Assembly: GCF_041154675.1 (NCBI RefSeq)
Contig: NZ_AP031322.1
Location: 2,107,812 to 2,171,811, forward strand
DNA length: 64,000 nt
Direction: 5' to 3'
Source of the DNA: Sulfurisphaera javensis
Lineage (GTDB): Archaea; Thermoproteota; Thermoprotei_A; Sulfolobales; Sulfolobaceae
The position numbers and the translations under genes are program-made. Below are positions 1-64,000 of this stretch, piece after piece (position 1 is the first letter of the stretch; the number at the start of each line of letters is the position of its first letter). A model generated the notes under the pieces. The model was not told the DNA's origin, did not search any database, and saw only the letters and a list, made by a program, of their open reading frames with translations.

Positions 1-664
1 CTGTAGACGAATTAGTTTTTATCTGCAAAGCATAAGTTCCACTTTTAATATTTAGTAAACTAGGGTAAATAAATAAATACCAACTAGAACTTATTGATCC
101 ATTCGAGTATATTGTAATGTATATTGGGTATACTGGAAATGGTGAAGCGCCAGATTGTTTTAATGTTATATTATCATATTTTAATGTTATGTGATAATTA
201 ATATAACTGGAAACATTTGAAATCATGTGATTTAATTCATTTATTAAGCTTGTAGTTCCTTCTTGTGTAACCTTATAATTATAATACCCGTTGCCAGTTA
301 ATATAATGCTTGATATGAATCTAAGTTTTAAAGGCATGTAATAAGTTATTATTACTGACTTTTTACCAAATGGGCCCACATAAATTGTAGTGGTATTAGA
401 ATAAGTTTTTTCACCCCCTATCAATGAAGAAGTAGATGCTAAATTTGCTTGGACTTCCACGTTTAAATTCAAATTCATAGGCAAAAATCCATCATTAATT
501 GCCGTTACGTTTAGTTTTATTATATATCCTCCATTTTGTTGGTTTACATATGTCGTAGAAAAAGGTGTAATGATAACATGGAAATTAATATCTTCATAAT
601 AAAATAATACACCAAGTATTATAATTAATATTATTGCAATTGATAAAATATAAATTCCTTTCAT
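1..664 (-). CDS. Partial exported or membrane-anchored protein, 3' end outside the window
   Basis: An open frame runs from an ATG at 664 down to the window edge, about 221 codons without a stop. Residues 4-21 are almost all hydrophobic (ILSIAIILIIILGVLFYY) after a single Lys, which fits a membrane anchor or signal sequence. The rest is rich in Asn, Ser, Thr, Tyr and beta-branched residues and has many N-x-S/T sequons, as in Sulfolobales surface proteins. No known family is recognised. It is divergent from the decarboxylase gene at 778. The C-terminus is not visible, so a second membrane segment cannot be excluded. Confidence 0.7.
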   Translation of the reverse strand, partial: MKGIYILSIAIILIIILGVLFYYEDINFHVIITPFSTTYVNQQNGGYIIKLNVTAINDGFLPMNLNLNVEVQANLASTSSLIGGEKTYSNTTTIYVGPFGKKSVIITYYMPLKLRFISSIILTGNGYYNYKVTQEGTTSLINELNHMISNVSSYINYHITLKYDNITLKQSGASPFPVYPIYITIYSNGSISSSWYLFIYPSLLNIKSGTYALQIKTNSST

Positions 665-777
665 CAGTGGTAATTCTTAAGCGTGGTATTTGAGTTTAAT
701 TCAAAGAGCTATAGGAATAGATTACTTTATTAATCTCTATTTTATCAAAAGACTATTGGAGGGCCTTAGGAAAAGAG

Positions 778-1164
778 ATGGAAACCCAAACTATTTCTCT
801 AATTTCAGAAGATAGAATAATAGGAAAACATGTTTTTGGAAATCTATACGATATAGATCCAAAGATATTAAGCGACAAAGAATTTTTACATGAAATAGTA
901 TTAGAAGCTGTAAAAATAGCTAACATGAAATTAGTAGAAAGCAAAGCATGGGAATTTGGAGGAAGGAAAGGCGGAGTTTCAGTTATAGCTCTCGTGGAAG
1001 AAAGCCATATAGCATTACATACATGGACTGAATATAACTATGCAACCCTTGACGTTTATACTTGTGGCGAAAATAGTAATCCTCAAGCTGCTTTTGAATA
1101 TATAGTCTCTAAACTAAAGCCTAAGCGGTATCAAATGTTTTACGCTGATAGGAGTTCAGAGTGA
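778..1164 (+). CDS. Pyruvoyl-dependent decarboxylase proenzyme (AdoMetDC family, probably arginine decarboxylase)
   Basis: The 128-residue product belongs to the short archaeal S-adenosylmethionine decarboxylase family (SpeH). Self-cleavage at Glu75-Ser76 in the motif [10 protein letters not shown] would make the pyruvoyl group. His81 and Cys96 (DVYTCG) match the conserved processing and proton-donor residues. Sulfolobales carry two paralogues, one acting on AdoMet and one on arginine. In Saccharolobus solfataricus the copy next to the HMG-CoA synthase gene (SSO0536, from memory) was shown to be an arginine decarboxylase, so by synteny this one probably makes agmatine for polyamines. The sequence alone does not settle the substrate. 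A GGAGG element lies 13 nt before the ATG. Confidence 0.85.
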
Positions 1165-1242
1165 GCTGAGCAAATCATCTTTCATACGTTTTTTCTCATC
1201 ATCTAAATTGAGATATTTTTTTGATTTTTAAATTGATATTCG

Positions 1243-1272
1243 ACAAATGTCTATGAATTCATAGACATTTGT
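1243..1272. promoter_or_regulatory. Perfect 30-bp palindrome upstream of the mevalonate operon
   Basis: Each 15-nt arm reads acaaatgtctatgaa on its own strand, centred between 1257 and 1258, with no mismatch. It ends about 10 nt before the TATA-like element of the HMG-CoA synthase gene, a position suited to a dimeric regulator. No known operator is recognised. Confidence 0.6.
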
Positions 1273-1281
1273 AGAAACTCT

Positions 1282-1295
1282 TTTTATTTTAAATA
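1282..1295 (+). promoter_or_regulatory. TATA-box region of the mevalonate operon
   Basis: The run ttttattttaaata lies 17-30 nt upstream of the ATG at 1312. That is the usual spacing for a leaderless archaeal transcript. No Shine-Dalgarno sequence is seen in front of this ATG. Confidence 0.55.
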
Positions 1296-1311
1296 CTCCT
1301 TAGTATAGCTG

Positions 1312-2358
1312 ATGAGTTCTGGTATAATAGGATGGGGAGCGTATGTTCCTCGTTATAGATTAAATGTCTTAGAGATAGCAAAATTATGGGGATATGATGA
1401 AGGTGTAGTAAAAAGTTTAGGCTTAACCGAAAAAGCTGTTCCTTCATTTGATGAGGATTCTACTACTATGGCATGGGAGGCAGCTAAAAATGCACTAAGT
1501 AGGGCAAGAGTAAATCCATCAGAGATAAAGGCTGTACTTTTTGGATCAGAATCAAAAGTTTATGCTGTTAAGCCTACTTCTACAATAATAATTGATTCGC
1601 TAGGAATTTCACATGAGACATTAAGTGCAGACTTGGAATTTGCATGTAGGGCAGCATCTGTAGGTTTAAGGCTGATAGCTGGTATGGTAGACTCAAATAA
1701 AATTAAATATGGTTTAGTTATAGGTAGTGATGTAGCTCAATCTAATCCAGGAGATGTACTTGAATTAAGCTCTGCTGCAGCTTCTGTAGCTTATGTAGTA
1801 GGTCCAGCTAGCGAATCTTCAGCCATAATTGAGTATTCTACCTCATATACTACTGATACTCCAGACTTTTGGAGAAGGGATGGTATGCCTTATCCACTTC
1901 ATGGAGAATCGTTTACTGGAGAACCTGCTTACTTTGCTCATATTATTTCGGCAGTTCAACTCTTGTTAAAAGAGGGAGGATATAGCATTTCCGATTTTGA
2001 TTATTTTGTATTTCATCAACCTAATGGCAAATTTCCATTACAAGTTGCAAAGAAACTAGGTGTACCCTTAGAAAAGGTAAAAGAAGGTCTTGTATCTCCT
2101 TATATTGGAAATCCATATAATGCTTCAGCATTATTAGGCTTGGCTAAAATCTTAGATATAGCTAAACCTAATCAAAGAATCCTAGTGGCTCCATTCGGAA
2201 GTGGTGCAGGGAGTGATGCATTTAGCATATTAGTTACTGATAAAATAGAAGAAAGACAAAAATTAGCTCCTAAAGTTGACGACTATATTAATAACAAGAA
2301 AGTTATTCCTTATTCCTATTACGCAAAGACAACTAATAAATACAAGGTGTATGAGTAA
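1312..2358 (+). CDS. Hydroxymethylglutaryl-CoA synthase
   Basis: The 348-residue product makes HMG-CoA from acetoacetyl-CoA and acetyl-CoA, the committed condensation of the mevalonate route to archaeal lipids. The catalytic residues can be assigned as Glu80 (FGSESK), Cys112 (EFACRAA) and His235 (VFHQPNGK). The length matches the archaeal enzyme of about 350 residues. Its stop overlaps the ATG of the thiolase-like gene by one base. In methanogens this enzyme forms a complex with a thiolase and a DUF35 protein, and the same three genes are adjacent here. Confidence 0.95.
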
Positions 2359-3446
2359 TGGTATCTATTGCCGAAGTTTCTTTAACAAAAGTTGACAGAT
2401 ATTATGAATATTCTGAAAAAGATCTAGCCATAGAGGTATACAAGCAATTAGAAACTAAATTAAAGGAGAGACCAAAACCGGATATTATTATTGTTTCTAG
2501 CGGCTATATGGAGAGCATAAACAAATCTACATTGTCAGCAGTCAAAATAGCTAATTATTTAGGTTTTAAAGGAGCAAAAACCTTAAGAGTAGAGAATGGT
2601 GATAATGGTGGCGCAGCCATTTATACAGCTTATTCATTTATAAGGTCTGGCTTAGCTAATTCTGTCCTTTTAGTTGGTATTGATAAATTTTCTGATCTAA
2701 ATTCGAAACAATTGAATGATGTATTGGCTACTAATTTACTTCATGAACATGAGTATCATTTAGGTTTAACTAATCATGCTTATGCTGCAATATTAACAAA
2801 ACTTTATATGAAAAAATATAACGTTTCATATGAATATTTTACAAATTGGCCTATAAAAATGCATGATAATGCAGTCGAAAACCCTTATGCTTATCTAAGG
2901 TTTAAAGCTGATCTAAAAACTATAGTTTCATCACAGTTAGTTGCTGAGCCTTTAAGAATATTTGATACTGCTGCTAGAGGTGATGGTGCAAGCATTATTT
3001 TAATGACAAATGACGAAATAGTTAAGAAATATACTGATACACCAGTTTATTTAGATAAAATTTCTGGTGCTAGTTTTGATTATTCTTATGATTTGGATTT
3101 GCCTTCATTGAAGCTAGCATTGAAAGAGATTAATTACTCTCTTTCTCAGAACGATATTATAGAATTGCATGACTCCTATAGTATAATTGCAGCGTTAGAA
3201 CTAGAAGAACTAGGCTTAGAAAAAGGGAAATCATTAAACGAATTTGAATCTTATCAAGTTAACTATAGTGGCGGGTTAAAGGCAAGAGGTTACCCTGGAG
3301 CTGCAACAGCTATGTATCAATTAGCTGAAATAGTTATGCAACTTAGAGGCGATTTTCCAGGAAGAAAGGCGGTTGGTGAAAAAGGAATTATAATTTCAAC
3401 AGATGATTTAGCAACTTCTTCTTATGTTTCCGTCTTAAGGAGGTGA
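2358..3446 (+). CDS. Thiolase-like protein of the mevalonate complex, catalytic residues missing
   Basis: The 362-residue product has the thiolase fold family's landmarks (GGAA at 84-87, HDSYSIIAALELEELGL from 271, SGGLKARG from 304). It is placed like the acetoacetyl-CoA thiolase that channels substrate to HMG-CoA synthase. However, the segment that should hold the nucleophilic cysteine (as in EAACASGGAA of other archaeal enzymes) reads ENGDNGGAA, one residue shorter and with no Cys. The GHP histidine is Tyr312 (GYP), and the C-terminal NxGGxG loop is gone. His271 is kept. I infer a structural or CoA-binding subunit rather than an active thiolase. Confidence 0.85.
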   Translation: MVSIAEVSLTKVDRYYEYSEKDLAIEVYKQLETKLKERPKPDIIIVSSGYMESINKSTLSAVKIANYLGFKGAKTLRVENGDNGGAAIYTAYSFIRSGLANSVLLVGIDKFSDLNSKQLNDVLATNLLHEHEYHLGLTNHAYAAILTKLYMKKYNVSYEYFTNWPIKMHDNAVENPYAYLRFKADLKTIVSSQLVAEPLRIFDTAARGDGASIILMTNDEIVKKYTDTPVYLDKISGASFDYSYDLDLPSLKLALKEINYSLSQNDIIELHDSYSIIAALELEELGLEKGKSLNEFESYQVNYSGGLKARGYPGAATAMYQLAEIVMQLRGDFPGRKAVGEKGIIISTDDLATSSYVSVLRR

Positions 3447-3451
3447 CTATT

Positions 3452-3862
3452 ATGAGAATAAGTCCTCCTAAAAATTGGAGATTAAAAGAAACTCTCTATT
3501 CAGTAACGTTAGGTAAGTGTGAAAATTGCGGTAACGTAATGTATCCATATCAGCCTCTATGTAATTCTTGTGGCTCAACTAATGTAAAGAAAATAGTATC
3601 AAAGGGACATGGGAAGTTAATTGAGTATACAATTTCCTATCAATCTCGAGAAGGATACGAAAAAGCTATGCCTATGGCTATCGGACTTATTGAATTAGAT
3701 GAAGGAATAAAGATACTTGCTCCCCTTACTGAGGCTGAAGATATTAAAGAGGGATCTGAAGTTGAAGCCGTTTTAAGAAGGATTACTGCTGATTCAACTA
3801 ATGGTTTAATACAGTATGGTATTAAATTTAGAGTGATAAATAATGCAAGAGATAATAGATGA
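3452..3862 (+). CDS. DUF35 zinc-ribbon/OB-fold protein of the mevalonate complex
   Basis: The N-terminal rubredoxin-like zinc ribbon has two CxxC knuckles (CENC and CNSC) and is followed by an OB-fold domain ([11 protein letters not shown] onward). DUF35 proteins bridge thiolase and HMG-CoA synthase and guide the CoA pantetheine arm; this is established for the methanogen complex. A strong Shine-Dalgarno sequence, aaggaggtga at 3437-3446, sits 5 nt before the ATG at 3452, so I prefer that start. A GTG at 3443 in the same frame would add three residues. The gene overlaps the next by 20 nt. Confidence 0.88.
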
Positions 3863-5078
3863 GATTGTTAATAAAGCTGTTAAAGGTGAAATTGAACTTC
3901 ATGAAATAGATAATTTTTTAGAAGCAAATGCTGCAATGGTAGCTAGAAGGCAAGCGATAGAAAGACTTACTAATACTCAATTACCTTCTATTGGTTCTAC
4001 AATTCTTGATTATAGCGAGATAAAAAATAGAAATGCTGAAAACGTGATAGGTGGTATTCAAATACCAGTAGGTGTTATAGGTCCATTAAAGGTAAATGGC
4101 GATTATGCTAAAGGTGATTTTTATGTTCCTTTGGCAACTACTGAAGGCGCATTAATTGCTAGTGTAAATAGAGGGGCTAAGGCTGTTACCAAAAGTGGAG
4201 GTACAAGAGTAAAGATTATTTTTGATGGAATGGCAAGAGCACCGGTATTTAAACTCGATAGCATAGAGGAAGTTAGTAAGTTTTTAGATTGGATTAAGAA
4301 AAACTTTAGCAAAATAAAAGAAGTTGCTGAAAGCACTACTTCTCATGGGAAGCTTATCAATATTGAACCATTTGTTTTAGGCAATAATGTATGGCTGAGG
4401 TTTGTTTATGAGACTGGAGATGCTATGGGTATGAATATGGCTACTATAGCTACTGAAAAAGCTTGTGAGTTTATAGAGAGAGAATTTGGAGAAGCAGAAT
4501 GTGTTGCAGTCAGTGGAAATATGTGTAGCGATAAAAAACAATCTCAAATTAACTCACTACATGGCAGAGGGAAGACAGTTGTGGCAGAAGCATTAATTCC
4601 GCACGAGATTGTAAAAACAGTATTAAAATCAGATACAAATCTTATTCATGAAGTTAATTTAAGAAAGAATTGGTTAGGAGGAGCAAGAGCAGGAACAATA
4701 TTTCAGTTTAATGCTCACTTTGCAAACATAATAGCTGCTATTTTTATTGCCACTGGGCAAGATGTCGCACAAGTTGTCGAAAGTAGTTCTGGATATACAT
4801 GGACTGAAGTAAGAGAAGAAGGATTATATATTTCAGTAACTTTAACTTCATTAGAAGTTGGTACAGTAGGGGGAGGAACTAGATTACCAACTCAAAGAGA
4901 AGCATTATCAATTATGGGTGTTGCAGGTCCAGGGAATCCACCTGGTAGTAATGCTAAAAAGTTCGCTGAAATTATTGCATCAACAGTACTTGCGGGAGAA
5001 TTAAACTTACTTGCTGCATTAGCCAATAAGGAACTAGGAAAGGCTCATATGAAATTAGGTAGAGGGGCCAAAGTTTAA
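3843..5078 (+). CDS. hmgA: 3-hydroxy-3-methylglutaryl-CoA reductase
   Basis: The 411-residue product reduces HMG-CoA to mevalonate with NADPH. Class I motifs are visible: [11 protein letters not shown] with the catalytic Glu, [13 protein letters not shown] with the catalytic Lys, GQDVAQ with the Asp, and KAHMKLGRG with the C-terminal His. The N-terminus lacks the membrane domain of eukaryotic enzymes, as usual in archaea. The gene overlaps the DUF35 gene by 20 nt and is the last of the four tightly packed mevalonate genes. Confidence 0.96.
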
Positions 5079-5104
5079 AATCTATGAAAATTTAACTTAA
5101 CCAC

Positions 5105-6406
5105 ATGAGTCAAATTCCAAAAGAGCTTGAAAGGATAATTGAGCTTACAAGAGAACAAAATAAGTGGAGAAGAACTGAAGTAATTAACTTAATAGCGTCT
5201 GAGAATGTAATGAGTCCTTTAGCTGAAACAGTGTACATGAGCGATTTTATGTCAAGATATGCTGAAGGCAAACCTTACAAAAGGTATTATCAGGGTACTA
5301 AATATGTTGATGAAATTGAAACTTTAGCAATGCAATTAATGAATGAAATTACAAACACTAAACATTGTGATTTAAGAGCTACTAGTGGTACAATTGCAAA
5401 TGCTGCAGTGTTTCGAGTTTTAGCAAATCCGGGCGAAAAAGCGTTAATTGCTCCAGTTCAAGCTGGTGCACATGTTAGTCATACTAAATTTGGAACATTA
5501 GGTGCTTTAGGAATTGAACATATAGAATTACCTTATGATGCTGATAGGATGAATGTTGATGTAGATAAGGCAATAAAAATGATTGAAGAAGTTAAACCTA
5601 AGTTCGTTGTCTTAGGTGGAAGCTTATATTTGTTTCCTCATCCAGTTAAAGAGTTAGCTCCTCACGCTCATGCTGTGGGTGCAAAATTAGTTTACGATGC
5701 TGCTCATGTATATGGTTTAATAACTGGCAAAGTTTGGCATAATCCCTTAGAAGAAGGAGCAGACATTATGACATCTTCCACTCATAAAACATTTCCTGGC
5801 CCTCAAGGTGGAGCAATATTTTCAAATGAAGATGAAATATTTAAGAAAGTTTCAGACACAATATTTCCGTGGTTCGTAAGTAATCATCATTTACATAGAT
5901 TGCCAGCAACTGCAGTTACTGCGTTAGAGATGAAATATTTTGGTGAGGAATATGCTAAACAAATAAGCAAAAATGCTAAGGCTTTTGCTGAAGCATTAGC
6001 TGCTGAAGGATTTAAAGTAATTGGAGAACATTTAGGCTATACTCAAAGCCATCAAGTCGTAATAGATGTAAGAAATCTTGGTGGTGGAGCAAAAATAGCT
6101 AAACTATTTGAAGATGCAAACATTATAACTAATAAGAACTTATTACCTTACGATCCGCCAAGTGCAGTTAAAGATCCTAGTGGTATAAGACTTGGAGTAC
6201 AAGAAATGACTAGGTTTGGAATGAGGGAAAATGAGATGAGAGAAATAGCAAAATTAATGAGAGAGGTGGCTATAGATGGAAAAGATCCATTAGAAGTTAA
6301 GAAAAAAGTAATTGAATTCAGAAAGAACTATCTTGAAGTTAAGTACACATTCAACGTAGACTTATCAAAGTACTCAAACGGAAAGGTATTGCCATTACTC
6401 ATCTAA
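5105..6406 (+). CDS. glyA: Serine hydroxymethyltransferase
   Basis: The 433-residue PLP enzyme interconverts serine and glycine and loads a one-carbon unit onto a pterin. The PLP lysine is Lys228 in [13 protein letters not shown]. Sulfolobales use a methanopterin-like cofactor rather than folate; the beta-RFAP synthase at 37104 agrees with that. It lies 26 nt after hmgA and may be co-transcribed. The 3' end overlaps the convergent UspA gene by 8 nt. Confidence 0.96.
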
Positions 6407-6806
6407 CTAATATAACTGTTGTAGGTGCATTAACAGATATAGATAATGCTACAGAACCAATATTTATATCACTATTTATGGACAATCCTCTTGCACCCAA
6501 TATTACTGCATCATAAGAGTTTTCTGATAAGAATTTCAATATCTCATTACTTACACTGCTTTCTTTGCTTGAGAACTTCAATATCTTAAAATCATAATCA
6601 ACTCTTCCATTTACTCTTTTTTCTACTTTCTCTTTCATTGCCTGTTCATTACATTCTTCACAAACATGAATTATAGATATTTGTGATCCATATCTCATTG
6701 CAAAATCAATAGCTAACTCTAACGCTCTAAAGCTATTTTCTGAACCGTCAATAGGGACTAGAATTTTTCTTAACCAAAAGCTTACAGTGTATGTTGGCTC
6801 ACTCAT
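6399..6806 (-). CDS. Universal stress protein A-like protein
   Basis: The 135-residue single-domain UspA protein starts its fold at [12 protein letters not shown]. It has the nucleotide-binding signature G-x2-G-x9-G-S (GARG...GS), so it belongs to the ATP-binding branch. The cellular role is unknown. Its start overlaps the stop of the GAPDH gene by 4 nt, so it is probably co-transcribed with the glycolytic pair. Confidence 0.88.
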
Positions 6807-7834
6807 AGCAAATACCCTTTCATTATTCCTAAAGTATCATTTGTAACTTTAATTGACTCTTCTTTATCCATTAAACCTAGAGAAGCTCTTATTGCATCAA
6901 TGTTCTCTGGTACAACTATTGACTCTTGATGGACACCGTACATTAAGAATATTTCATTACCATTAGTATAAATTGAGTCTTCAAATACAACAACCTCTGG
7001 AATATCATACCTATATCTTCCCATATCTCTAGCAACTTCAATTATTTCAGCAGTTGATGAGACAGTGGTGCGAGAAGAGTTTACTAATACTATTCTTGGT
7101 GTATTTGAAAGAATATTAATAACGTCTTCTCTAGTTACCTTATCCTTTACAGTCAATACCATTGTATGTAAATGCATTAAAGTAGTAGGTGCAATAACAG
7201 CCATTGTAACGATATCTAATCCTTTTATAACTGTCAAAACATCCTTTGCATGATGACTAGGTACTGAAGCTGGGTCTGGAACAATCGAATTTATAGGTCC
7301 TCGTTTTACTTCTTTTGGATCGGCAGCTCTTCTAACTATTGTAGCCCTAACTTTTTCTACCTTACTTAGCTTATTCATTGTACAGATAACTCTTAACATA
7401 CCAGTAGTATTACAAGAGACAACTCTAATGTACTTCCTACCTTTAGCCTCATTATAATTACATAGTGCTGAAAAAGATATATCAGCAACATCAGCCTTCT
7501 CTCCACCTTGGAATAATGCATTTTTATTAAAACTTTGATATAAGGGTTTATAAGTGGCGCCAACACCATTAGGAGTAGTATCAACTATTATGTCAGCCTC
7601 TTTTACCATGTCTTCTATTGTACCAGCTACTTTTAATCCTGTCTTTTCAAACTTACCTAGATTATCCTTTACTGTATATATTTTAATTCCTTTTTTATCT
7701 GCCAAAATTGCTTCATAATTCGGAGAAGTTTTTCCCACCCCTATTAATTCCATATCTGGCTGTAATCTTATTGCATCCGCAACTCTTTTTCCAATAGTTC
7801 CATAACCGTTTACTGCAACCTTAACTTTTGCCAC
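6803..7834 (-). CDS. gap: Archaeal type II glyceraldehyde-3-phosphate dehydrogenase (phosphorylating)
   Basis: The 343-residue product has the N-terminal Rossmann motif [10 protein letters not shown] and the nucleophile Cys141 in VVSCNTTG. It is the archaeal enzyme that works with 1,3-bisphosphoglycerate, mainly in gluconeogenesis in Sulfolobales, where a non-phosphorylating enzyme serves glycolysis. The start overlaps the end of pgk by 14 nt, the classic archaeal pgk-gap arrangement. Confidence 0.96.
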
Positions 7835-9068
7835 TATTCATCACCCATGACATATGTAAAGCTTCTAACGCTGGTAACTTATCACCGGCTAAAAATAAAA
7901 GTAATGCTCCACCACCAGTGGAAACATGAATCTTATTAGGATTAATTTCAACATCTTTATCTAACATACTTATCATATGTCCTCCTCCAATTATTACATA
8001 ACCCGGACTTTCAATTGATGCCTTCAGTAAGCTCTTAGTTCCTACTCTAAATCTTTCATCCTCAATAACTCCCATAGGTCCTCTTAATGTTATAACCTTA
8101 GCTTCCTTTATAAACGATGAATAAATTTCCACTGTTGTAGGCCCTATATCCTTAATTGTTCCAGTAACGTTATTTTCGGGCTCACTAGACAGTTCACCAT
8201 TTGGTTTTTCCACTATAAAGTCTACTGGAATTTCTAATGGTGCCCCAGATAAGAGAATTTTCCTTGCTCTTGGGACTAAACTTAAAAGACCTTTACTTTC
8301 AAGAACTTGCATATTAGTTTTACCTAAATTTATTCCTTTAGCTACAGCAAATAACTCTGCAACCAAACCACCAGTTAAAATTCTATCAGCTACTCTATTT
8401 TTTGACAAATGTTCAATAATCTTTAATGTATCGCTAACTTTACTCCCTCCTAAGACAAAGACTTTAGGTGAATCTTCTTTATTGAATATTTTTGAGAGAG
8501 CTGAAACTTCCTTTTCCATTATCCTTCCAGCCGCTGAAGGTTTAACTAATGGAAATCCTACCAAACTAGGTTGGCTTCTATGTGCTGTGGCAAAAGCATC
8601 ATTAACATAGTAGTCAACTAACGGAGCTAATTTTTTAACTAAGAAAGTTTTAGATTGCTGTTGAGGTGGTGCCTCAATTAATTCTTCAGAAACAATTCTA
8701 ACATTTTCAAGCAATATTGCTTCTCCTTTTCCTAATTTAGATATTCTTTCCCTAGCATAAGGGCCAATAACATCATCTACAAACTCTATTTCTTTCCCTA
8801 CGTACTTGGAAAGTATCTTAGAGTGTTCTTCTAAAGAAATAAAATCGTCATCCCCTGGTCTACCTTGATGAGAAATAATAACCAATGAGTTTCCTCTATC
8901 TAATAATTCTTTTACAGTTTCAGCATGCGCTTTTATTCTAGAATCATCTAATAATTTTCCAGTCTTACGATCTACTGGAGAATTTATATCTATTCTAAGT
9001 AAAACTTTCTTATTATTTATGTCTAAATCTTCTATAACTGGAATATTAAGATCAGCCACTTTTATCAT
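7821..9068 (-). CDS. pgk: Phosphoglycerate kinase
   Basis: The 415-residue product has the N-terminal substrate-binding segment [15 protein letters not shown], and the C-terminal nucleotide motif ([22 protein letters not shown] region). It interconverts 1,3-bisphosphoglycerate and 3-phosphoglycerate. It is the first gene of the pgk-gap-uspA transcript and has its own promoter just upstream. Overlap with gap indicates translational coupling. Confidence 0.96.
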
Positions 9069-9093
9069 AATCTCATTTTAAGATTAGAAAAAA

Positions 9094-9107
9094 GGTATAT
9101 AAATAAG
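9094..9107 (-). promoter_or_regulatory. TATA box of the pgk-gap operon
   Basis: On the minus strand the sequence cttatttatatacc lies 26-39 nt before the pgk ATG at 9068, consistent with a short or absent leader. It sits in the 45-nt gap between the upstream unknown gene and pgk. Confidence 0.6.
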
Positions 9108-9113
9108 TAGGAT

Positions 9114-9863
9114 TTAACAAACGATATTTGAGGCTAAAATATTTCCCCACAACAAAGGAATTAAATATTTTGTCCTAAATTTTGAAATACTAACTTGAAT
9201 CTCCACAACTCTAGGAGAAGTAGTTTTCAAAGATACTTTAGGTTCTTCATATGAGAAATATGAAAAAGTCTCCTTTAATGATTCTACATTAATCTCTTTT
9301 GAACTCCTACATTGGTAAACAGATTCAAAACTACCATTATTTAGGGTTAAAGAAGCTGAACTACATGAAGACTCAAGCGTTCTTTCTATCATTTTAATAA
9401 ATAAATCTTTCATGACGTAAGGTATCTCATATCCGTAAGCCCCCCTGGGTGGCAATAGCATTTTAATCTGTTCTTCCTCAATTTTTGGAGATTTCCTAAC
9501 AAGAAGATCAGCAGAAAAGAAAAGAAATGTGATATTACATGCCCTTAACCTACTTAATCTCATTTCCCCTAAAGTTAAATAATCTGAGGACACAGTCTTA
9601 AACGCATTATAAAAGTCCAATTCCCTAATATGATCAGGGAACGTTAACATACCTTTAGTAGAAAATAAGCCTTTAATTTTCTCGTCTTCAACGTAATAAA
9701 GTAAACTAAAATCCCAATCCTTTACTTTTAGTTTTTTCATAGTTTTTTCTATCATAGCCCTAATTATTGAGGCGTTTCGATTCTTTCGAAGTATTAACCA
9801 CTCTCCAAACTCATCTGTAATACTAAAAGAATTGTCATCATCGTGCCGTTTAAAAAATTTCAT
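9114..9863 (-). CDS. Uncharacterised protein
   Basis: The 249-residue product matches no family I recognise. It has no signal peptide or clear membrane segment. A central stretch (RACNITFLFFSADLLVRKSP) and an LLPPRGAYGYEIPYVMKDLF segment stand out and could carry a conserved function. Cysteines are scattered. The ATG at 9863 is preferred; an in-frame TTG at 9869 would add two residues. It precedes pgk by 45 nt on the same strand but pgk has its own TATA box. Confidence 0.7.
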   Translation of the reverse strand: MKFFKRHDDDNSFSITDEFGEWLILRKNRNASIIRAMIEKTMKKLKVKDWDFSLLYYVEDEKIKGLFSTKGMLTFPDHIRELDFYNAFKTVSSDYLTLGEMRLSRLRACNITFLFFSADLLVRKSPKIEEEQIKMLLPPRGAYGYEIPYVMKDLFIKMIERTLESSCSSASLTLNNGSFESVYQCRSSKEINVESLKETFSYFSYEEPKVSLKTTSPRVVEIQVSISKFRTKYLIPLLWGNILASNIVC

Positions 9864-10298
9864 TATCAAAACAATTAACCTCTTTATTATTTCTGAGTTG
9901 TGGAATATAAACGTTAATTTATGTTAAGTTAAGTAGGGTTATATTCTTACAAGTTATACTTTTCATACCTTTTGAGTTTGATTGGTTTGAGTTATTTTAG
10001 TTAAATTGTTTGCAAGAAATAATTAACATTCTCCAAATCTAATACGTGTGTGTTTCTTTACTTGAATTATCAGCATGAGTATTTTAATTATTTTTATCAA
10101 ACCCTTTCATAATAACGAGCTATTTCTTCGGCTCCTTCTCAAATCTTAGCTTGCTAAATAATTTAGTACTTAAATCAGACGATTTTTCCTATGTAAATTA
10201 TAGGAATTATGTTTTTAGGAATTAAAAAGTTCGAAGTTAGCAAGTTTAATATACCAAAATCAGTAAAACATTATAAAAATTATGTTATTAAAATAAGG
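9864..10298. other. Gene-free AT-rich stretch
   Basis: About 430 nt without a supportable gene on either strand. The only structure noted is a spaced inverted repeat, cttgctaa near 10150 and ttagcaag near 10237. No transposase fragment or RNA gene is recognised. Confidence 0.6.
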
Positions 10299-10371
10299 TA
10301 GCCGGGCAGGGATTCGAACCCTGGTCCGAGGGGCCAAAGCCCTCGATCCTTGACCGCTAGACGACCCGGCT
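10299..10371 (-). tRNA. tRNA-Gln(UUG)
   Basis: The minus strand folds into a full cloverleaf. The acceptor AGCCGGG pairs with CCCGGCT over 7 bp, with discriminator A. U8 and A14 are in place. The anticodon stem GAGGG/CCCTC encloses the loop CTTTGGC with anticodon TTG. The T arm is CAGGG-TTCGAAT-CCCTG. There is no intron and CCA is not encoded. A TATA-like tttatatatt lies just upstream, about 10375-10390. Confidence 0.95.
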
Positions 10372-10505
10372 AATTTAATATATAAATTATAGAATTTTAA
10401 ATCTTACGCCAATATTTTTGTGTCTATAAGAATCGGAAAATATAGAGGAGTAAATAACAGTAAATCTTATCCCTAGTGTCTTCATGAAGATATATATTTG
10501 TATAA

Positions 10506-11130
10506 TGAGTATTACTTATTGTAGGAAATCTGTTTATAGGGATATTACTTGTCCTTCTTGTGGTAGTAATCATGTTGTTAAGAAGTGTATGCAGGATATC
10601 TTTGTAGGAGTTGTAGTAGGATATTTCTTGAGGGTGCTAAGCATCGTTATGATAAGAGTGTAAGGGAAAAAGCTTTAGAAATGTACTCTAATAGTATGAG
10701 GGCTATTTCTCGTGTTTTAAATGTACCTTTAGGTACTGTTTTTATGTGGATTAAGAGGTATGGTAAGAGGAAGTATGAGAAGTTGATTGAGTAGGGCTAG
10801 AGACTATGTTAATGAGGGTGTTATTAATGAAATGTAGACTTACTTAAAGAGGAATAAGAAAGCGTTCTATAATTTTACTGAGTTTCCTTTTCTCTAGTAA
10901 TGGTATGTATGTTTCATTTTCAGGATCGTGATGAGAGTACATTTAATGAACTTAGGCAATGAGAAGGGTAACTGATGATTACAACTTGTATTACCTTCTA
11001 CTCAACACACCAGTTAATCCTAATGAGGTTCTTCACTCATCTTTGCACGGTAGTTAGATTCAAGAGGGTAACAAAGGCTGTTAATAGGAGCATTGAAATA
11101 ATGAAGTATTCATTAGCGTTAGTATCATGA
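10506..11130 (+). pseudogene. Decayed IS1-family transposase
   Basis: The reading begins MSITYC...DITCPSCGSNHVVKK, an InsA-type zinc ribbon. After a frameshift near 10580-10590 it continues as CRSCSRIFLEGAKHRYDKSV and a helix-turn-helix (MRAISRVLNVPLGTVFMWIKRYG), as in IS1-family transposases. Beyond 10794 only fragments remain in shifting frames with in-frame stops, for example YLKRNKKAFYNFTEF, DRDESTFNELRQ and, at the end, VTKAVNRSIEIMKYSLALVS before a TGA at 11128. Terminal inverted repeats are not clear. The element cannot encode an active transposase. Confidence 0.85.
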
Positions 11131-11197
11131 GAGAGGATCTGTACCAGAATTTATACCTTCGTGACGACACTATGAATATACTCACTATAATGATAAA

Positions 11198-11209
11198 GTT
11201 TATAAATAT
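11198..11209 (+). promoter_or_regulatory. TATA box of the orphan gene at 11229
   Basis: The sequence gtttataaatat lies 20-31 nt upstream of the ATG at 11229, fitting a leaderless transcript. It lies just after the end of the transposase remnant. Confidence 0.5.
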
Positions 11210-11228
11210 TAATAAAAACATTATATTT

Positions 11229-12881
11229 ATGTCTTTGACTAAAGAACAGTTACAAGAAATTGTACCTCAAACAGAAGGTTATTACGAATTATTATATGAG
11301 TATGCCAGAGAAGGACTAGAGTTTCAAAGAATGTACAACACCTTAATGGCTGGTTATACTACATTAGCAGCAGCTGCTCAATCTATATTAACTTATGAAA
11401 CAGTAAAATGCTTCTTAGATGGAAACTATAATGCTTATGTAAACAAAATGATACAACTATACCCAGCTATTGCAACTGGCGAGAGAATGTTAAGTGATAC
11501 ACAATCATTAATCGATATTATAAGGCAAGGAATTGTAATAAAACCGGAGGACAAAGAAGATATACTCTTCTATATTGGAGGCTTCTCTCCCTATTGGGCT
11601 TCCGGAAACTTACTAGTATATCAAGGTGGTACTGTATTTGGTGGAGGAGACGTTAAAATAGCTGGAGGAGTCAAATTACAAGGTAAAAAATATTTGCAAA
11701 AATTGAGAAGTTTGTATAGTTATAATAATGTGAATGTTACCAAATATATGAATTTAGTAGTAATACCACTATTAGCTAAACGAAATTTAAATTTTATAAA
11801 TCCAACATACTATTCCTTTCCTCCAGCCAAAAACTATAAAGAGACCATTGGAATATTTAAGAATAGTAATCACTTAATAGAAATGCTATCTTACCAACCA
11901 TATATAAACTATCTAGCATTAAGATATAGAACTAACTTCTATTATATAAAAGAAGGTTCACGATATATTTCTGAGACATTTACTAGTGGTGGAAGAGAAC
12001 TTTTAAGGATAAGTAGTGAATTTCCTTATCCATATGTAGGGTTCTTTAACCCAACTCCACTAGATATAAGTGGATATGCAACACAATTATTTTTGGGTCT
12101 AGCTTATATAATAGCAGCCCCACCAAAATTAATGCCGTTATATTCTACTAAAGTTGAGCTATATCCGCCTTTTTATGATTACTTTAACACAGCTATTAAT
12201 TTTGTGTCATTAGGTGCTCCTATATATTTAAGTAATTTTGATCCTAATGCTTCTAATAATTGTAGTACTTATGGTGTTGTTGGTTTAGTTAGTGGAATAT
12301 TAGATTTTACTGCAAAAATAGGTAATAGTATTACACAAGATAGAAGTATTTTGTCTCAAATTCCTTCCCTCGAGTTTGAGTTAGGCATTTATGTTCTTCC
12401 GGTAGTTAAACTTCCAGATAGTACTAAGTACTCTGATATTATTGAGTATGCAGAAGCGTTAAAAGTTAATGATTATGTTAACTATCTGTTAGAAATTATA
12501 GATAAGGCTAAGAGGGCAATAAGTAGTCTTATTAGCTCTGGTGTATTAAGTGGTATAGCATTTGCAGCAGTGATGGCTGTAGAGGCTTGGGATAGTGAGG
12601 ATCAAATAGTTAAAGATGCGCAAAAATACATAGAAAAATTAAATGAAATATATAATTATGTTTTAAATCAAGCGTACTCTTGTATTGAATCATTTCCCAA
12701 CTTACCAAGAAATGAAAAAATTATTTACGAAGAACAAGTACAGCAATACTTAAATGGAATAATAGGAGATGTTGATGCTAGATTAGATAAAAACGAGATA
12801 ATTAGTTTCTTAATGGAAAAAATAAATGAGTATTTAAGTAATCAAGGAATTTATTGTTTCAGTGAAGAAGTTTTATATTAG
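11229..12881 (+). CDS. Orphan 550-residue protein in an accessory island
   Basis: I recognise no family. The frame stays open to 11127, but those extra codons lie in the transposase remnant, and the TATA box supports the ATG at 11229. The product is rich in Tyr, Ile, Asn and Leu. Features are an Ala-rich helix (TTLAAAAQS) near residue 40, a Gly-rich loop (GGTVFGGGDVKIAGG) near 140, Pro/Tyr-rich segments in the middle, a hydrophobic Ala/Gly stretch (SGVLSGIAFAAVMAVEAW) near 450, and a charged helical C-terminus. It has no N-terminal signal peptide. Its position between an IS relic and tRNA genes suggests acquisition from a virus or plasmid, which is inference. Confidence 0.75.
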   Translation: MSLTKEQLQEIVPQTEGYYELLYEYAREGLEFQRMYNTLMAGYTTLAAAAQSILTYETVKCFLDGNYNAYVNKMIQLYPAIATGERMLSDTQSLIDIIRQGIVIKPEDKEDILFYIGGFSPYWASGNLLVYQGGTVFGGGDVKIAGGVKLQGKKYLQKLRSLYSYNNVNVTKYMNLVVIPLLAKRNLNFINPTYYSFPPAKNYKETIGIFKNSNHLIEMLSYQPYINYLALRYRTNFYYIKEGSRYISETFTSGGRELLRISSEFPYPYVGFFNPTPLDISGYATQLFLGLAYIIAAPPKLMPLYSTKVELYPPFYDYFNTAINFVSLGAPIYLSNFDPNASNNCSTYGVVGLVSGILDFTAKIGNSITQDRSILSQIPSLEFELGIYVLPVVKLPDSTKYSDIIEYAEALKVNDYVNYLLEIIDKAKRAISSLISSGVLSGIAFAAVMAVEAWDSEDQIVKDAQKYIEKLNEIYNYVLNQAYSCIESFPNLPRNEKIIYEEQVQQYLNGIIGDVDARLDKNEIISFLMEKINEYLSNQGIYCFSEEVLY

Positions 12882-13271
12882 TCTTAATAAAATGTATGTA
12901 AAAATTTTTAACTACATGACAGCATTATGGAGATAACCAAGAGTATCATTAATTGCAAAAGTTAATCTTAGTTTTATTTAATTTAAGATTATGTCTATAG
13001 TATCACAACTTAGATCAAAAATATCTTTAAATGATCTAATTAAGGGTGGACTAGCAAATATCATATTCCAAGTAGTATAAATTAATCCTTATTTAATCAC
13101 AATATTCCTAAAGTTTCATGACATGATTTAGATTGTACTAGGTTTATCCACGTTGTTGGCTCTTTATGATCAATTTATCAGTTTTTTTTGTTACATCTTT
13201 ATCTAGGCTAAGAAAGACAATATTTAAAGGAAAACTTTTTGAACAAAAAGATACTATGTTTGTGTGGTACT
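12882..13271. other. AT-rich stretch with at most one very short reading frame
   Basis: About 390 nt between the orphan gene and tRNA-Arg. It holds only the 29-codon frame at 12991 and probable promoter elements for the tRNA (aatatttaaagg near 13219). No repeat or attachment-site copy of either neighbouring tRNA was seen. Confidence 0.6.
12991..13080 (+). CDS. Possible 29-residue peptide or 5' gene remnant
   Basis: ATG to TAA encodes MSIVSQLRSKISLNDLIKGG followed by nine mostly hydrophobic residues. A TATA-like tttatttaattt lies directly upstream, so it has a promoter-like setting. The peptide looks like the beginning of a longer protein cut off just where a membrane or core helix would start. 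It may be a decayed gene rather than a functional peptide. Confidence 0.3.
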   Translation: MSIVSQLRSKISLNDLIKGGLANIIFQVV

Positions 13272-13365
<94 letters not shown>

Positions 13366-13395
13366 ATTTAAGGTTCTAATTGAATATTTTATATT

Positions 13396-13749
13396 GTGTT
13401 AAACGAAATCTTTGACATTATACATGATTTGAATGAAGACAGAATAATTGAGGCGGCAAGTAAGACATTAAGGTTAGTCAAAGATGTTGAAGACGAGAAT
13501 ATAATGAAGATAGCTGCTGAAATAGAAAAAGAAATTAGGTCTATGAGAGAGGATGACGAATTAATTTACTTAGTTGACTCTGAATATGCTAATGAGTTAA
13601 AAGGTACTATATATGATTTGAAAAAAGCTAAAGAGAGGAAGATAAAGATCTTAATTGCTTATCTTGTGAGGAAAGTAAGTAAAGATAATATATTAGTCGT
13701 TGAGGCTTTGAAACCTAAAACTGAAGTAAAACCTCATACTTTTATTTAA
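13396..13749 (+). CDS. Small charged helical protein of unknown function
   Basis: The 117-residue product starts at a GTG (MLNEIFDIIHDL) and is highly charged and probably all-helical in its first 95 residues. A short tail ends in [12 protein letters not shown]. No catalytic motif or cysteine is present and no family is recognised. It follows tRNA-Arg by 36 nt and meets the DUF434 gene tail to tail with an 8-nt overlap. The Lys/Glu-rich composition would fit a nucleic-acid or ribosome-associated role, but this is not shown. Confidence 0.7.
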   Translation: MLNEIFDIIHDLNEDRIIEAASKTLRLVKDVEDENIMKIAAEIEKEIRSMREDDELIYLVDSEYANELKGTIYDLKKAKERKIKILIAYLVRKVSKDNILVVEALKPKTEVKPHTFI

Positions 13750-14374
13750 TACTAATAACTTTTATTCCACTTACTTTAATTATTTCTCCTAATACGTCAT
13801 AGATTCTTTTTGCTTTGCTTAAGACCAAAAAATCGTTACTGCTAACTGTACTTTCTTGCATTATCAATTCTTTATCAACTTTATTAACTACCTTAGCTTT
13901 GATGTTTCTTTCTCTAAGTATTTTTGCTATTTCACCACTCTTACTTATTTGTGAATCAAGAAATATCATGAAGTCCAATTCTTTATTACTTAGAAACTCA
14001 GAAATTAAGAGCAATGCATCTATTATTTCATTGTCATTTTTTCTTTTTCCTAACCCAAGATCTCTATAGAAACCATCATCACATAAGAATATCTCATCAT
14101 TATAAATTGCTGAAAGAAGAGTTATTGCTAAATTATAACCATCAATTACTATTTGATTACTTGAAGTTATGATTTTCTCCTTCACTGATTTTATTTCTTC
14201 ATCTGAATGGGTACATCTGTAAAGTAAAAGTCTTTCCTTTTTGTTTAAGTTATATCTTCCAGTTATAAGATCCAAAGAAGTTTTTCTATTATAACCTCTA
14301 TTTAGTAAGTATTTGTAGTCCTCATAAGCCATTAGTAATTGCTGACTTAACTGTATTGACAATTTTATCCTCAC
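13742..14374 (-). CDS. DUF434 family protein
   Basis: The product, up to 210 residues, resembles archaeal DUF434/DUF5616 proteins. It has an N-terminal helical part with [19 protein letters not shown] and a C-terminal part with [16 protein letters not shown] and [11 protein letters not shown], both acidic motifs. The biochemical role is unknown; the VIDGYN-type motif recalls PIN-like nucleases, which is only a suggestion. The listed start overlaps alaS by 53 nt. An internal ATG at 14332 would cut this to 11 nt and is about equally likely. It is the last gene of the long minus-strand cluster. Confidence 0.78.
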
Positions 14375-17036
14375 TTAACTCTATTGTTATGCTACCAAAT
14401 GTTCCTTTTCCTCCTCCTTTTCCTCCTATCTTTCTTAGTTCCTCAATTATTTTATCTACTTTAAGGTCGTTAGATGTAGCTATTTCAACTATATTTACGT
14501 TTCCTCTTTTTGTAATGTTTAATACTATAGTACCCTTTGTTGATGTGAGTTTTCTCATAGCTTCTTTACTTAATTCCTCATCTACTATGTTTAATACATA
14601 TAACGTGTTTTGATTAATTTTTTCTTTCTTGCTTATATCCTCAATTTTTTCTAGCATTAATTTCCTATAATAATCTAGGAGATTTTCCTTATTCTTCATA
14701 TCCTCAATATATCTTCTCACTCTGATTTCTAATTGTTCTGGAGAAGTAGAGAAGTATTTTGCTAATTCTTTCAGTTCTTCTTCTTCTTGTCTCGCATATT
14801 GGGCCACCATGTCTCCAGCGACGTATTCAAGCCTTATTACGCCGTCCTGTATTTTCTCCACATTTATTATTTTCAAAGCACCTATTTCAGAAGTATTAGA
14901 TAGATGTGTTCCTCCACATCCTTCAATATCCCAGTCTTTGATTTCAATTAACCTTACATCTGCTCCTTCTGGTACTCCACCTGCATATATTGAAACGCCA
15001 TACTTCATTTCTGCCTCAGTTCTGTTTATTATAACTGGTCTAACTGGTCTCCTATCGTTTATTATATAATTAGCCAAGTCTTCTATTTTCTTTATTTCTT
15101 CATCTGTTAATGGTTTGTAATGCGTAATGTCAAGTCTTCCTTTTTGTGGAGTTTTTTCTGCTCCAGCTTGCCATACATGTTCTCCTAAAACTTTTTTTGC
15201 AGCAGAAAGTATCACATGAGTTACTGTGTGGTGTTTCATTATTCTGTATCTTCTTTGCCAATCTATCTCTCCGTAAACTATATCCCCTTCCTTTAATTGT
15301 GGTTCTGTATCTAAGATGTGAACTACAATGTCCTTTACTTTCTGAGTATCAGTAACTTGATAAGTGTTTCCTTTTTCATCTTTAATTATTCCAGTATCCC
15401 CTATTTGTCCTCCTCCTTCTGGGTAAAATGTAGTTTGATCTAACACTAAATAATTCTTATAAACTCCAACTACTTTTGCGGTAAACTCTCGTCTATATTG
15501 ATCCTCATAATATAATTTTCTTGTCGAAGGTAATTTTGAGACAAAGTCAATTACATCTTTTGGTAATTTCTCCTTTTTAGTCTCTTTTATTGGAGCTGAT
15601 TGATGTCTTTTTGCTACTAGAGCGTAAAAGTTATGTGGAATTTCAACTTTTACTTCTGGGTTCTTCTTCCTTATTTCCTCTGCTAATAAATCCGGTGGAA
15701 TTCCATTAGAATCATAAAGTTTTATTAGTTCTTCCGTGGAAATCTCCTTCTTCTTTGCTAGTGAAGTAGTAATAGCTGAGATTTTAGTTAAGGTTTCATT
15801 AAATCTTTCTTGTTCAACGTTAACCACATCAAGTATGTAGTCTTTATTCTTTAACATCTGTGGGAAATCTTCCTTCCAATAATTAATCTGCTCTAGTATT
15901 AATTCGTAAAGCTTTATGTCGCTTCCCAGAAGCTTTAGTACTCTTAAAGCTCTTCTTATTAAAAGCCTTCCTAAATAGCCTTCACCGGAATTAGATGGTA
16001 CTAAGCCATCAGCTAACATCAACGCTATTGTTTTAGTATGGTCTAAAACTTGAAATACTCTTGCAGCTCTAATTAATTCTTGGTCTACATAATTATAATT
16101 TAATCCTAATTTTTTGGCAACTTCCTCTCTATGTCTTTTAATAGTTTCTGGTTTGTCAGTGTCTATTCTTCCAGCGAATATTGCAGCTGTTTTTAATAAT
16201 TCGTCATCTACTTGAGGAACTCCTATCTTTTTAAAGAAAGTGTAAACTAAGTTTCCATAGATTGCATGGAATGCTGTTGGTGTTTTTTGGGTAAACCAAG
16301 CTATTCTTTCAACTCCATATCCAGTGTCAACTATCTTTAACTTAAGCGGGATGTAATTTCCATCTTTAATTTCATACTGCATAAATACTAAGGTTGCTAA
16401 TTCTAATCCTCCAACTGTAACTTCAAATGACGGTCCAGCATTTCCTCCCCCTTCCCACCAAGATTCTTTATAGTTCAGTTGTTCTTCTGGTATTCCTATC
16501 TCTTCAGTGAAAAATTCTTTTGAAAGCTCAACAGTTTCATCTTTCCAGTAAACTTGCTTATCTGGATAATTGAAAGCGTGGTGGGCAGCCATTTCGAATG
16601 CTGTTAAGTGTCTTCCGAATGTTATTCCCACATTATCTACATCTTCTAGCCTTATGCATGGTTGTGAGAGTACAAGTGGGTTAGCTGGGGGTGGAACAAC
16701 TCCACTAGTTACAAATGGTTGAAAATCAACTATGCTAGCAATTGTTAAATATAAGTCTTCTCTCCATCTTGCAAGAACTGGTTTAGGTGGAATAATTGTA
16801 TGTCCTTTCTTTTCAAAAAATCTTAAGAATTTCTTTCTAGCCTCACTCACAGTTAATGGAGGACTTTTTATGTCTAAGTCAAAGAAATAATAATCAGTAC
16901 AAGGAACATCAGCGCAAACATTTCTATCTTTGTCTTTGGTCCAAAACGGGGTATTACAAACTTGACAAATTTTTCTATTATAATTATTATTCAAAAAGAA
17001 TTTCAAACGATACTCATTTTCATTTAGTTGAACCAT
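14322..17036 (-). CDS. alaS: Alanyl-tRNA synthetase, archaeal type
   Basis: The 904-residue product has the archaeal N-terminal extension with a CxxC pair (CQVCNTPFW). Class II catalytic motifs follow ([39 protein letters not shown]). The editing domain has HHTVTHV and [10 protein letters not shown] zinc ligands. A Gly-rich C-terminal domain ([12 protein letters not shown]) closes it. It charges tRNA-Ala and clears mischarged Ser or Gly. It lies 50 nt downstream of the L12 gene on the same strand. Confidence 0.97.
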
Positions 17037-17087
17037 AATCTAAATAGATAAGAAGAGGGTTAAAAGAGTTTGCATTAAAAAAGATTT

Positions 17088-17405
<318 letters not shown>

Positions 17406-17443
17406 ATTTATCACACCATAAAGTTATAAACTAATATTTAAAC

Positions 17444-18451
<1,008 letters not shown>

Positions 18452-18456
18452 TTATA

Positions 18457-19116
18457 TCACTTCTTAAATTCTACTTTAATTATCTTACCCATAGTAGTTT
18501 TTACGTATATCGCTCTTAAATTAGCTTCAACTTTAGCTTTGCTTTCAATAGCATTGAGTACTGCCATAGCGTTTTCAGCCAAATCTTCTGGTTTCATGTC
18601 TTCTGTACCTATAAATGTTTGGACATGTGGTTGATCTTTTGTTCTTACTATAGTTGATCTTTTGAATCTTAGTATATATTCAGTAACATCTGCTGTGTTT
18701 GGTAATGGTGTTGGGAATTTATTTCTTGGTCCTAGTGCTGGACCCAAAATTCTTCCTACTAGAGCCATTGATTCTTGTGATACTAAGAACCAATCATTTT
18801 GTCTAGCTAATTTTTTAATAGCTCTTTTTTGTCCTTGTAATTTTTGTAGATCTTCTCTCGTAAGTAAAACATTAGGTTCAGCTTTTTTAGCTGATTCGAT
18901 TTGCTGAAAAGCGGGGATAACGAGAACTTTTCTCGGTTTAGAAGGTTCTTTGGGTAATGGCACTATTTCTCTAAGCTTTAACTCTCCTTTTTTCATGTCA
19001 ATGCCTTTGAATGTAAGTATAAGTTCAACGCTTTGTGTAAAGTTTCTTTTTGGATTATTTTCTGGGCTAAGTGCAAGTTTTAATGCTTCTACTAAACTAT
19101 CTTTGTTGGCTAACAT
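18457..19116 (-). CDS. rpl1: Ribosomal protein L1
   Basis: The 219-residue L1 protein binds 23S rRNA at the mobile L1 stalk. Typical segments are [15 protein letters not shown] and the C-terminal [11 protein letters not shown]. In several archaea L1 represses its own operon by binding the mRNA; no matching stem was searched for in detail here. An in-frame GTG at 19125 belongs to the Shine-Dalgarno motif gggtga, so the ATG at 19116 is preferred. Confidence 0.95.
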
Positions 19117-19121
19117 TAAAT

Positions 19122-19634
19122 TCACCCTTCTATTTCATTCCATTTTTGTTCATATTTGGCTAATAAATCATCATATTTACCTTCATCCACAGCTTTTACT
19201 AATTCTTTAGGATTTTTTTTATCTACAGTTAATCCTATAGAATAAGCTGTACCTAAGATTGACTTTACTGCAGCTTTTAATGTCTTAGCAGTAATTTGTG
19301 GCTTTTTCATTATTGCAACTTGAATTACGTCCTCAAATTTTATATCTCCAACTTTTTTATGTGCTGGGTCTCCTGAGGGTTCGTTTGCATTAGCGAATTT
19401 TAATAATAGTGATGTTGTAGTGGGAACACCAACTTTTATATCATATTTCTTTGTGTCAGTATCAACTTCAATAGTTACTGGAACTGACATACCTTTAAAC
19501 TGAGAAGTAGCATCGTTCATTTTCTTTACAACTTCTCCTACATTAAGGCCTAATTGTGAAAGAGTTGGAGCTAAAGGTGGGCCTGGCTTTACATTTCCTC
19601 CTTCAACTACAATTTTGATTGATTTTGTAGGCAT
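19122..19634 (-). CDS. rpl11: Ribosomal protein L11
   Basis: The 170-residue protein has the N-terminal domain ([21 protein letters not shown]) with the conserved Pro-rich GTPase-centre segment and the rRNA-binding C-terminal domain ([14 protein letters not shown]). It carries the usual archaeal C-terminal extension. It is placed between nusG and rpl1, the order found across archaea and bacteria. Confidence 0.96.
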
Positions 19635-19643
19635 TTATTTCAC

Positions 19644-20102
19644 CTATTTCTTTACAGGTTTTACTTGATCTATTGGAACTGTAACCTGTAAGGGGAAAGA
19701 TGATTCTAAAATATTTAAAACTACTTCATTTTTAGCACTATCTATTCTTACTACTTGGGCTTGCATTCCTCTGAATGGTCCAGAGGTTACTTCAACTAAA
19801 TCTCCTGCTTTATATGCAGGGGCTACGGTTATCTTAGAGACAAATTTTACTATATCTTCTCTTTGAACTAGTCCATGTGTAAAACCTCTAACGTGTCTTA
19901 TGCCGGTAGCTATCAGTTTTACAATATGCGGACCAGAAGCTTCTAAAATCACATATCCCTTAACGTTAGGGGGAACTATTATAGAATAAACTTCCTTTAT
20001 ATTATTTGTTTTTATTCTTTCTTCTATCATTAAAGCTACATTTATTTCTTGTCCGCCAGTTACCCTTACAGCATAATAATTACTGAACCTTGGCTTTTCC
20101 AT
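19644..20102 (-). CDS. spt5: Transcription elongation factor Spt5 (NusG)
   Basis: The 152-residue protein has the NGN domain (YYAVRVTGGQEINVALMIEER) and a C-terminal KOW domain (GDLVEVTSGPFRGMQAQVVRID). It binds the RNA polymerase clamp together with Spt4 and makes elongation processive. Its place beside secE and rpl11 is the ancestral arrangement. Confidence 0.96.
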   Translation of the reverse strand: MEKPRFSNYYAVRVTGGQEINVALMIEERIKTNNIKEVYSIIVPPNVKGYVILEASGPHIVKLIATGIRHVRGFTHGLVQREDIVKFVSKITVAPAYKAGDLVEVTSGPFRGMQAQVVRIDSAKNEVVLNILESSFPLQVTVPIDQVKPVKK

Positions 20103-20113
20103 TTTTTCCTACC

Positions 20114-20293
20114 CTAATGGAGTAATAGAGCTACTGTTAATTGGATAATATAAGCTATTATCCCTACAATTGCCATAACAAGTAAGGTAAGTTTAATACT
20201 CTGATTAAGTGTATCTTTTTCTGGTTTTTTAGCTACAGAGATTATTCTCTTCCAATCTTCACGTAAATTCTTAATTCTTTGTGAAAGACTCAT
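20114..20293 (-). CDS. secE: Preprotein translocase subunit SecE
   Basis: A 59-residue frame, found by direct translation, reads [20 protein letters not shown], then a basic AKKPEKD linker and a single membrane helix (about residues 36-57, [15 protein letters not shown]). This is the archaeal SecE/Sec61-gamma layout: amphipathic helix, short linker, one transmembrane helix. It clamps the SecY channel. It sits 11 nt upstream of nusG, as expected. Confidence 0.94.
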
Positions 20294-20325
20294 ATACGAT
20301 ATAATTTATCGTATAGTTATTAACT

Positions 20326-21478
20326 TTAACTACTGAAAAGCCTTTTTATAAACCATTCCGCATCAAAGGGGATTAGGCTATCGTAATCTTGTCCTATTCC
20401 AAGATATGCAACAGGTTTATTGAGTTCATAAGCTAATGACAATATTATTCCTCCTTTAGCATCAGCATCTACTTTTGTTAGAATAACTGCATCGTATCCT
20501 ACGTTTTCTTCGAAATATTTAGCTTGTTCTAAAGCATCATTGCCAGCTAAAGAGTCTAATACTAGAATTCTCAAATCTGGTTTAGCAATTTTTACTATTC
20601 TCTTTAATTCAGCTACTAAGTCTTGGTCAATATGCATTCTTCCAGCAGTATCAATTAGAACTACGTCTATATTTCTACTTTTTGCCGAATTTATAGCATC
20701 AAAAGCAACTGCTGCGGGGTCTCCTCCATATTTTCCCTTTACAAGAGGTATCTCGAGTTTAGATGCATGATAGGATAGTTGCTCTTGAGCTGCGGCTCTA
20801 AAAGTATCTGAGGCAGAAATTATACATGAGAGTTTATTTTTCTTTAACATATACGCAACTTTTGCTATAGTTGTGGTTTTTCCAACGCCATTTACTCCAA
20901 AGAAGACTATTACATAAGGTTTCTTATTTTTTCTTCTTATTTCTTCTATTATATCTATTCTCTGATTTTTTGTTAGTATTTCTTCTATTGATTTTTTTAA
21001 TGAATTAATAACTAATTTTTCTAAATCTTCACTTCTCTGTACTTTTTTACCTACTAGAACATTTTTTAAATCATCTAGTATTTTTTCTGTTACTTCATAA
21101 GATACATCTGACTCTAACAATTGATATCTAAGCTCTTCTAGTATATCTTGAATATCTTCTTCCTTTATAGTTTTAAATCTAATAAAATCAAAAAATGAGA
21201 ATTTTGATCTCTTGGTTTCTTCTTGTTGTTCAACGTGTTTTTCTTCTGTCTTTTGTTGAGGTTCTTCAATTTTTGGAGGAGCTGGTTGTTGAGCTGTTTG
21301 AGCAATATGAGGCTCTTTAATGGTTTTAGGTTGTTGTTCTTCTTGTTTTGCTAATTGTTCTTCCTTAATAGTCTGTTCAGATTGAGTAGTTGATGTTTGT
21401 GATTGTTCTTCTTGTTTAGATTCACCTTTAAATTTATCTAGGAGATTATTAAAAGCTTTCTTTAATTTATCAAAACAA
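20326..21478 (-). CDS. ftsY: Signal recognition particle receptor FtsY, apparent frameshift after the start codon
   Basis: The NG GTPase domain is complete: GVNGVGKTTTIAK (P-loop), DTFRAAAQEQL, DTAGRMH and TKVDADAKGG. Before it, an open frame to 21480 encodes an acidic Gln/Glu/Pro-rich A region that begins FDKLKKAFNNLLDKF, so the mature protein is about 383 residues. That frame has no ATG, GTG or TTG until 21120. The expected start is the TTG at 21478-21476, 6 nt after a GTG of the Shine-Dalgarno motif, but four Ts follow it instead of three and put it in the wrong frame. A sequencing error, a +1 frameshift, or initiation at ATT (21480) are the options. Confidence 0.85.
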
Positions 21479-21479
21479 A

Positions 21480-21932
21480 TTATCCACCTTTACTTTGTTG
21501 AGCTTGAAGTTGTTGTTGTGCTTGATTCAATATATCTGCAATTTCTTTGTAAGCTTCTAAAGACTTAGCTAATTCTTTTTCAACGTTACTTAATAATGAA
21601 CTAAGTTCAGCCTTTTTATCACTAAGAACTTTAGTAGCAAATTCTGGGTCTACTTCAGCATAATATTCTAGGCCTAGATGAACTAAAACTTTGGCTTTAT
21701 CAACTCCTTGAACCTTAAATATAATATTTCCTTTTTTATCTCCTACCATTAATAATTCTTGATTGTTCTGTAATTCTTTTAATGCTTGTAATGATGAGTC
21801 AATTGACATAATATTATCTTGAAGTTCCGCATATGTCTTCTGCAAATAATCAATATATTTTTTTAGTGCATCAGCTTGAGCTAGTAAATCTTCTAGTGAG
21901 ACTACTACGTTTTGGTTTTCTTCATTACTCAT
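21480..21932 (-). CDS. pfdA: Prefoldin subunit alpha
   Basis: The 150-residue protein has two long heptad helices (about 8-50 and 95-140) joined by a beta-hairpin segment (NQELLMVGDKKGNIIFKVQG), the prefoldin alpha plan. Alpha2beta4 hexamers hand unfolded proteins to the thermosome. The listed start is the ATG at 21932; a GTG at 21941 belongs to the ribosome-binding motif. Its last bases supply the Shine-Dalgarno sequence for ftsY. Confidence 0.93.
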   Translation of the reverse strand: MSNEENQNVVVSLEDLLAQADALKKYIDYLQKTYAELQDNIMSIDSSLQALKELQNNQELLMVGDKKGNIIFKVQGVDKAKVLVHLGLEYYAEVDPEFATKVLSDKKAELSSLLSNVEKELAKSLEAYKEIADILNQAQQQLQAQQSKGG

Positions 21933-21937
21933 AAATA

Positions 21938-22198
<261 letters not shown>

Positions 22199-22199
22199 C

Positions 22200-22871
22200 T
22201 CAATCACTAAAAGCTCTTTGGATTCTTAAAATCTCTGGTCCTGTTGTTGCTGTTCCTACTAGAATTCCATTTTTGTTTGCTACTAGACCACTATGGATAA
22301 ATACACTACCAAAATTAACTGTGCCAGTATCTATTTTAACTTTAAATAATTTGCTTAGTTTATCTATTTCATCTTCTGTTGCATCTATGTGTATTAATCC
22401 AGCTTTATCTGTCACAACTCCTACAGAACCAACAGTTATAATGTTAGCTATTGTTCCTTTTTCTATATTATTAACTCCAAGGCTCTCTTTTACTTTTTTA
22501 AATTCTATAGTAGTAAGTTCTGGATAAACTAAAGCTCCATAAGAGTTTGCTAAGATGATATTTCCTAGGGCAGTAGGTTTGATATCTAGAACTTCGACCC
22601 TAACATCTCTAGCAATATCTTTTATTTTCTTAACTTCTTCATCGTCAACATTTTTAGGAAGTAGTATTACGTTATTATTCCCAGCCACAAATATACCTAT
22701 TAGAAAACTTCTCGCAATGGTAGTTTGAATTATTTCTGTTTTTAACGTTTCTTGAATTTTTTTAATTGTTTCTATATCTATATTTTTAGGGACAATAGTA
22801 TATTTATCATTAGTAAAAAGATATATTCCAATATTATCTGTTCCAAAAATAGTTAACTTATCTATGATCAT
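22200..22871 (-). CDS. eif6: Translation initiation factor aIF6
   Basis: The 223-residue protein has the five-fold pseudo-symmetric pentein repeat: recurrent segments such as [48 protein letters not shown] and [19 protein letters not shown]. It binds the 50S subunit and prevents premature joining with 30S. It overlaps or abuts both neighbours in the cluster. Confidence 0.96.
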
Positions 22872-23134
22872 TCACTCTTTAATGCAAGTCTAACTAAATA
22901 TGTTTTTTCTCCTATCTTTTTAACAGCTACTCTAACTTTCCTTACTATTCTGTCTTTCCCATTATATGTTATACTTTTTGCTAAAATTGGGTCAATTATG
23001 ACTTTTTCAGCACCAAAATGTCTTTGAATTATATTTCTAATTAACTTGATAGCTCTCTTTGTCCTTGTATTTCTTCTTCCCATTATTACTCTTTTGAAAT
23101 TAATTGTCATTTCAAAATTGTCTTTCTCCTTCAT
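22868..23134 (-). CDS. rpl31e: Ribosomal protein L31e
   Basis: The 88-residue protein ([20 protein letters not shown], then [22 protein letters not shown]) is the eukaryotic-type L31 that sits near the tunnel exit of the large subunit. It overlaps aIF6 by 4 nt and follows the L39e stop by 4 nt, so the three are co-translated. Confidence 0.95.
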
Positions 23135-23138
23135 TTTT

Positions 23139-23294
23139 TTACACCTTTAGATCATTTCTTCTCCAATCTCTTCTATGTAAATTGTATCTAAATTTACCAT
23201 TAGTTTTTATAATTACCCAAGCTGGGACTGGGGAATTGCTTTTTAATGCCTTAGCTAACCTTAATTTTCTTCCTAACGGTTTGTTTTTGCTCAT
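23139..23294 (-). CDS. rpl39e: Ribosomal protein L39e
   Basis: A 51-residue frame read directly from the sequence encodes [20 protein letters not shown], then [20 protein letters not shown] and [11 protein letters not shown]. This is the highly basic L39e that lines the peptide exit tunnel. The composition, length and place before L31e are typical. It overlaps the PDCD5-like gene by 4 nt. Confidence 0.95.
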
Positions 23295-23638
23295 TTCCAA
23301 CCCCTTTCTTTAATTGTAATTTTATAATCTTTCCTTGTCTGGTTAGTTAATTGGGCTAAAATTTCTTTTAATTCATCATCAGTTATAGGTGCTTGAATTC
23401 TTCCAGCTTGAGCTAATGCAATTAACTGGTTTTCTATTGCTTCAGCTAAGTCTGGTTTAACTAATTTTACATTAGATAATCTTTGTCTAGCTTCCGGAGT
23501 CAAAATGACTCTCAATATTGCATCCTTTTTTGCTTCTAGTTCAGCTTTTCTTTGTTGCTCTTCTAACGCTTTTCTTTGTTGTTCTAACGCTTTTCTTCTT
23601 AACAACTCCTCTAATTCTGCATCATATTCATCACTCAT
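23291..23638 (-). CDS. DNA-binding protein of the PDCD5 family
   Basis: The 115-residue protein has a charged N-terminal helix ([20 protein letters not shown]) and the three-helix core [35 protein letters not shown] typical of archaeal PDCD5 homologues, described as double-stranded DNA-binding proteins. The function in the ribosomal cluster is unknown. The ATG at 23638 is chosen; the in-frame GTG at 23647 lies in ggtgat, the Shine-Dalgarno motif. Confidence 0.9.
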
Positions 23639-23648
23639 ATTAATCACC

Positions 23649-24110
23649 TCATTCTAAGTATTTTCTCAACTCTGGTTTTTTCTCTGCCAACTCTTTAAAC
23701 ATTTCGTATGATAATTTATCTAAAAGTGACCTTCCTTTAGGAGACAATACTCTACCTTTTTTGGTTCTTATAACTAATCCAGCTTTTTCTAGTTGATGAA
23801 ATATTAATCTATTTGCATGACCTGGTGCTTTAACAGTTTTTGGTGGTTTTGATCCTCTTCTCTTTAATCCACTGTAAAGTCTTTGTGTCTCTCCTACACC
23901 TAAGGGGGCTAAGAAGTATAATTTTCTAAGCAAAGAAGCTGCTCTTACATACCACCAGATCTCTGGATTATCTGGGACTCTTTCATTAAAACTGGCAGAC
24001 TTTGTGAAATAAGACCATTCTGGAGGTTGTAATTCTTTTACGTTATCTTTAAGATACTGAGCTAGTCTAGGAATTAAAACATCTGCTGGAACCATTTTAG
24101 GCGTTATCAT
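23649..24110 (-). CDS. rps19e: Ribosomal protein S19e
   Basis: The 153-residue protein ([67 protein letters not shown]) is the winged-helix S19e of the small subunit head. It is the first gene of the large minus-strand cluster and is divergent from the NAPRTase gene, with 69 nt between them for both promoters. Confidence 0.95.
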
Positions 24111-24179
24111 GAATTTTCAGTATATGATCGTCTATCGAAGGTTTAAAATTTAACTTGTCTTTTTAATTAACGAGTTGGT

Positions 24180-25349
24180 ATGAAATTTTACATTGCTTCA
24201 GAAGAGGAGATACTTTCCGGTAAAATAACCGATATTTATTTTGAAAGGACTGAGCAAACGCTTAAGCATTTAGGTGTAACTAATGCTAGAGTTAGAATGG
24301 AAGTTCACTCCTATGGTTTACCACAAGGATATAAATGGGCTGTTTTTGCTGGATTAGAGGAAGTTCTTAGACTTTTCGAAGGCAAACCAGTTGATGTATA
24401 TGCTATGCCAGAGGGCACTCTTTTTAAAGAGATAGAACCGGTTATGATTATAGAAGGAAATTATCTAGACTTTGGAGTTTATGAGACAGCTTTTTTGGGT
24501 ATATTAAGACACTCTTCTAGTATAGCAACTAAGGCTGCAAGAATTAAGAGTTTAGCGATGGATAAAACAGTATTATTCTTTGGGTTAAGGGCTTTACATC
24601 CTGCAATAGCTCCAATGGCTGATAGGGCAGCTTATATAGGTGGTTGTGATGGAATTTCTGGAGCATTTGATAGAGAATATTTTGGCATTGAACCATCTGG
24701 TACAATGCCTCATGCATTAATGCTTGTTGTAGGTGATAATGTAAAAGCTTGGAAAGCGTTTGATGAAGCTATGCCCCCTAACGTACCTAGAATAATTTTA
24801 GCTGATACATTTGAAGACGAAAGAACAGAGGCACTTAAAGCAGCAGAAGCCTTAAAGGATAGAATATATGGTATTAGGTTAGATACACCTTCTAGCAGAA
24901 GAGGTAACTTTAGGAAAATTATACAAGAGGTTAGATGGACTTTAAATATTCATGGTTATAATAATGTAAAGATTATAGTTAGTGGTGGAATTGACGAAGA
25001 GGACGTAATTAATTTAAAAGATTTGGTTGATGGATTTGGTGTTGGGACTAGTATAGCATTTCCTCCTAGTGTAGATTTTAGTGCTGATATAGTTGAAAAG
25101 TACGCTGATGGTAAGTGGGTTCCTTATACCAAAAGAGGTAAATGGCCTGGGGCAAAGCAAGTGTATAGATGTGGTCCTACTCCAGACAATGATATCATTA
25201 CGCTTTTAGATCAAAAGCCACTTTCCGAAGGCTGTACTCCCCTTTTAGTAAAATATATGGAAAATGGAAAATTAATAAGAAATTTACCTTCAATAAAAGA
25301 AATTAGGGAGTATGTTCTTAGTCAATTGAAGAAAATTACTCAACAATAA
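24180..25349 (+). CDS. pncB: Nicotinate phosphoribosyltransferase
   Basis: The 389-residue product belongs to the archaeal NAPRTase family, which makes nicotinate mononucleotide from nicotinate and PRPP for NAD salvage. Visible segments include [48 protein letters not shown] and [10 protein letters not shown], and a C-terminal Cys-containing part ([18 protein letters not shown]). A TATA-like element lies close upstream. Its 3' end overlaps the convergent AbrB/PhoU gene by 14 nt. Confidence 0.9.
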
Positions 25350-26373
25350 CTTCTTTTGTATTCTCTAAACTTCTATTGAATGCTATTTCTACTATTGGCT
25401 CCATTCTTCTTATAGCATTATATAACCTTAGATTTACGCTTCTTATCACTATAATTAATCTATAATTATTTATTGAATCATTTTTTGTAGCTTCAGCTAT
25501 TAATATTCTTCTAAGAGTTCTTAACTCTTCCATAGCTTCATTTATTAATTTTATATCTTCTTTATTAAGGAGTTTGATAGCATGATCTATTATAACTGTT
25601 GACTGTTCAATTAAATCATTAAATTGTGACCAATATTTCTTTAGCTCTTCTAGGTCTTGTGGTGGTAAAGCTAATAAATCGTTTGCTGCTTCACTTATTT
25701 CATCGGCTGCCTCTTCTATAGCTTTTATTAATATTCTATTTCCTATTAATTGTATTCTTTTTACTCCTATCATATAAGCTAAGCTTCTATTTGATTGTGA
25801 TAAGATAAGTTGTCTTAATGCCAAATAGTACAATCTATCAATTTCTTTTTCTAATTCTATCGCTTCTTGAAGAAATGTTCTACTACCTTCTTTAATACCT
25901 AAACTAAGGTAATGTAACATTTGTTTTAGGTTATTTATAAGTCTATTGAGTAGGCTATTCATAGTATATTTTGTAGGGTCCAAGAACGATTGTATTTGAA
26001 TATAGTCAATATTTTGGACTGTAATCTCAAATCCTATTAAGCTTCTTACTGATTCCTTAATTTTTCTCAGTAAATCCTCATTAAAAAGCTTCTCTTTACT
26101 TTCTATTTCTATTTTGTCGAAACCTAATATGTAAAGTCCATATATTATTCTCGTGATTATTTCTGGCATGACTAAGTTAGAAATTACTACTTTTATTTCT
26201 TTAGGAGATCCTTGTAATTTCATATTAGGAGGATAGATTTTTAGACTTCCATCTTCATCAACTTCTAAGTAAACACTTTCTCCAGCATTTAACCCTACTT
26301 CCTTTACCCATTCTGCTGGTAGGGAAACCATTAATGTAGATTTTCCAAATTTTTGAACCCTACGTACTTCCAT
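25336..26373 (-). CDS. SpoVT/AbrB-domain plus PhoU-like regulator
   Basis: Residues 1-45 form an AbrB-type swapped-hairpin DNA-binding domain ([20 protein letters not shown], then [16 protein letters not shown]). The remainder is a helical PhoU-like region with two repeats ([40 protein letters not shown]). Such archaeal proteins are annotated as phosphate uptake regulators, but no phosphate transporter lies nearby, so the target is open. The ATG at 26373 follows a gtgataaaa ribosome-binding motif; the GTG at 26382 is not preferred. Confidence 0.85.
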
Positions 26374-26435
26374 TTTTATCACTATACTATGTGTTATATA
26401 TATTTCAAAGTTTATAAAAGTAGTTTAAATGGGTA

Positions 26436-27437
26436 TCAGATAGTTTTAATCTCGGGTATTTTGCCATAATCATTAATAAATATATAACCTGATCCAGTTG
26501 TTGGAATAATTCTTATTCCATATGGTCTTCTTTTATTAAATTGTATTGCTATGCTATCTAAAAGTATATTATAATATAGATCTTTATCTCTAGGAATTGG
26601 TACCATATCTAAACCAGCAACACATGCAAAGGTTAATTGTTGGAGATTTGGCAATTTTAGGCTTCCTTCTTCGACTCTTTTCATTAGAATTAGGTCTTCG
26701 GCAATAGGTAGCATTGTTTCAGAAAAACCTATAGGAGTTACTTTAAGTTGCCATGCAATATTAAATATCTCTCTGTTAATTTGGAAAACAGCGTAAGTGT
26801 TTCCGTGCGAAAATAACTTTCCACTTTTATTTTCGATTATTTCAGCTACACTTTCATTCATCCATGGTGACAGAGATATATCAATACCTAGATATCGTAA
26901 TTGTAGTTGTTTAGAGTATTTTATTCCGAATTCATTTGCTTCAGCTATGCTTTTGTTAATTTTACCTTCTAAGTAATCTTTTGCGTAAAGTACTGAAATT
27001 GCTAGAGAATCAGCTATTGTATTTGCAGAGCCTACGGGGAAATAAGGAGTCAGAAGAAAATCATCATAAATTAAAACAGCTATTCTTGTGGCTATTTCTG
27101 GCTCTAAAGAATAGATAAAATTGGCTATTTCTTTGGAATCTTCAACTTTACTAAGAAGAATAGAGGCGTATAATGACTTACTTGTCTGCAAGATATTAGA
27201 AATGTCTTTTACTCTTTTATCGTTAGATCTAAGATGAATTGCTGAAAATATCACATCTCTTGAGTTTGGCAAAAGCTCTGTTATTTTATCTAATGGAAGA
27301 TCTTTAGGAGTTGGAGGTAATGCAATTCTCTTTGTCCAAATCTTTTCATCTTTTATTTCATTCAGTCTTTGTACATAATAATCTATCCTACTTTTATCAA
27401 AATTAGTTACAAATATTGCTAAGGCTCTTATTTTCAT
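26436..27437 (-). CDS. DUF711 family protein
   Basis: The 333-residue product fits the DUF711/UPF0210-like family: [12 protein letters not shown] at the start, [13 protein letters not shown], an internal [15 protein letters not shown] segment, and the diagnostic [15 protein letters not shown] with [10 protein letters not shown] near the end. The family resembles pyruvate formate-lyase folds in structure but its reaction is unknown. The start MKIRALAI at 27437 is preferred over the ATG at 27458, since the latter would overlap the promoter region shared with the divergent DsrE-like gene. Confidence 0.8.
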
Positions 27438-27490
27438 GTGTACGATTATATCTGGCAAATATTTTATTTTTGCTTACTCATTTACTACAT

Positions 27491-27886
27491 ATGCAAAAAC
27501 TTGTAATTCTCGTTTCTAACAATAATCTTGATGCAATGTACCATGCTCTCACACTATCCTTATCAGCAAAGGCATTAGGATGGAACGTAAAAGTCTTTGT
27601 AACTTCACAAGCTGTAGGACTTTTTATAAAAGGTTCAAAAAAGAAATTCTCTATGCCTTTCTTTGCAAGACTTTTTTTAAATTGGCAAATGAAAAGATTA
27701 AAAATAACAGATGCTGACAAGATGTTTGAAGAGGCCTTGAAGGAAGGAGTAGAATTTTTTGTTGATGAGGTTGGTTTGAAAATAATAGGAGCTAAAAAAG
27801 AGGACTTAATAGATGGTGTAAAATTGTCTGGTAGTATTACTTTTTTAACTGAAGCTAGGGAAGCTGATGTGGTGATTTCTTTATGA
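27491..27886 (+). CDS. DsrE/DsrF-like sulfur-trafficking protein
   Basis: The 131-residue product starts [20 protein letters not shown] and shows the DsrE fold: an N-terminal strand, a helix ([20 protein letters not shown]), and a C-terminal [23 protein letters not shown]. DsrE proteins exchange sulfane sulfur with TusA. A longer frame back to 27416 exists, but it crosses the promoter and the start of the opposite gene. It overlaps the TusA-like gene by 4 nt. Confidence 0.82.
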
Positions 27887-28104
27887 TAATAGATTCAGAT
27901 GATGTTTGTCCTGTAGTTCTAGTTCAAGTATTAAGAGCTTTTAGAGAAGCTAAAAATGGTGAAGAAATAATTGTTAAAACTAAATGGGAAGCAGCTGTTC
28001 AAGAATTAAAGAGGTGGTGTGATGAAACTGGAAATCAATATGAAGGATGGGAGAAAGAAGGAAGCAAGTTTGTAATAAAAATAAGAGTTTTAAAGGAAAA
28101 ATAA
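27883..28104 (+). CDS. TusA-like sulfur carrier protein
   Basis: The 73-residue product has the TusA/SirA core with the active Cys-Pro motif ([20 protein letters not shown]) followed by [20 protein letters not shown]. TusA receives and passes on persulfide. Together with DsrE-like proteins it carries sulfur in sulfur-oxidising Sulfolobales. Here the pair stands alone, without hdr genes, and the cysteine-synthase-like gene follows after 46 nt. Confidence 0.88.
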
Positions 28105-28150
28105 TGCTTTTAAGTAATTATTTACTTAGAATAATTAGGCGGTCAATATT

Positions 28151-29050
28151 GTGTCATCAAGAGAGCTTCACGTTTTTGAAAACCCTATAGAATTAATGGA
28201 AGGAATGTGGCCAACACCAATGCTTAAATTGAGTTTAGGTAAAAATGTTTGGGCTAAATTAGAGTTTTACAATCCCTTCAGTCATAGTATAAAAGATAGG
28301 ACAGCACTATTCTTATTTAAGGAAGCAATAAAGAGAAACGTGAAATCTTTAGTTGAAGCCACTTCCGGCAATACTGGGATAGCACTTTCAGCTTTATCCT
28401 CAATTTTTAAGATAAATTTTACCGCTTTTATCCCAGCTACTGCTCCTTCTTCGTTTAAAGTGTTAATGAAGATATTAGGAGCAAATGTTATAAGTGCTGG
28501 TAATTCGACAAATGAGCTTTTGCCTTTAGTAAAGAAACTTAGTGAATTTAATGGTTATACTCACTTAGATCAATTTCATAACGAGATTAATGTATTAGCA
28601 CATTATGAGACTACAGCAAAAGAAATAGATAAACAAATGAGTTCTATAGGATTAAAAATAAAGAGGATTATTGCTACTATGGGAACTGCGGGTCATATAG
28701 TAGGAATTGCTAAATATTTTAAAGAAAAATATGGAGATGACCTAGAAATTATAGGCGTAGAGCCAGCTCAAGGGGAAAGAATTCCAGGAATAAAAAGGGT
28801 TACTGAAGATAAAGAGAATAAATTCCTTAATATGGTTAAAATTGATAAAATTGTTGAAGTAAAATTAAAGGAAGCTATAGAAGGAGTTATAGATGTTGCT
28901 AGGAATGATGGAATTTTAATAGGTTTGAGTGCCGGGGCTACTGTTTCAGCTTATAAGAAAATTGCTAAACAAGACGAGGAGGAAGTTACTGTTTTAATAT
29001 TCCCAGATGATGCGTATAAATATGTAAATGAACTAGGGAGTTACGTATGA
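28151..29050 (+). CDS. PLP-dependent cysteine synthase-like enzyme
   Basis: The 299-residue product is of the cysteine synthase/cystathionine beta-synthase fold type II family. The PLP lysine is Lys48 (SHSIKDRTA), the phosphate-binding loop is TSGNTG (71-76), and GTAGHI and SAGAT follow. In archaea such enzymes often use O-phosphoserine with sulfide or thiosulfate. The neighbouring sulfur carriers make a role in cysteine synthesis reasonable. The substrate cannot be read from the sequence. The start is a GTG; a TATA-like gcttttaag lies upstream. Confidence 0.85.
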
Positions 29051-29088
29051 TTAATTTTATAAATGTTTTTTCATGTAAGTTATAATCC

Positions 29089-29247
29089 GTGGCTACTGAA
29101 GTAATAGTTATTTTTAATAAAAATGGAGATATATTAGATTTTTCTCCAAGAAATATAAATCTAAATGATTTAATAAATATGAAAGAAAAAGAAGTTTATG
29201 ACGACGGCGAATTAATAAGAGTGAAAGGTAAAATAGATAATAAATGA
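29089..29247 (+). CDS. 52-residue protein translationally coupled to a kinase-like gene
   Basis: A GTG-started frame, found by direct translation, encodes MATEVIVIFNKNGDILDFSP followed by RNINLNDLINMKEKEVYDDG and ELIRVKGKIDNK. Its TGA overlaps the ATG of the next gene in ATGA. A TATA-like ttttataaat lies about 25-34 nt upstream. The regular strand-turn-strand character suggests a small beta-rich protein. No family is recognised. The coupling suggests a shared role with the kinase-like product. Confidence 0.7.
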   Translation: MATEVIVIFNKNGDILDFSPRNINLNDLINMKEKEVYDDGELIRVKGKIDNK

Positions 29248-29912
29248 AATTAGAAGATTTCTTTAGAGGTCTTTATTCTCAAACACGATTAATAGATATT
29301 GATGATAGAAGAGTAGTAGTTAAGTGCTATAGTTCCTCTACTTCATTTAAATGGTATTTGATTTCTCCAGCATTTAGGAGATACCCATATACCTCTGATC
29401 CTTTAGAGAGAATGAATAGGGAAATTAATTTTTTTACATTTAACTGGAGAGATAAAATTAAAGTTCCTAATATAATAGATTTTGATGTAAAAACTTTGTG
29501 TCTGTATAGAAATTTTATTGATGGAAACGAAATAGTACAAAAGGAGCAATTTAGGGAATTAGGAGATGCATTAAGATATATTCATGAAAAGAACTTTGCA
29601 CTTGGGGATACAAAAATCGAAAATTTTGTTTATAATGAGAAAATAAGTGTAATTGATGCAGAACAATCAATACAAACTAGTAATATTTCTTATTTTGCTT
29701 GGGATTTATTAGTCTTAGCATTTTCGATGTCATACAAGTTTATAAAAGATCCTTATCTCTTCTATGAAAATTACGATGCAGTATTAGAGGGATACGCATT
29801 GAATAAGGAAATAGCAAAAGAACTTCTTAATTTTAACAACTTACCTATACTCACATTAATTCCTTTTACGCATTATAATTATTTTAAAAAAGTTGTTGAG
29901 AAATTTTTATAA
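29244..29912 (+). CDS. Protein-kinase-like fold protein (Bud32/LPS-kinase type)
   Basis: The 222-residue product has a kinase-like order of motifs. A possible ATP-lysine is in RRVVVKCYSS, the hinge region is LCLYRNFIDGNE, the catalytic-loop counterpart is ALGDTKIENFVY (Asp and Asn kept, the usual His before Gly-Asp replaced by Leu), and a metal-binding counterpart IDAEQS stands in place of DFG. AWDLLVLAFS then matches the post-catalytic helix. It lacks a clear glycine loop. It may be a small-molecule or RIO/Bud32-like kinase, or inactive. Confidence 0.65.
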   Translation: MKLEDFFRGLYSQTRLIDIDDRRVVVKCYSSSTSFKWYLISPAFRRYPYTSDPLERMNREINFFTFNWRDKIKVPNIIDFDVKTLCLYRNFIDGNEIVQKEQFRELGDALRYIHEKNFALGDTKIENFVYNEKISVIDAEQSIQTSNISYFAWDLLVLAFSMSYKFIKDPYLFYENYDAVLEGYALNKEIAKELLNFNNLPILTLIPFTHYNYFKKVVEKFL

Positions 29913-30084
29913 TTATGGATTCATTTTCCTTTTTTATATTTATGATTTCATCATTTATTCTTGTACCGCAGGCAGGACATCGATAAAAGTATCTTACTAC
30001 TTTATTTCCATCGCTGCTATTTTCTGCTTCAGCAATAAAATCCATTCTTATATTGCATTTTGGACATAACAGTTCACTTTTCAT
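29884..30084 (-). CDS. Small zinc-ribbon protein
   Basis: The 66-residue product has two CxxC knuckles, [10 protein letters not shown] and [11 protein letters not shown], separated by 30 residues, and ends in a charged strand. It resembles a free-standing zinc ribbon with no attached domain. The start [10 protein letters not shown] at 30084 is chosen. Its last 29 nt overlap the convergent kinase-like gene. It is divergent from moaA with about 40 nt in between. Confidence 0.72.
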
Positions 30085-30123
30085 ATTCAAGTTTTAATAC
30101 CTTCGAAAACGATAATAAATGTA

Positions 30124-31065
30124 ATGATTGATAGATTTGGGAGACCAATAGAGGACTTAAGAGTAACATTAACACATACATGTAATTTCTCATGCTTTTT
30201 CTGCCATATGGAAGGTGAAGATAACGCTCAAGGACTGTTAACTCCACAAGAAATTTCTTTGGTTGCAAAAGTAGGAATGGAATATGGAATAAAATCCGTT
30301 AAACTGACTGGTGGTGAGCCCACTTTAAGAAGAGATCTCATAGAAATTATTAGAGAATTAAAAATGGTAGGAATTAGAGAAATATCAATGACTACTAATG
30401 GGGTACTTTTACGTTCATTAGCCTGGAAATTAAAGGAAGCTGGTCTTGATAGAGTAAATATTAGTCTTCACTCGCTAGATAAGAATTTATTTAAAGAAAT
30501 CACTGGCGTTGATGCATTAGATAAAGTAATTGAAGGAATAAAGGAAGCTCTTAAAGCTGGTTTAAGACCACTAAAACTTAACTTTGTAGTTACTAAGAAG
30601 AATATTACTCAATTAGAAAAAATAATAGAATTTTCAAGAGAAATTGGTGTGGATGAGTTACATCTTATTGAACTTCACCCTGTGGGTTTAGGAAGGAACG
30701 TCTTCTCTTACCATGAAAAGTTAGAAAGCATAGAAAAAATATTGAGAGAAAAAGCAGAAAAAGTGGAAATTAGGAATAAGCATTTTAGACCTAGATATTA
30801 CATAGGGAATTTAGTTATAGAAGTGATAAAGCCTTATGCAAATCCAATATTTTGTGCTGGCTGTAATAGAATAAGACTAACAGTTGACGGCAAGCTAAAA
30901 ACTTGCTTATATAGGCAAGACAAAGAAATTGATATTATTGATATTTTAAGAGGCAATTATTCAGAAGATAAAAAGAATGAACTACTACGTGAGGCATATG
31001 AAATAGCAATAGCTATAAGAGAGCCTAACTTTAAATTTAAGGTAGAGCCTTATGCGACTTCATAA
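30124..31065 (+). CDS. moaA: GTP 3',8-cyclase (molybdenum cofactor biosynthesis)
   Basis: The 313-residue radical SAM enzyme starts the molybdopterin pathway, turning GTP into 3',8-cyclo-dihydro-GTP. The N-terminal [4Fe-4S] motif is CNFSCFFC and the C-terminal cluster is [18 protein letters not shown]. It lacks the usual C-terminal GG but ends PYATS, as in several archaeal forms. Its end overlaps the prolidase gene by 14 nt. Confidence 0.95.
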
Positions 31066-32131
31066 GCTTCAAAAAATCCTTGAAGAGAAGAACCTAAAAT
31101 GTGCTATAATAAGTAATACAGCTTCTATATTTTATCTTACCGGATATGATTATATAAGCACTGATATTGGAAACTTTGTTGCACTAGTTTATTGTGATGG
31201 AGTTCCTACCCTTATAGTACCCTTATTAGAATTGTATAGAGCTGAAGAGAAAATTAAGGACATTGATGTAGTTGCATATAGTACTACATTTACGGGAGAT
31301 AAAATTATAAAAGGTAATCTAAAAGATGCGATCTTTAGTTATGTTCACCAGAATAAAATAGGCCTTGACATTCAGAATACTTCTAGTACTTTTTATAATT
31401 ATTTCAATAAATATGAAATAGTTGATTTATCTAAGGATCTCTCATTATTAAGGGCAATAAAAGAGCCTGAAGAGTTAGAATTAATAAAGAAAGCAGGAGA
31501 GATAACTTCTGCGTCTATGAAAATAGCTCAAGATAAACTTACTAATTCAGAAGTTTCAGAAAAACAGCTAGCCGGAATAATAGATATGACGATGAGATCC
31601 GAAGGAGCAGAGGATTATGCATTTCCTAGTATTGTAGCTTTTGGAGAGAATTCTGCTTTTCCACATCATGTGCCTACAGATAAAATTATAAAAGATGGTC
31701 AAAATGCTGTAATAGATATTGGTGCGAGATATAATAATTATTGTTTTGATAGTACTAGAACATTTATAAAGGGTAATAACTTAGAAATTAAGAAAATTTA
31801 TGAAATAGTATTAGAAGCACAGATAGAAGCTATCGATAGAGCGAGGGACGGAGTTAAGGCTGCTGAAGTTGATTTGGCTGCAAGAAATATTATTGAAAAG
31901 TCTGGATATGGTAAATATTTTATTCATTCAACTGGTCATGGTGTAGGTATTGAAGTTCATGAATATCCTCCAGTTTCTCCTACTTCTGATGCAGAACTTA
32001 AAGAAAACATGGTAATAACAGTTGAACCTGGTATATATCTAAAGAATAAATTTGGCGTAAGAATAGAAGATACAATAATTATAACTAAGAAGAAACCCAT
32101 TGTTCTTGAGACAACATTCAAGTATTTATAA
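31052..32131 (+). CDS. pepQ: Xaa-Pro dipeptidase/aminopeptidase (M24)
   Basis: The 359-residue product has the creatinase-like N-terminal domain and the M24 catalytic domain. The five metal ligands can be assigned: two Asp in [19 protein letters not shown], His in [12 protein letters not shown], Glu in TVEPGIY and Glu in RIEDT. It cleaves Xaa-Pro dipeptides in the cytoplasm. It overlaps moaA. Confidence 0.92.
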
Positions 32132-32191
32132 CTTTTTAGTACTCTTTTTAATTTAAATTTATATTTCATTGGAGTCAATAACACTATTGTT

Positions 32192-32815
32192 ATGGAAGAG
32201 ACATTAAGCCAAGAAAAAATGATCGAAGAGATTGCAAAAAGAATTAAGGAGATCCTTGAAATTTTAGGTGAAAATCCAGATAGGGAAGGATTAAAAGAAA
32301 CTCCAATAAGGGTAGCAAAGGCTCTTATAGAAATGACTAGTGGTCTAAGAACACCTAAACCACAGATAAAAACGTTTAACTTAGCTGAAGATGGGCTATC
32401 AGAAGAGGAAGATCAAATAGTTCTTGTAAAGAATATACAATTTTCCTCGCTGTGTGAGCATCATTTATTACCTATTATAGGGAAAATACACGTTGCATAT
32501 ATTGTGGGTCCAGAGAAGAAAGTTGCAGGATTCAGTAAAATAATAAGAATTGTAAATTATTATTCTTCAAGGCCTCAAATACAAGAAAGGCTAGTCCAAC
32601 AAATTGCTGATGCCTTAATGAGCAGTGATATACATCCAAAGGGAGTAATGGTTATAGGAGATGCTCTTCATATGTGTGCTTATGTGAGAGGTGTAAAAGA
32701 TAGGGAAGCTAGTCTGTTGTCTGTTGCAACTAGAGGTTTGTTTAAAACTAATGCATCTCTGAGAAATTACGTATTTAGACTATTAGAAGTTTCAAAAAAG
32801 TCAAGTTTATTATAA
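32192..32815 (+). CDS. folE: GTP cyclohydrolase I
   Basis: The 207-residue type IA enzyme has zinc ligands in [10 protein letters not shown] and HMCAYVRGV and the core [20 protein letters not shown]. It makes dihydroneopterin triphosphate from GTP, the entry to the pterin cofactor of Sulfolobales. It has its own promoter (aatttaaatttat just upstream). The beta-RFAP synthase 4 kb away serves the same route. Confidence 0.94.
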
Positions 32816-32836
32816 CGTAAGAAGATTTTTTATTGA

Positions 32837-33727
32837 ATGGCGGATTCAAAATCTAAGATTATAGATATTCTTAAGAGATTTGGAGAAGTTCCGCAATCAG
32901 AACTTGTTAGACTTAGTGGTTTATCTAAAAGTAGACTTTCTGAAATTTTATCCGATTTAGAGAAGCAAGGTCTTATTGAAAGGAAAAAGACATTAGGTAA
33001 AAATTTAACTGTAAAATTAAGTAATAAATTTATTAAAATAGGAATAATTAGAGCAGCAGAGTACCCATTTATTATTCCATTTGTTAAATCACTCAAAGAG
33101 AAAGGTTTCTTTGTAGATATAGTTATTTATGATAATGGTCTTGCATTGACCAAAGACTTAGCAGAAGGTAAAATAAATGCTGGTTTTTCTCCTGTTGTAA
33201 CTCAATTAATTTTCAAAAAGATATTTGATAATTTTGAAATTATTAGTGGTGGGGCTAAAGGAGGAGGTGGTATTATTGGTAAATCATTATGTGACACAAT
33301 AGGTTCAACAGAAATGTCTAGTATGGAAATTTGGACTTTACTATTAAATCCCGAATTAGAGTTGCAAAGTTATAATTCACCTGAAAGTATGATTTATGAT
33401 CTAGAAAGAAGAAAAGTCAGTGCTATATCTATTTGGGAGCCATATTTTACTATACTTTCGCATAAAGGTTATAATGTTTTACATCAGTTTGAGGCTCTTC
33501 ATTGTTGTACTCTTGCAGTTAGGAAAGAGTTAGATAGTGATTTGATTAAAAGAATTTATGAAGATTCTTTTACTTCTTTTCTTTATCAAAAAGATAGATG
33601 GATAAGAGATTATTCAGTCTTATTAAATATGGATTACCCAATTCTCTCAGAAGCTATAAAAAATTATATATTTGATTATTATTTAGATTTAAATGAAATA
33701 AAAAGAAATCTAAGAAAAATAGGTATT

Positions 33728-33739
<12 letters not shown>
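32837..33739 (+). CDS. Winged-helix regulator fused to a periplasmic-binding-protein-like domain
   Basis: Residues 1-65 are a MarR/Lrp-type winged helix ([20 protein letters not shown], then [20 protein letters not shown]). From about residue 68 the sequence ([20 protein letters not shown], then [35 protein letters not shown]) resembles a type 2 solute-binding fold as in NMT1/THI5 and SsuA proteins, including ISIWEPY. There is no signal peptide, so the protein is cytosolic and probably a ligand-sensing transcription factor. The ligand may be a vitamin precursor or organosulfur compound; this is inference. It converges on glnA with a 12-nt overlap. Confidence 0.78.
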
Positions 33740-35149
<1,410 letters not shown>

Positions 35150-35168
35150 GATAACGAATAGCTTTAAT

Positions 35169-35181
35169 TGTTTAAAAAGAT
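35169..35181 (-). promoter_or_regulatory. TATA box of glnA
   Basis: On the minus strand tctttttaaacaa lies 20-32 nt before the glnA ATG, suggesting a leaderless message. A second TATA-like stretch, catatataaac, lies further upstream near 35215-35226. Confidence 0.5.
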
Positions 35182-35320
35182 TTTTAGCGCTAAGTATAAA
35201 AACTGTTCAGAAGTTTATATATGATTCTTAATTACAGATTATGTAAATGTAAAAAATGGCTTAAAAATATGATATAAAAAATAATTTAATCTCTCGCTAA
35301 AGAATAAAGAAGGAGTGAAA

Positions 35321-35719
35321 TTAATTTAGATATTTTTTAACGTAATCCTCTAGTGTGCTTTCATCTACAGCACCAACTATTTGATCTACTACTTGTCCAT
35401 TAACAAAAATTAAAGTTGTAGGTATATTCATTACACCATATTTATCAGCAGTCTTAGGATTCTCGTCAACATTTAATCTTCCAAAAACTATCTTATCCTT
35501 GTATTTTTCAGCTATTTTATTGTATATTGGTTCGTATATGTGACATGGCGCGCACCAAGGTGCCCAACAATCAATAAACACTACTTTATTCTTAGTTATA
35601 ATTTCATCTATGTTACTGTCAGTTATAGTTACTGTTACTTCTTCTTTCTTTATTATTTTTTCTGCTTTTTCTTCTAGTCTTTTAGCTATTTCCCTTACTA
35701 AAGTATCAATTTCACTCAA
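35321..35719 (-). CDS. trxA: Thioredoxin
   Basis: The 132-residue product has a roughly 30-residue Lys/Glu-rich N-terminal extension, then a thioredoxin fold with the redox motif WCAPC (FIDCWAPWCAPCHIYEP) and the cis-Pro in NIPTTLIF. It starts at a TTG that overlaps the end of the upstream acyl-adenylate-type gene by 8 nt, so the two are co-translated. The extension is longer than in bacterial Trx. Confidence 0.9.
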   Translation of the reverse strand: MSEIDTLVREIAKRLEEKAEKIIKKEEVTVTITDSNIDEIITKNKVVFIDCWAPWCAPCHIYEPIYNKIAEKYKDKIVFGRLNVDENPKTADKYGVMNIPTTLIFVNGQVVDQIVGAVDESTLEDYVKKYLN

Positions 35720-37076
35720 GTTTATCCACTATGTATACTTTCTTTAACCTCTTATAAAACGCTACCTTTGAGTTAACATAATTTAAAAGCTCCTCCTCTA
35801 ATCCAGCCCTTTTCTCTTTCACAATAACTTTTGCAACAGGTTGCTGACCTAATTGACCTGCATCTTCTCCGATAACTTTTGCATCTATTACGGAAGGATG
35901 AGTTTTCAGTATTTCTTCCAGGTCTCTAGGGAAGATAGGATAACCTTTATACTTTAACATCCTTTTCTTCACACCTCTAAAGTATAATAGACCTTTTTCA
36001 TCCATGCTCATTAAATCTCCAGTCTTTAACCAACCATCAGAGAATACTTTTGCTGTTTCATTAGGGTCTTTATATCCTAACATAAGCCAAGGAGCTTTAA
36101 CCCAAAGTTCGCCTACCTCACCAATTTTTGCCTCTTTACCGTCATCTTTAACTAGTTTTATCTCAACCTCTGGCAAAGGTTTTCCTACGCTAATAACGTC
36201 AGCATATTCTAAGGGTTGAAAAGTTAATACAAATCCTTCAGTAAAACCGTATTGTTGGACTATCTTTTTACTATATTTATTGAAAAATGTGTTAACGGTG
36301 TTTGGGAATAGAGGTGCAGCAGTACTAACACATAATTCTAAGCTTGATAAATTCCCTGAAACTGTATTTAGTGAGTCATAAACCATTGGAACTGTTGAAA
36401 GATAGTTTATTGAGTACTTTTCAATTATTGATACAGTTGACTGGGGATCAAACTTTTTCATTACATACATACTTCCTCCAGCCTCTAAAGTTACACCTAA
36501 AACGCTATTACCCAGGACATGAGCAATTGGTACTGTGAGGATGCTTCTTACTTCTTTTAATTTTGTAGCCCTATAAAGTGATAAGGCATTAAGTTCCATT
36601 CTTTTAGCACTGTGAAGTACTTGCATTGTTCTACCAGCTATTCCAGCATAATAATAGATTAAAGCAACTTCATCTTCTCTATATTCATAAGGAGGTGAGT
36701 ATACATTTTTTCTAGGTATATTAACAAACGTCTTGTAGTCTTTTAGAACATTTTTTTCTCTTTCGTAAATTTCTGAATCAGTAAAGACAATATCTGGGTT
36801 AGAGTCCTCTAATATAAACTTTAAATCTTCGGCAGAAGTTAAGGGGTCTACAGCAACAATTTTTGCTCCAGCCCATAAAATAGCTAGATATGAAAGTATG
36901 GATTCTATTGAATTGAACATTATGTGGACTACTGTACTGCCAGGGGAAATATTAGAGGCTATACTGCTTATTTCTTTTGACGCTTGTTCATAGGTCAAGC
37001 TTTTATCTTCGCTTATTAAAAAAGTTTTATTAGGATATTTTTTACTCCACTCAAATACTAACTTAGCTAAACTCAT
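35712..37076 (-). CDS. Degenerate acyl-adenylate-forming (AMP-dependent synthetase) protein
   Basis: From MSLAKLVFEWSKKY the product has about 454 residues. It keeps A5 (QQYGFTEG), the GWLKTGDL motif and the hinge region FRGVKKRMLKYKGYPIFPRDLEE. However, the ATP P-loop, normally SGTTGxPKG, reads YYAGIAGRTMQVLHS, and the protein ends at KKVYIVDKLE, before the C-terminal catalytic-lysine motif. Typical ligases have 500-560 residues. It may be inactive as a ligase or work as a binding or transfer protein with the overlapping thioredoxin. An upstream ATG at 37136 is less likely, as it overlaps the divergent gene. Confidence 0.8.
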   Translation of the reverse strand: MSLAKLVFEWSKKYPNKTFLISEDKSLTYEQASKEISSIASNISPGSTVVHIMFNSIESILSYLAILWAGAKIVAVDPLTSAEDLKFILEDSNPDIVFTDSEIYEREKNVLKDYKTFVNIPRKNVYSPPYEYREDEVALIYYYAGIAGRTMQVLHSAKRMELNALSLYRATKLKEVRSILTVPIAHVLGNSVLGVTLEAGGSMYVMKKFDPQSTVSIIEKYSINYLSTVPMVYDSLNTVSGNLSSLELCVSTAAPLFPNTVNTFFNKYSKKIVQQYGFTEGFVLTFQPLEYADVISVGKPLPEVEIKLVKDDGKEAKIGEVGELWVKAPWLMLGYKDPNETAKVFSDGWLKTGDLMSMDEKGLLYFRGVKKRMLKYKGYPIFPRDLEEILKTHPSVIDAKVIGEDAGQLGQQPVAKVIVKEKRAGLEEELLNYVNSKVAFYKRLKKVYIVDKLE

Positions 37077-37103
37077 AAGCCTCTGATAAATGAAGTGTTT
37101 AGC

Positions 37104-37976
37104 ATGATAAAAATTATTGGTCTCTCGAGAATTCATATTACACTTATTGATTTAGATGGAAAATACGGTAGGATTGATGGAGGAGTTGGGGTAGCATTAA
37201 AATATCCAAGAATTATAATTAGGACTGGTAATTGCAATAAAGCAAACTTAAACTTACCTTTTGAAATACCAGATTATTGCATAGAAGAAGATTTTGAAGA
37301 ACATATAGGTTTAGGGCATACTACACAATTTCTTCTTTCTTTAGCAAAATTAGGAGCGGAATATAATTTAAAAAATATAGATGTAGTAGAATTAGCAAAA
37401 CTTGTTAAACGTGGAGGCACTTCTGGGATAGGTGTTTATGCGTTTAAATACGGTGGGTTTATAGTTGATGGTGGACATTCTAAGAAGATAAAAAAAGAAG
37501 TGTTACCATCAGATTATGCTAAAGTTGATCCTCCACCTTTAATTGCAAGGTATAAATTTCCGTGGTATATTTATGTTAATGTTCCTAAAGGTGGACGTAA
37601 AATATTTGGAAAAGATGAACTTGAAGCTTTTAAAAATGCTAAAGTTGAAGGGATTGATACCTTAACTAGAATTGTTTTCTTAAAATTAATTCCAGCTGTA
37701 ATAGAAAATGATCTCGAAGAGGCATTAGAAGCTATTGGACTCATACAGAATTTAGGGTTTAAGAAAATCGAAGTTAGTCTTCAGACAGATGAAGTGAAGT
37801 ATTTAATGAAGAGACTTTATGCTAAAGGATTTTATTCCGGAATTTCTTCATTTGGTCCAGCTATTTATACTTTTGTGAGAAGTAAAAGAGAAGGAGAAGA
37901 ATTAGTATCCACTTTTGGTGGTTTTGTAACTGAAGCAAACAATGAGGGGGCAAAAGTACTATGGCTGAAAGATTAG
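37104..37976 (+). CDS. Beta-ribofuranosylaminobenzene 5'-phosphate synthase
   Basis: The 290-residue GHMP-kinase-fold enzyme begins MIKIIGLSRIHITLIDLDG and has the Gly-rich GRIDGGVGVAL and RGGTSGIGVYAFKYGG segments of the beta-RFAP synthase family. It joins 4-hydroxybenzoate (or p-aminobenzoate) with PRPP in methanopterin-type cofactor synthesis. An upstream ATG at 37095 would add three residues. The start lies only 27 nt from that of the divergent adenylate-forming gene. The next gene overlaps by 16 nt. Confidence 0.88.
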   Translation: MIKIIGLSRIHITLIDLDGKYGRIDGGVGVALKYPRIIIRTGNCNKANLNLPFEIPDYCIEEDFEEHIGLGHTTQFLLSLAKLGAEYNLKNIDVVELAKLVKRGGTSGIGVYAFKYGGFIVDGGHSKKIKKEVLPSDYAKVDPPPLIARYKFPWYIYVNVPKGGRKIFGKDELEAFKNAKVEGIDTLTRIVFLKLIPAVIENDLEEALEAIGLIQNLGFKKIEVSLQTDEVKYLMKRLYAKGFYSGISSFGPAIYTFVRSKREGEELVSTFGGFVTEANNEGAKVLWLKD

Positions 37977-39010
37977 AGTATGACGAATTTGTTATTGATG
38001 ATTTAAAGAAAATTTATGGTAGCTATCTTAATGAATTTCTAAGATCAATTCTAATTCCTAATAGCAGACTGTATATTAGAGTAAATACAATAAAGACTTC
38101 AGTTGAAAAGGTCTTAAAGGAGCTAAATTTTCTTCAAATGGATGAAGATTTTGAAGAAGCTTTATACATTAGATTAAAAGGTCCTAATAAGGTTGTTGAG
38201 CACGACACAAAGGTTATAGTAGATAAAAAGACTGCAGAAAGTGTTATGATGGGTGCTAATGTTTACAAACCTGGAGTAAAGAAAATTGTAGGTCACGGAA
38301 AAGAGGTCAGTGTGATAAGTGAAAACGGAGTAATAGTTGCTGAAGGAGAGATAGTTAATCAAGGGAATTTAATAGTTAAGGTCACGAATCCTCTATATTA
38401 TGCACCACCGTTAGCTGACTTAGATTTAGTTAAGGAGGGATATGTAATTCTTCAAGGTAAAGCGTCTATGTATGTTGCTCATTTACTAGATCCTAAGCCT
38501 AATGAAATAATAATTGATATGACTGCTTTTCCTGGAGGAAAATTGACCCATATATATCAACTAGAACCTAAAAGTAAAGTAATTGGATTTGATCATACAA
38601 AGAAAAAAGTTGAAGAATTAAGGGAGAAAGTTAGAAAAATGCACATGAATATTGAAGTTTATTTAGCAGATTCCAGATATCTTTATGAAGATTATGGTAT
38701 AAGAGATGTTGATAAAGTAATTATTGACCCTCCTTGTTCCGCTTTAGGTATAAGGCCAAAGGTTTATGATAAAAAGACAAAAGAGGATATTCTTAACTTT
38801 TATTATTATCAAAAACAATTTATTAACTCTGCATATAAAATATTGAAAAAAGGTGGGACTTTAGTTTACTCTACATGTACCGTTACTTCATGGGAAAATG
38901 AGAAAGTAATTGAAGATGAGAGATTTGAAATTGAGGAGATTGTAAGATTTCATCCGCATGTTCATGATTTAACAGGGTTTTTTATAGCCAAATTAGTTAA
39001 GAAAAAGTGA
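37961..39010 (+). CDS. RNA cytosine-5 methyltransferase (NSUN/Trm4 type) with PUA domain
   Basis: The 349-residue product has an N-terminal RNA-recognition segment (RLYIRVNTIKTSVEKVLKEL), an inserted PUA-like domain (about residues 75-140: KIVGHGKEVSVISENGVIVA), and the methylase domain. The SAM loop is MTAFPGGKLTHI. The two cysteines are in DPPCSALG and YSTCTVTS. The target, tRNA or rRNA, is not known. It overlaps both neighbours (ATGA-type junction with the carbonic anhydrase). Confidence 0.9.
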   Translation: MAERLEYDEFVIDDLKKIYGSYLNEFLRSILIPNSRLYIRVNTIKTSVEKVLKELNFLQMDEDFEEALYIRLKGPNKVVEHDTKVIVDKKTAESVMMGANVYKPGVKKIVGHGKEVSVISENGVIVAEGEIVNQGNLIVKVTNPLYYAPPLADLDLVKEGYVILQGKASMYVAHLLDPKPNEIIIDMTAFPGGKLTHIYQLEPKSKVIGFDHTKKKVEELREKVRKMHMNIEVYLADSRYLYEDYGIRDVDKVIIDPPCSALGIRPKVYDKKTKEDILNFYYYQKQFINSAYKILKKGGTLVYSTCTVTSWENEKVIEDERFEIEEIVRFHPHVHDLTGFFIAKLVKKK

Positions 39011-39522
39011 TGCCGCTTGAAGAATATTTAGGTAAAAAGCCCAGGATAGCTGAAAGAGTATATATTCATCCTACTGCATACGTAATAGGTGATGTTGCAA
39101 TAGGCGAGTTTTCAAGTCTCTGGCATTATGTTGTAGTAAGAGGCGATAATGATTCTATTGAAATTGGTAAGGAAACGAATGTACAAGAAAGTACTACTAT
39201 TCACACTGACCCTGGGTATAAAGTGATAATAGGTGATAGGGTAACTATTGGACATAATGCAATAATTCATGGCGCTAAAGTTTCTTCCAATGTGATAATA
39301 GGTATGGGAGCGATCCTTTTAAATGGCTCAGAAGTAGGGGAGTATTCAATCATAGGTGCTGGCGCAGTAGTGACTCAAGGCAGTAAAATTCCGCCATATA
39401 GCATAGCTGTTGGCGTACCAGCTAAGGTAATAAGGAAAGTGACTGAAGAAGAGATAAAATTAATTTCTGAGAATGCTGAAGAATATTTAAAGCACGTAAG
39501 GAGGTTTTTAAAAATTGAATAG
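39010..39522 (+). CDS. Gamma-class carbonic anhydrase-like hexapeptide protein
   Basis: The 170-residue left-handed beta-helix protein has hexapeptide repeats (IEIGKETNVQESTTIHT and on) and the three zinc histidines in STTIHTD and IGHNAIIHG. RGDNDSI matches the conserved Arg/Asp pair. Activity as a carbonic anhydrase is likely but many members of the family are inactive. It starts within the stop of the preceding methylase gene and overlaps the radical SAM gene by 8 nt. Confidence 0.87.
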   Translation: MPLEEYLGKKPRIAERVYIHPTAYVIGDVAIGEFSSLWHYVVVRGDNDSIEIGKETNVQESTTIHTDPGYKVIIGDRVTIGHNAIIHGAKVSSNVIIGMGAILLNGSEVGEYSIIGAGAVVTQGSKIPPYSIAVGVPAKVIRKVTEEEIKLISENAEEYLKHVRRFLKIE

Positions 39523-40486
39523 AGATCTAAAGGCATTTAGGTGGTTTATTAAAACCCAGTTATTAAAGGATCCCTTTAATCCAGCTTATGCGACATTTAA
39601 AGTTACCTCTAGATGCAATCTTCATTGTACTTTTTGTTCACCAGAGTACTATTCTGGCAAGCTTGGTGAGGCAAGTACTGAAACAGTTAAAAAGATAATT
39701 GATAATTTAAGGAACTCTTCAATAGTGGTATTATCTTTTGAAGGAGGAGAACCTACAATAAGAAATGATATCTTAGAACTCTTAAGATATGCTCATGATG
39801 GTTCATTCTATGTGATGTTAACTACTAATGGGTATAGGCTGAATGACGAAGATTTCCTTGTTAAACTAGCAGATAGCATTGATTTTCTCCATTATTCAAT
39901 AGACGAATATCATTGGAATGTCAAAGCTTTAGATAATTTGTGCAAGTTTAGGCAATATGGCCTCAAGGTTAATGTACAGACAGTAGTTACGAGATATAAT
40001 TTGCATAAGCTAGAGGAAAAAGTGAAAAAAGTTAAGGAATGTAAATATAAAATCGTAATACTTCCAGCAATTGACTACCCGGAATCTAAAGTCAAACTAG
40101 CTCCAGACCCTTATGAATTGTATAAAGTAATGTCGGATTTGAAAAGGAAATATGGGCCTACAATAAATAACTCGTGGGGCTTCATTAATGCTTTAATTGG
40201 TAAAGTTTCAACAAAGAGAGTAGTAAGCTATGCTATTTCAGTTTATCCAAATGGAGATTTACCTTATCCAGATGATATAAATGGAAAAATAGTAGGGAAT
40301 TTGTCAAAGGAGAAGTTAGAGGAGATATTAAAGAAACCTATAGTTAAGGAATTGCAGAGATATATGCTTAACAACCAAGCAAAATTTGAATATCTACATT
40401 TACAGACTGCGTCATTTAATAGCGTTAAAGATCTAGCGGAATATATTTATGAAATGATAAAATGGAGATTTTTAGGAAAAGCTTAA
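39515..40486 (+). CDS. Radical SAM protein of unknown function
   Basis: The 323-residue product starts at TTG and has the cluster motif CNLHCTFC, then FEGGEPTIR, LTTNGYRL and FLHYSIDEY, all radical SAM landmarks. It resembles the MoaA/PqqE branch but has no C-terminal SPASM cysteine cluster, so it should carry only one [4Fe-4S] cluster. The C-terminal SVYPNGDLPYPDDINGKIVG resembles the SPASM region stripped of its Cys. The substrate is unknown. Confidence 0.82.
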   Translation: MNRDLKAFRWFIKTQLLKDPFNPAYATFKVTSRCNLHCTFCSPEYYSGKLGEASTETVKKIIDNLRNSSIVVLSFEGGEPTIRNDILELLRYAHDGSFYVMLTTNGYRLNDEDFLVKLADSIDFLHYSIDEYHWNVKALDNLCKFRQYGLKVNVQTVVTRYNLHKLEEKVKKVKECKYKIVILPAIDYPESKVKLAPDPYELYKVMSDLKRKYGPTINNSWGFINALIGKVSTKRVVSYAISVYPNGDLPYPDDINGKIVGNLSKEKLEEILKKPIVKELQRYMLNNQAKFEYLHLQTASFNSVKDLAEYIYEMIKWRFLGKA

Positions 40487-41337
40487 CCGAATACTTTTTT
40501 ATAAACTTCTTGTAAATCTTCTGTTATTAAATGCGTGTATATTTGAGTTGTTCTTATATCCTTATGCCCTAATAGTTTTTGCACTACTGGTAGTGGCATT
40601 CCTTTTCTTATAGCTTGAGTAGCGAATGTATGTCTTAATATATGTGGTCTTAGATCTATTCCAATTTTTTTACCTAACCTTTTAAGTTTTCGATATAGCG
40701 CATGATAACTCATATTGAATAAGAGATCAGTATCTTTAAGATTCTTGATATATTTAGCTAACATTTTCGCTGTATCTTCTGTGAAAAATACAATTCTCTC
40801 TTCACCATTCTTAGTATTTCTTACAATTATGTATCTTTTTTCAATGCTAATATCAGATTTTTTAATAGAAAGTAATTCCTTAGAACGCAATCCAGTATCT
40901 AACATAAGATGTATAAGTAATTTGTCTTTTAATCTTCTAAGATTTTCATCTATTTTTTTGATATCTTCTTCTGATAAAGCTCTAATTTCCCTCCTTCTTA
41001 CTCTAGGTAAAGTTGGCTTTATATCGATTCCTAGCCATTTTAAAAACCTGAGAACAGCTATTATGTAATGTCTTGCTGTTACAGCTTTTTTTCTTCTTTT
41101 TTCAATATCGTTATCATTTTTACTCTTTGTGTTTCTGCTTAAAATATTCATTATCCATTTATTTAGATCTTGAGCTGTTGTGTACCTAGGATCTTTCTTT
41201 ATAAAATCTAGGAAATCACGAATTGCAATTGAATACAATCTAATAGTGTTATCTGATGCACCAGCAATTGTAAGAGCAGTTATAAAGTCATTGAAAGGAT
41301 CAATTATTATATCTGGTTTTCCTAATTGTAACTTCAC
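40483..41337 (-). CDS. xerA: Tyrosine recombinase XerA
   Basis: The 284-residue recombinase has a core-binding N-terminal domain (GASDNTIRLYSIAIRDFLDF) and a catalytic domain with Arg in DTGLRSKELL, HILRHTFAT, and LGHKDIRTTQIYTH holding the nucleophilic Tyr. It is the archaeal Xer enzyme that resolves chromosome dimers at dif. It starts at GTG. It has no neighbouring excisionase or phage genes, so it is probably the housekeeping copy. Confidence 0.88.
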   Translation of the reverse strand: MKLQLGKPDIIIDPFNDFITALTIAGASDNTIRLYSIAIRDFLDFIKKDPRYTTAQDLNKWIMNILSRNTKSKNDNDIEKRRKKAVTARHYIIAVLRFLKWLGIDIKPTLPRVRRREIRALSEEDIKKIDENLRRLKDKLLIHLMLDTGLRSKELLSIKKSDISIEKRYIIVRNTKNGEERIVFFTEDTAKMLAKYIKNLKDTDLLFNMSYHALYRKLKRLGKKIGIDLRPHILRHTFATQAIRKGMPLPVVQKLLGHKDIRTTQIYTHLITEDLQEVYKKVFG

Positions 41338-41468
41338 GTAAGGATAATTATTTCAGTAGCTATTATTAAGGAGATAGAGTGATACTCGTAGTTATTCTAT
41401 TAGAATATAGAAAAATTTTTCCAATAGCAAAACTACTTATACCCCTTTTCTACATAATATTTTTTAGG

Positions 41469-41528
41469 GTACTCAGGGACCTAATGAAAGGAATGATGAT
41501 CCCCCTGACCCCCCAGGTCCCTGGGTAC
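41469..41528. other. 60-nt GC-rich hairpin between xerA and an oxidoreductase gene
   Basis: The arm gtactcagggacct (41469-41482) pairs with aggtccctgggtac (41515-41528) with one mismatch. The 32-nt loop includes a C-rich run. The stem is far more GC-rich than its surroundings and abuts the stop codon of the oxidoreductase gene on the minus strand. There is no U tract on either side, so it is not a classic terminator. Confidence 0.6.
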
Positions 41529-42395
41529 TTACAAGTAATATAAAAATCCCATTTTTCCATTTCTAATTAAATAATATTTTTCTATGAATCTTTTCATTAA
41601 CTGTCTAATTTTAGATACTTTAACAATTTCAGTTGAACCTCCCCATAGTCTATCTGATCTAATATGTATTCCTTCTCTCCCAGTATCAATAATTGTTATA
41701 AAAATAGGTTTAAAAGGCTTCTTTGTTTTTCCCAGAATATAATTCCCAACATAAATTCCACTACGCATAGCAAGTTCTCCTAATTTAGGAAAACCACTAA
41801 TGAGATCACCTATTATAAACGAGTTTTCATATTGTAGATATTCATTCACCTTAAAAAAATTAAAAGGATAAGATGGTTTGCATGATGGTAGGATATCTTC
41901 AGCTTTTTCAGTATATTTTATTCCGTATTTTTCAGTATATTTTAAAATTGTAGAGCTTATTTTATCTCCTAAATAATCCATGTATCTCCCATTATATTTA
42001 ACTTCTTTTCCCAATTTTCTTAAATAAAAAGCAATTTGAATTGCTAAATAATCATTAAATGGGTCTTCAGAAGAGATTGAGACTTTATCTTTTCTCACAA
42101 TTGTATTTATTGTGTTTATTATCTCATTTTTATCACATCCAGCAGCTACAATTAAATTATCAACATTATATTCATTTTTTGTTGTCTTGACCCATTTTGA
42201 CTTTAGATCATATTCAATAACTTTCTCTTCTTTTATAAAATTAAGCTTTTTCGAAAATTTTCCACCAAAAAATAAACTTCTTAAATATGCAGTATAAAAT
42301 ATGAAAGTAGAATTATCAGATACTAGTTCAGCATCTTTTATAACGTGAAATGCATTTAGTCCAGCGTATCCGGTCCCTATTATTAAAGTTTTCAT
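41529..42395 (-). CDS. Small FAD/NAD(P)-dependent oxidoreductase
   Basis: The 288-residue product has the N-terminal dinucleotide motif IGTGYAGL, a second segment VDNLIVAAGCDKNE, and the FAD-contacting SFIIGDLISGFPKLGELAMRSG typical of NADH dehydrogenase II and sulfide:quinone reductase-like proteins. It is shorter than those (around 400 residues) and has no clear CxxC. It may act on quinones or sulfur species. It is divergent from the MqnA-like gene, 41 nt apart. Confidence 0.75.
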   Translation of the reverse strand: MKTLIIGTGYAGLNAFHVIKDAELVSDNSTFIFYTAYLRSLFFGGKFSKKLNFIKEEKVIEYDLKSKWVKTTKNEYNVDNLIVAAGCDKNEIINTINTIVRKDKVSISSEDPFNDYLAIQIAFYLRKLGKEVKYNGRYMDYLGDKISSTILKYTEKYGIKYTEKAEDILPSCKPSYPFNFFKVNEYLQYENSFIIGDLISGFPKLGELAMRSGIYVGNYILGKTKKPFKPIFITIIDTGREGIHIRSDRLWGGSTEIVKVSKIRQLMKRFIEKYYLIRNGKMGFLYYL

Positions 42396-42436
42396 AGGTA
42401 GAATAAATTAAATTTGGTAAAAATAAACAGTTATTT

Positions 42437-43090
42437 GTGAGGATTAAGCTAGCATATTCTAGGGAAGAAGAACTAAAACCGCTAATTCCATTATTACGAG
42501 GTGAAATAAATAATAGGGGATATGAATTTGTTGTAGAGAAGATAAAGGAGGACGAAATAAAATTCAATATTAATAAGTACGATTTGCTCTTTATTCCCTT
42601 ACCGGTATTAGCTATAACGAAAGATGTAAAAGTTTTATCTAATGGTAGTATGTTAGTTAACGGACTCTATATAAAGAAGATTAAAAAAGATGAAAAACAA
42701 ATAAAACTTCTAGTTAATGGAACCAATTCAACAGAATTTTATTTAGCTAAGATATTTCTGAATAACGAGAATATAGTACCTTCATTTGGTGATTATAATG
42801 CGATAATAAGTTATGATGAAGGGGATATAAATCTATATGAAAAATGGAAAGAATCTTGTGGCAATATTCCAATAATTATATCTATCTTAGGAAGTCAAAA
42901 GCTAGGAGAAGAAGATCTTCTAAAGTTAAAAGTAATAATACGTGAGTCAGCATCTCTAATAGTAAATAAAGGTGAAATACCAGCAATGTCAAAGGAACTA
43001 GGATTAAAAGGGAGAGAAGCTTTAGAATGCTTCTTTAAACTTTGTAAAGAAAAAGGTATATGTGGCGAAGTTAAAATCTCTTTACTCTAA
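42437..43090 (+). CDS. MqnA/solute-binding-fold-like protein
   Basis: The 217-residue product starts at GTG. It has YDLLFIPLPVLAITKDVKVLSNG, then a gap, YNAIISYDEGDINLYEKWKE and IPIIISILGSQ. The order resembles the MqnA/MqnD family of futalosine-pathway enzymes (a PBP2 fold), though several glycine motifs are weak. Sulfolobales make caldariellaquinone by a route that is not understood, so a link is possible but unproven. The C-terminus has three Cys (CFFKLCKEKGIC). Confidence 0.55.
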   Translation: MRIKLAYSREEELKPLIPLLRGEINNRGYEFVVEKIKEDEIKFNINKYDLLFIPLPVLAITKDVKVLSNGSMLVNGLYIKKIKKDEKQIKLLVNGTNSTEFYLAKIFLNNENIVPSFGDYNAIISYDEGDINLYEKWKESCGNIPIIISILGSQKLGEEDLLKLKVIIRESASLIVNKGEIPAMSKELGLKGREALECFFKLCKEKGICGEVKISLL

Positions 43091-43167
43091 TTTTTCTTGA
43101 TATTTTAATCATTTTTATTACAGTAGGAATCGCTATCGCTAATTCAATTGGATATGGTATTTTTAGT

Positions 43168-43251
43168 ATGAATAGAGAAAAGGAAATCAATAGCAAAGTA
43201 ATTTGTAAGTATACGGCCTTCATATGTTTATTTGCATTAGTAGTAATTTAA
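43168..43251 (+). CDS. Doubtful 27-residue peptide; tail of a start-less membrane-like frame
   Basis: From 43075 to 43251 one frame stays open and reads like a small membrane protein (ILIIFITVGIAIANSIGYGI, then MNREKEINSKVICKYTAFIC and LFALVVI), but the only ATG is at 43168. Either it is a decayed gene or starts at an unusual codon. It lies just before the upsX promoter. Confidence 0.25.
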   Translation: MNREKEINSKVICKYTAFICLFALVVI

Positions 43252-43300
43252 CGTGAGTTGATATAATTCCTCATATTACTTCTACTCAACTTTAATAAGT

Positions 43301-43331
43301 ATTTTCAGCTTACTGAGTATATTTTAATTTA
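43301..43331 (+). promoter_or_regulatory. upsX promoter with UV-response box
   Basis: ATTTTC at 43301-43306 matches the ANTTTC hexamer reported as the UV-response element of ups promoters in Sulfolobus acidocaldarius. A TATA-like tatattttaattta follows at 43318-43331, 15-28 nt before the upsX ATG. Confidence 0.65.
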
Positions 43332-43345
43332 ATCCTACTAATGTA

Positions 43346-45358
43346 ATGATTCCTCATATACTTTCGGTTTTTGATATTAATTTACCAAAGGATGTTAACT
43401 TTTGGTTCTTAACTCATGAAGATGTTATACAAATTTATTCTGATGCATTAAAGACACCAGAAATTAAGATAAAAAACGATATAGACGTTAAGGGTCATTG
43501 GTTACTTAAGAAAGGTTCTAACGTTATTAGAGTAGAGGATGGGGAAAACGAAATAGTATATTCTAATCAGTCGGCATATGATTTTATTCTAGTGGGAGAA
43601 GATATATATACCGTAGAGAAAAAAGGGAAGAATTTCGTATTTAATGGAAGTAAATTTTTAAATTATAAACATAAGTATTCTTTTTATGTCCTAGACAATA
43701 AGTCTAATACAGTAGTTATTACAAATGGTAAATTAATAGAGTTAAACAAAGCAATAAAATATAGGATAAATCCTAATTTTATAAATCTAATTTATGATGA
43801 ATATTCATTAATTATAGACAATTTCGGAAATAAAAAAGAGATTAAGAAACCATCTTTTTATTTGGGAAAGACAAGTTTAGGATATATATATCAAACATTA
43901 GCTGGTAAAATAACCATGGAAAGCGAATATGACTTATTAGGGATATGTTCTTCCGATGCTTATCTTATAGGTGAATCTACTTCTGGAATAATGATAGCTT
44001 GTGGAGATAAAGTAAAAGTATATTTTAGGGGTGGATGGTCATACCTATCATCCATATCTAACATAAATGCTAGCTTTGCAAATTATAATTATGTAATAAT
44101 CACTGATAATTTAACTACAGTTTACAATGGTGAACTTAAGAAATTATATGATTTACAAAATGTTCACAGTATAGTTGCGGATAGAAAAAATATTTATGTA
44201 ATATCTAATTCAAGAAGAATTTATATATTAGATCAAACTGAGAAAGAGCCGATAGAAATTCTAAGTTCTTATAATTCGTTAGAGAATTCAGCAATTATAA
44301 AGGTTAATAAAAAATATTTAGGTGAGATAAAGAACGATAATAAAATAATTAAAATAGCAGAAAGAGAAGAAGGAGATAATGTTCTGTTATTCATAGAGCC
44401 ATATAGGCTAACTTCTGTGATTTCTTCAATATCGATTGAGAATGAATTATTCAAATATAGTCAGAATATAAATATAAATTCTGATAAACCTGAAATTAAA
44501 CTTGTTGAGGGCTATATTGTTAAGGCCGTAGGTGGAAGAATTAAAGGCAATACTGATTTTTATAATAGTATAATTAAATTAAAGATAAAATATAATATAC
44601 CAAGTAGAATTAAAAAGATATTAAGGCTAAAAATAGAAGGAAAAGAGTATACATTCGAAATAGAAAATACCAATGGAGAAATCTCTATAAATATTCCGTA
44701 TGTAAAGTTTGATTCTAATGAGGAGATTATTACTTTATCGATAGAAAGAAATGGGTTTATTGAATTAATGAATGAGTATGTCTTACCAATTAAACAAGTA
44801 GAAGAAAATCCTCAGTATGTATCAAAAGAAATAATTGAAAATGCAAGTAGAAAAATTTTACAAATAAGTGAAAAAGATGCGTTTGAGTGGATAAGGACTT
44901 TTGAATATCCATCTATTTATGATAATGTTATAATCGCAAAAGAAGGGAGCGAAATAAACATAGAAGGAATAAACATAAAGGTTAAAGGGGGAAAACAAAT
45001 TATCTCCATTAATAAAGATAATTATAAAAAGGAGTACATAATTTATGGATTATCATATCCTATTAAAGAAATATATGGAAATATAATAGGTAATGATTTA
45101 TTTATAAAAATAAAATATTTGTACAATCTTCCTACTACCATAATTTATGGAACTCAGATACAGACAAGTACTTCTGGTGACTTCGTTTTTAGATTAGATC
45201 CTACCTATTCAAATATTTATGTAAGAGTTTATTATTCTAATGATATAAAGTGGGAAAAAACCTATATGATAGAAAATATTTTAGAGAAATCAATAATTAA
45301 TGCATTTTATATAGCGAATAAGCTGAAGGAAGAGCTGGGAAATTATGGGATTATGTGA
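43346..45358 (+). CDS. upsX: UpsX, Sulfolobales-specific protein of the UV-inducible pilus locus
   Basis: Identified by place and size: 670 residues directly before the pilus ATPase. No signal peptide or membrane helix is seen. Residues about 40-320 are made of short repeated beta segments of a similar pattern (YDFILVGEDIYTVEKKG, YNYVIITDNLTTVYNGEL, KNIYVISNSRRIYILDQ), which suggests beta-propeller blades. The second half contains Ig-like beta segments (IKYLYNLPTTIIYGTQI) and a helical end. No enzymatic motif is seen. The function within the ups system is unresolved. Confidence 0.85.
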   Translation: MIPHILSVFDINLPKDVNFWFLTHEDVIQIYSDALKTPEIKIKNDIDVKGHWLLKKGSNVIRVEDGENEIVYSNQSAYDFILVGEDIYTVEKKGKNFVFNGSKFLNYKHKYSFYVLDNKSNTVVITNGKLIELNKAIKYRINPNFINLIYDEYSLIIDNFGNKKEIKKPSFYLGKTSLGYIYQTLAGKITMESEYDLLGICSSDAYLIGESTSGIMIACGDKVKVYFRGGWSYLSSISNINASFANYNYVIITDNLTTVYNGELKKLYDLQNVHSIVADRKNIYVISNSRRIYILDQTEKEPIEILSSYNSLENSAIIKVNKKYLGEIKNDNKIIKIAEREEGDNVLLFIEPYRLTSVISSISIENELFKYSQNININSDKPEIKLVEGYIVKAVGGRIKGNTDFYNSIIKLKIKYNIPSRIKKILRLKIEGKEYTFEIENTNGEISINIPYVKFDSNEEIITLSIERNGFIELMNEYVLPIKQVEENPQYVSKEIIENASRKILQISEKDAFEWIRTFEYPSIYDNVIIAKEGSEINIEGINIKVKGGKQIISINKDNYKKEYIIYGLSYPIKEIYGNIIGNDLFIKIKYLYNLPTTIIYGTQIQTSTSGDFVFRLDPTYSNIYVRVYYSNDIKWEKTYMIENILEKSIINAFYIANKLKEELGNYGIM

Positions 45359-45359
45359 T

Positions 45360-45390
45360 ATTTTCACTTAACTCACTGTTATATTTTTAA
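45360..45390 (+). promoter_or_regulatory. upsE promoter with UV-response box
   Basis: ATTTTC at 45360-45365 straddles the upsX end and is followed by a TATA-like ttatatttttaa at 45379-45390, ahead of the upsE ATG at 45403. The box-to-TATA distance is nearly the same as at upsX. Confidence 0.65.
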
Positions 45391-45402
45391 CCACTATTTA
45401 TC

Positions 45403-46830
45403 ATGTCTGAGACTTTAACAGAATATTATGTTGGACCGGTTAAAATAAAGATAATTAAAGATGAAAGTGGAATATGTAAATATATAGTTGAGGAACCTTC
45501 GCTCACTAAATATGAAGAAAATATAAAGAATAATATTCTATCTGATTTATTGTATATTAATACTAAAAACCTAGAAGATGAAGTTATAAATAGATTAAAA
45601 GAAAAAGGTTTTAAAGATGAATCCATAGAAAAGATATTATATCACATTAAGAAAAGTATGTTATATGATATAATTACTCCACTGATGCTAGATCAACAGA
45701 TTGAAGAAATAGAATGTAAAGGATACGGATATCCCATAACAGTTGTTCATAGAGACTTCTCTGAATGCATTAGATTATATACAAATATTATTCCACAGAA
45801 TGACGAAGAAGTAGTAAAAGTCATTGAAAAATTAGCAAATAAAGCTAATAAAAGTATAAATATCGCTAAACCTTACGTAGAATTTTCTCTACCAGATGGG
45901 GATAGAGTAGCAGCAACTCTAAATAATGAAATTTCCTTGCCTGGCTCTACATTCGATATTAGAAAATTCCCTTCTAAACCATTAAGCATTATAAATATGG
46001 TAGACAACGGAATGCTAAATGAAATAATAGCTTCCTATTTATGGTTTTTAATAGAATATAAACCCTTTATAATGATTTTAGGGCCTACTGGTTCAGGGAA
46101 AACAACTCTTCTTACTGCATTGTTAAACTTAATTAACCCTAACTATAAGATATTAACAATTGAAGATACACCAGAAATAAATATTGTAAGTGATAATTGG
46201 GTAAGGTTTATAAGTAGATCTACTTTAGCAAGCGATTATGATGTTACTTTAAATGATTTAGCAAAGCTAGCGTTAAGATATAGGCCAGATTATTTAGTAG
46301 TGGGAGAAGTAAGAGGGAAAGAAATCGAAGCTTTAATACATGCTTCTGCATCTGGACACGGTTCCTTAACTACATTTCATGGGTCTAGACCAATAGATGC
46401 AGTAACAAGGATAACTGATTTGCTATCTACCGATTTATCAAAACTCTTTTTGCAAACTATATGGTCTTTCGTGGTCGTAAGTAGAAGAAAGGAAGGAAGA
46501 AAGAGTGTAAGGAGTATTATATCAATTTATGAGACTAATATTGATAAAGGAAAAATAAAATTCAAAAAAATTATAGAATGGTCTTTTAATAAGGGTCAGT
46601 TTATACCTAATGATGTTAATTCTCTAATTAAGAAATCTTATAGACTTAAATGGATAGGTAAAACATACGGTTTGTCGCAAGATGAAATCAAAGAAGAATT
46701 GAGTAATAGAATTGAATTTCTTAAAAAACTTAGGAATGATAGAGTAGTTGATTTTTATGAGGTATCTAATAAAATTAGGAAATATTATGATGAGGTGATT
46801 AGAAATGCAAAAAGTCTTATTTTATCATAA
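45403..46830 (+). CDS. upsE: UpsE, pilus assembly ATPase
   Basis: The 475-residue type II/IV secretion ATPase has Walker A GPTGSGKTT, an Asp box (TIEDTPEINI), Walker B region YLVVGEVRGKE and the His box ASGHGSLTTFHG. It powers assembly of the UV-inducible type IV pili that cause cell aggregation. The end overlaps upsF by 26 nt. Confidence 0.95.
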   Translation: MSETLTEYYVGPVKIKIIKDESGICKYIVEEPSLTKYEENIKNNILSDLLYINTKNLEDEVINRLKEKGFKDESIEKILYHIKKSMLYDIITPLMLDQQIEEIECKGYGYPITVVHRDFSECIRLYTNIIPQNDEEVVKVIEKLANKANKSINIAKPYVEFSLPDGDRVAATLNNEISLPGSTFDIRKFPSKPLSIINMVDNGMLNEIIASYLWFLIEYKPFIMILGPTGSGKTTLLTALLNLINPNYKILTIEDTPEINIVSDNWVRFISRSTLASDYDVTLNDLAKLALRYRPDYLVVGEVRGKEIEALIHASASGHGSLTTFHGSRPIDAVTRITDLLSTDLSKLFLQTIWSFVVVSRRKEGRKSVRSIISIYETNIDKGKIKFKKIIEWSFNKGQFIPNDVNSLIKKSYRLKWIGKTYGLSQDEIKEELSNRIEFLKKLRNDRVVDFYEVSNKIRKYYDEVIRNAKSLILS

Positions 46831-48283
46831 GTTAAGGAAAATTTATCCTTGTATTTTATTTAATTCTAACATAAAATCTAACTTAGAGTATTATGGAGGA
46901 GATATTGAGGAACTATGTAAAAAATACAACTTCTTGCTAAAAATTTTTCTCTCTTTAATATCTTTAATTACATTACTTGCAATACTAAAAATTAAAATAT
47001 TATTATTTCTAGATATTCCACTAGCACTATTAACTTACTTTTATCCATTATTATATTCATGGTCAAAGAAGGAAGAATTTAAGAAATTGATTAATTTGGA
47101 AGCACCATTCATTTCAATAGTTGCATATGTAAATTCAATAGTTGATAAAAGTTTAGTTTATACTATGAAGGAACTTTCAGAAATTAAAGAATTAAAAACT
47201 CCTAAAATAGAGTTTCAATTATTAGACAAGATGATGAAGTATATGGGTTTTTCGACGATAAATGCCATAGAGAAAAGGGCAGAAATTCATAGTGGAGATC
47301 TATTGGGGAAGCTTTACAATAACTATATTGCGGCAATAAATCTAGGAATAACTGTAAGAGATAGACTAAGAGATGTATTAAAGGATATTTTATTTGATTT
47401 GAAAGAATCTTATAAAGGATACGTAGAAAAGTCAGCTGAATTAGCTGAGGTAGAATTTGCTGTTCTCCTTTTATTGCCTATAGTATTAATAGGATTTGCT
47501 TTCACATTCAAAGTCTCCATAATAGAATTACTATTTCCACTAGTATTTATTCCGCCATTACTTTTCGTTATAACGACTTTGCAGCCGGGTATTAATTATG
47601 AAATTAAATATGGCAAAATCTTGTACGGTTTAGTGTTAATTCCATTAATTCTTATTTTGCAAGTTAATGTAACGTATAAAATAGTTTCTATTCTAACGAT
47701 ATTATTGATACTTAGCTATTTTACTTATCAGCAAGTCTCATTAGCAAATGAATTAGAAAAATCATTACCAATAATACTTAAGGAATTATCTGTGTATTTA
47801 CGAATCGGATATACAGTTCAAAATGCTCTTCCAAAGATTAGGATGAACTCCAAAAGAGTTAATAAAGTTTTAAATGATGTAATAAAAAATCCTGAAGATA
47901 TATCAACTCCCTCTAAACTTTTCAATATGACAATGAAATTATTATTCTTGTTATCTAAAACCGGATCATCTTCTAATGCGTTAGAAGAATTAGGAAATGC
48001 TATTGCTGAGATTCTTTATTCTAAAGAATCCTTAATGAAGCAGTTAAGACTTTATGATGCCTTAGTATTTTTAACTCCTATAATGTTATGGTTATCCTTT
48101 ACTACCTTAAACAAGATAATAAATAGTATTATACCAGAAATCGATATTATAGCATTGTATACCGTAGGCTCTGCTTTATTGCTCTCAAAACTATCAAGGT
48201 TTACAATATTGTATTTTCCCACAATGGTTATGATAACAGTAATTTTAATTATACTTTCGTTTATCCCACCCGTCTTTTTATAA
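46805..48283 (+). CDS. upsF: UpsF, pilus platform membrane protein
   Basis: The 492-residue TadC/PilC-type protein has several membrane helices in three groups: about residues 40-85 (FLSLISLITLLAILKIKILL), 215-320 and 405-490. Two cytoplasmic GspF-like helical domains lie between (LEAPFISIVAYVNSIVDKSL; KSLPIILKELSVYLRIGYTV). It anchors UpsE and the growing pilus in the membrane. Confidence 0.93.
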   Translation: MQKVLFYHKLRKIYPCILFNSNIKSNLEYYGGDIEELCKKYNFLLKIFLSLISLITLLAILKIKILLFLDIPLALLTYFYPLLYSWSKKEEFKKLINLEAPFISIVAYVNSIVDKSLVYTMKELSEIKELKTPKIEFQLLDKMMKYMGFSTINAIEKRAEIHSGDLLGKLYNNYIAAINLGITVRDRLRDVLKDILFDLKESYKGYVEKSAELAEVEFAVLLLLPIVLIGFAFTFKVSIIELLFPLVFIPPLLFVITTLQPGINYEIKYGKILYGLVLIPLILILQVNVTYKIVSILTILLILSYFTYQQVSLANELEKSLPIILKELSVYLRIGYTVQNALPKIRMNSKRVNKVLNDVIKNPEDISTPSKLFNMTMKLLFLLSKTGSSSNALEELGNAIAEILYSKESLMKQLRLYDALVFLTPIMLWLSFTTLNKIINSIIPEIDIIALYTVGSALLLSKLSRFTILYFPTMVMITVILIILSFIPPVFL

Positions 48284-48287
48284 ATTA
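48253..48287 (+). promoter_or_regulatory. upsA promoter with UV-response box
   Basis: ACTTTC at 48253-48258 matches ANTTTC, and a TATA-like ttttataaatta follows at about 48276-48287 before the upsA ATG at 48304. The box lies inside the upsF coding end. Confidence 0.62.
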
Positions 48288-48303
48288 TAAAAATACGAGA
48301 AAA

Positions 48304-48738
48304 ATGAAATACGCAAAAGGGATATCCTCAATACTAGGAACTGTTATAGTATTAGCAATAACAATAGCCTTAGGTACACTCTTATATGCCTATGCAAACG
48401 GAATGTTTGGAAACCTAACTCAAAATGTAAATGTAAATGCCCAAGCAGAAATAATAGTAAATCCCTCAACAAACCAATCTTATTTACAATATTCCTTAAC
48501 TAATGACGGTAATATACAAGTAACAATAACTGAGATCTTAATTAACGGAAATTCTACACCATTAAATTCTGGGAATATAATACTTAACCCTGGTCAAACA
48601 TATCAAAATGTGACAAAAATTCAATCTGGGATTAACATACAACCAGGTTCTTATTATACGGTAATATTCTTAGGTAAAACAGCTACTGGTAAACCTTTCT
48701 CTATTTCACTAAACGTTCTAGCTTCTGAAACTGAGTGA
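48304..48738 (+). CDS. upsA: UpsA, major-type pilin
   Basis: The 144-residue pilin begins MKYAKG, then ISSILGTVIVLAITIALGTL. This is an archaeal class III signal, cut by PibD after Gly6, followed by the hydrophobic assembly helix. The mature domain is rich in Asn, Thr and Ser with sequons (NLTQN, NGNST), so it is probably N-glycosylated. It forms the shaft of the UV-inducible pilus together with UpsB. Confidence 0.93.
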   Translation: MKYAKGISSILGTVIVLAITIALGTLLYAYANGMFGNLTQNVNVNAQAEIIVNPSTNQSYLQYSLTNDGNIQVTITEILINGNSTPLNSGNIILNPGQTYQNVTKIQSGINIQPGSYYTVIFLGKTATGKPFSISLNVLASETE

Positions 48739-49136
48739 TTAAAATGAAAGGGATTTCATCTATTTTTTCTTCTCTCATAGTAACTATAATAACTCTTTCA
48801 CTAGCTGTTCCTTTATTCCTTTATTTTAATTCTCTATATAATTTCAATTCTGGCATAATAGGTCATAATTTTAACAAATTGAATAACGCTATAACTACTC
48901 AATTATCTGTTATACAAATGGGAGATACAACTAGTAAAGTTTATCTTTATAATTATGGTAAAACTACTATATCTATTAATTTAATAATATTAAATAATAA
49001 GGAGTATAATATCTATATAACTATTAAGCCTAATGAGTTAATCTCTTTAAGTAAAATTATAAATTCTAATATAACTATAACTAATGCAACACTAGTCATA
49101 GAAGCTAATGGGAACTATTACTATTACGAGCTTTAA
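48735..49136 (+). CDS. upsB: UpsB, second pilin
   Basis: The 133-residue pilin has the class III signal MIKMKG followed by ISSIFSSLIVTIITLSLAVP. If translation starts at the GTG at 48735 the signal has six residues, as in UpsA. If it starts at the ATG at 48744, preferred by the usual GTGA-N-ATG signal, it has only three. The mature part has several N-x-S/T sites. It overlaps upsA by 4 nt and ends in a 4-nt overlap with the convergent HTH gene. Confidence 0.92.
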   Translation: MIKMKGISSIFSSLIVTIITLSLAVPLFLYFNSLYNFNSGIIGHNFNKLNNAITTQLSVIQMGDTTSKVYLYNYGKTTISINLIILNNKEYNIYITIKPNELISLSKIINSNITITNATLVIEANGNYYYYEL

Positions 49137-49399
49137 GTTAAGGAAGTTTCTTTTTTAACGTTAAGTTCAATTTGCATTCCCTTTTCAAGCGCTTCAAGTA
49201 TTTCTTCACCTTTAGGTGTAAGTCTATAAACTTTATGTGATCCTTTAGAATAAATTGTCTCTATTAGTCCTAAATCTTCTAAAACGTGAAATAATGCAAG
49301 AACCTCATATCTAGGTAAGCCAGTGTAAATAACTACTTCTCCAGGGTTAACGTGGCCTTCTTTAATTGCCTCTAATATCAATTTAATCTCATACATCAT
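49133..49399 (-). CDS. Winged-helix transcription regulator beside the ups locus
   Basis: The 88-residue product is a compact winged helix: IKLILEAIKEGHVNPGEVVI, then YTGLPRYEVLALFHVLEDLG and the wing LIETIYSKGSHKVYRLTPKG. It lies between the pilin and repair genes, converging on upsB and divergent from endonuclease III. A TTAGAA-N6-TTCTAA repeat begins one base before its start codon, suggesting self-regulation. Regulation of the repair genes is inference. Confidence 0.82.
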   Translation of the reverse strand: MMYEIKLILEAIKEGHVNPGEVVIYTGLPRYEVLALFHVLEDLGLIETIYSKGSHKVYRLTPKGEEILEALEKGMQIELNVKKETSLT

Positions 49400-49400
49400 G

Positions 49401-49418
49401 TTAGAAGTTTGTTTCTAA
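49401..49418. promoter_or_regulatory. Operator candidate TTAGAA-N6-TTCTAA
   Basis: A perfect 6+6 inverted repeat with a 6-nt spacer lies between the divergent HTH gene (ATG at 49399) and the endonuclease III gene (GTG at 49450), just upstream of the latter's TATA-like cctttttaaggt. Half-site spacing suits a winged-helix dimer. Confidence 0.5.
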
Positions 49419-49449
49419 ACCTTTTTAAGGTAAATAGCCCATATAGGAA

Positions 49450-50121
49450 GTGTGCACTCCAAAAGAGATTTTAGATAGACTCTCTAAGACTTACTCTATA
49501 AATCCTATAGATTTTGTAGCATATGATGTATGTGCAAGGACAAAGGACGTTTTCAAGACTTTTGTAGCAACGATTCTTTCGCAAAATTCTACTGATAGAG
49601 CTACGTATATTGCATATAATAACTTAGAAAGAGAGATTGGAATATCAGTTAATTCAATTTTATCTCTGTCAGATGATAAGTTAAGGAGTTTAATAAGAAA
49701 TGTAGGATTGGCTAATTCTAAAGCTCGATATATCAAAAATGTAGCGTTATTTTTTAAAGAACATAAAAATGATATATATAGTTTATCTTGTGAAGAATTA
49801 CGAAAGATATTCACTTCGATTGAAGGTGTTGGTGAAAAAACAGCTGATGTCGTATTAGTTAATTGCTTTAAGTGTAGAGTTTTCCCAATAGATACACATA
49901 TAAGGAGAGTTGTCACTAGGTTGGGAATTTTAGGTTCTAATCCAAAGTATAATGATATCTCTAAGTTTTTCACCTCAAATTTAGATTCTGAGCAGCTTTT
50001 ACAAGTTCATCAATTACTAATTGTTCACGGAAGAAAAACTTGTACTGCCAGAAAACCTTTATGTGAAAGTTGTGTTTTAAATTATTGTTGTGGTTACTTC
50101 AATAGAATGGGTAAGAGTTAA
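49450..50121 (+). CDS. nth: Endonuclease III-like DNA glycosylase
   Basis: The 223-residue HhH-GPD protein has the helix-hairpin-helix with catalytic Lys (EGVGEKTADVVL), the catalytic Asp (FPIDTHIRRV), and a C-terminal [4Fe-4S] cluster (CTARKPLCESCVLNYCC, spacing C-x6-C-x2-C-x5-C). It removes oxidised pyrimidines and nicks abasic sites. It overlaps the ParB-like gene by 32 nt. Its homologue next to the ups genes in Sulfolobus acidocaldarius has been studied with UV-stress proteins (my recollection). Confidence 0.92.
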   Translation: MCTPKEILDRLSKTYSINPIDFVAYDVCARTKDVFKTFVATILSQNSTDRATYIAYNNLEREIGISVNSILSLSDDKLRSLIRNVGLANSKARYIKNVALFFKEHKNDIYSLSCEELRKIFTSIEGVGEKTADVVLVNCFKCRVFPIDTHIRRVVTRLGILGSNPKYNDISKFFTSNLDSEQLLQVHQLLIVHGRKTCTARKPLCESCVLNYCCGYFNRMGKS

Positions 50122-50659
50122 AGATTTAATACCTCATGAAGATATTATCCCATTTATAGTAGAGCAAAATATCGTAAATATAAAGAAAAGAAGAAAAGTA
50201 ATTCCTATTATTGTTGATGATGAAACTAATTTAATACTTGATGGTCATCATAGGTATTATGCATTTCTTAAACTTGGAATAAATAAAATTCCTGTATATT
50301 ATGTAAAATATAAAAGTAATCAAATTATAGTTAATTCGTGGTATCGTTTAGTTTGCCCAAGTATACATATTTCATTTAATACGGAGGGAAAATTCTGTGT
50401 CTCTTATCATGATAGAAAAATCTTATGTGAGAATTCACTTTATAGACTTTATTGGAAACAACATTTCTTTGAGCAACAATTGACTAGACTAGGTTTTAAG
50501 ATTATAAAAAACGAGAATAAAGGACTTTATATTCCTTCACTACCTAAGGATTATATAATAAGTATTGCTACAAAGGGATTAAGATTTCCTCCTAAATCAA
50601 CAAGGCATGAATATAAATTTTATATAGCTAAAGAAGAGATTGGAATTAATGAATATTAG
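50090..50659 (+). CDS. ParB/Srx-fold protein (ParB-like nuclease or SerK-like kinase)
   Basis: The 189-residue product starts at GTG. Its N-terminal half has the ParB-fold core: VRVKDLIPHEDIIPFIVEQN, KVIPIIVDDETNLILDGHHR and the YYAFLKLGINKIPVYYV helix/strand. The GHHR box is the phosphate-binding motif. The same fold serves DNA nucleases and also the free serine kinase SerK of archaea, whose layout (short protein, DGHHR) is close. The C-terminal half is not recognised. It overlaps both endonuclease III and the glycosyltransferase gene. Confidence 0.8.
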   Translation: MVTSIEWVRVKDLIPHEDIIPFIVEQNIVNIKKRRKVIPIIVDDETNLILDGHHRYYAFLKLGINKIPVYYVKYKSNQIIVNSWYRLVCPSIHISFNTEGKFCVSYHDRKILCENSLYRLYWKQHFFEQQLTRLGFKIIKNENKGLYIPSLPKDYIISIATKGLRFPPKSTRHEYKFYIAKEEIGINEY

Positions 50660-52034
50660 TTGGATAATTCAGTTTTTAATATTTCTTTACCCTACGTTAT
50701 TTGTTATTTATCAGTTATTTTTATATAAATTATCATTTAATAATAATTACTCTTTTGAAGATATAAAGATAAAGGATTATCCTTTCCTATCTATAATAGT
50801 TCCTACTAAAGGAGAAAAAATATCAGTCATTGAAGGATTGTTAAATAATATTTCAGAATTAGAATGGGATAAAAACAAAATGGAAGTAATCATAGTTTCT
50901 GATGATACAGAAGATTATTTTAATGAAATATTGAAAAAAATAAGGATACCCAGTGGTTTACATGTTTTTCTATATAGAAGGGAGAAAAAACTAGGTTATA
51001 AAAGCGGAGCCCTTCTCTACGGATATGAGAAATCTAAAGGTGATTTAATATTAACTATTGATGTTGATTCAAGACTTCCTAAAGATGCTTTAATTAAATC
51101 ATATTATAGAATGCTTGTAAATAATTGTGATGCAGTAGCTCTTCAATGGGTAGGTTATTCGGAAAACACATATTCAAAATTGGCAAAAGGGATAATGGCT
51201 TCCACTTTTTTTGCAAGTAAGGCATTATTTGAGGGAAAAGAAAAGATAAATTTAAGTGTATTTCCAGTGGGCAGTGGTACTCTATTTAAAAGAAAAACTT
51301 TAGAAGCAGTGGGAGGATGGGATTACAATATGATTCAAGATGATTTAGAAATAGGTGCAAGATTAATAAATAAGAATAAAAAGATATGCTCTTCTGGTGT
51401 TCCAATATATATTGAAGTGCCTGATAATTTCTTTTCTTTCTTTATTCAGCAAACTAGATGGGCCATGGGAACTGGCGAAGTAATAAGAAATAGAATAAAA
51501 TATATTTTAACAGCTAAAGTAAGTTTTATAAAGAAAATTGATATGTTAATTCATTTACTTCAATATACTCCGATTATATTTACTTTTTTAGGTTCATTGT
51601 TGTTGCTTTTTTCAGTCATGATTGCAAAGCATGATTTGCTAGCATCTCCTCTTTTCTTATTTTGGGGATTTGTACTAGGAGTGTATGCTTACATAATTTA
51701 TGAAGTTGCGTTAAAATTAGGTTTTAGTAGGAAAGATGCATTATTTTCTTTAGGTCGTGTTTCGGGTTTTACGGTTGCAATTTCTCCTTTCATTTTTTAT
51801 TATTTTCTAAAAGGTTTACTTAGCAAAAAGAAAACTTATATTGTTACACCAAAGGGAGGAAGCAAAGTTAATACGCAATATAAGATAATTCTTGTTATTG
51901 GAATTTTTGGGATTATTTATACTTTATCGGCTATAATATATTTCCTTAATCATTATTACTTTACTGCATTTTGGTTACTCTATTATGCTGTAGGATTTTT
52001 ATACGCTTTAATAACTTTTAACAGGGAATTATGA
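50649..52034 (+). CDS. Membrane glycosyltransferase family 2 of the ups neighbourhood
   Basis: The product of about 461 residues has an N-terminal membrane helix (IIQFLIFLYPTLFVIYQLFL), a GT2 catalytic domain with nucleotide-sugar Asp in ILTIDVDSR, the acceptor motif DDLEIGARL and QQTRWAMGTG, and at least four C-terminal membrane helices. It resembles processive GT2 enzymes. Since pilus and S-layer glycans decide species recognition in ups aggregation, a role in surface glycosylation is plausible. An in-frame TTG at 50640 would add three residues. Confidence 0.85.
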   Translation: MNISWIIQFLIFLYPTLFVIYQLFLYKLSFNNNYSFEDIKIKDYPFLSIIVPTKGEKISVIEGLLNNISELEWDKNKMEVIIVSDDTEDYFNEILKKIRIPSGLHVFLYRREKKLGYKSGALLYGYEKSKGDLILTIDVDSRLPKDALIKSYYRMLVNNCDAVALQWVGYSENTYSKLAKGIMASTFFASKALFEGKEKINLSVFPVGSGTLFKRKTLEAVGGWDYNMIQDDLEIGARLINKNKKICSSGVPIYIEVPDNFFSFFIQQTRWAMGTGEVIRNRIKYILTAKVSFIKKIDMLIHLLQYTPIIFTFLGSLLLLFSVMIAKHDLLASPLFLFWGFVLGVYAYIIYEVALKLGFSRKDALFSLGRVSGFTVAISPFIFYYFLKGLLSKKKTYIVTPKGGSKVNTQYKIILVIGIFGIIYTLSAIIYFLNHYYFTAFWLLYYAVGFLYALITFNREL

Positions 52035-52073
52035 ACAATTATTTTAATATCTCTAATAGTTATTCACAATTGG

Positions 52074-54695
52074 ATGGAAATTAATTATACAAATTACTTT
52101 ACCGATGATGAAATTCTAAGAATGCTTACTCCACAAGTTGCTAATTGGTTTAAAGAAAAATATGGTTCTTTTACTCCACCTCAAAGAGGAGCAATACCAT
52201 TAATAAAAATGAATAAAAATGTTTTAGTTTCTAGCCCAACTGGAAGTGGAAAAACATTAGCTGCTTTTTTAGGGATTTTAGATACATTAATCGATTTAGG
52301 ATATAAGGGTAATCTAGACGATAAAATATATGCAATTTATATTTCTCCTTTAAGAGCATTAAACAATGATATGAGAAGAAATCTTTTCGAACCATTACAA
52401 GAACTTAAACAAAAATATCAAGATCTTCCAGAAATAAGAATAGGGGTTAGAACTAGCGATACTACTTCTTATGAAAAACAGAAAATGTTACGTTTACCAC
52501 CTCATATATTAATTACTACCCCAGAATCTTTCGGAATCTCTTTAGTTTCTCCTAAATTTAGAGAAAAATTAGCTGAAGTAAAATGGATAATTATTGATGA
52601 AATCCATGAATTGGCTAACAGTAAAAGAGGAGCCTATTTAATGGGGATGATAGAAATATATCAATCTTTAGTGGCAAAAAATGAGCTAACAAGAATTGGA
52701 TTAAGCGCAACTGTTTCTCCCTTAGATGAAGTTGCAAAATTCCTCGTAGGAAGAGATAGGGAGTATAATATAATTGATGCAAGATTTGTAAAACCAACTG
52801 ATATTAGAGTAGTTTCACCTGTTAAAGATTTGGTTCATGCTACTGAAGACGAAATAAGCCAAGGAATATACTCTTATTTAGTTGAGGAAATAAAGAAGCA
52901 TAAAACTACTCTTATCTTTACAAATACAAGAAGTGCGGCAGAAAGAGTATCATATAAGCTTAGGAAAATTTTTGAAACAGAAAAAATTTTTGATAGTGAT
53001 GTAGTTGCAGCACATCATAGTAGCTTAAGTAGGGATGTTAGATTAGAAGTTGAGGAAAAGTTAAAGAGAGGGGAATTAAAAGTAGTAGTCTCGTCAACTA
53101 GTCTCGAATTAGGTATTGACATAGGTTATATTGATTTAGTAATTCTCCTTAGTAGTCCTAAGAGTGTTAGTAGATTATTACAAAGAATAGGAAGAGCTGG
53201 TCATAATATAAGGAATGTTAGTAAAGGAAGAATAATAGTAGTAGATAGAGATGATTTAGTCGAATGCACTGTTTTAGCCAAATTAGCAAGAGATAGAAAG
53301 ATAGATAAACTTCACATTCCAATGAAGCCGTTAGATGTGCTAGTACAATTAGTTGTAGCAGCTTCTCTAATTTCTCCAATAAAGAAGGACAATCTTTATA
53401 AAATTATAACTAAATCCTATAATTATCAAGGGCTGAGTGAAGAAGAATTTGACAGTGTAATTGCTTATTTGCAAGGAAACTATGAATTAGAATCAAAAAA
53501 TGTATATTCAAAAATTAGAGTCGAGAATGATATGATAAAGCCAAAAAGAGGGGCTAGAATGATATTCTTCTTAAATAGTGGTACAATACCCGATGAAGCT
53601 GACATAGCTGTAAAAACAGAGAATGGCAAATATGTAGGTAACTTAGAGGAAGAGTTTGCAGAGATACTTATGCCTGGAGATATATTTGTTCTATCTGGCA
53701 AAACTTATGAGTTTATTCGTAGCGAAGGCAACGTAATAATAGTAAGAAGCGCAGAAGGACAAAGACCAACAGTTCCCAGTTGGTTTTCTGAAATGTTACC
53801 TTTAGCATATGATTCAGCTTTAGAGGTAGGGAAGTTTAGAGGGTTTGTTGCGAATTTAATTGAAAAAGGTGTAGATAGGAAAGAGGCAATAGAACTTGTT
53901 GCAAAAGAATATCAGATTAGTAAATACGCTGCATGGTCTATATATGAGTATGTCTTAGAACAATATCTATTTACGAATGGAATAATTCCTACTGATAAAC
54001 TAATTTTAATAGAGATTTATGATGATGAAGAGAATAGAAGAAATTTCATATTTCACGCGTTATATGGTAGAAGAGCGCTTGATGCATTATCTAGGGCAGT
54101 AGCTTATATAGTTAGTGAAGAGCTTAATACTGATGTAAGAATTTCTGTTACTGATAATGGGTTTATTATAACCTTACCCCAAATCATAGATTATAACATA
54201 GAAAATGTACTGTATAAACTGAACCCAGACGAGATGTATAATATATTATCTAAAGTGGTGTTAAGGACAGAAATGATTAAGAAGAGATTCAGACATTGTG
54301 CTGAAAGATCTTTTATGTTACTTAGAAGATATAAGGGTAGAGAAACTAGTATTGATAGACGCCAGTTAAATTCTGAAGTTCTTTTAAATGTTGTAAAAGA
54401 ATATGAAAGTTTTCCTGTGCTTAAAGAAACTATACGAGAAATATTAGAAGATTATATGGATATTTCTAAGGCAATTGAAATAGTTAAAAAGATAAAGGAA
54501 GGAGAGATAAATGTTAAGGTAATTGGCCCTAACACTATACCTAGTCCCTTTGCTCACAATATTATATTAAAGGAGCATTCTGATGTAGTTTTAGCAGAGC
54601 AAAAAAGAGATTTATTAAAGAAGCTTCATGAGAAGGTCCTTGAGTTCCTTAGAGATAAGGGAATTAATATCGATCTCAAATACACGGAAACTTGA
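52074..54695 (+). CDS. Lhr/Hel112-like superfamily 2 DNA helicase
   Basis: The 873-residue helicase has the Q motif (FTPPQRGAIP), Walker A SPTGSGKTLA, DEIH (IIDEIHELANSKRG), SAT (GLSATVSP) and motif VI QRIGRAGHN. The long C-terminal region matches the Lhr-core type domains. S. solfataricus Hel112 (SSO0112, from memory) has the same size and sits near its ups genes. A DNA repair or recombination role after UV is likely. A TATA-like attttaatatct precedes it. The last 81 nt overlap the convergent JAMM-like gene. Confidence 0.9.
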   Translation: MEINYTNYFTDDEILRMLTPQVANWFKEKYGSFTPPQRGAIPLIKMNKNVLVSSPTGSGKTLAAFLGILDTLIDLGYKGNLDDKIYAIYISPLRALNNDMRRNLFEPLQELKQKYQDLPEIRIGVRTSDTTSYEKQKMLRLPPHILITTPESFGISLVSPKFREKLAEVKWIIIDEIHELANSKRGAYLMGMIEIYQSLVAKNELTRIGLSATVSPLDEVAKFLVGRDREYNIIDARFVKPTDIRVVSPVKDLVHATEDEISQGIYSYLVEEIKKHKTTLIFTNTRSAAERVSYKLRKIFETEKIFDSDVVAAHHSSLSRDVRLEVEEKLKRGELKVVVSSTSLELGIDIGYIDLVILLSSPKSVSRLLQRIGRAGHNIRNVSKGRIIVVDRDDLVECTVLAKLARDRKIDKLHIPMKPLDVLVQLVVAASLISPIKKDNLYKIITKSYNYQGLSEEEFDSVIAYLQGNYELESKNVYSKIRVENDMIKPKRGARMIFFLNSGTIPDEADIAVKTENGKYVGNLEEEFAEILMPGDIFVLSGKTYEFIRSEGNVIIVRSAEGQRPTVPSWFSEMLPLAYDSALEVGKFRGFVANLIEKGVDRKEAIELVAKEYQISKYAAWSIYEYVLEQYLFTNGIIPTDKLILIEIYDDEENRRNFIFHALYGRRALDALSRAVAYIVSEELNTDVRISVTDNGFIITLPQIIDYNIENVLYKLNPDEMYNILSKVVLRTEMIKKRFRHCAERSFMLLRRYKGRETSIDRRQLNSEVLLNVVKEYESFPVLKETIREILEDYMDISKAIEIVKKIKEGEINVKVIGPNTIPSPFAHNIILKEHSDVVLAEQKRDLLKKLHEKVLEFLRDKGINIDLKYTET

Positions 54696-54944
54696 AATGG
54701 TATAAGCTTTTATACACTTTTTACTTGTAATTATCCATGGGACATTCCAATATATCATATTTACTTCGTCTATTATGCTTGGTTCACAACTTTCATTATG
54801 TGTATGAATTATTGCTTTCAATTTAGGCAAATATTTGTAAAATATTTTAGCGTCTATTTCAAAACTGTTCTCTTTGTTTGAAATATTATCAAGAAATACT
54901 ATTGAATTATCGTTTAATAAAAGGCCTATTTTTTCTTTTTTCAA
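54615..54944 (-). CDS. JAB/MPN (JAMM)-like protein
   Basis: The 109-residue product reads KKEKIGLLLNDNSIVFLDNI with Glu before IGLLL, then AIIHTHNESCEPSIIDEV. This follows the JAMM order Glu ... HxH ... S-x2-D of metalloproteases that cut ubiquitin-like modifiers or peptides. The usual Pro after the second His is missing, so the spacer to Ser is six rather than seven residues. Activity is therefore uncertain. It overlaps the HTH-CBS gene by 4 nt and the helicase gene end by 81 nt. Confidence 0.7.
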   Translation of the reverse strand: MKKEKIGLLLNDNSIVFLDNISNKENSFEIDAKIFYKYLPKLKAIIHTHNESCEPSIIDEVNMIYWNVPWIITSKKCIKAYTISSFRVFEIDINSLISKELKDLLMKLL

Positions 54945-55846
54945 GGGCCTACCAACTCTTCAAGTCCAGCAATAGTCTTTAATATATCAGTTCTTGTAAC
55001 AATTCCAATTACTTTTTGATCTTGGTTATATACTAAAAGTCTACCTACGTTGTATATTAACATCTTTTTTATTGCAGTCAAAATATCATCCTCATCTCTA
55101 ATACTAATTACGTTCGTTTTCATATATTCACTAACTTTAGCATCATATTTTCCTTCAAAGAAGGCTTTAATTATATCTGCTGTTGTTAATATCCCTAAGG
55201 TTTTTCCTTCACTATCAAGTACTGGGGCTCCTCTAATTCCCTCTTTGTAGAATATTTGGGATGCTTCCTTTAAGCTCATATCCGGTTTTAGGGCAACTAA
55301 TTTTTTAGATATTAAATTCTTTATTTGAACCTTAGGAATGCTTATCATTCTAGTGACATCAGCAACTAATTCTTTCCTTGAATCATCAATATGAATAATA
55401 ACTCCCTCTATGACTAATCTTGTATAAGGAATAGGGCCTATCTTTATTGAATCACCTACTTTTAATTTTCTCAAATCTCCATTAACTCTTAAAAGTATTT
55501 TATTCCCAGAAGGATTAGTAATATCCAAAAGTTCTATATTGCTAACTTTAATATCTGTCTCTAAACCGTCTTTATATAAGCTTAATTGATCAAAAACTGG
55601 TGCAACAATTGGATTTTTAATTGATTCGTAAGCCTTAAGTGTTGGAACATAACCGCCATTAGGACCTGGTTTTGATTCAATAAGACCAAGAACTTTTAAG
55701 CTAAGAATTATATTTCTTACTGTACCTTCATCCTTGCCGATTACGTCAGCAACTTCTTTACTCTTTATCATTCTCTTATATCTGTTATAAAGGTCAACTA
55801 AAGCTAGAAGTATTTCTCTTTGAGTTGATGATAGATTCTGCATCAA
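54941..55846 (-). CDS. HTH plus CBS-pair regulator
   Basis: The 301-residue product has a winged helix at about 5-70 (YKRMIKSKEVADVIGKDEGT, then VRNIILSLKVLGLIES), a middle beta-barrel-like segment (NKILLRVNGDLRKLKVGDSI), and two CBS domains (about 180-235 and 240-300: LVALKPDMSLKEASQIFYKEG; VISIRDEDDILTAIKKMLIY). CBS pairs bind adenosyl nucleotides, so it probably senses energy or AdoMet status. It is first in a two-gene unit with the JAMM-like gene. Confidence 0.86.
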   Translation of the reverse strand: MMQNLSSTQREILLALVDLYNRYKRMIKSKEVADVIGKDEGTVRNIILSLKVLGLIESKPGPNGGYVPTLKAYESIKNPIVAPVFDQLSLYKDGLETDIKVSNIELLDITNPSGNKILLRVNGDLRKLKVGDSIKIGPIPYTRLVIEGVIIHIDDSRKELVADVTRMISIPKVQIKNLISKKLVALKPDMSLKEASQIFYKEGIRGAPVLDSEGKTLGILTTADIIKAFFEGKYDAKVSEYMKTNVISIRDEDDILTAIKKMLIYNVGRLLVYNQDQKVIGIVTRTDILKTIAGLEELVGP

Positions 55847-55882
55847 TAATTATAATACAAGTTTAGGTTTAAAAATAATTCC

Positions 55883-56566
55883 CTAAGAAAATATTCTTTT
55901 TAGAATTTTTTGATTAATGTTAAATACTTCTGTGGCTATAAGGCTAATATATTCTTGCTTAGGTAAAGGATATTTTATACCAATATTAATAGCGATTACT
56001 TTCTTCATAGCTTCTAATGACATTTTATCTCTTATACTCTTTTCAGCTATTCCTTCTGCAATTTTAAAAGCTGTATAAAACCTAGAGAAACTTACTGCAG
56101 TATGTTTTAATTCATCTAGGTCAGTGTTGTTAAGATTTCTTATAGCTTTAAAAAGTAATTCTTCTGGTTTAAATGAAAAAATTGTCTCTGTAAAAGCCAG
56201 CCTAAGCGCTTTAGCGACATTTCCTTTATCCTTATCAAGTTTTTCGTAAGCTTCAAGAGGCTTATTTTCTAACACTAGAGAAAGAGCTTCATCATAAGTT
56301 ATTTCGAAACTGAAAAGTTTGTTAAATAAATCTTTATAATCATCAAATAAGCCTAAACCATCTTTTCCAACAACATAAAGGCTTATTAATTCTTTCTCAT
56401 AAAGATCTTCAGCCTTGAATCCTCTTATAGGTTTTATACCTTTTTCCTCATAAGACTCTCTTAACATTTCAATAACGTCTCCTCTAGCTATATTTTGTTG
56501 CTGTAGAATTTTACTCCAAAGATCTGTAAGTACTTTCACTCGCTCCTTGTAAATCTCTTTAACCAT
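55883..56566 (-). CDS. DUF2192-like Sulfolobales protein
   Basis: The product, about 227 residues from MVKEIYKERVKVLTDLWSKI, is predominantly helical with a central GKDGLGLFDDYKDLF and a C-terminal IGIKYPLPKQEYISLIA segment. I associate it with archaeal DUF2192, with moderate certainty. No catalytic motif is seen. An ATG at 56614 would add 16 residues, but that extension overlaps the promoter of the divergent gene at 56621. Confidence 0.7.
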   Translation of the reverse strand: MVKEIYKERVKVLTDLWSKILQQQNIARGDVIEMLRESYEEKGIKPIRGFKAEDLYEKELISLYVVGKDGLGLFDDYKDLFNKLFSFEITYDEALSLVLENKPLEAYEKLDKDKGNVAKALRLAFTETIFSFKPEELLFKAIRNLNNTDLDELKHTAVSFSRFYTAFKIAEGIAEKSIRDKMSLEAMKKVIAINIGIKYPLPKQEYISLIATEVFNINQKILKRIFS

Positions 56567-56620
56567 ATCGTTTCTATTAGCACTCTCCCTTAAAAAAGTA
56601 TTAAATTTAAACATAATATC

Positions 56621-57010
56621 ATGAGCACAACAGAAGAGACTTTAAAGCCAAACGTTGTTCTAATTTCAGCATCTGATCTTGAATCTGAAATAAAACAATT
56701 AGAAGAGAAAGTGAAACAGATTAATGATACTAATATTCAGGAATTTGAAAAAATAAAATCAGAAATAGATAAGCTTCATACGCTTACCAGTTGGCTAGTT
56801 ATCGCAAAATCTCAAGGAATATGGAAATCAAAAACTTGTAGGCATGTAATAAATGATTCATGTTCAGCATGGAGCATCAGTGAACCAGAGAAATTAGGAA
56901 TTCCTCAGGACGCAGTTTTTGTTACAGAAAATGGAAGCAAGAAAGTTGTTGTGGCAAAGTTTCCAGAATTATGCATAACATGTCCGTTATATGAACCTAA
57001 AAAGATCTAA
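56621..57010 (+). CDS. Four-cysteine protein of unknown function
   Basis: The 129-residue product has an N-terminal coiled coil (residues about 18-55: LESEIKQLEEKVKQINDTNI) and a C-terminal domain with four cysteines in two groups, KTCRHVINDSCSAW and PELCITCPLY. These could bind zinc or an iron-sulfur cluster. The family is not recognised, though it looks like a conserved crenarchaeal protein. It overlaps the convergent HTH gene by 14 nt. Confidence 0.72.
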   Translation: MSTTEETLKPNVVLISASDLESEIKQLEEKVKQINDTNIQEFEKIKSEIDKLHTLTSWLVIAKSQGIWKSKTCRHVINDSCSAWSISEPEKLGIPQDAVFVTENGSKKVVVAKFPELCITCPLYEPKKI

Positions 57011-57317
57011 TTAAAACATTTTTAATTCTTAACATTTTTTCATTTTTAACATCATTATTTTGAATGAACTCCTCTAAACTTTCAATTAAGTCTTCAACTA
57101 TTATTTCATAGATTCTCTCTTTTTCCTCCTCATCAGCTATTTCTATCGCCTTCTCTATTGTTTCATCACTTGGATGAGTTTGTCCATTTATAAATTTAGT
57201 AATAGCAGAAGGAGAGATTTCTAGCTCATTAGCTAACTCTTTTTTACTTCTTTTTTCTAAAAGTAGTTCAATAATCTTTTCTCTGGCTTCTTTGCTAAGA
57301 TTGTGTACAATTCTCAT
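56997..57317 (-). CDS. Cro/C1-type HTH protein
   Basis: The 106-residue product has a helix-turn-helix at about 20-60 (SKKELANELEISPSAITKFI, then NGQTHPSDETIEKAI) followed by an acidic helical tail that may mediate dimer formation. It is a short archaeal transcription regulator with an unknown target. It is divergent from the MDR-like gene at 57370. Confidence 0.8.
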   Translation of the reverse strand: MRIVHNLSKEAREKIIELLLEKRSKKELANELEISPSAITKFINGQTHPSDETIEKAIEIADEEEKERIYEIIVEDLIESLEEFIQNNDVKNEKMLRIKNVLIRSF

Positions 57318-57369
57318 AAATAATATACTTTCCTTAAATTTAATAATGCATTACCATTATTACTATTGA

Positions 57370-58236
57370 ATGAAGGCAATTGTGTTTGATTTAGGTATTA
57401 CATTGAAAGACGTGGTAGAGAAACCAGTCTATAGAGATTATGTACAAGTATCACCATTAAAAGTATTAATCAGTGGTTTAGAGAATTCTATTTATACTGG
57501 CATATTATGGGTTCAACCAGGAAGAATATTAGGTAGTACTGGTTTTGTAAAAATTGAGGCAGCTGGATTAGACTCTGATAATCAGTTAGAAGGAAAGCAA
57601 GCAATAATACTACCTTACTCAAAAAAATATGGTGGTATAGGAACAGAAATTGATGGAATATTGGCTGAAAAATCTGTAATACCCGATGACTCTATAGTAA
57701 CGTTACCGTCAAATTATCCAGATAAATACATACTTTACCCTTTTGTTAGTATTGGCTTACAACTTAGAAAAATACTGAGAGGGTATAACGTTTTAATAAT
57801 TGGAGATGGTCTTACTGGACTTTTGTCAGCGTATATGCTTGTTGGTAATGCAAATAAGATAGGTATTTATAGCGATGATATTTATAAAATAAAAATATAT
57901 GGAGTTGAAGAAATTAAAGATCTTTCAACTCAGTGGGATGCAATAGTAATAACTACAATGAGAAGTTGGATTAGAGCAATACTTGCTAACACGCTGATAA
58001 ATTCTGTTATAGTTATTCCTAGATTTATGAATACATGGCCAGTTGTAGTACCAAATAATGTAAAGTTTGTTGAACCAACAAAACTTAATGGTGTATTTGA
58101 GTACATAGATGATGAAATTTCAGAAAAGTTTTTTAATCAACTAGTAGGGATATCGGAAGATTTCTTTTCTTCTATACCTACCTCTAAACCTGGAATATTG
58201 GTTAACATAGAAAAAACTTTATTTAAGAAAGTCTGA
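57370..58236 (+). CDS. MDR (alcohol dehydrogenase-like) protein without zinc ligands
   Basis: The 288-residue product follows the MDR plan: GroES-like N-terminal half ([17 protein letters not shown], where active enzymes have GHE), then a Rossmann segment ([20 protein letters not shown]). The catalytic zinc ligands (Cys of CGTD and His-Glu of GHE) are absent and the protein is about 50-60 residues shorter than usual. It may bind NAD(P) without alcohol dehydrogenase activity. Its end overlaps the aminotransferase gene by 18 nt. Confidence 0.7.
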
Positions 58237-59421
58237 TATTGTTTGCCCTAGTATTTTTATTCCTTCTTCCAGTTCTTCTTTTGATGGATAACTGAAGTTT
58301 AGTCTCATTGTATTTCTTCCACTATAATCATAATAGAAGCTCGATCCTGGCACATATGCTACTCCTCTTTTCATGCTTTCTTCTAGCATTTTTACTGTAT
58401 CTATTTTTTCTGGTAACCAAGCGAAAACAAACATGCCACCGACTGGTTTACTCCATTTGGCTTCTTTAGGGAAATATCTTTCTATCGCATTTAGCATTAC
58501 GTCTCTTTTTTCTTTATAAAGGCTTCTTATTAATGGCAGTTGATTTTGTATTACTCCTCTTCTTATTGCTTCCATTGCTATCATTTGCGTTAACGTTGGT
58601 GTATGTAAGTCAATATTTTGCTTATATAATTCCATTTCACGAATAAACTCCTCATGTGCTACTACCCAGCCTAATCTCAAACCGGGAGCCAATATTTTGC
58701 TAAATGTAGACGTGTATATTACTCTTCCACTTTTATCTAGAGCTATTAATGGTGGCGGGGCTTCTCCATCAAATACTAAAAATCCATAGGCATCATCTTC
58801 AACTAGTAAGAAATCATATTTTTCAGCTATTTCTATGAGTCTTTTTCTATCATCTAAGCTCATTGTTGTACCTCCTGGGTTCTGGGCTGTTGGTATTACA
58901 TACATTAATTTTGGTTTTCTTCCATTATTTACACTTTCTTTTACTTTTTTCTCAAGCTCATCTAGGTCTGGTCCTTTTTCAGTTAAATGCACTCCTATGA
59001 AGTTTGGTTTCCTTGCCCTTAATATATTAAGGGCAGCTAAATATGTTGGCATTTCAACGATCACAGTATCGCCAGGGTCAACCAGTAAGTTAAATATCAT
59101 GAATAAAGCTTCTTGGCTTCCAACAGTTACGAAAGTATTATTTTCGTTTATTCCAGTTATTCCTCTATACCTAGAAAGATTAACCAATTCTTTCCTAAAT
59201 TCTGATATACCGGATGTTGTTGAGTATTGTAATGCTCTATCTGATTTTTCACTAAGTACAACATCAACTATTTTTCTAATTTCTTCGGCTGGAAAAGTTT
59301 TAGGATCTGGTAAACCACCAGCAAGACTAATTACTTTCTTTCCTTCAGTTAACTTTAATAAATCTCTAATTTCGGAAGATCTCAGGGTTGTTACATCTTT
59401 AGAGAGAAACTTTTCAAACAT
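58219..59421 (-). CDS. Class I PLP aminotransferase (LysN/aromatic-type)
   Basis: The 400-residue product is a fold type I aminotransferase. Motifs are [22 protein letters not shown], and the PLP lysine in [15 protein letters not shown]. It resembles the archaeal 2-aminoadipate/aromatic aminotransferase group (LysN, KAT-like). Substrate range cannot be read. It is divergent from the CinA-like gene with a 44-nt gap. Confidence 0.88.
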
Positions 59422-59465
59422 ATTTCCACAACCAAATATAAAGCCTTAAGTTTTTATCTATTATT

Positions 59466-60263
59466 GTGGAAGTTTGGTACGCTGAAATTATAAACATAGG
59501 GAATGAGATATTAAGTGGAAGAACAATAAATACCAATGCATCACATATTGCTAGAAGGCTAACTTCATTAGGATTTACTATAAGAAGAATAACTGTTGTT
59601 ATGGATGAAATAGATGAGATAGTCTCAGCTTTTAGAGAGGCAATAAAAAGAAAGCCTAAGTTAATTATATCTACTGGAGGATTAGGTCCTACTTATGATG
59701 ATAAAACGAATGAAGGTTTATCTAAGGCGTTAAATATAGAACTAGAATTAAATAGTATTGCATACGAAATGTTATTGCAAAAATATTCAAAGTTAAACAT
59801 AGAACTAACTGAGGAAAGAAAGAAAATGGCAATGATGCCTAAAGGTTCCATACCAGTTGAAAATAATGTAGGTGTTGCTCCAGGAATATTAATAAGTTAT
59901 GAAGGGATAACAATCTTGGCAACTCCCGGAGTCCCTAAAGAAATGGAAGATATATTAGAGACATTTATTAAAAAATACCTAAAAGAAAAACCTGATGTTA
60001 AGTATATTGAATCTAGTTTTTTAATTAGAGGAGTTATGGAATCTTCAATAGCTCCTTATATAAAACAGCTAGTTAAAAAATATGATTTATATATAAAAAC
60101 TCACCCTAAAGGCCAAGAGTTAACATCGCCGTTATTAGAAATTCAGGTTGCTGGAAGTTCAAAAGATGAGAATGAAATAAGAAATAGAATAGAAAAAGCA
60201 ATTGAAGAGCTTAAGGAAATAGGAATAAAATTGGGAGGAACTATCTTAGAAAGTCAAGTATGA
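59466..60263 (+). CDS. CinA/MoaB-domain protein
   Basis: The 265-residue product starts at GTG with [20 protein letters not shown] and has [16 protein letters not shown] and ATPGVPKEM, the molybdopterin-binding-like domain of the CinA family. The C-terminal NMN deamidase domain of bacterial CinA is missing. The family is thought to act on ADP-ribose-type nucleotides. It overlaps the hydrolase gene by 23 nt at the 3' end. Confidence 0.86.
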
Positions 60264-61011
60264 GATTAGTCAGTACTAATGGTGCTTCAAAATTTAGGAA
60301 ATGCCCATAACCATTGAGAACTTTAACATTTATACGCTTTAAATTATTTTGAAAAACTTGAATATTTGCAGACAATTTGTCGTTATCTCCATAAATTAAT
60401 AGTGTTTCTTCATCGATTTTACTTAAATCATTAGAGTAATCTCTAGCTGACAATAATCCTTCAACAGAATATTTATAGCCAATTGGTGTGTTTTCATTAT
60501 AAACACTTACGAGATCTCTCCACGCTGTAGGATTATTAATTAAAGCATCAGAAAATTCGCCTTGACTTCTACGATATTCAGCTAATGCTGACATGCCTAA
60601 ATTCATTGCTATAGAGACATATTTCTGATATGGTTCTGGATTAGGAGCTTTGTATAATGCACCTATCAATATGAGTTTCTTAACGTAATTGTGTAGTGCA
60701 TACTCAATTGCAATTAAAGTTCCTATTGAATGCCCTACTAATATAGGATCTTTTACATTTAGCTCTTCAATTAAATTTTTAAGATCTTCAGCATGATCTT
60801 CAATTTTATAGGCACTTGGAGGAATTGAAGATCTTCCATGTCCTCTTAAATCATATACTATTACTCTATATTTTTCTAACATTTGTGGAAACATATATTT
60901 CCAACTATTCACACTACCAGCAAGATGATGAATCAAAATAACGTTATTCTCTTTGTTTTCTCCTTTCTCCTCATAATAAATTCTTATTCCGTTAGAGAGA
61001 TATGCAAACAT
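60241..61011 (-). CDS. Alpha/beta hydrolase
   Basis: The 256-residue product has the nucleophile elbow GHSIG, the oxyanion strand ILIHHLAGS, an acid in YGDNDKLS and the His in [10 protein letters not shown], so the Ser-Asp-His triad is complete. The substrate, probably an ester or lactone, is not known. It abuts pheT with no spacer and may be part of the same transcript. Confidence 0.86.
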
Positions 61012-62634
61012 TTAAAGTAACTCTTTAATCTCATCTAAATAAATTTCACTTATAGCTATTGGGTATTCTATTTTTAGTTTCTCTAATATTTCTGGTTTTA
61101 CTTCCCCTATTATTCCTATTTTCTTTCCATTACAGTATATTAACGCTGTTCTGCCATCTATTAAGAAAGGATGCTGAGCTTTCTTATACTCGACAGATAT
61201 ACCTAAGTTAGATAATATATAGTGAACTGGTGCTTGAAGTTCCTCAAAACTCACTTTACTATTCATTATTGAATAAACAGCATTTAGCTTATTGGAATAC
61301 CCAGTCTCACTTTTTTCGTTTTCTACTACTACTTCACCAACTTCAAACACTTTTATTGGCATTCTTGCGTGTTGATTTTTACTTAAAAACTGCAACATAC
61401 TTGGAATAAGCGAGTTCCTTACTGCGTTGTAATCAATAGTAACTGGGTTAAGAATCTTAACAAAATTTCCAATCAGATAGGAGTCATTAGTCAAAATAAA
61501 TGTGAAGATTTCAGTAAAACCTGCTCCAATACTTAAGTCTCTAATTACTCTTGTTATCTTAGTCTTTTCAGTAAGTTCACCAATTTTTCCGACTTTATAT
61601 GGAGATGGAATAAGATTTGCATATCCATAAGTCATAGCTACATCTTCAGTAATATCAATTTGAGCCAAGATATCATTTCTGTAAGGTGGTATAATGACTT
61701 CTAATTCACTGCCAATATCATTAACATCAAATCTAGCCATTTTAAGTAACTCAATTATTTCATCTTTAGTTAATTGTGTACCTAGCACATTGTTAATATA
61801 ATCTATTGATATTTTGATTGAAGAGTGCCTAAGAACAGGTGAAAATTCGGCGTAAGGGGAAAGTACTTTTACTCTTCCTATTTTTCCTCCCATTTCAGCT
61901 AAATTAGTGACAATTAGATCAAGAGTAAAGATTACAGTATCAAGGGAAGTACCAGTAACATCGATAAACAGATTTCTAGTTGAAGTTTCTATTCTAGTTT
62001 TTTCTGCATTAATAACTGGTGGTAAACTTAGAATTTGTCCATCAGATTGCATTATTGCTGGCATTTTTCCATTATATAAAGATATTGTACCATATTCCTT
62101 TCCTTGCTCAGTCTCTTCCAGTACTTCTTTCACTATCATTTCCTTGCTAGAATTTAATGGTACAAACTTGTAATTGAGGTCAACTGTTGTATATAGAATA
62201 TGCTTAGAATCAATTTTATCCAAATCGTGTAAACCTATAGCTATCTTTTTTCTTTTTCTACCAACTGTTACGTGAAGTTTTTCTTGGAATTGAATAAGTT
62301 CTTTTAATAATTCATCATCTAACTTTATGTTCTCCACGATTGCCGATAAAGCATAAGGTCTACTCTTCACTTCCTTAACTTCAAACAAGTAATCAGTGTC
62401 TTTAACTTGATATTTTGCTTCTCCTAATTCTCTCTTCAATAACCCTTTTATAGCTCTTATAATTCCGTAAACAAATAGTAAGTCCGGTCTATCATTATTT
62501 ATCTCGATTTCAATATGGTCTTGGTCAATAGGTTTCATTTCAGACTTAAGATTAAAAAGCAAATCTTCTAACTTACTTTCATTAATTTTTAGTTCATTTA
62601 AGATCCTCCATTTGTAGACATTAATAGTAGGCAT
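61012..62634 (-). CDS. pheT: Phenylalanyl-tRNA synthetase beta subunit
   Basis: The 540-residue archaeal beta subunit has a B3/B4-like core (TRNLFIDVTGTSLDTVIFTL), B5 domain (PYRNDILAQIDITEDVAMTYGY) and a catalytic-like domain (EIFTFILTNDSYL, RNSLIPSMLQFL). It forms a heterotetramer with PheS, whose gene it overlaps by 14 nt. The length fits the short archaeal type. Confidence 0.95.
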   Translation of the reverse strand: MPTINVYKWRILNELKINESKLEDLLFNLKSEMKPIDQDHIEIEINNDRPDLLFVYGIIRAIKGLLKRELGEAKYQVKDTDYLFEVKEVKSRPYALSAIVENIKLDDELLKELIQFQEKLHVTVGRKRKKIAIGLHDLDKIDSKHILYTTVDLNYKFVPLNSSKEMIVKEVLEETEQGKEYGTISLYNGKMPAIMQSDGQILSLPPVINAEKTRIETSTRNLFIDVTGTSLDTVIFTLDLIVTNLAEMGGKIGRVKVLSPYAEFSPVLRHSSIKISIDYINNVLGTQLTKDEIIELLKMARFDVNDIGSELEVIIPPYRNDILAQIDITEDVAMTYGYANLIPSPYKVGKIGELTEKTKITRVIRDLSIGAGFTEIFTFILTNDSYLIGNFVKILNPVTIDYNAVRNSLIPSMLQFLSKNQHARMPIKVFEVGEVVVENEKSETGYSNKLNAVYSIMNSKVSFEELQAPVHYILSNLGISVEYKKAQHPFLIDGRTALIYCNGKKIGIIGEVKPEILEKLKIEYPIAISEIYLDEIKELL

Positions 62635-64000
62635 TAATATCTACCTTTCTATTTCTTAGATATTCAACATCAGAGGCGTATAATAATCTTATATCTTTAA
62701 GTCCAAACAATAACATTGCTAATCTATCTATTCCAATTCCCCACGCACCTGCAGAAGAGCTTATATTAACAGCCTCAAGTATTTCTGGTCTTAGTAATCC
62801 TGCTCCAGACATTTCTACCCAACCTAATCCTTCTATTTTTCCGTATACCTCCACACTTGGTTCGGTAAATGGGAAATAAGCTGGTTTAAACTTTATTTCC
62901 TTAATCCCAATTCCATTAAATATTTCCTTAAGCGTTCCTAGTAAATCTCTAAAGTTATAGCCATCTTCAATAACTAAACCATCTAACTGATGAAATTCAA
63001 TTAAGTGTGTGGCATCGATGGAATCTGGTCTGAAAACTTTACCTATAGTGAATACTTTTATTGGTGGCTTAGGTCTTGAAGCTAATACTCTTGCTGTTGT
63101 TGCTGTAGTTTGACTCCTTAACATAAGTCTCATAGCTATGTTAACATCCCAAGTGTATTTCCACCCTTTTTCATGTATTTGTCTAACTTTCTCAATTAAC
63201 TTTTCGTCAGCGATTTTACCCTTTCCAGTTATAGCAAAACTATCATGGATCTCTCTGGCAGGATGGTCTTGAGCTTGAAATAACAAGTCAAAATTATAAA
63301 ATTCCATTTCTATGTAATCTGAATAAACTTCTTTAAATCCTAATTCCTTCATTAAATCTCTTAACTTTTCAAGGAATTCTTTAAAGAAATGCTTTTTCCC
63401 TAAAGAATAAAAAGGAGGAAAAGCTTCAACATTATATTCCCTTAAAGTGTATTTTCTCCATTCACCAGAGACTAACAACTCTGAAGTTAAGAAAGTAATT
63501 GAAGGTTTGGTTTCAACAGTTTCTTTAATTAATCTGAGATATAGCTCCTTTTCTGTTTTTTTAATCAGCATTTTTCTATATAATAATTGTTGAATAATCT
63601 CTTCTTTTGCATCTTCTGGTTTTTTAAGTGCTTCTTTTTCTTCTTTTGCTTCGTAAACTTGAACAAGAGGGATTATATTATCGTCTTCTATTTTAATAAG
63701 GCCTTTTCTTTTAGCCCAACCTATAGCTATATCGAAATCTTTCCCTATTTTTTCCTTCAAATCTTTAATTTTACCTTCTTTGCCAGCTAAAGTGTTCAAG
63801 AGTTTTTCCTCTGGAAAACCTTCATTTAGTCTTCGTTTTCCTTCCTCAGTAAGCTCATATTTTATATGTTCTTTTTCTTCTAGTTCTATGTACCCTTTCT
63901 CTTTTAGTAGTCTTGAAATGCTAAATACAGTATCTAATGGAATGTTAAGTTGCTTACTGATATTTTCTGCTGATGCTTCCTTTACTTTAGCTAAATATTC
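62621..64000 (-). CDS. pheS: Phenylalanyl-tRNA synthetase alpha subunit, 5' end outside the window
   Basis: The frame stays open to the window edge: before LLNTLAGKEGK it reads EYLAKVKEASAENISKQLNI and a second winged-helix segment, the typical N-terminal DNA/RNA-binding-like domain of archaeal PheS. About 459 residues are visible. Class II motifs include QDHPAREIHDSF, LMLRSQTTATTAR, EFHQLDG and the C-terminal GIGIDRLAMLLFG. A TTG at 63799 is not the start. Only the first 10 or so residues should be missing. Confidence 0.95.
   Translation of the reverse strand, partial: EYLAKVKEASAENISKQLNIPLDTVFSISRLLKEKGYIELEEKEHIKYELTEEGKRRLNEGFPEEKLLNTLAGKEGKIKDLKEKIGKDFDIAIGWAKRKGLIKIEDDNIIPLVQVYEAKEEKEALKKPEDAKEEIIQQLLYRKMLIKKTEKELYLRLIKETVETKPSITFLTSELLVSGEWRKYTLREYNVEAFPPFYSLGKKHFFKEFLEKLRDLMKELGFKEVYSDYIEMEFYNFDLLFQAQDHPAREIHDSFAITGKGKIADEKLIEKVRQIHEKGWKYTWDVNIAMRLMLRSQTTATTARVLASRPKPPIKVFTIGKVFRPDSIDATHLIEFHQLDGLVIEDGYNFRDLLGTLKEIFNGIGIKEIKFKPAYFPFTEPSVEVYGKIEGLGWVEMSGAGLLRPEILEAVNISSSAGAWGIGIDRLAMLLFGLKDIRLLYASDVEYLRNRKVDINAYY

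What the first reader, a model, noticed from the sequence alone, without database searches (positions are those of the whole stretch)
21470..21490. ftsY start codon is out of frame by one T
A good start signal (GTG-N6-TTG, the same spacing as at other starts in this cluster) is followed by TTG TTTT GAT. With three Ts the product would begin MFDKLKKAF, a sensible FtsY start. With four, TTG runs into TGA at the third codon, and the FtsY frame has no ATG, GTG or TTG for 360 nt. FtsY is essential, so the gene must be expressed: by +1 slippage on the T run, by AUU initiation at 21480, or the extra T is a sequencing error.
Basis: partly seen in the sequence, partly recalled or inferred. Interest (0 to 1): 0.68.

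Follow-up and report, generated by a model that had tools for sequence, protein, structure and literature searches.

The report
Conserved off-frame start of archaeal ftsY
In all 31 Sulfolobaceae species examined, the gene for the membrane-targeting protein FtsY carries one extra base just after its start codon, so ribosomes very probably have to skip one base at the second codon to make the protein; the extra base has been kept across the whole family and is not a sequencing error.

Summary
On the minus strand, GGTG-N6-TTG TTT TGA starts ftsY, and the FtsY frame (TTT GAT AAA...) is +1 relative to that TTG. The same arrangement, essentially GGTG-N6/7-YTG_TTT_YGA, is present in all 31 Sulfolobaceae genomes searched (11 genera), so it is not a sequencing error. 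In 38 of 39 genomes read from ten other families of the order, ftsY has an ordinary in-frame start at the same place; the 39th is unresolved. The extra T shows no change on the 31-species tree, whereas nearby third codon positions change 2-11 times. Codons 2-14 show purifying selection only in the FtsY frame. AUU initiation is not conserved, and downstream starts are scattered and often lie inside or beyond the N domain. Best explanation: obligatory +1 ribosomal frameshifting at codon 2. Peptidyl-tRNA-Phe slips from UUU to UUY while the next codon is a stop (UGA) or a very rare Arg codon (CGA), with a mismatched start codon (UUG/CUG, never AUG/GUG) in the E site. This is the UUU_C class of +1 site known from influenza PA-X and amalgaviruses. 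The frameshifted protein itself has not been shown.

The parts
21485..21488 (-). GGTG Shine-Dalgarno-type motif, 6 nt before the TTG
   Evidence: GGTG at N6 or N7 from the zero-frame start in 30 of 31 species
21480..21482 (-). TAA stop of the upstream prefoldin alpha gene (pfdA), 1 nt before the TTG
   Evidence: (ORF 21480-21941), Pfam Prefoldin
21476..21478 (-). Zero-frame start codon TTG (TTG in 21, CTG in 9, ACG in 1 of 31 species; never ATG or GTG)
21473..21475 (-). Proposed slippery codon 2, UUU, where tRNA-Phe re-pairs +1 to UUU/UUC; contains the extra T
   Evidence: extra T: 0 changes on the tree
21470..21472 (-). Zero-frame A-site codon at the shift: TGA stop here (TGA in 14, CGA in 17 species)
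   Evidence: CGA about 1 per 1000 codons in most genomes
20326..21474 (-). FtsY coding frame entered after the +1 shift (FDKLKKAF...; SRP receptor GTPase), stop at 20326-20328
   Evidence: SRP54_N, SRP54 GTPase; pN/pS 0.22 over codons 2-14 in this frame
21118..21120 (-). First in-frame conventional start codon (TTG), inside the N domain; not conserved, unlikely start

Best explanation
ftsY of Sulfolobaceae is expressed through an obligatory +1 ribosomal frameshift at its second codon. Step 1 (inferred from motif and spacing): the ribosome initiates at YUG, placed 6-7 nt after GGTG and 1-2 nt after the pfdA stop in most species. Step 2 (inferred): tRNA-Phe decodes UUU and moves to the P site; the E site then holds the initiator tRNA on a mismatched UUG/CUG, and the A site holds UGA or the very rare CGA. 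Step 3 (inferred): tRNA-Phe slips one base forward to UUU/UUC, the next codon becomes GAY (GAG in two species), and FtsY (MFDKLKKAF...) is made. Ribosomes that do not slip stop after 2-18 residues. The result is probably a fixed low yield of FtsY per initiation. Conservation of the off-frame arrangement, and translation of codons 2 onward in the FtsY frame, are shown by sequence evolution; the slip itself is not shown.
For: 31 of 31 species have the +1 geometry, while 38 outgroup genomes have an in-frame NTG at the same place: one ancestral insertion never reversed. The in-group is one clade (100/99) with tree length 12.3 changes per column. The extra T has 0 changes against 2-11 at third positions of codons 2-11, and is never C although TGC is used in every genome sampled, so it is not simply a Cys codon. 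pN/pS over 13 codons is 0.22 in the FtsY frame, 0.91 and 1.27 in the others. CGA is about 1 per 1000 codons (0.2-2.4 in most genomes, 4.7 in one), AGA/AGG dominate. The zero-frame ORF is only 2-18 aa. Other real genes of the cluster have normal in-frame starts, one orthologue excepted. Precedent: UUU_CGU in influenza PA-X, where P-site tRNA-Phe re-pairs to UUC, and weaker E-site pairing is associated with more +1 shifting in RF2 (PMC3498833); UUU_CGN in amalgaviruses (PMC5052127).
Against: No proteomic, ribosome-profiling or reporter evidence was available. Frameshifting on the influenza UUU_CGN site is only about 1-2% (PMC5052127), so either the efficiency here is higher or little FtsY is needed. 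No RNA structure or other stimulator was found near the site. UUU_YGA follows automatically from T + Phe + Asp/Glu, so the A-site codon is not independent evidence of selection. One genome, a draft, has ACG in place of YTG. Four species of one genus also have an in-frame GTG shortly before the Phe codon (not conserved in two other species of that genus).
Confidence: 0.8

Rival explanations
1. Same start and same product, but the frame is lost during initiation or first A-site entry: Phe-tRNA enters on UUY in the +1 frame while the initiator tRNA sits loosely on mismatched YUG, with no P-site slip of tRNA-Phe.
For: The start codon is always mismatched with the initiator anticodon (UUG, CUG, ACG), never AUG or GUG, although 19 of 38 outgroup genomes use AUG or GUG. 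CTG was gained in two separate clades.
Against: The initiator tRNA cannot re-pair on UGU. No precedent is known to me. Invariance of the extra T as T is explained better by UUU re-pairing.
Confidence: 0.1
2. Non-canonical initiation in the FtsY frame at the codons before TGT (AUU, AUA and others), giving M-C-F-D...
For: ATT or ATA lies in frame in 14 of 31 species, including the window. Possible AUA or AUU starts exist elsewhere in the family (pdcd5 in genus g10).
Against: The codon is not conserved (ATT, AAT, AGT, AAC, AGC, TTT, TCC, TTC, CGT). Thirteen species have no ATA, ATT or NTG in frame between the upstream stop and the Phe codon. TGT never becomes TGC.
Confidence: 0.05
3. FtsY is made from a downstream in-frame start, without its N-terminal region.
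For: Many archaeal and bacterial receptors are little more than the NG core (PMC2572998). ATG/GTG/TTG codons do occur downstream.
Against: Their positions vary between species (codon 5 to 167). In several species the first one lies beyond the SDV motif of the N domain, close to the P-loop (for example codon 160 with P-loop 178, or 167 with P-loop 170). The N-terminal codons show purifying selection in the FtsY frame.
Confidence: 0.04
4. Sequencing or assembly error, or a decayed gene.
For: A homopolymer of four Ts in the window.
Against: 31 independent species, of which 17 have only three Ts; no other intact ftsY copy in the genome, the only other match being a 29% identical paralogue.
Confidence: 0.01

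Closest known systems
UUU_CGN +1 programmed ribosomal frameshifting (influenza A PA-X, plant amalgaviruses)
   Same: Same P-site codon and re-pairing (UUU to UUC by tRNA-Phe) and a CGN Arg codon in the A site; E-site influence is known
   Different: Here in a cellular archaeal gene, at codon 2 straight after the start codon, with UGA in the A site in 14 species, and obligatory (no zero-frame protein)
Bacterial release factor 2 (prfB) +1 frameshifting, CUU_UGA
   Same: +1 shift of P-site tRNA with a UGA stop in the A site; short zero-frame product; one obligatory shift to make the functional protein
   Different: The gene is not a release factor, so autoregulation by UGA recognition is not expected; the SD here is at initiation spacing, not next to the slip codon; the shift is at codon 2
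Archaeal -1 frameshifting in Sulfolobus fucA1
   Same: Recoding in the same archaeal order
   Different: Opposite direction, in mid-gene, and most species have an intact gene (PMC8211752)

Membership tests
+1 programmed ribosomal frameshifting, UUU_C / stop-stimulated class | P-site codon that lets the same tRNA re-pair in the +1 frame | tested here: met
   UUU followed by U or C in 31 of 31 species
+1 programmed ribosomal frameshifting, UUU_C / stop-stimulated class | Slowly decoded A-site codon (stop or rare) | tested here: met
   UGA in 14, CGA in 17; CGA about 1 per 1000 codons; decoding speed itself not measured
+1 programmed ribosomal frameshifting, UUU_C / stop-stimulated class | Off-frame arrangement conserved over evolution | tested here: met
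   31 of 31 species, extra T unchanged on the tree
+1 programmed ribosomal frameshifting, UUU_C / stop-stimulated class | Downstream frame is translated | tested here: met
   pN/pS 0.22 against 0.91 and 1.27 in codons 2-14; evolutionary, not biochemical, evidence
+1 programmed ribosomal frameshifting, UUU_C / stop-stimulated class | Trans-frame protein detected | not testable with these tools
   Needs proteomics or a reporter
+1 programmed ribosomal frameshifting, UUU_C / stop-stimulated class | Stimulatory RNA structure (present in some members only) | tested here: inconclusive
   Ungapped consensus fold of 88 nt in 25 sequences gives no structure, nor do its shuffles
RF2-type autoregulatory frameshifting | Gene product is the factor that reads the A-site stop | tested here: not met
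   Product is FtsY; 17 species have CGA, not a stop
Non-AUG (AUU) initiation | Conserved near-cognate start in the gene's frame at SD distance | tested here: not met
   Codon not conserved; absent in 13 species
FtsY SRP receptor | SRP54_N and SRP54 GTPase domains | tested here: met
   Pfam PF02881 and PF00448 above cut-off; closest solved chains 5l3w and 5l3s, both named FtsY

The most novel reading that the evidence does not exclude
Start-coupled frameshifting: a deliberately mismatched start codon (UUG/CUG, never AUG/GUG) is itself part of the recoding signal, because the initiator tRNA occupies the E site when tRNA-Phe slips at codon 2. This would set, and perhaps regulate, the amount of the SRP receptor throughout the Sulfolobaceae.
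Probability: 0.4. Interest if true: 0.9.

Novelty: new variant of a known kind. Interest (0 to 1): 0.82.

Why it matters
A 2021 review of archaeal recoding and a companion paper list stop-codon readthrough for Sec and Pyl and the -1 shift of fucA1 as the established cases, with +1 shifting only suspected in one haloarchaeal virus (PMC8211752, PMC8037382). A family-wide +1 shift in the gene for a core protein-targeting component, placed at codon 2, would be a cellular archaeal case, and would put the whole event in the first elongation cycle, where E, P and A sites hold initiator tRNA, the slipping tRNA and the slow codon. It can be tested at once in a genetically tractable laboratory archaeon. 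It also means that FtsY N-termini in this family may be misannotated.

Tried and rejected
Sequencing error: rejected by 31 species. AUU/AUA start: rejected as the general mechanism by non-conservation. Downstream start at 21120 and equivalents: not conserved, inside or beyond the N domain in many species. Polymerase slippage on a T run: only three Ts in 17 species. A pfdA-ftsY fusion by readthrough or shift: pfdA ends in different frames relative to ftsY in different genera. A second intact ftsY: none; the other match is a 29% identical paralogue, presumably SRP54. RNA structure near the site: none found. Other genes with the motif: only about control frequency. The genome-contig scan returned mostly bacterial FtsY and added nothing. 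Literature searches for FtsY with frameshift in archaea found no prior report in the open-access library; two E-site papers on RF2 were not held, and older subscription papers on Sulfolobus ftsY could not be read.

Full report
What was checked. The minus strand around 21470-21490 reads GGTG-GATAAT-TTG-TTT-TGA-TAA. The TTG sits 6 nt after GGTG and 1 nt after the stop of the prefoldin alpha gene. The FtsY frame begins one base off, TTT GAT AAA TTA AAG. In that frame a stop lies just upstream, with only AGG TGG ATA ATT TGT before TTT GAT, and the next ATG/GTG/TTG is the TTG at 21120. The window is part of a single-contig 2.57 Mb genome, 99.5% complete.

Not an error. The same search in the 31 held genomes of the family (11 genera, own genome included) found ftsY in every one. 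In all 31 the start region is an NTG-like codon, then TTT, then YGA, with the FtsY frame +1; GGTG lies 6 or 7 nt before it in 30 and is degraded in one. The zero-frame start is TTG in 21, CTG in 9 and ACG in one draft genome; it is never ATG or GTG. The zero-frame third codon is TGA in 14 and CGA in 17. The zero-frame ORF ends after 2-18 residues.

Outgroups. I read the start region in 39 genomes from ten other families of the order. In 38 there is an in-frame ATG, GTG or TTG directly before, or within a codon or so of, the conserved N-terminal segment (for example TTG TTC GAC AAG, GTG TTC GAT AAG); one could not be resolved. My hand count of the nearest starts from those outputs is TTG 19, ATG 10, GTG 9, CTG 0. 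The FtsY tree puts the 31 species in one clade (100/99). So one T was inserted on the stem of the family and never removed, over an in-group tree length of 12.3 changes per column. CTG is found in two separate clades.

The extra T is constrained. Fitch counts on the tree give 0 changes at the extra T, 1 and 0 at the T and G before it, 0 at the two Ts after it, and 2-11 at third positions of codons 2-11. If TGT were simply a Cys codon it should drift to TGC, which is used in all sampled genomes (about 20-65% of Cys codons). If the base were simply skipped, it should drift freely. Invariance as T is expected if UUU must be the codon that slips.

The frame is translated from the Phe codon. Over codons 2-14, pooled pN/pS is 0.22 in the FtsY frame, 0.91 in the frame of the start codon and 1.27 in the third. 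The conserved residues FDKLKKAF use many synonymous codons. The next in-frame conventional starts are scattered (codon 5 to 167) and in several species lie past the N-domain SDV motif, near the P-loop. A downstream start is therefore not a general solution.

Control. Among orthologues of the other genes in the cluster, real genes have an in-frame start where expected, except one (pdcd5 in genus g10, listed under noticed in passing); ftsY fails in 13 of 17 regions. The remaining failures are ORFs on the strand opposite to real genes or poorly covered ORFs, judged by position. The motif occurs elsewhere only at about the rate of the reversed control.

Mechanism. UUU_YGA is a known kind of +1 geometry. 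In influenza PA-X (UCC_UUU_CGU), P-site tRNA-Phe re-pairs from UUU to UUC, a slow A-site codon is proposed to stimulate, and the E-site codon matters; for RF2, weaker E-site pairing is associated with more +1 shifting (PMC3498833; PMC5009743). Amalgaviruses use UUU_CGN (PMC5052127). Here CGA is very rare (about 1 per 1000 codons in most genomes) and UGA is a stop. Because the shift is at codon 2, the E-site codon is the start codon, and it is always one that mismatches the initiator anticodon. This fits weak E-site pairing, but it also fits selection for weak initiation, so that part is inference. UUU_YGA follows from T + Phe + Asp/Glu, so the A-site codon gives no independent evidence of selection.

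What stays open. No protein or reporter evidence was available here; the efficiency is unknown; the reason for keeping the shift is unknown. A fixed brake on FtsY synthesis is the simplest idea. No structure was found near the site. No earlier report was found in the open-access library, but older subscription papers on Sulfolobus ftsY could not be read, and I did not see how public records annotate this start.

Verdict. Error and AUU initiation are rejected, and +1 frameshifting at codon 2 is the best explanation (0.8). It is a new variant of a known kind of recoding.

Noticed in passing
L069 and L104 (genus g10), start of the pdcd5 orthologue of window 23291-23647: In both g10 species the PDCD5-like gene has no ATG/GTG/TTG start in frame: the start region reads GGTGATCTATTATAAGTGGAGAATATGAT, so initiation at AUA (N7 after GGTG) or AUU is likely; the other genera looked at have ATG there.
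   Followed up: partly
window 13272-13360 (+): ARAGORN calls this tRNA-Pyl(cta). The loop CTCCTAA and the duplicated stem suggest instead tRNA-Arg(CCU) with a short intron in the anticodon loop; Rfam confirms a tRNA.
   Followed up: partly
L035 (G008) ftsY start: The single exception to YTG: ACG_TTT_TGA, in a draft genome, still with the +1 geometry and GGTG-N7 spacing.
   Followed up: no
window 21476-21482 and orthologues: The pfdA stop lies 1 nt before the zero-frame start in 18 species and 2 or 5 nt before it in the others, so ftsY translation may be coupled to termination on pfdA.
   Followed up: no
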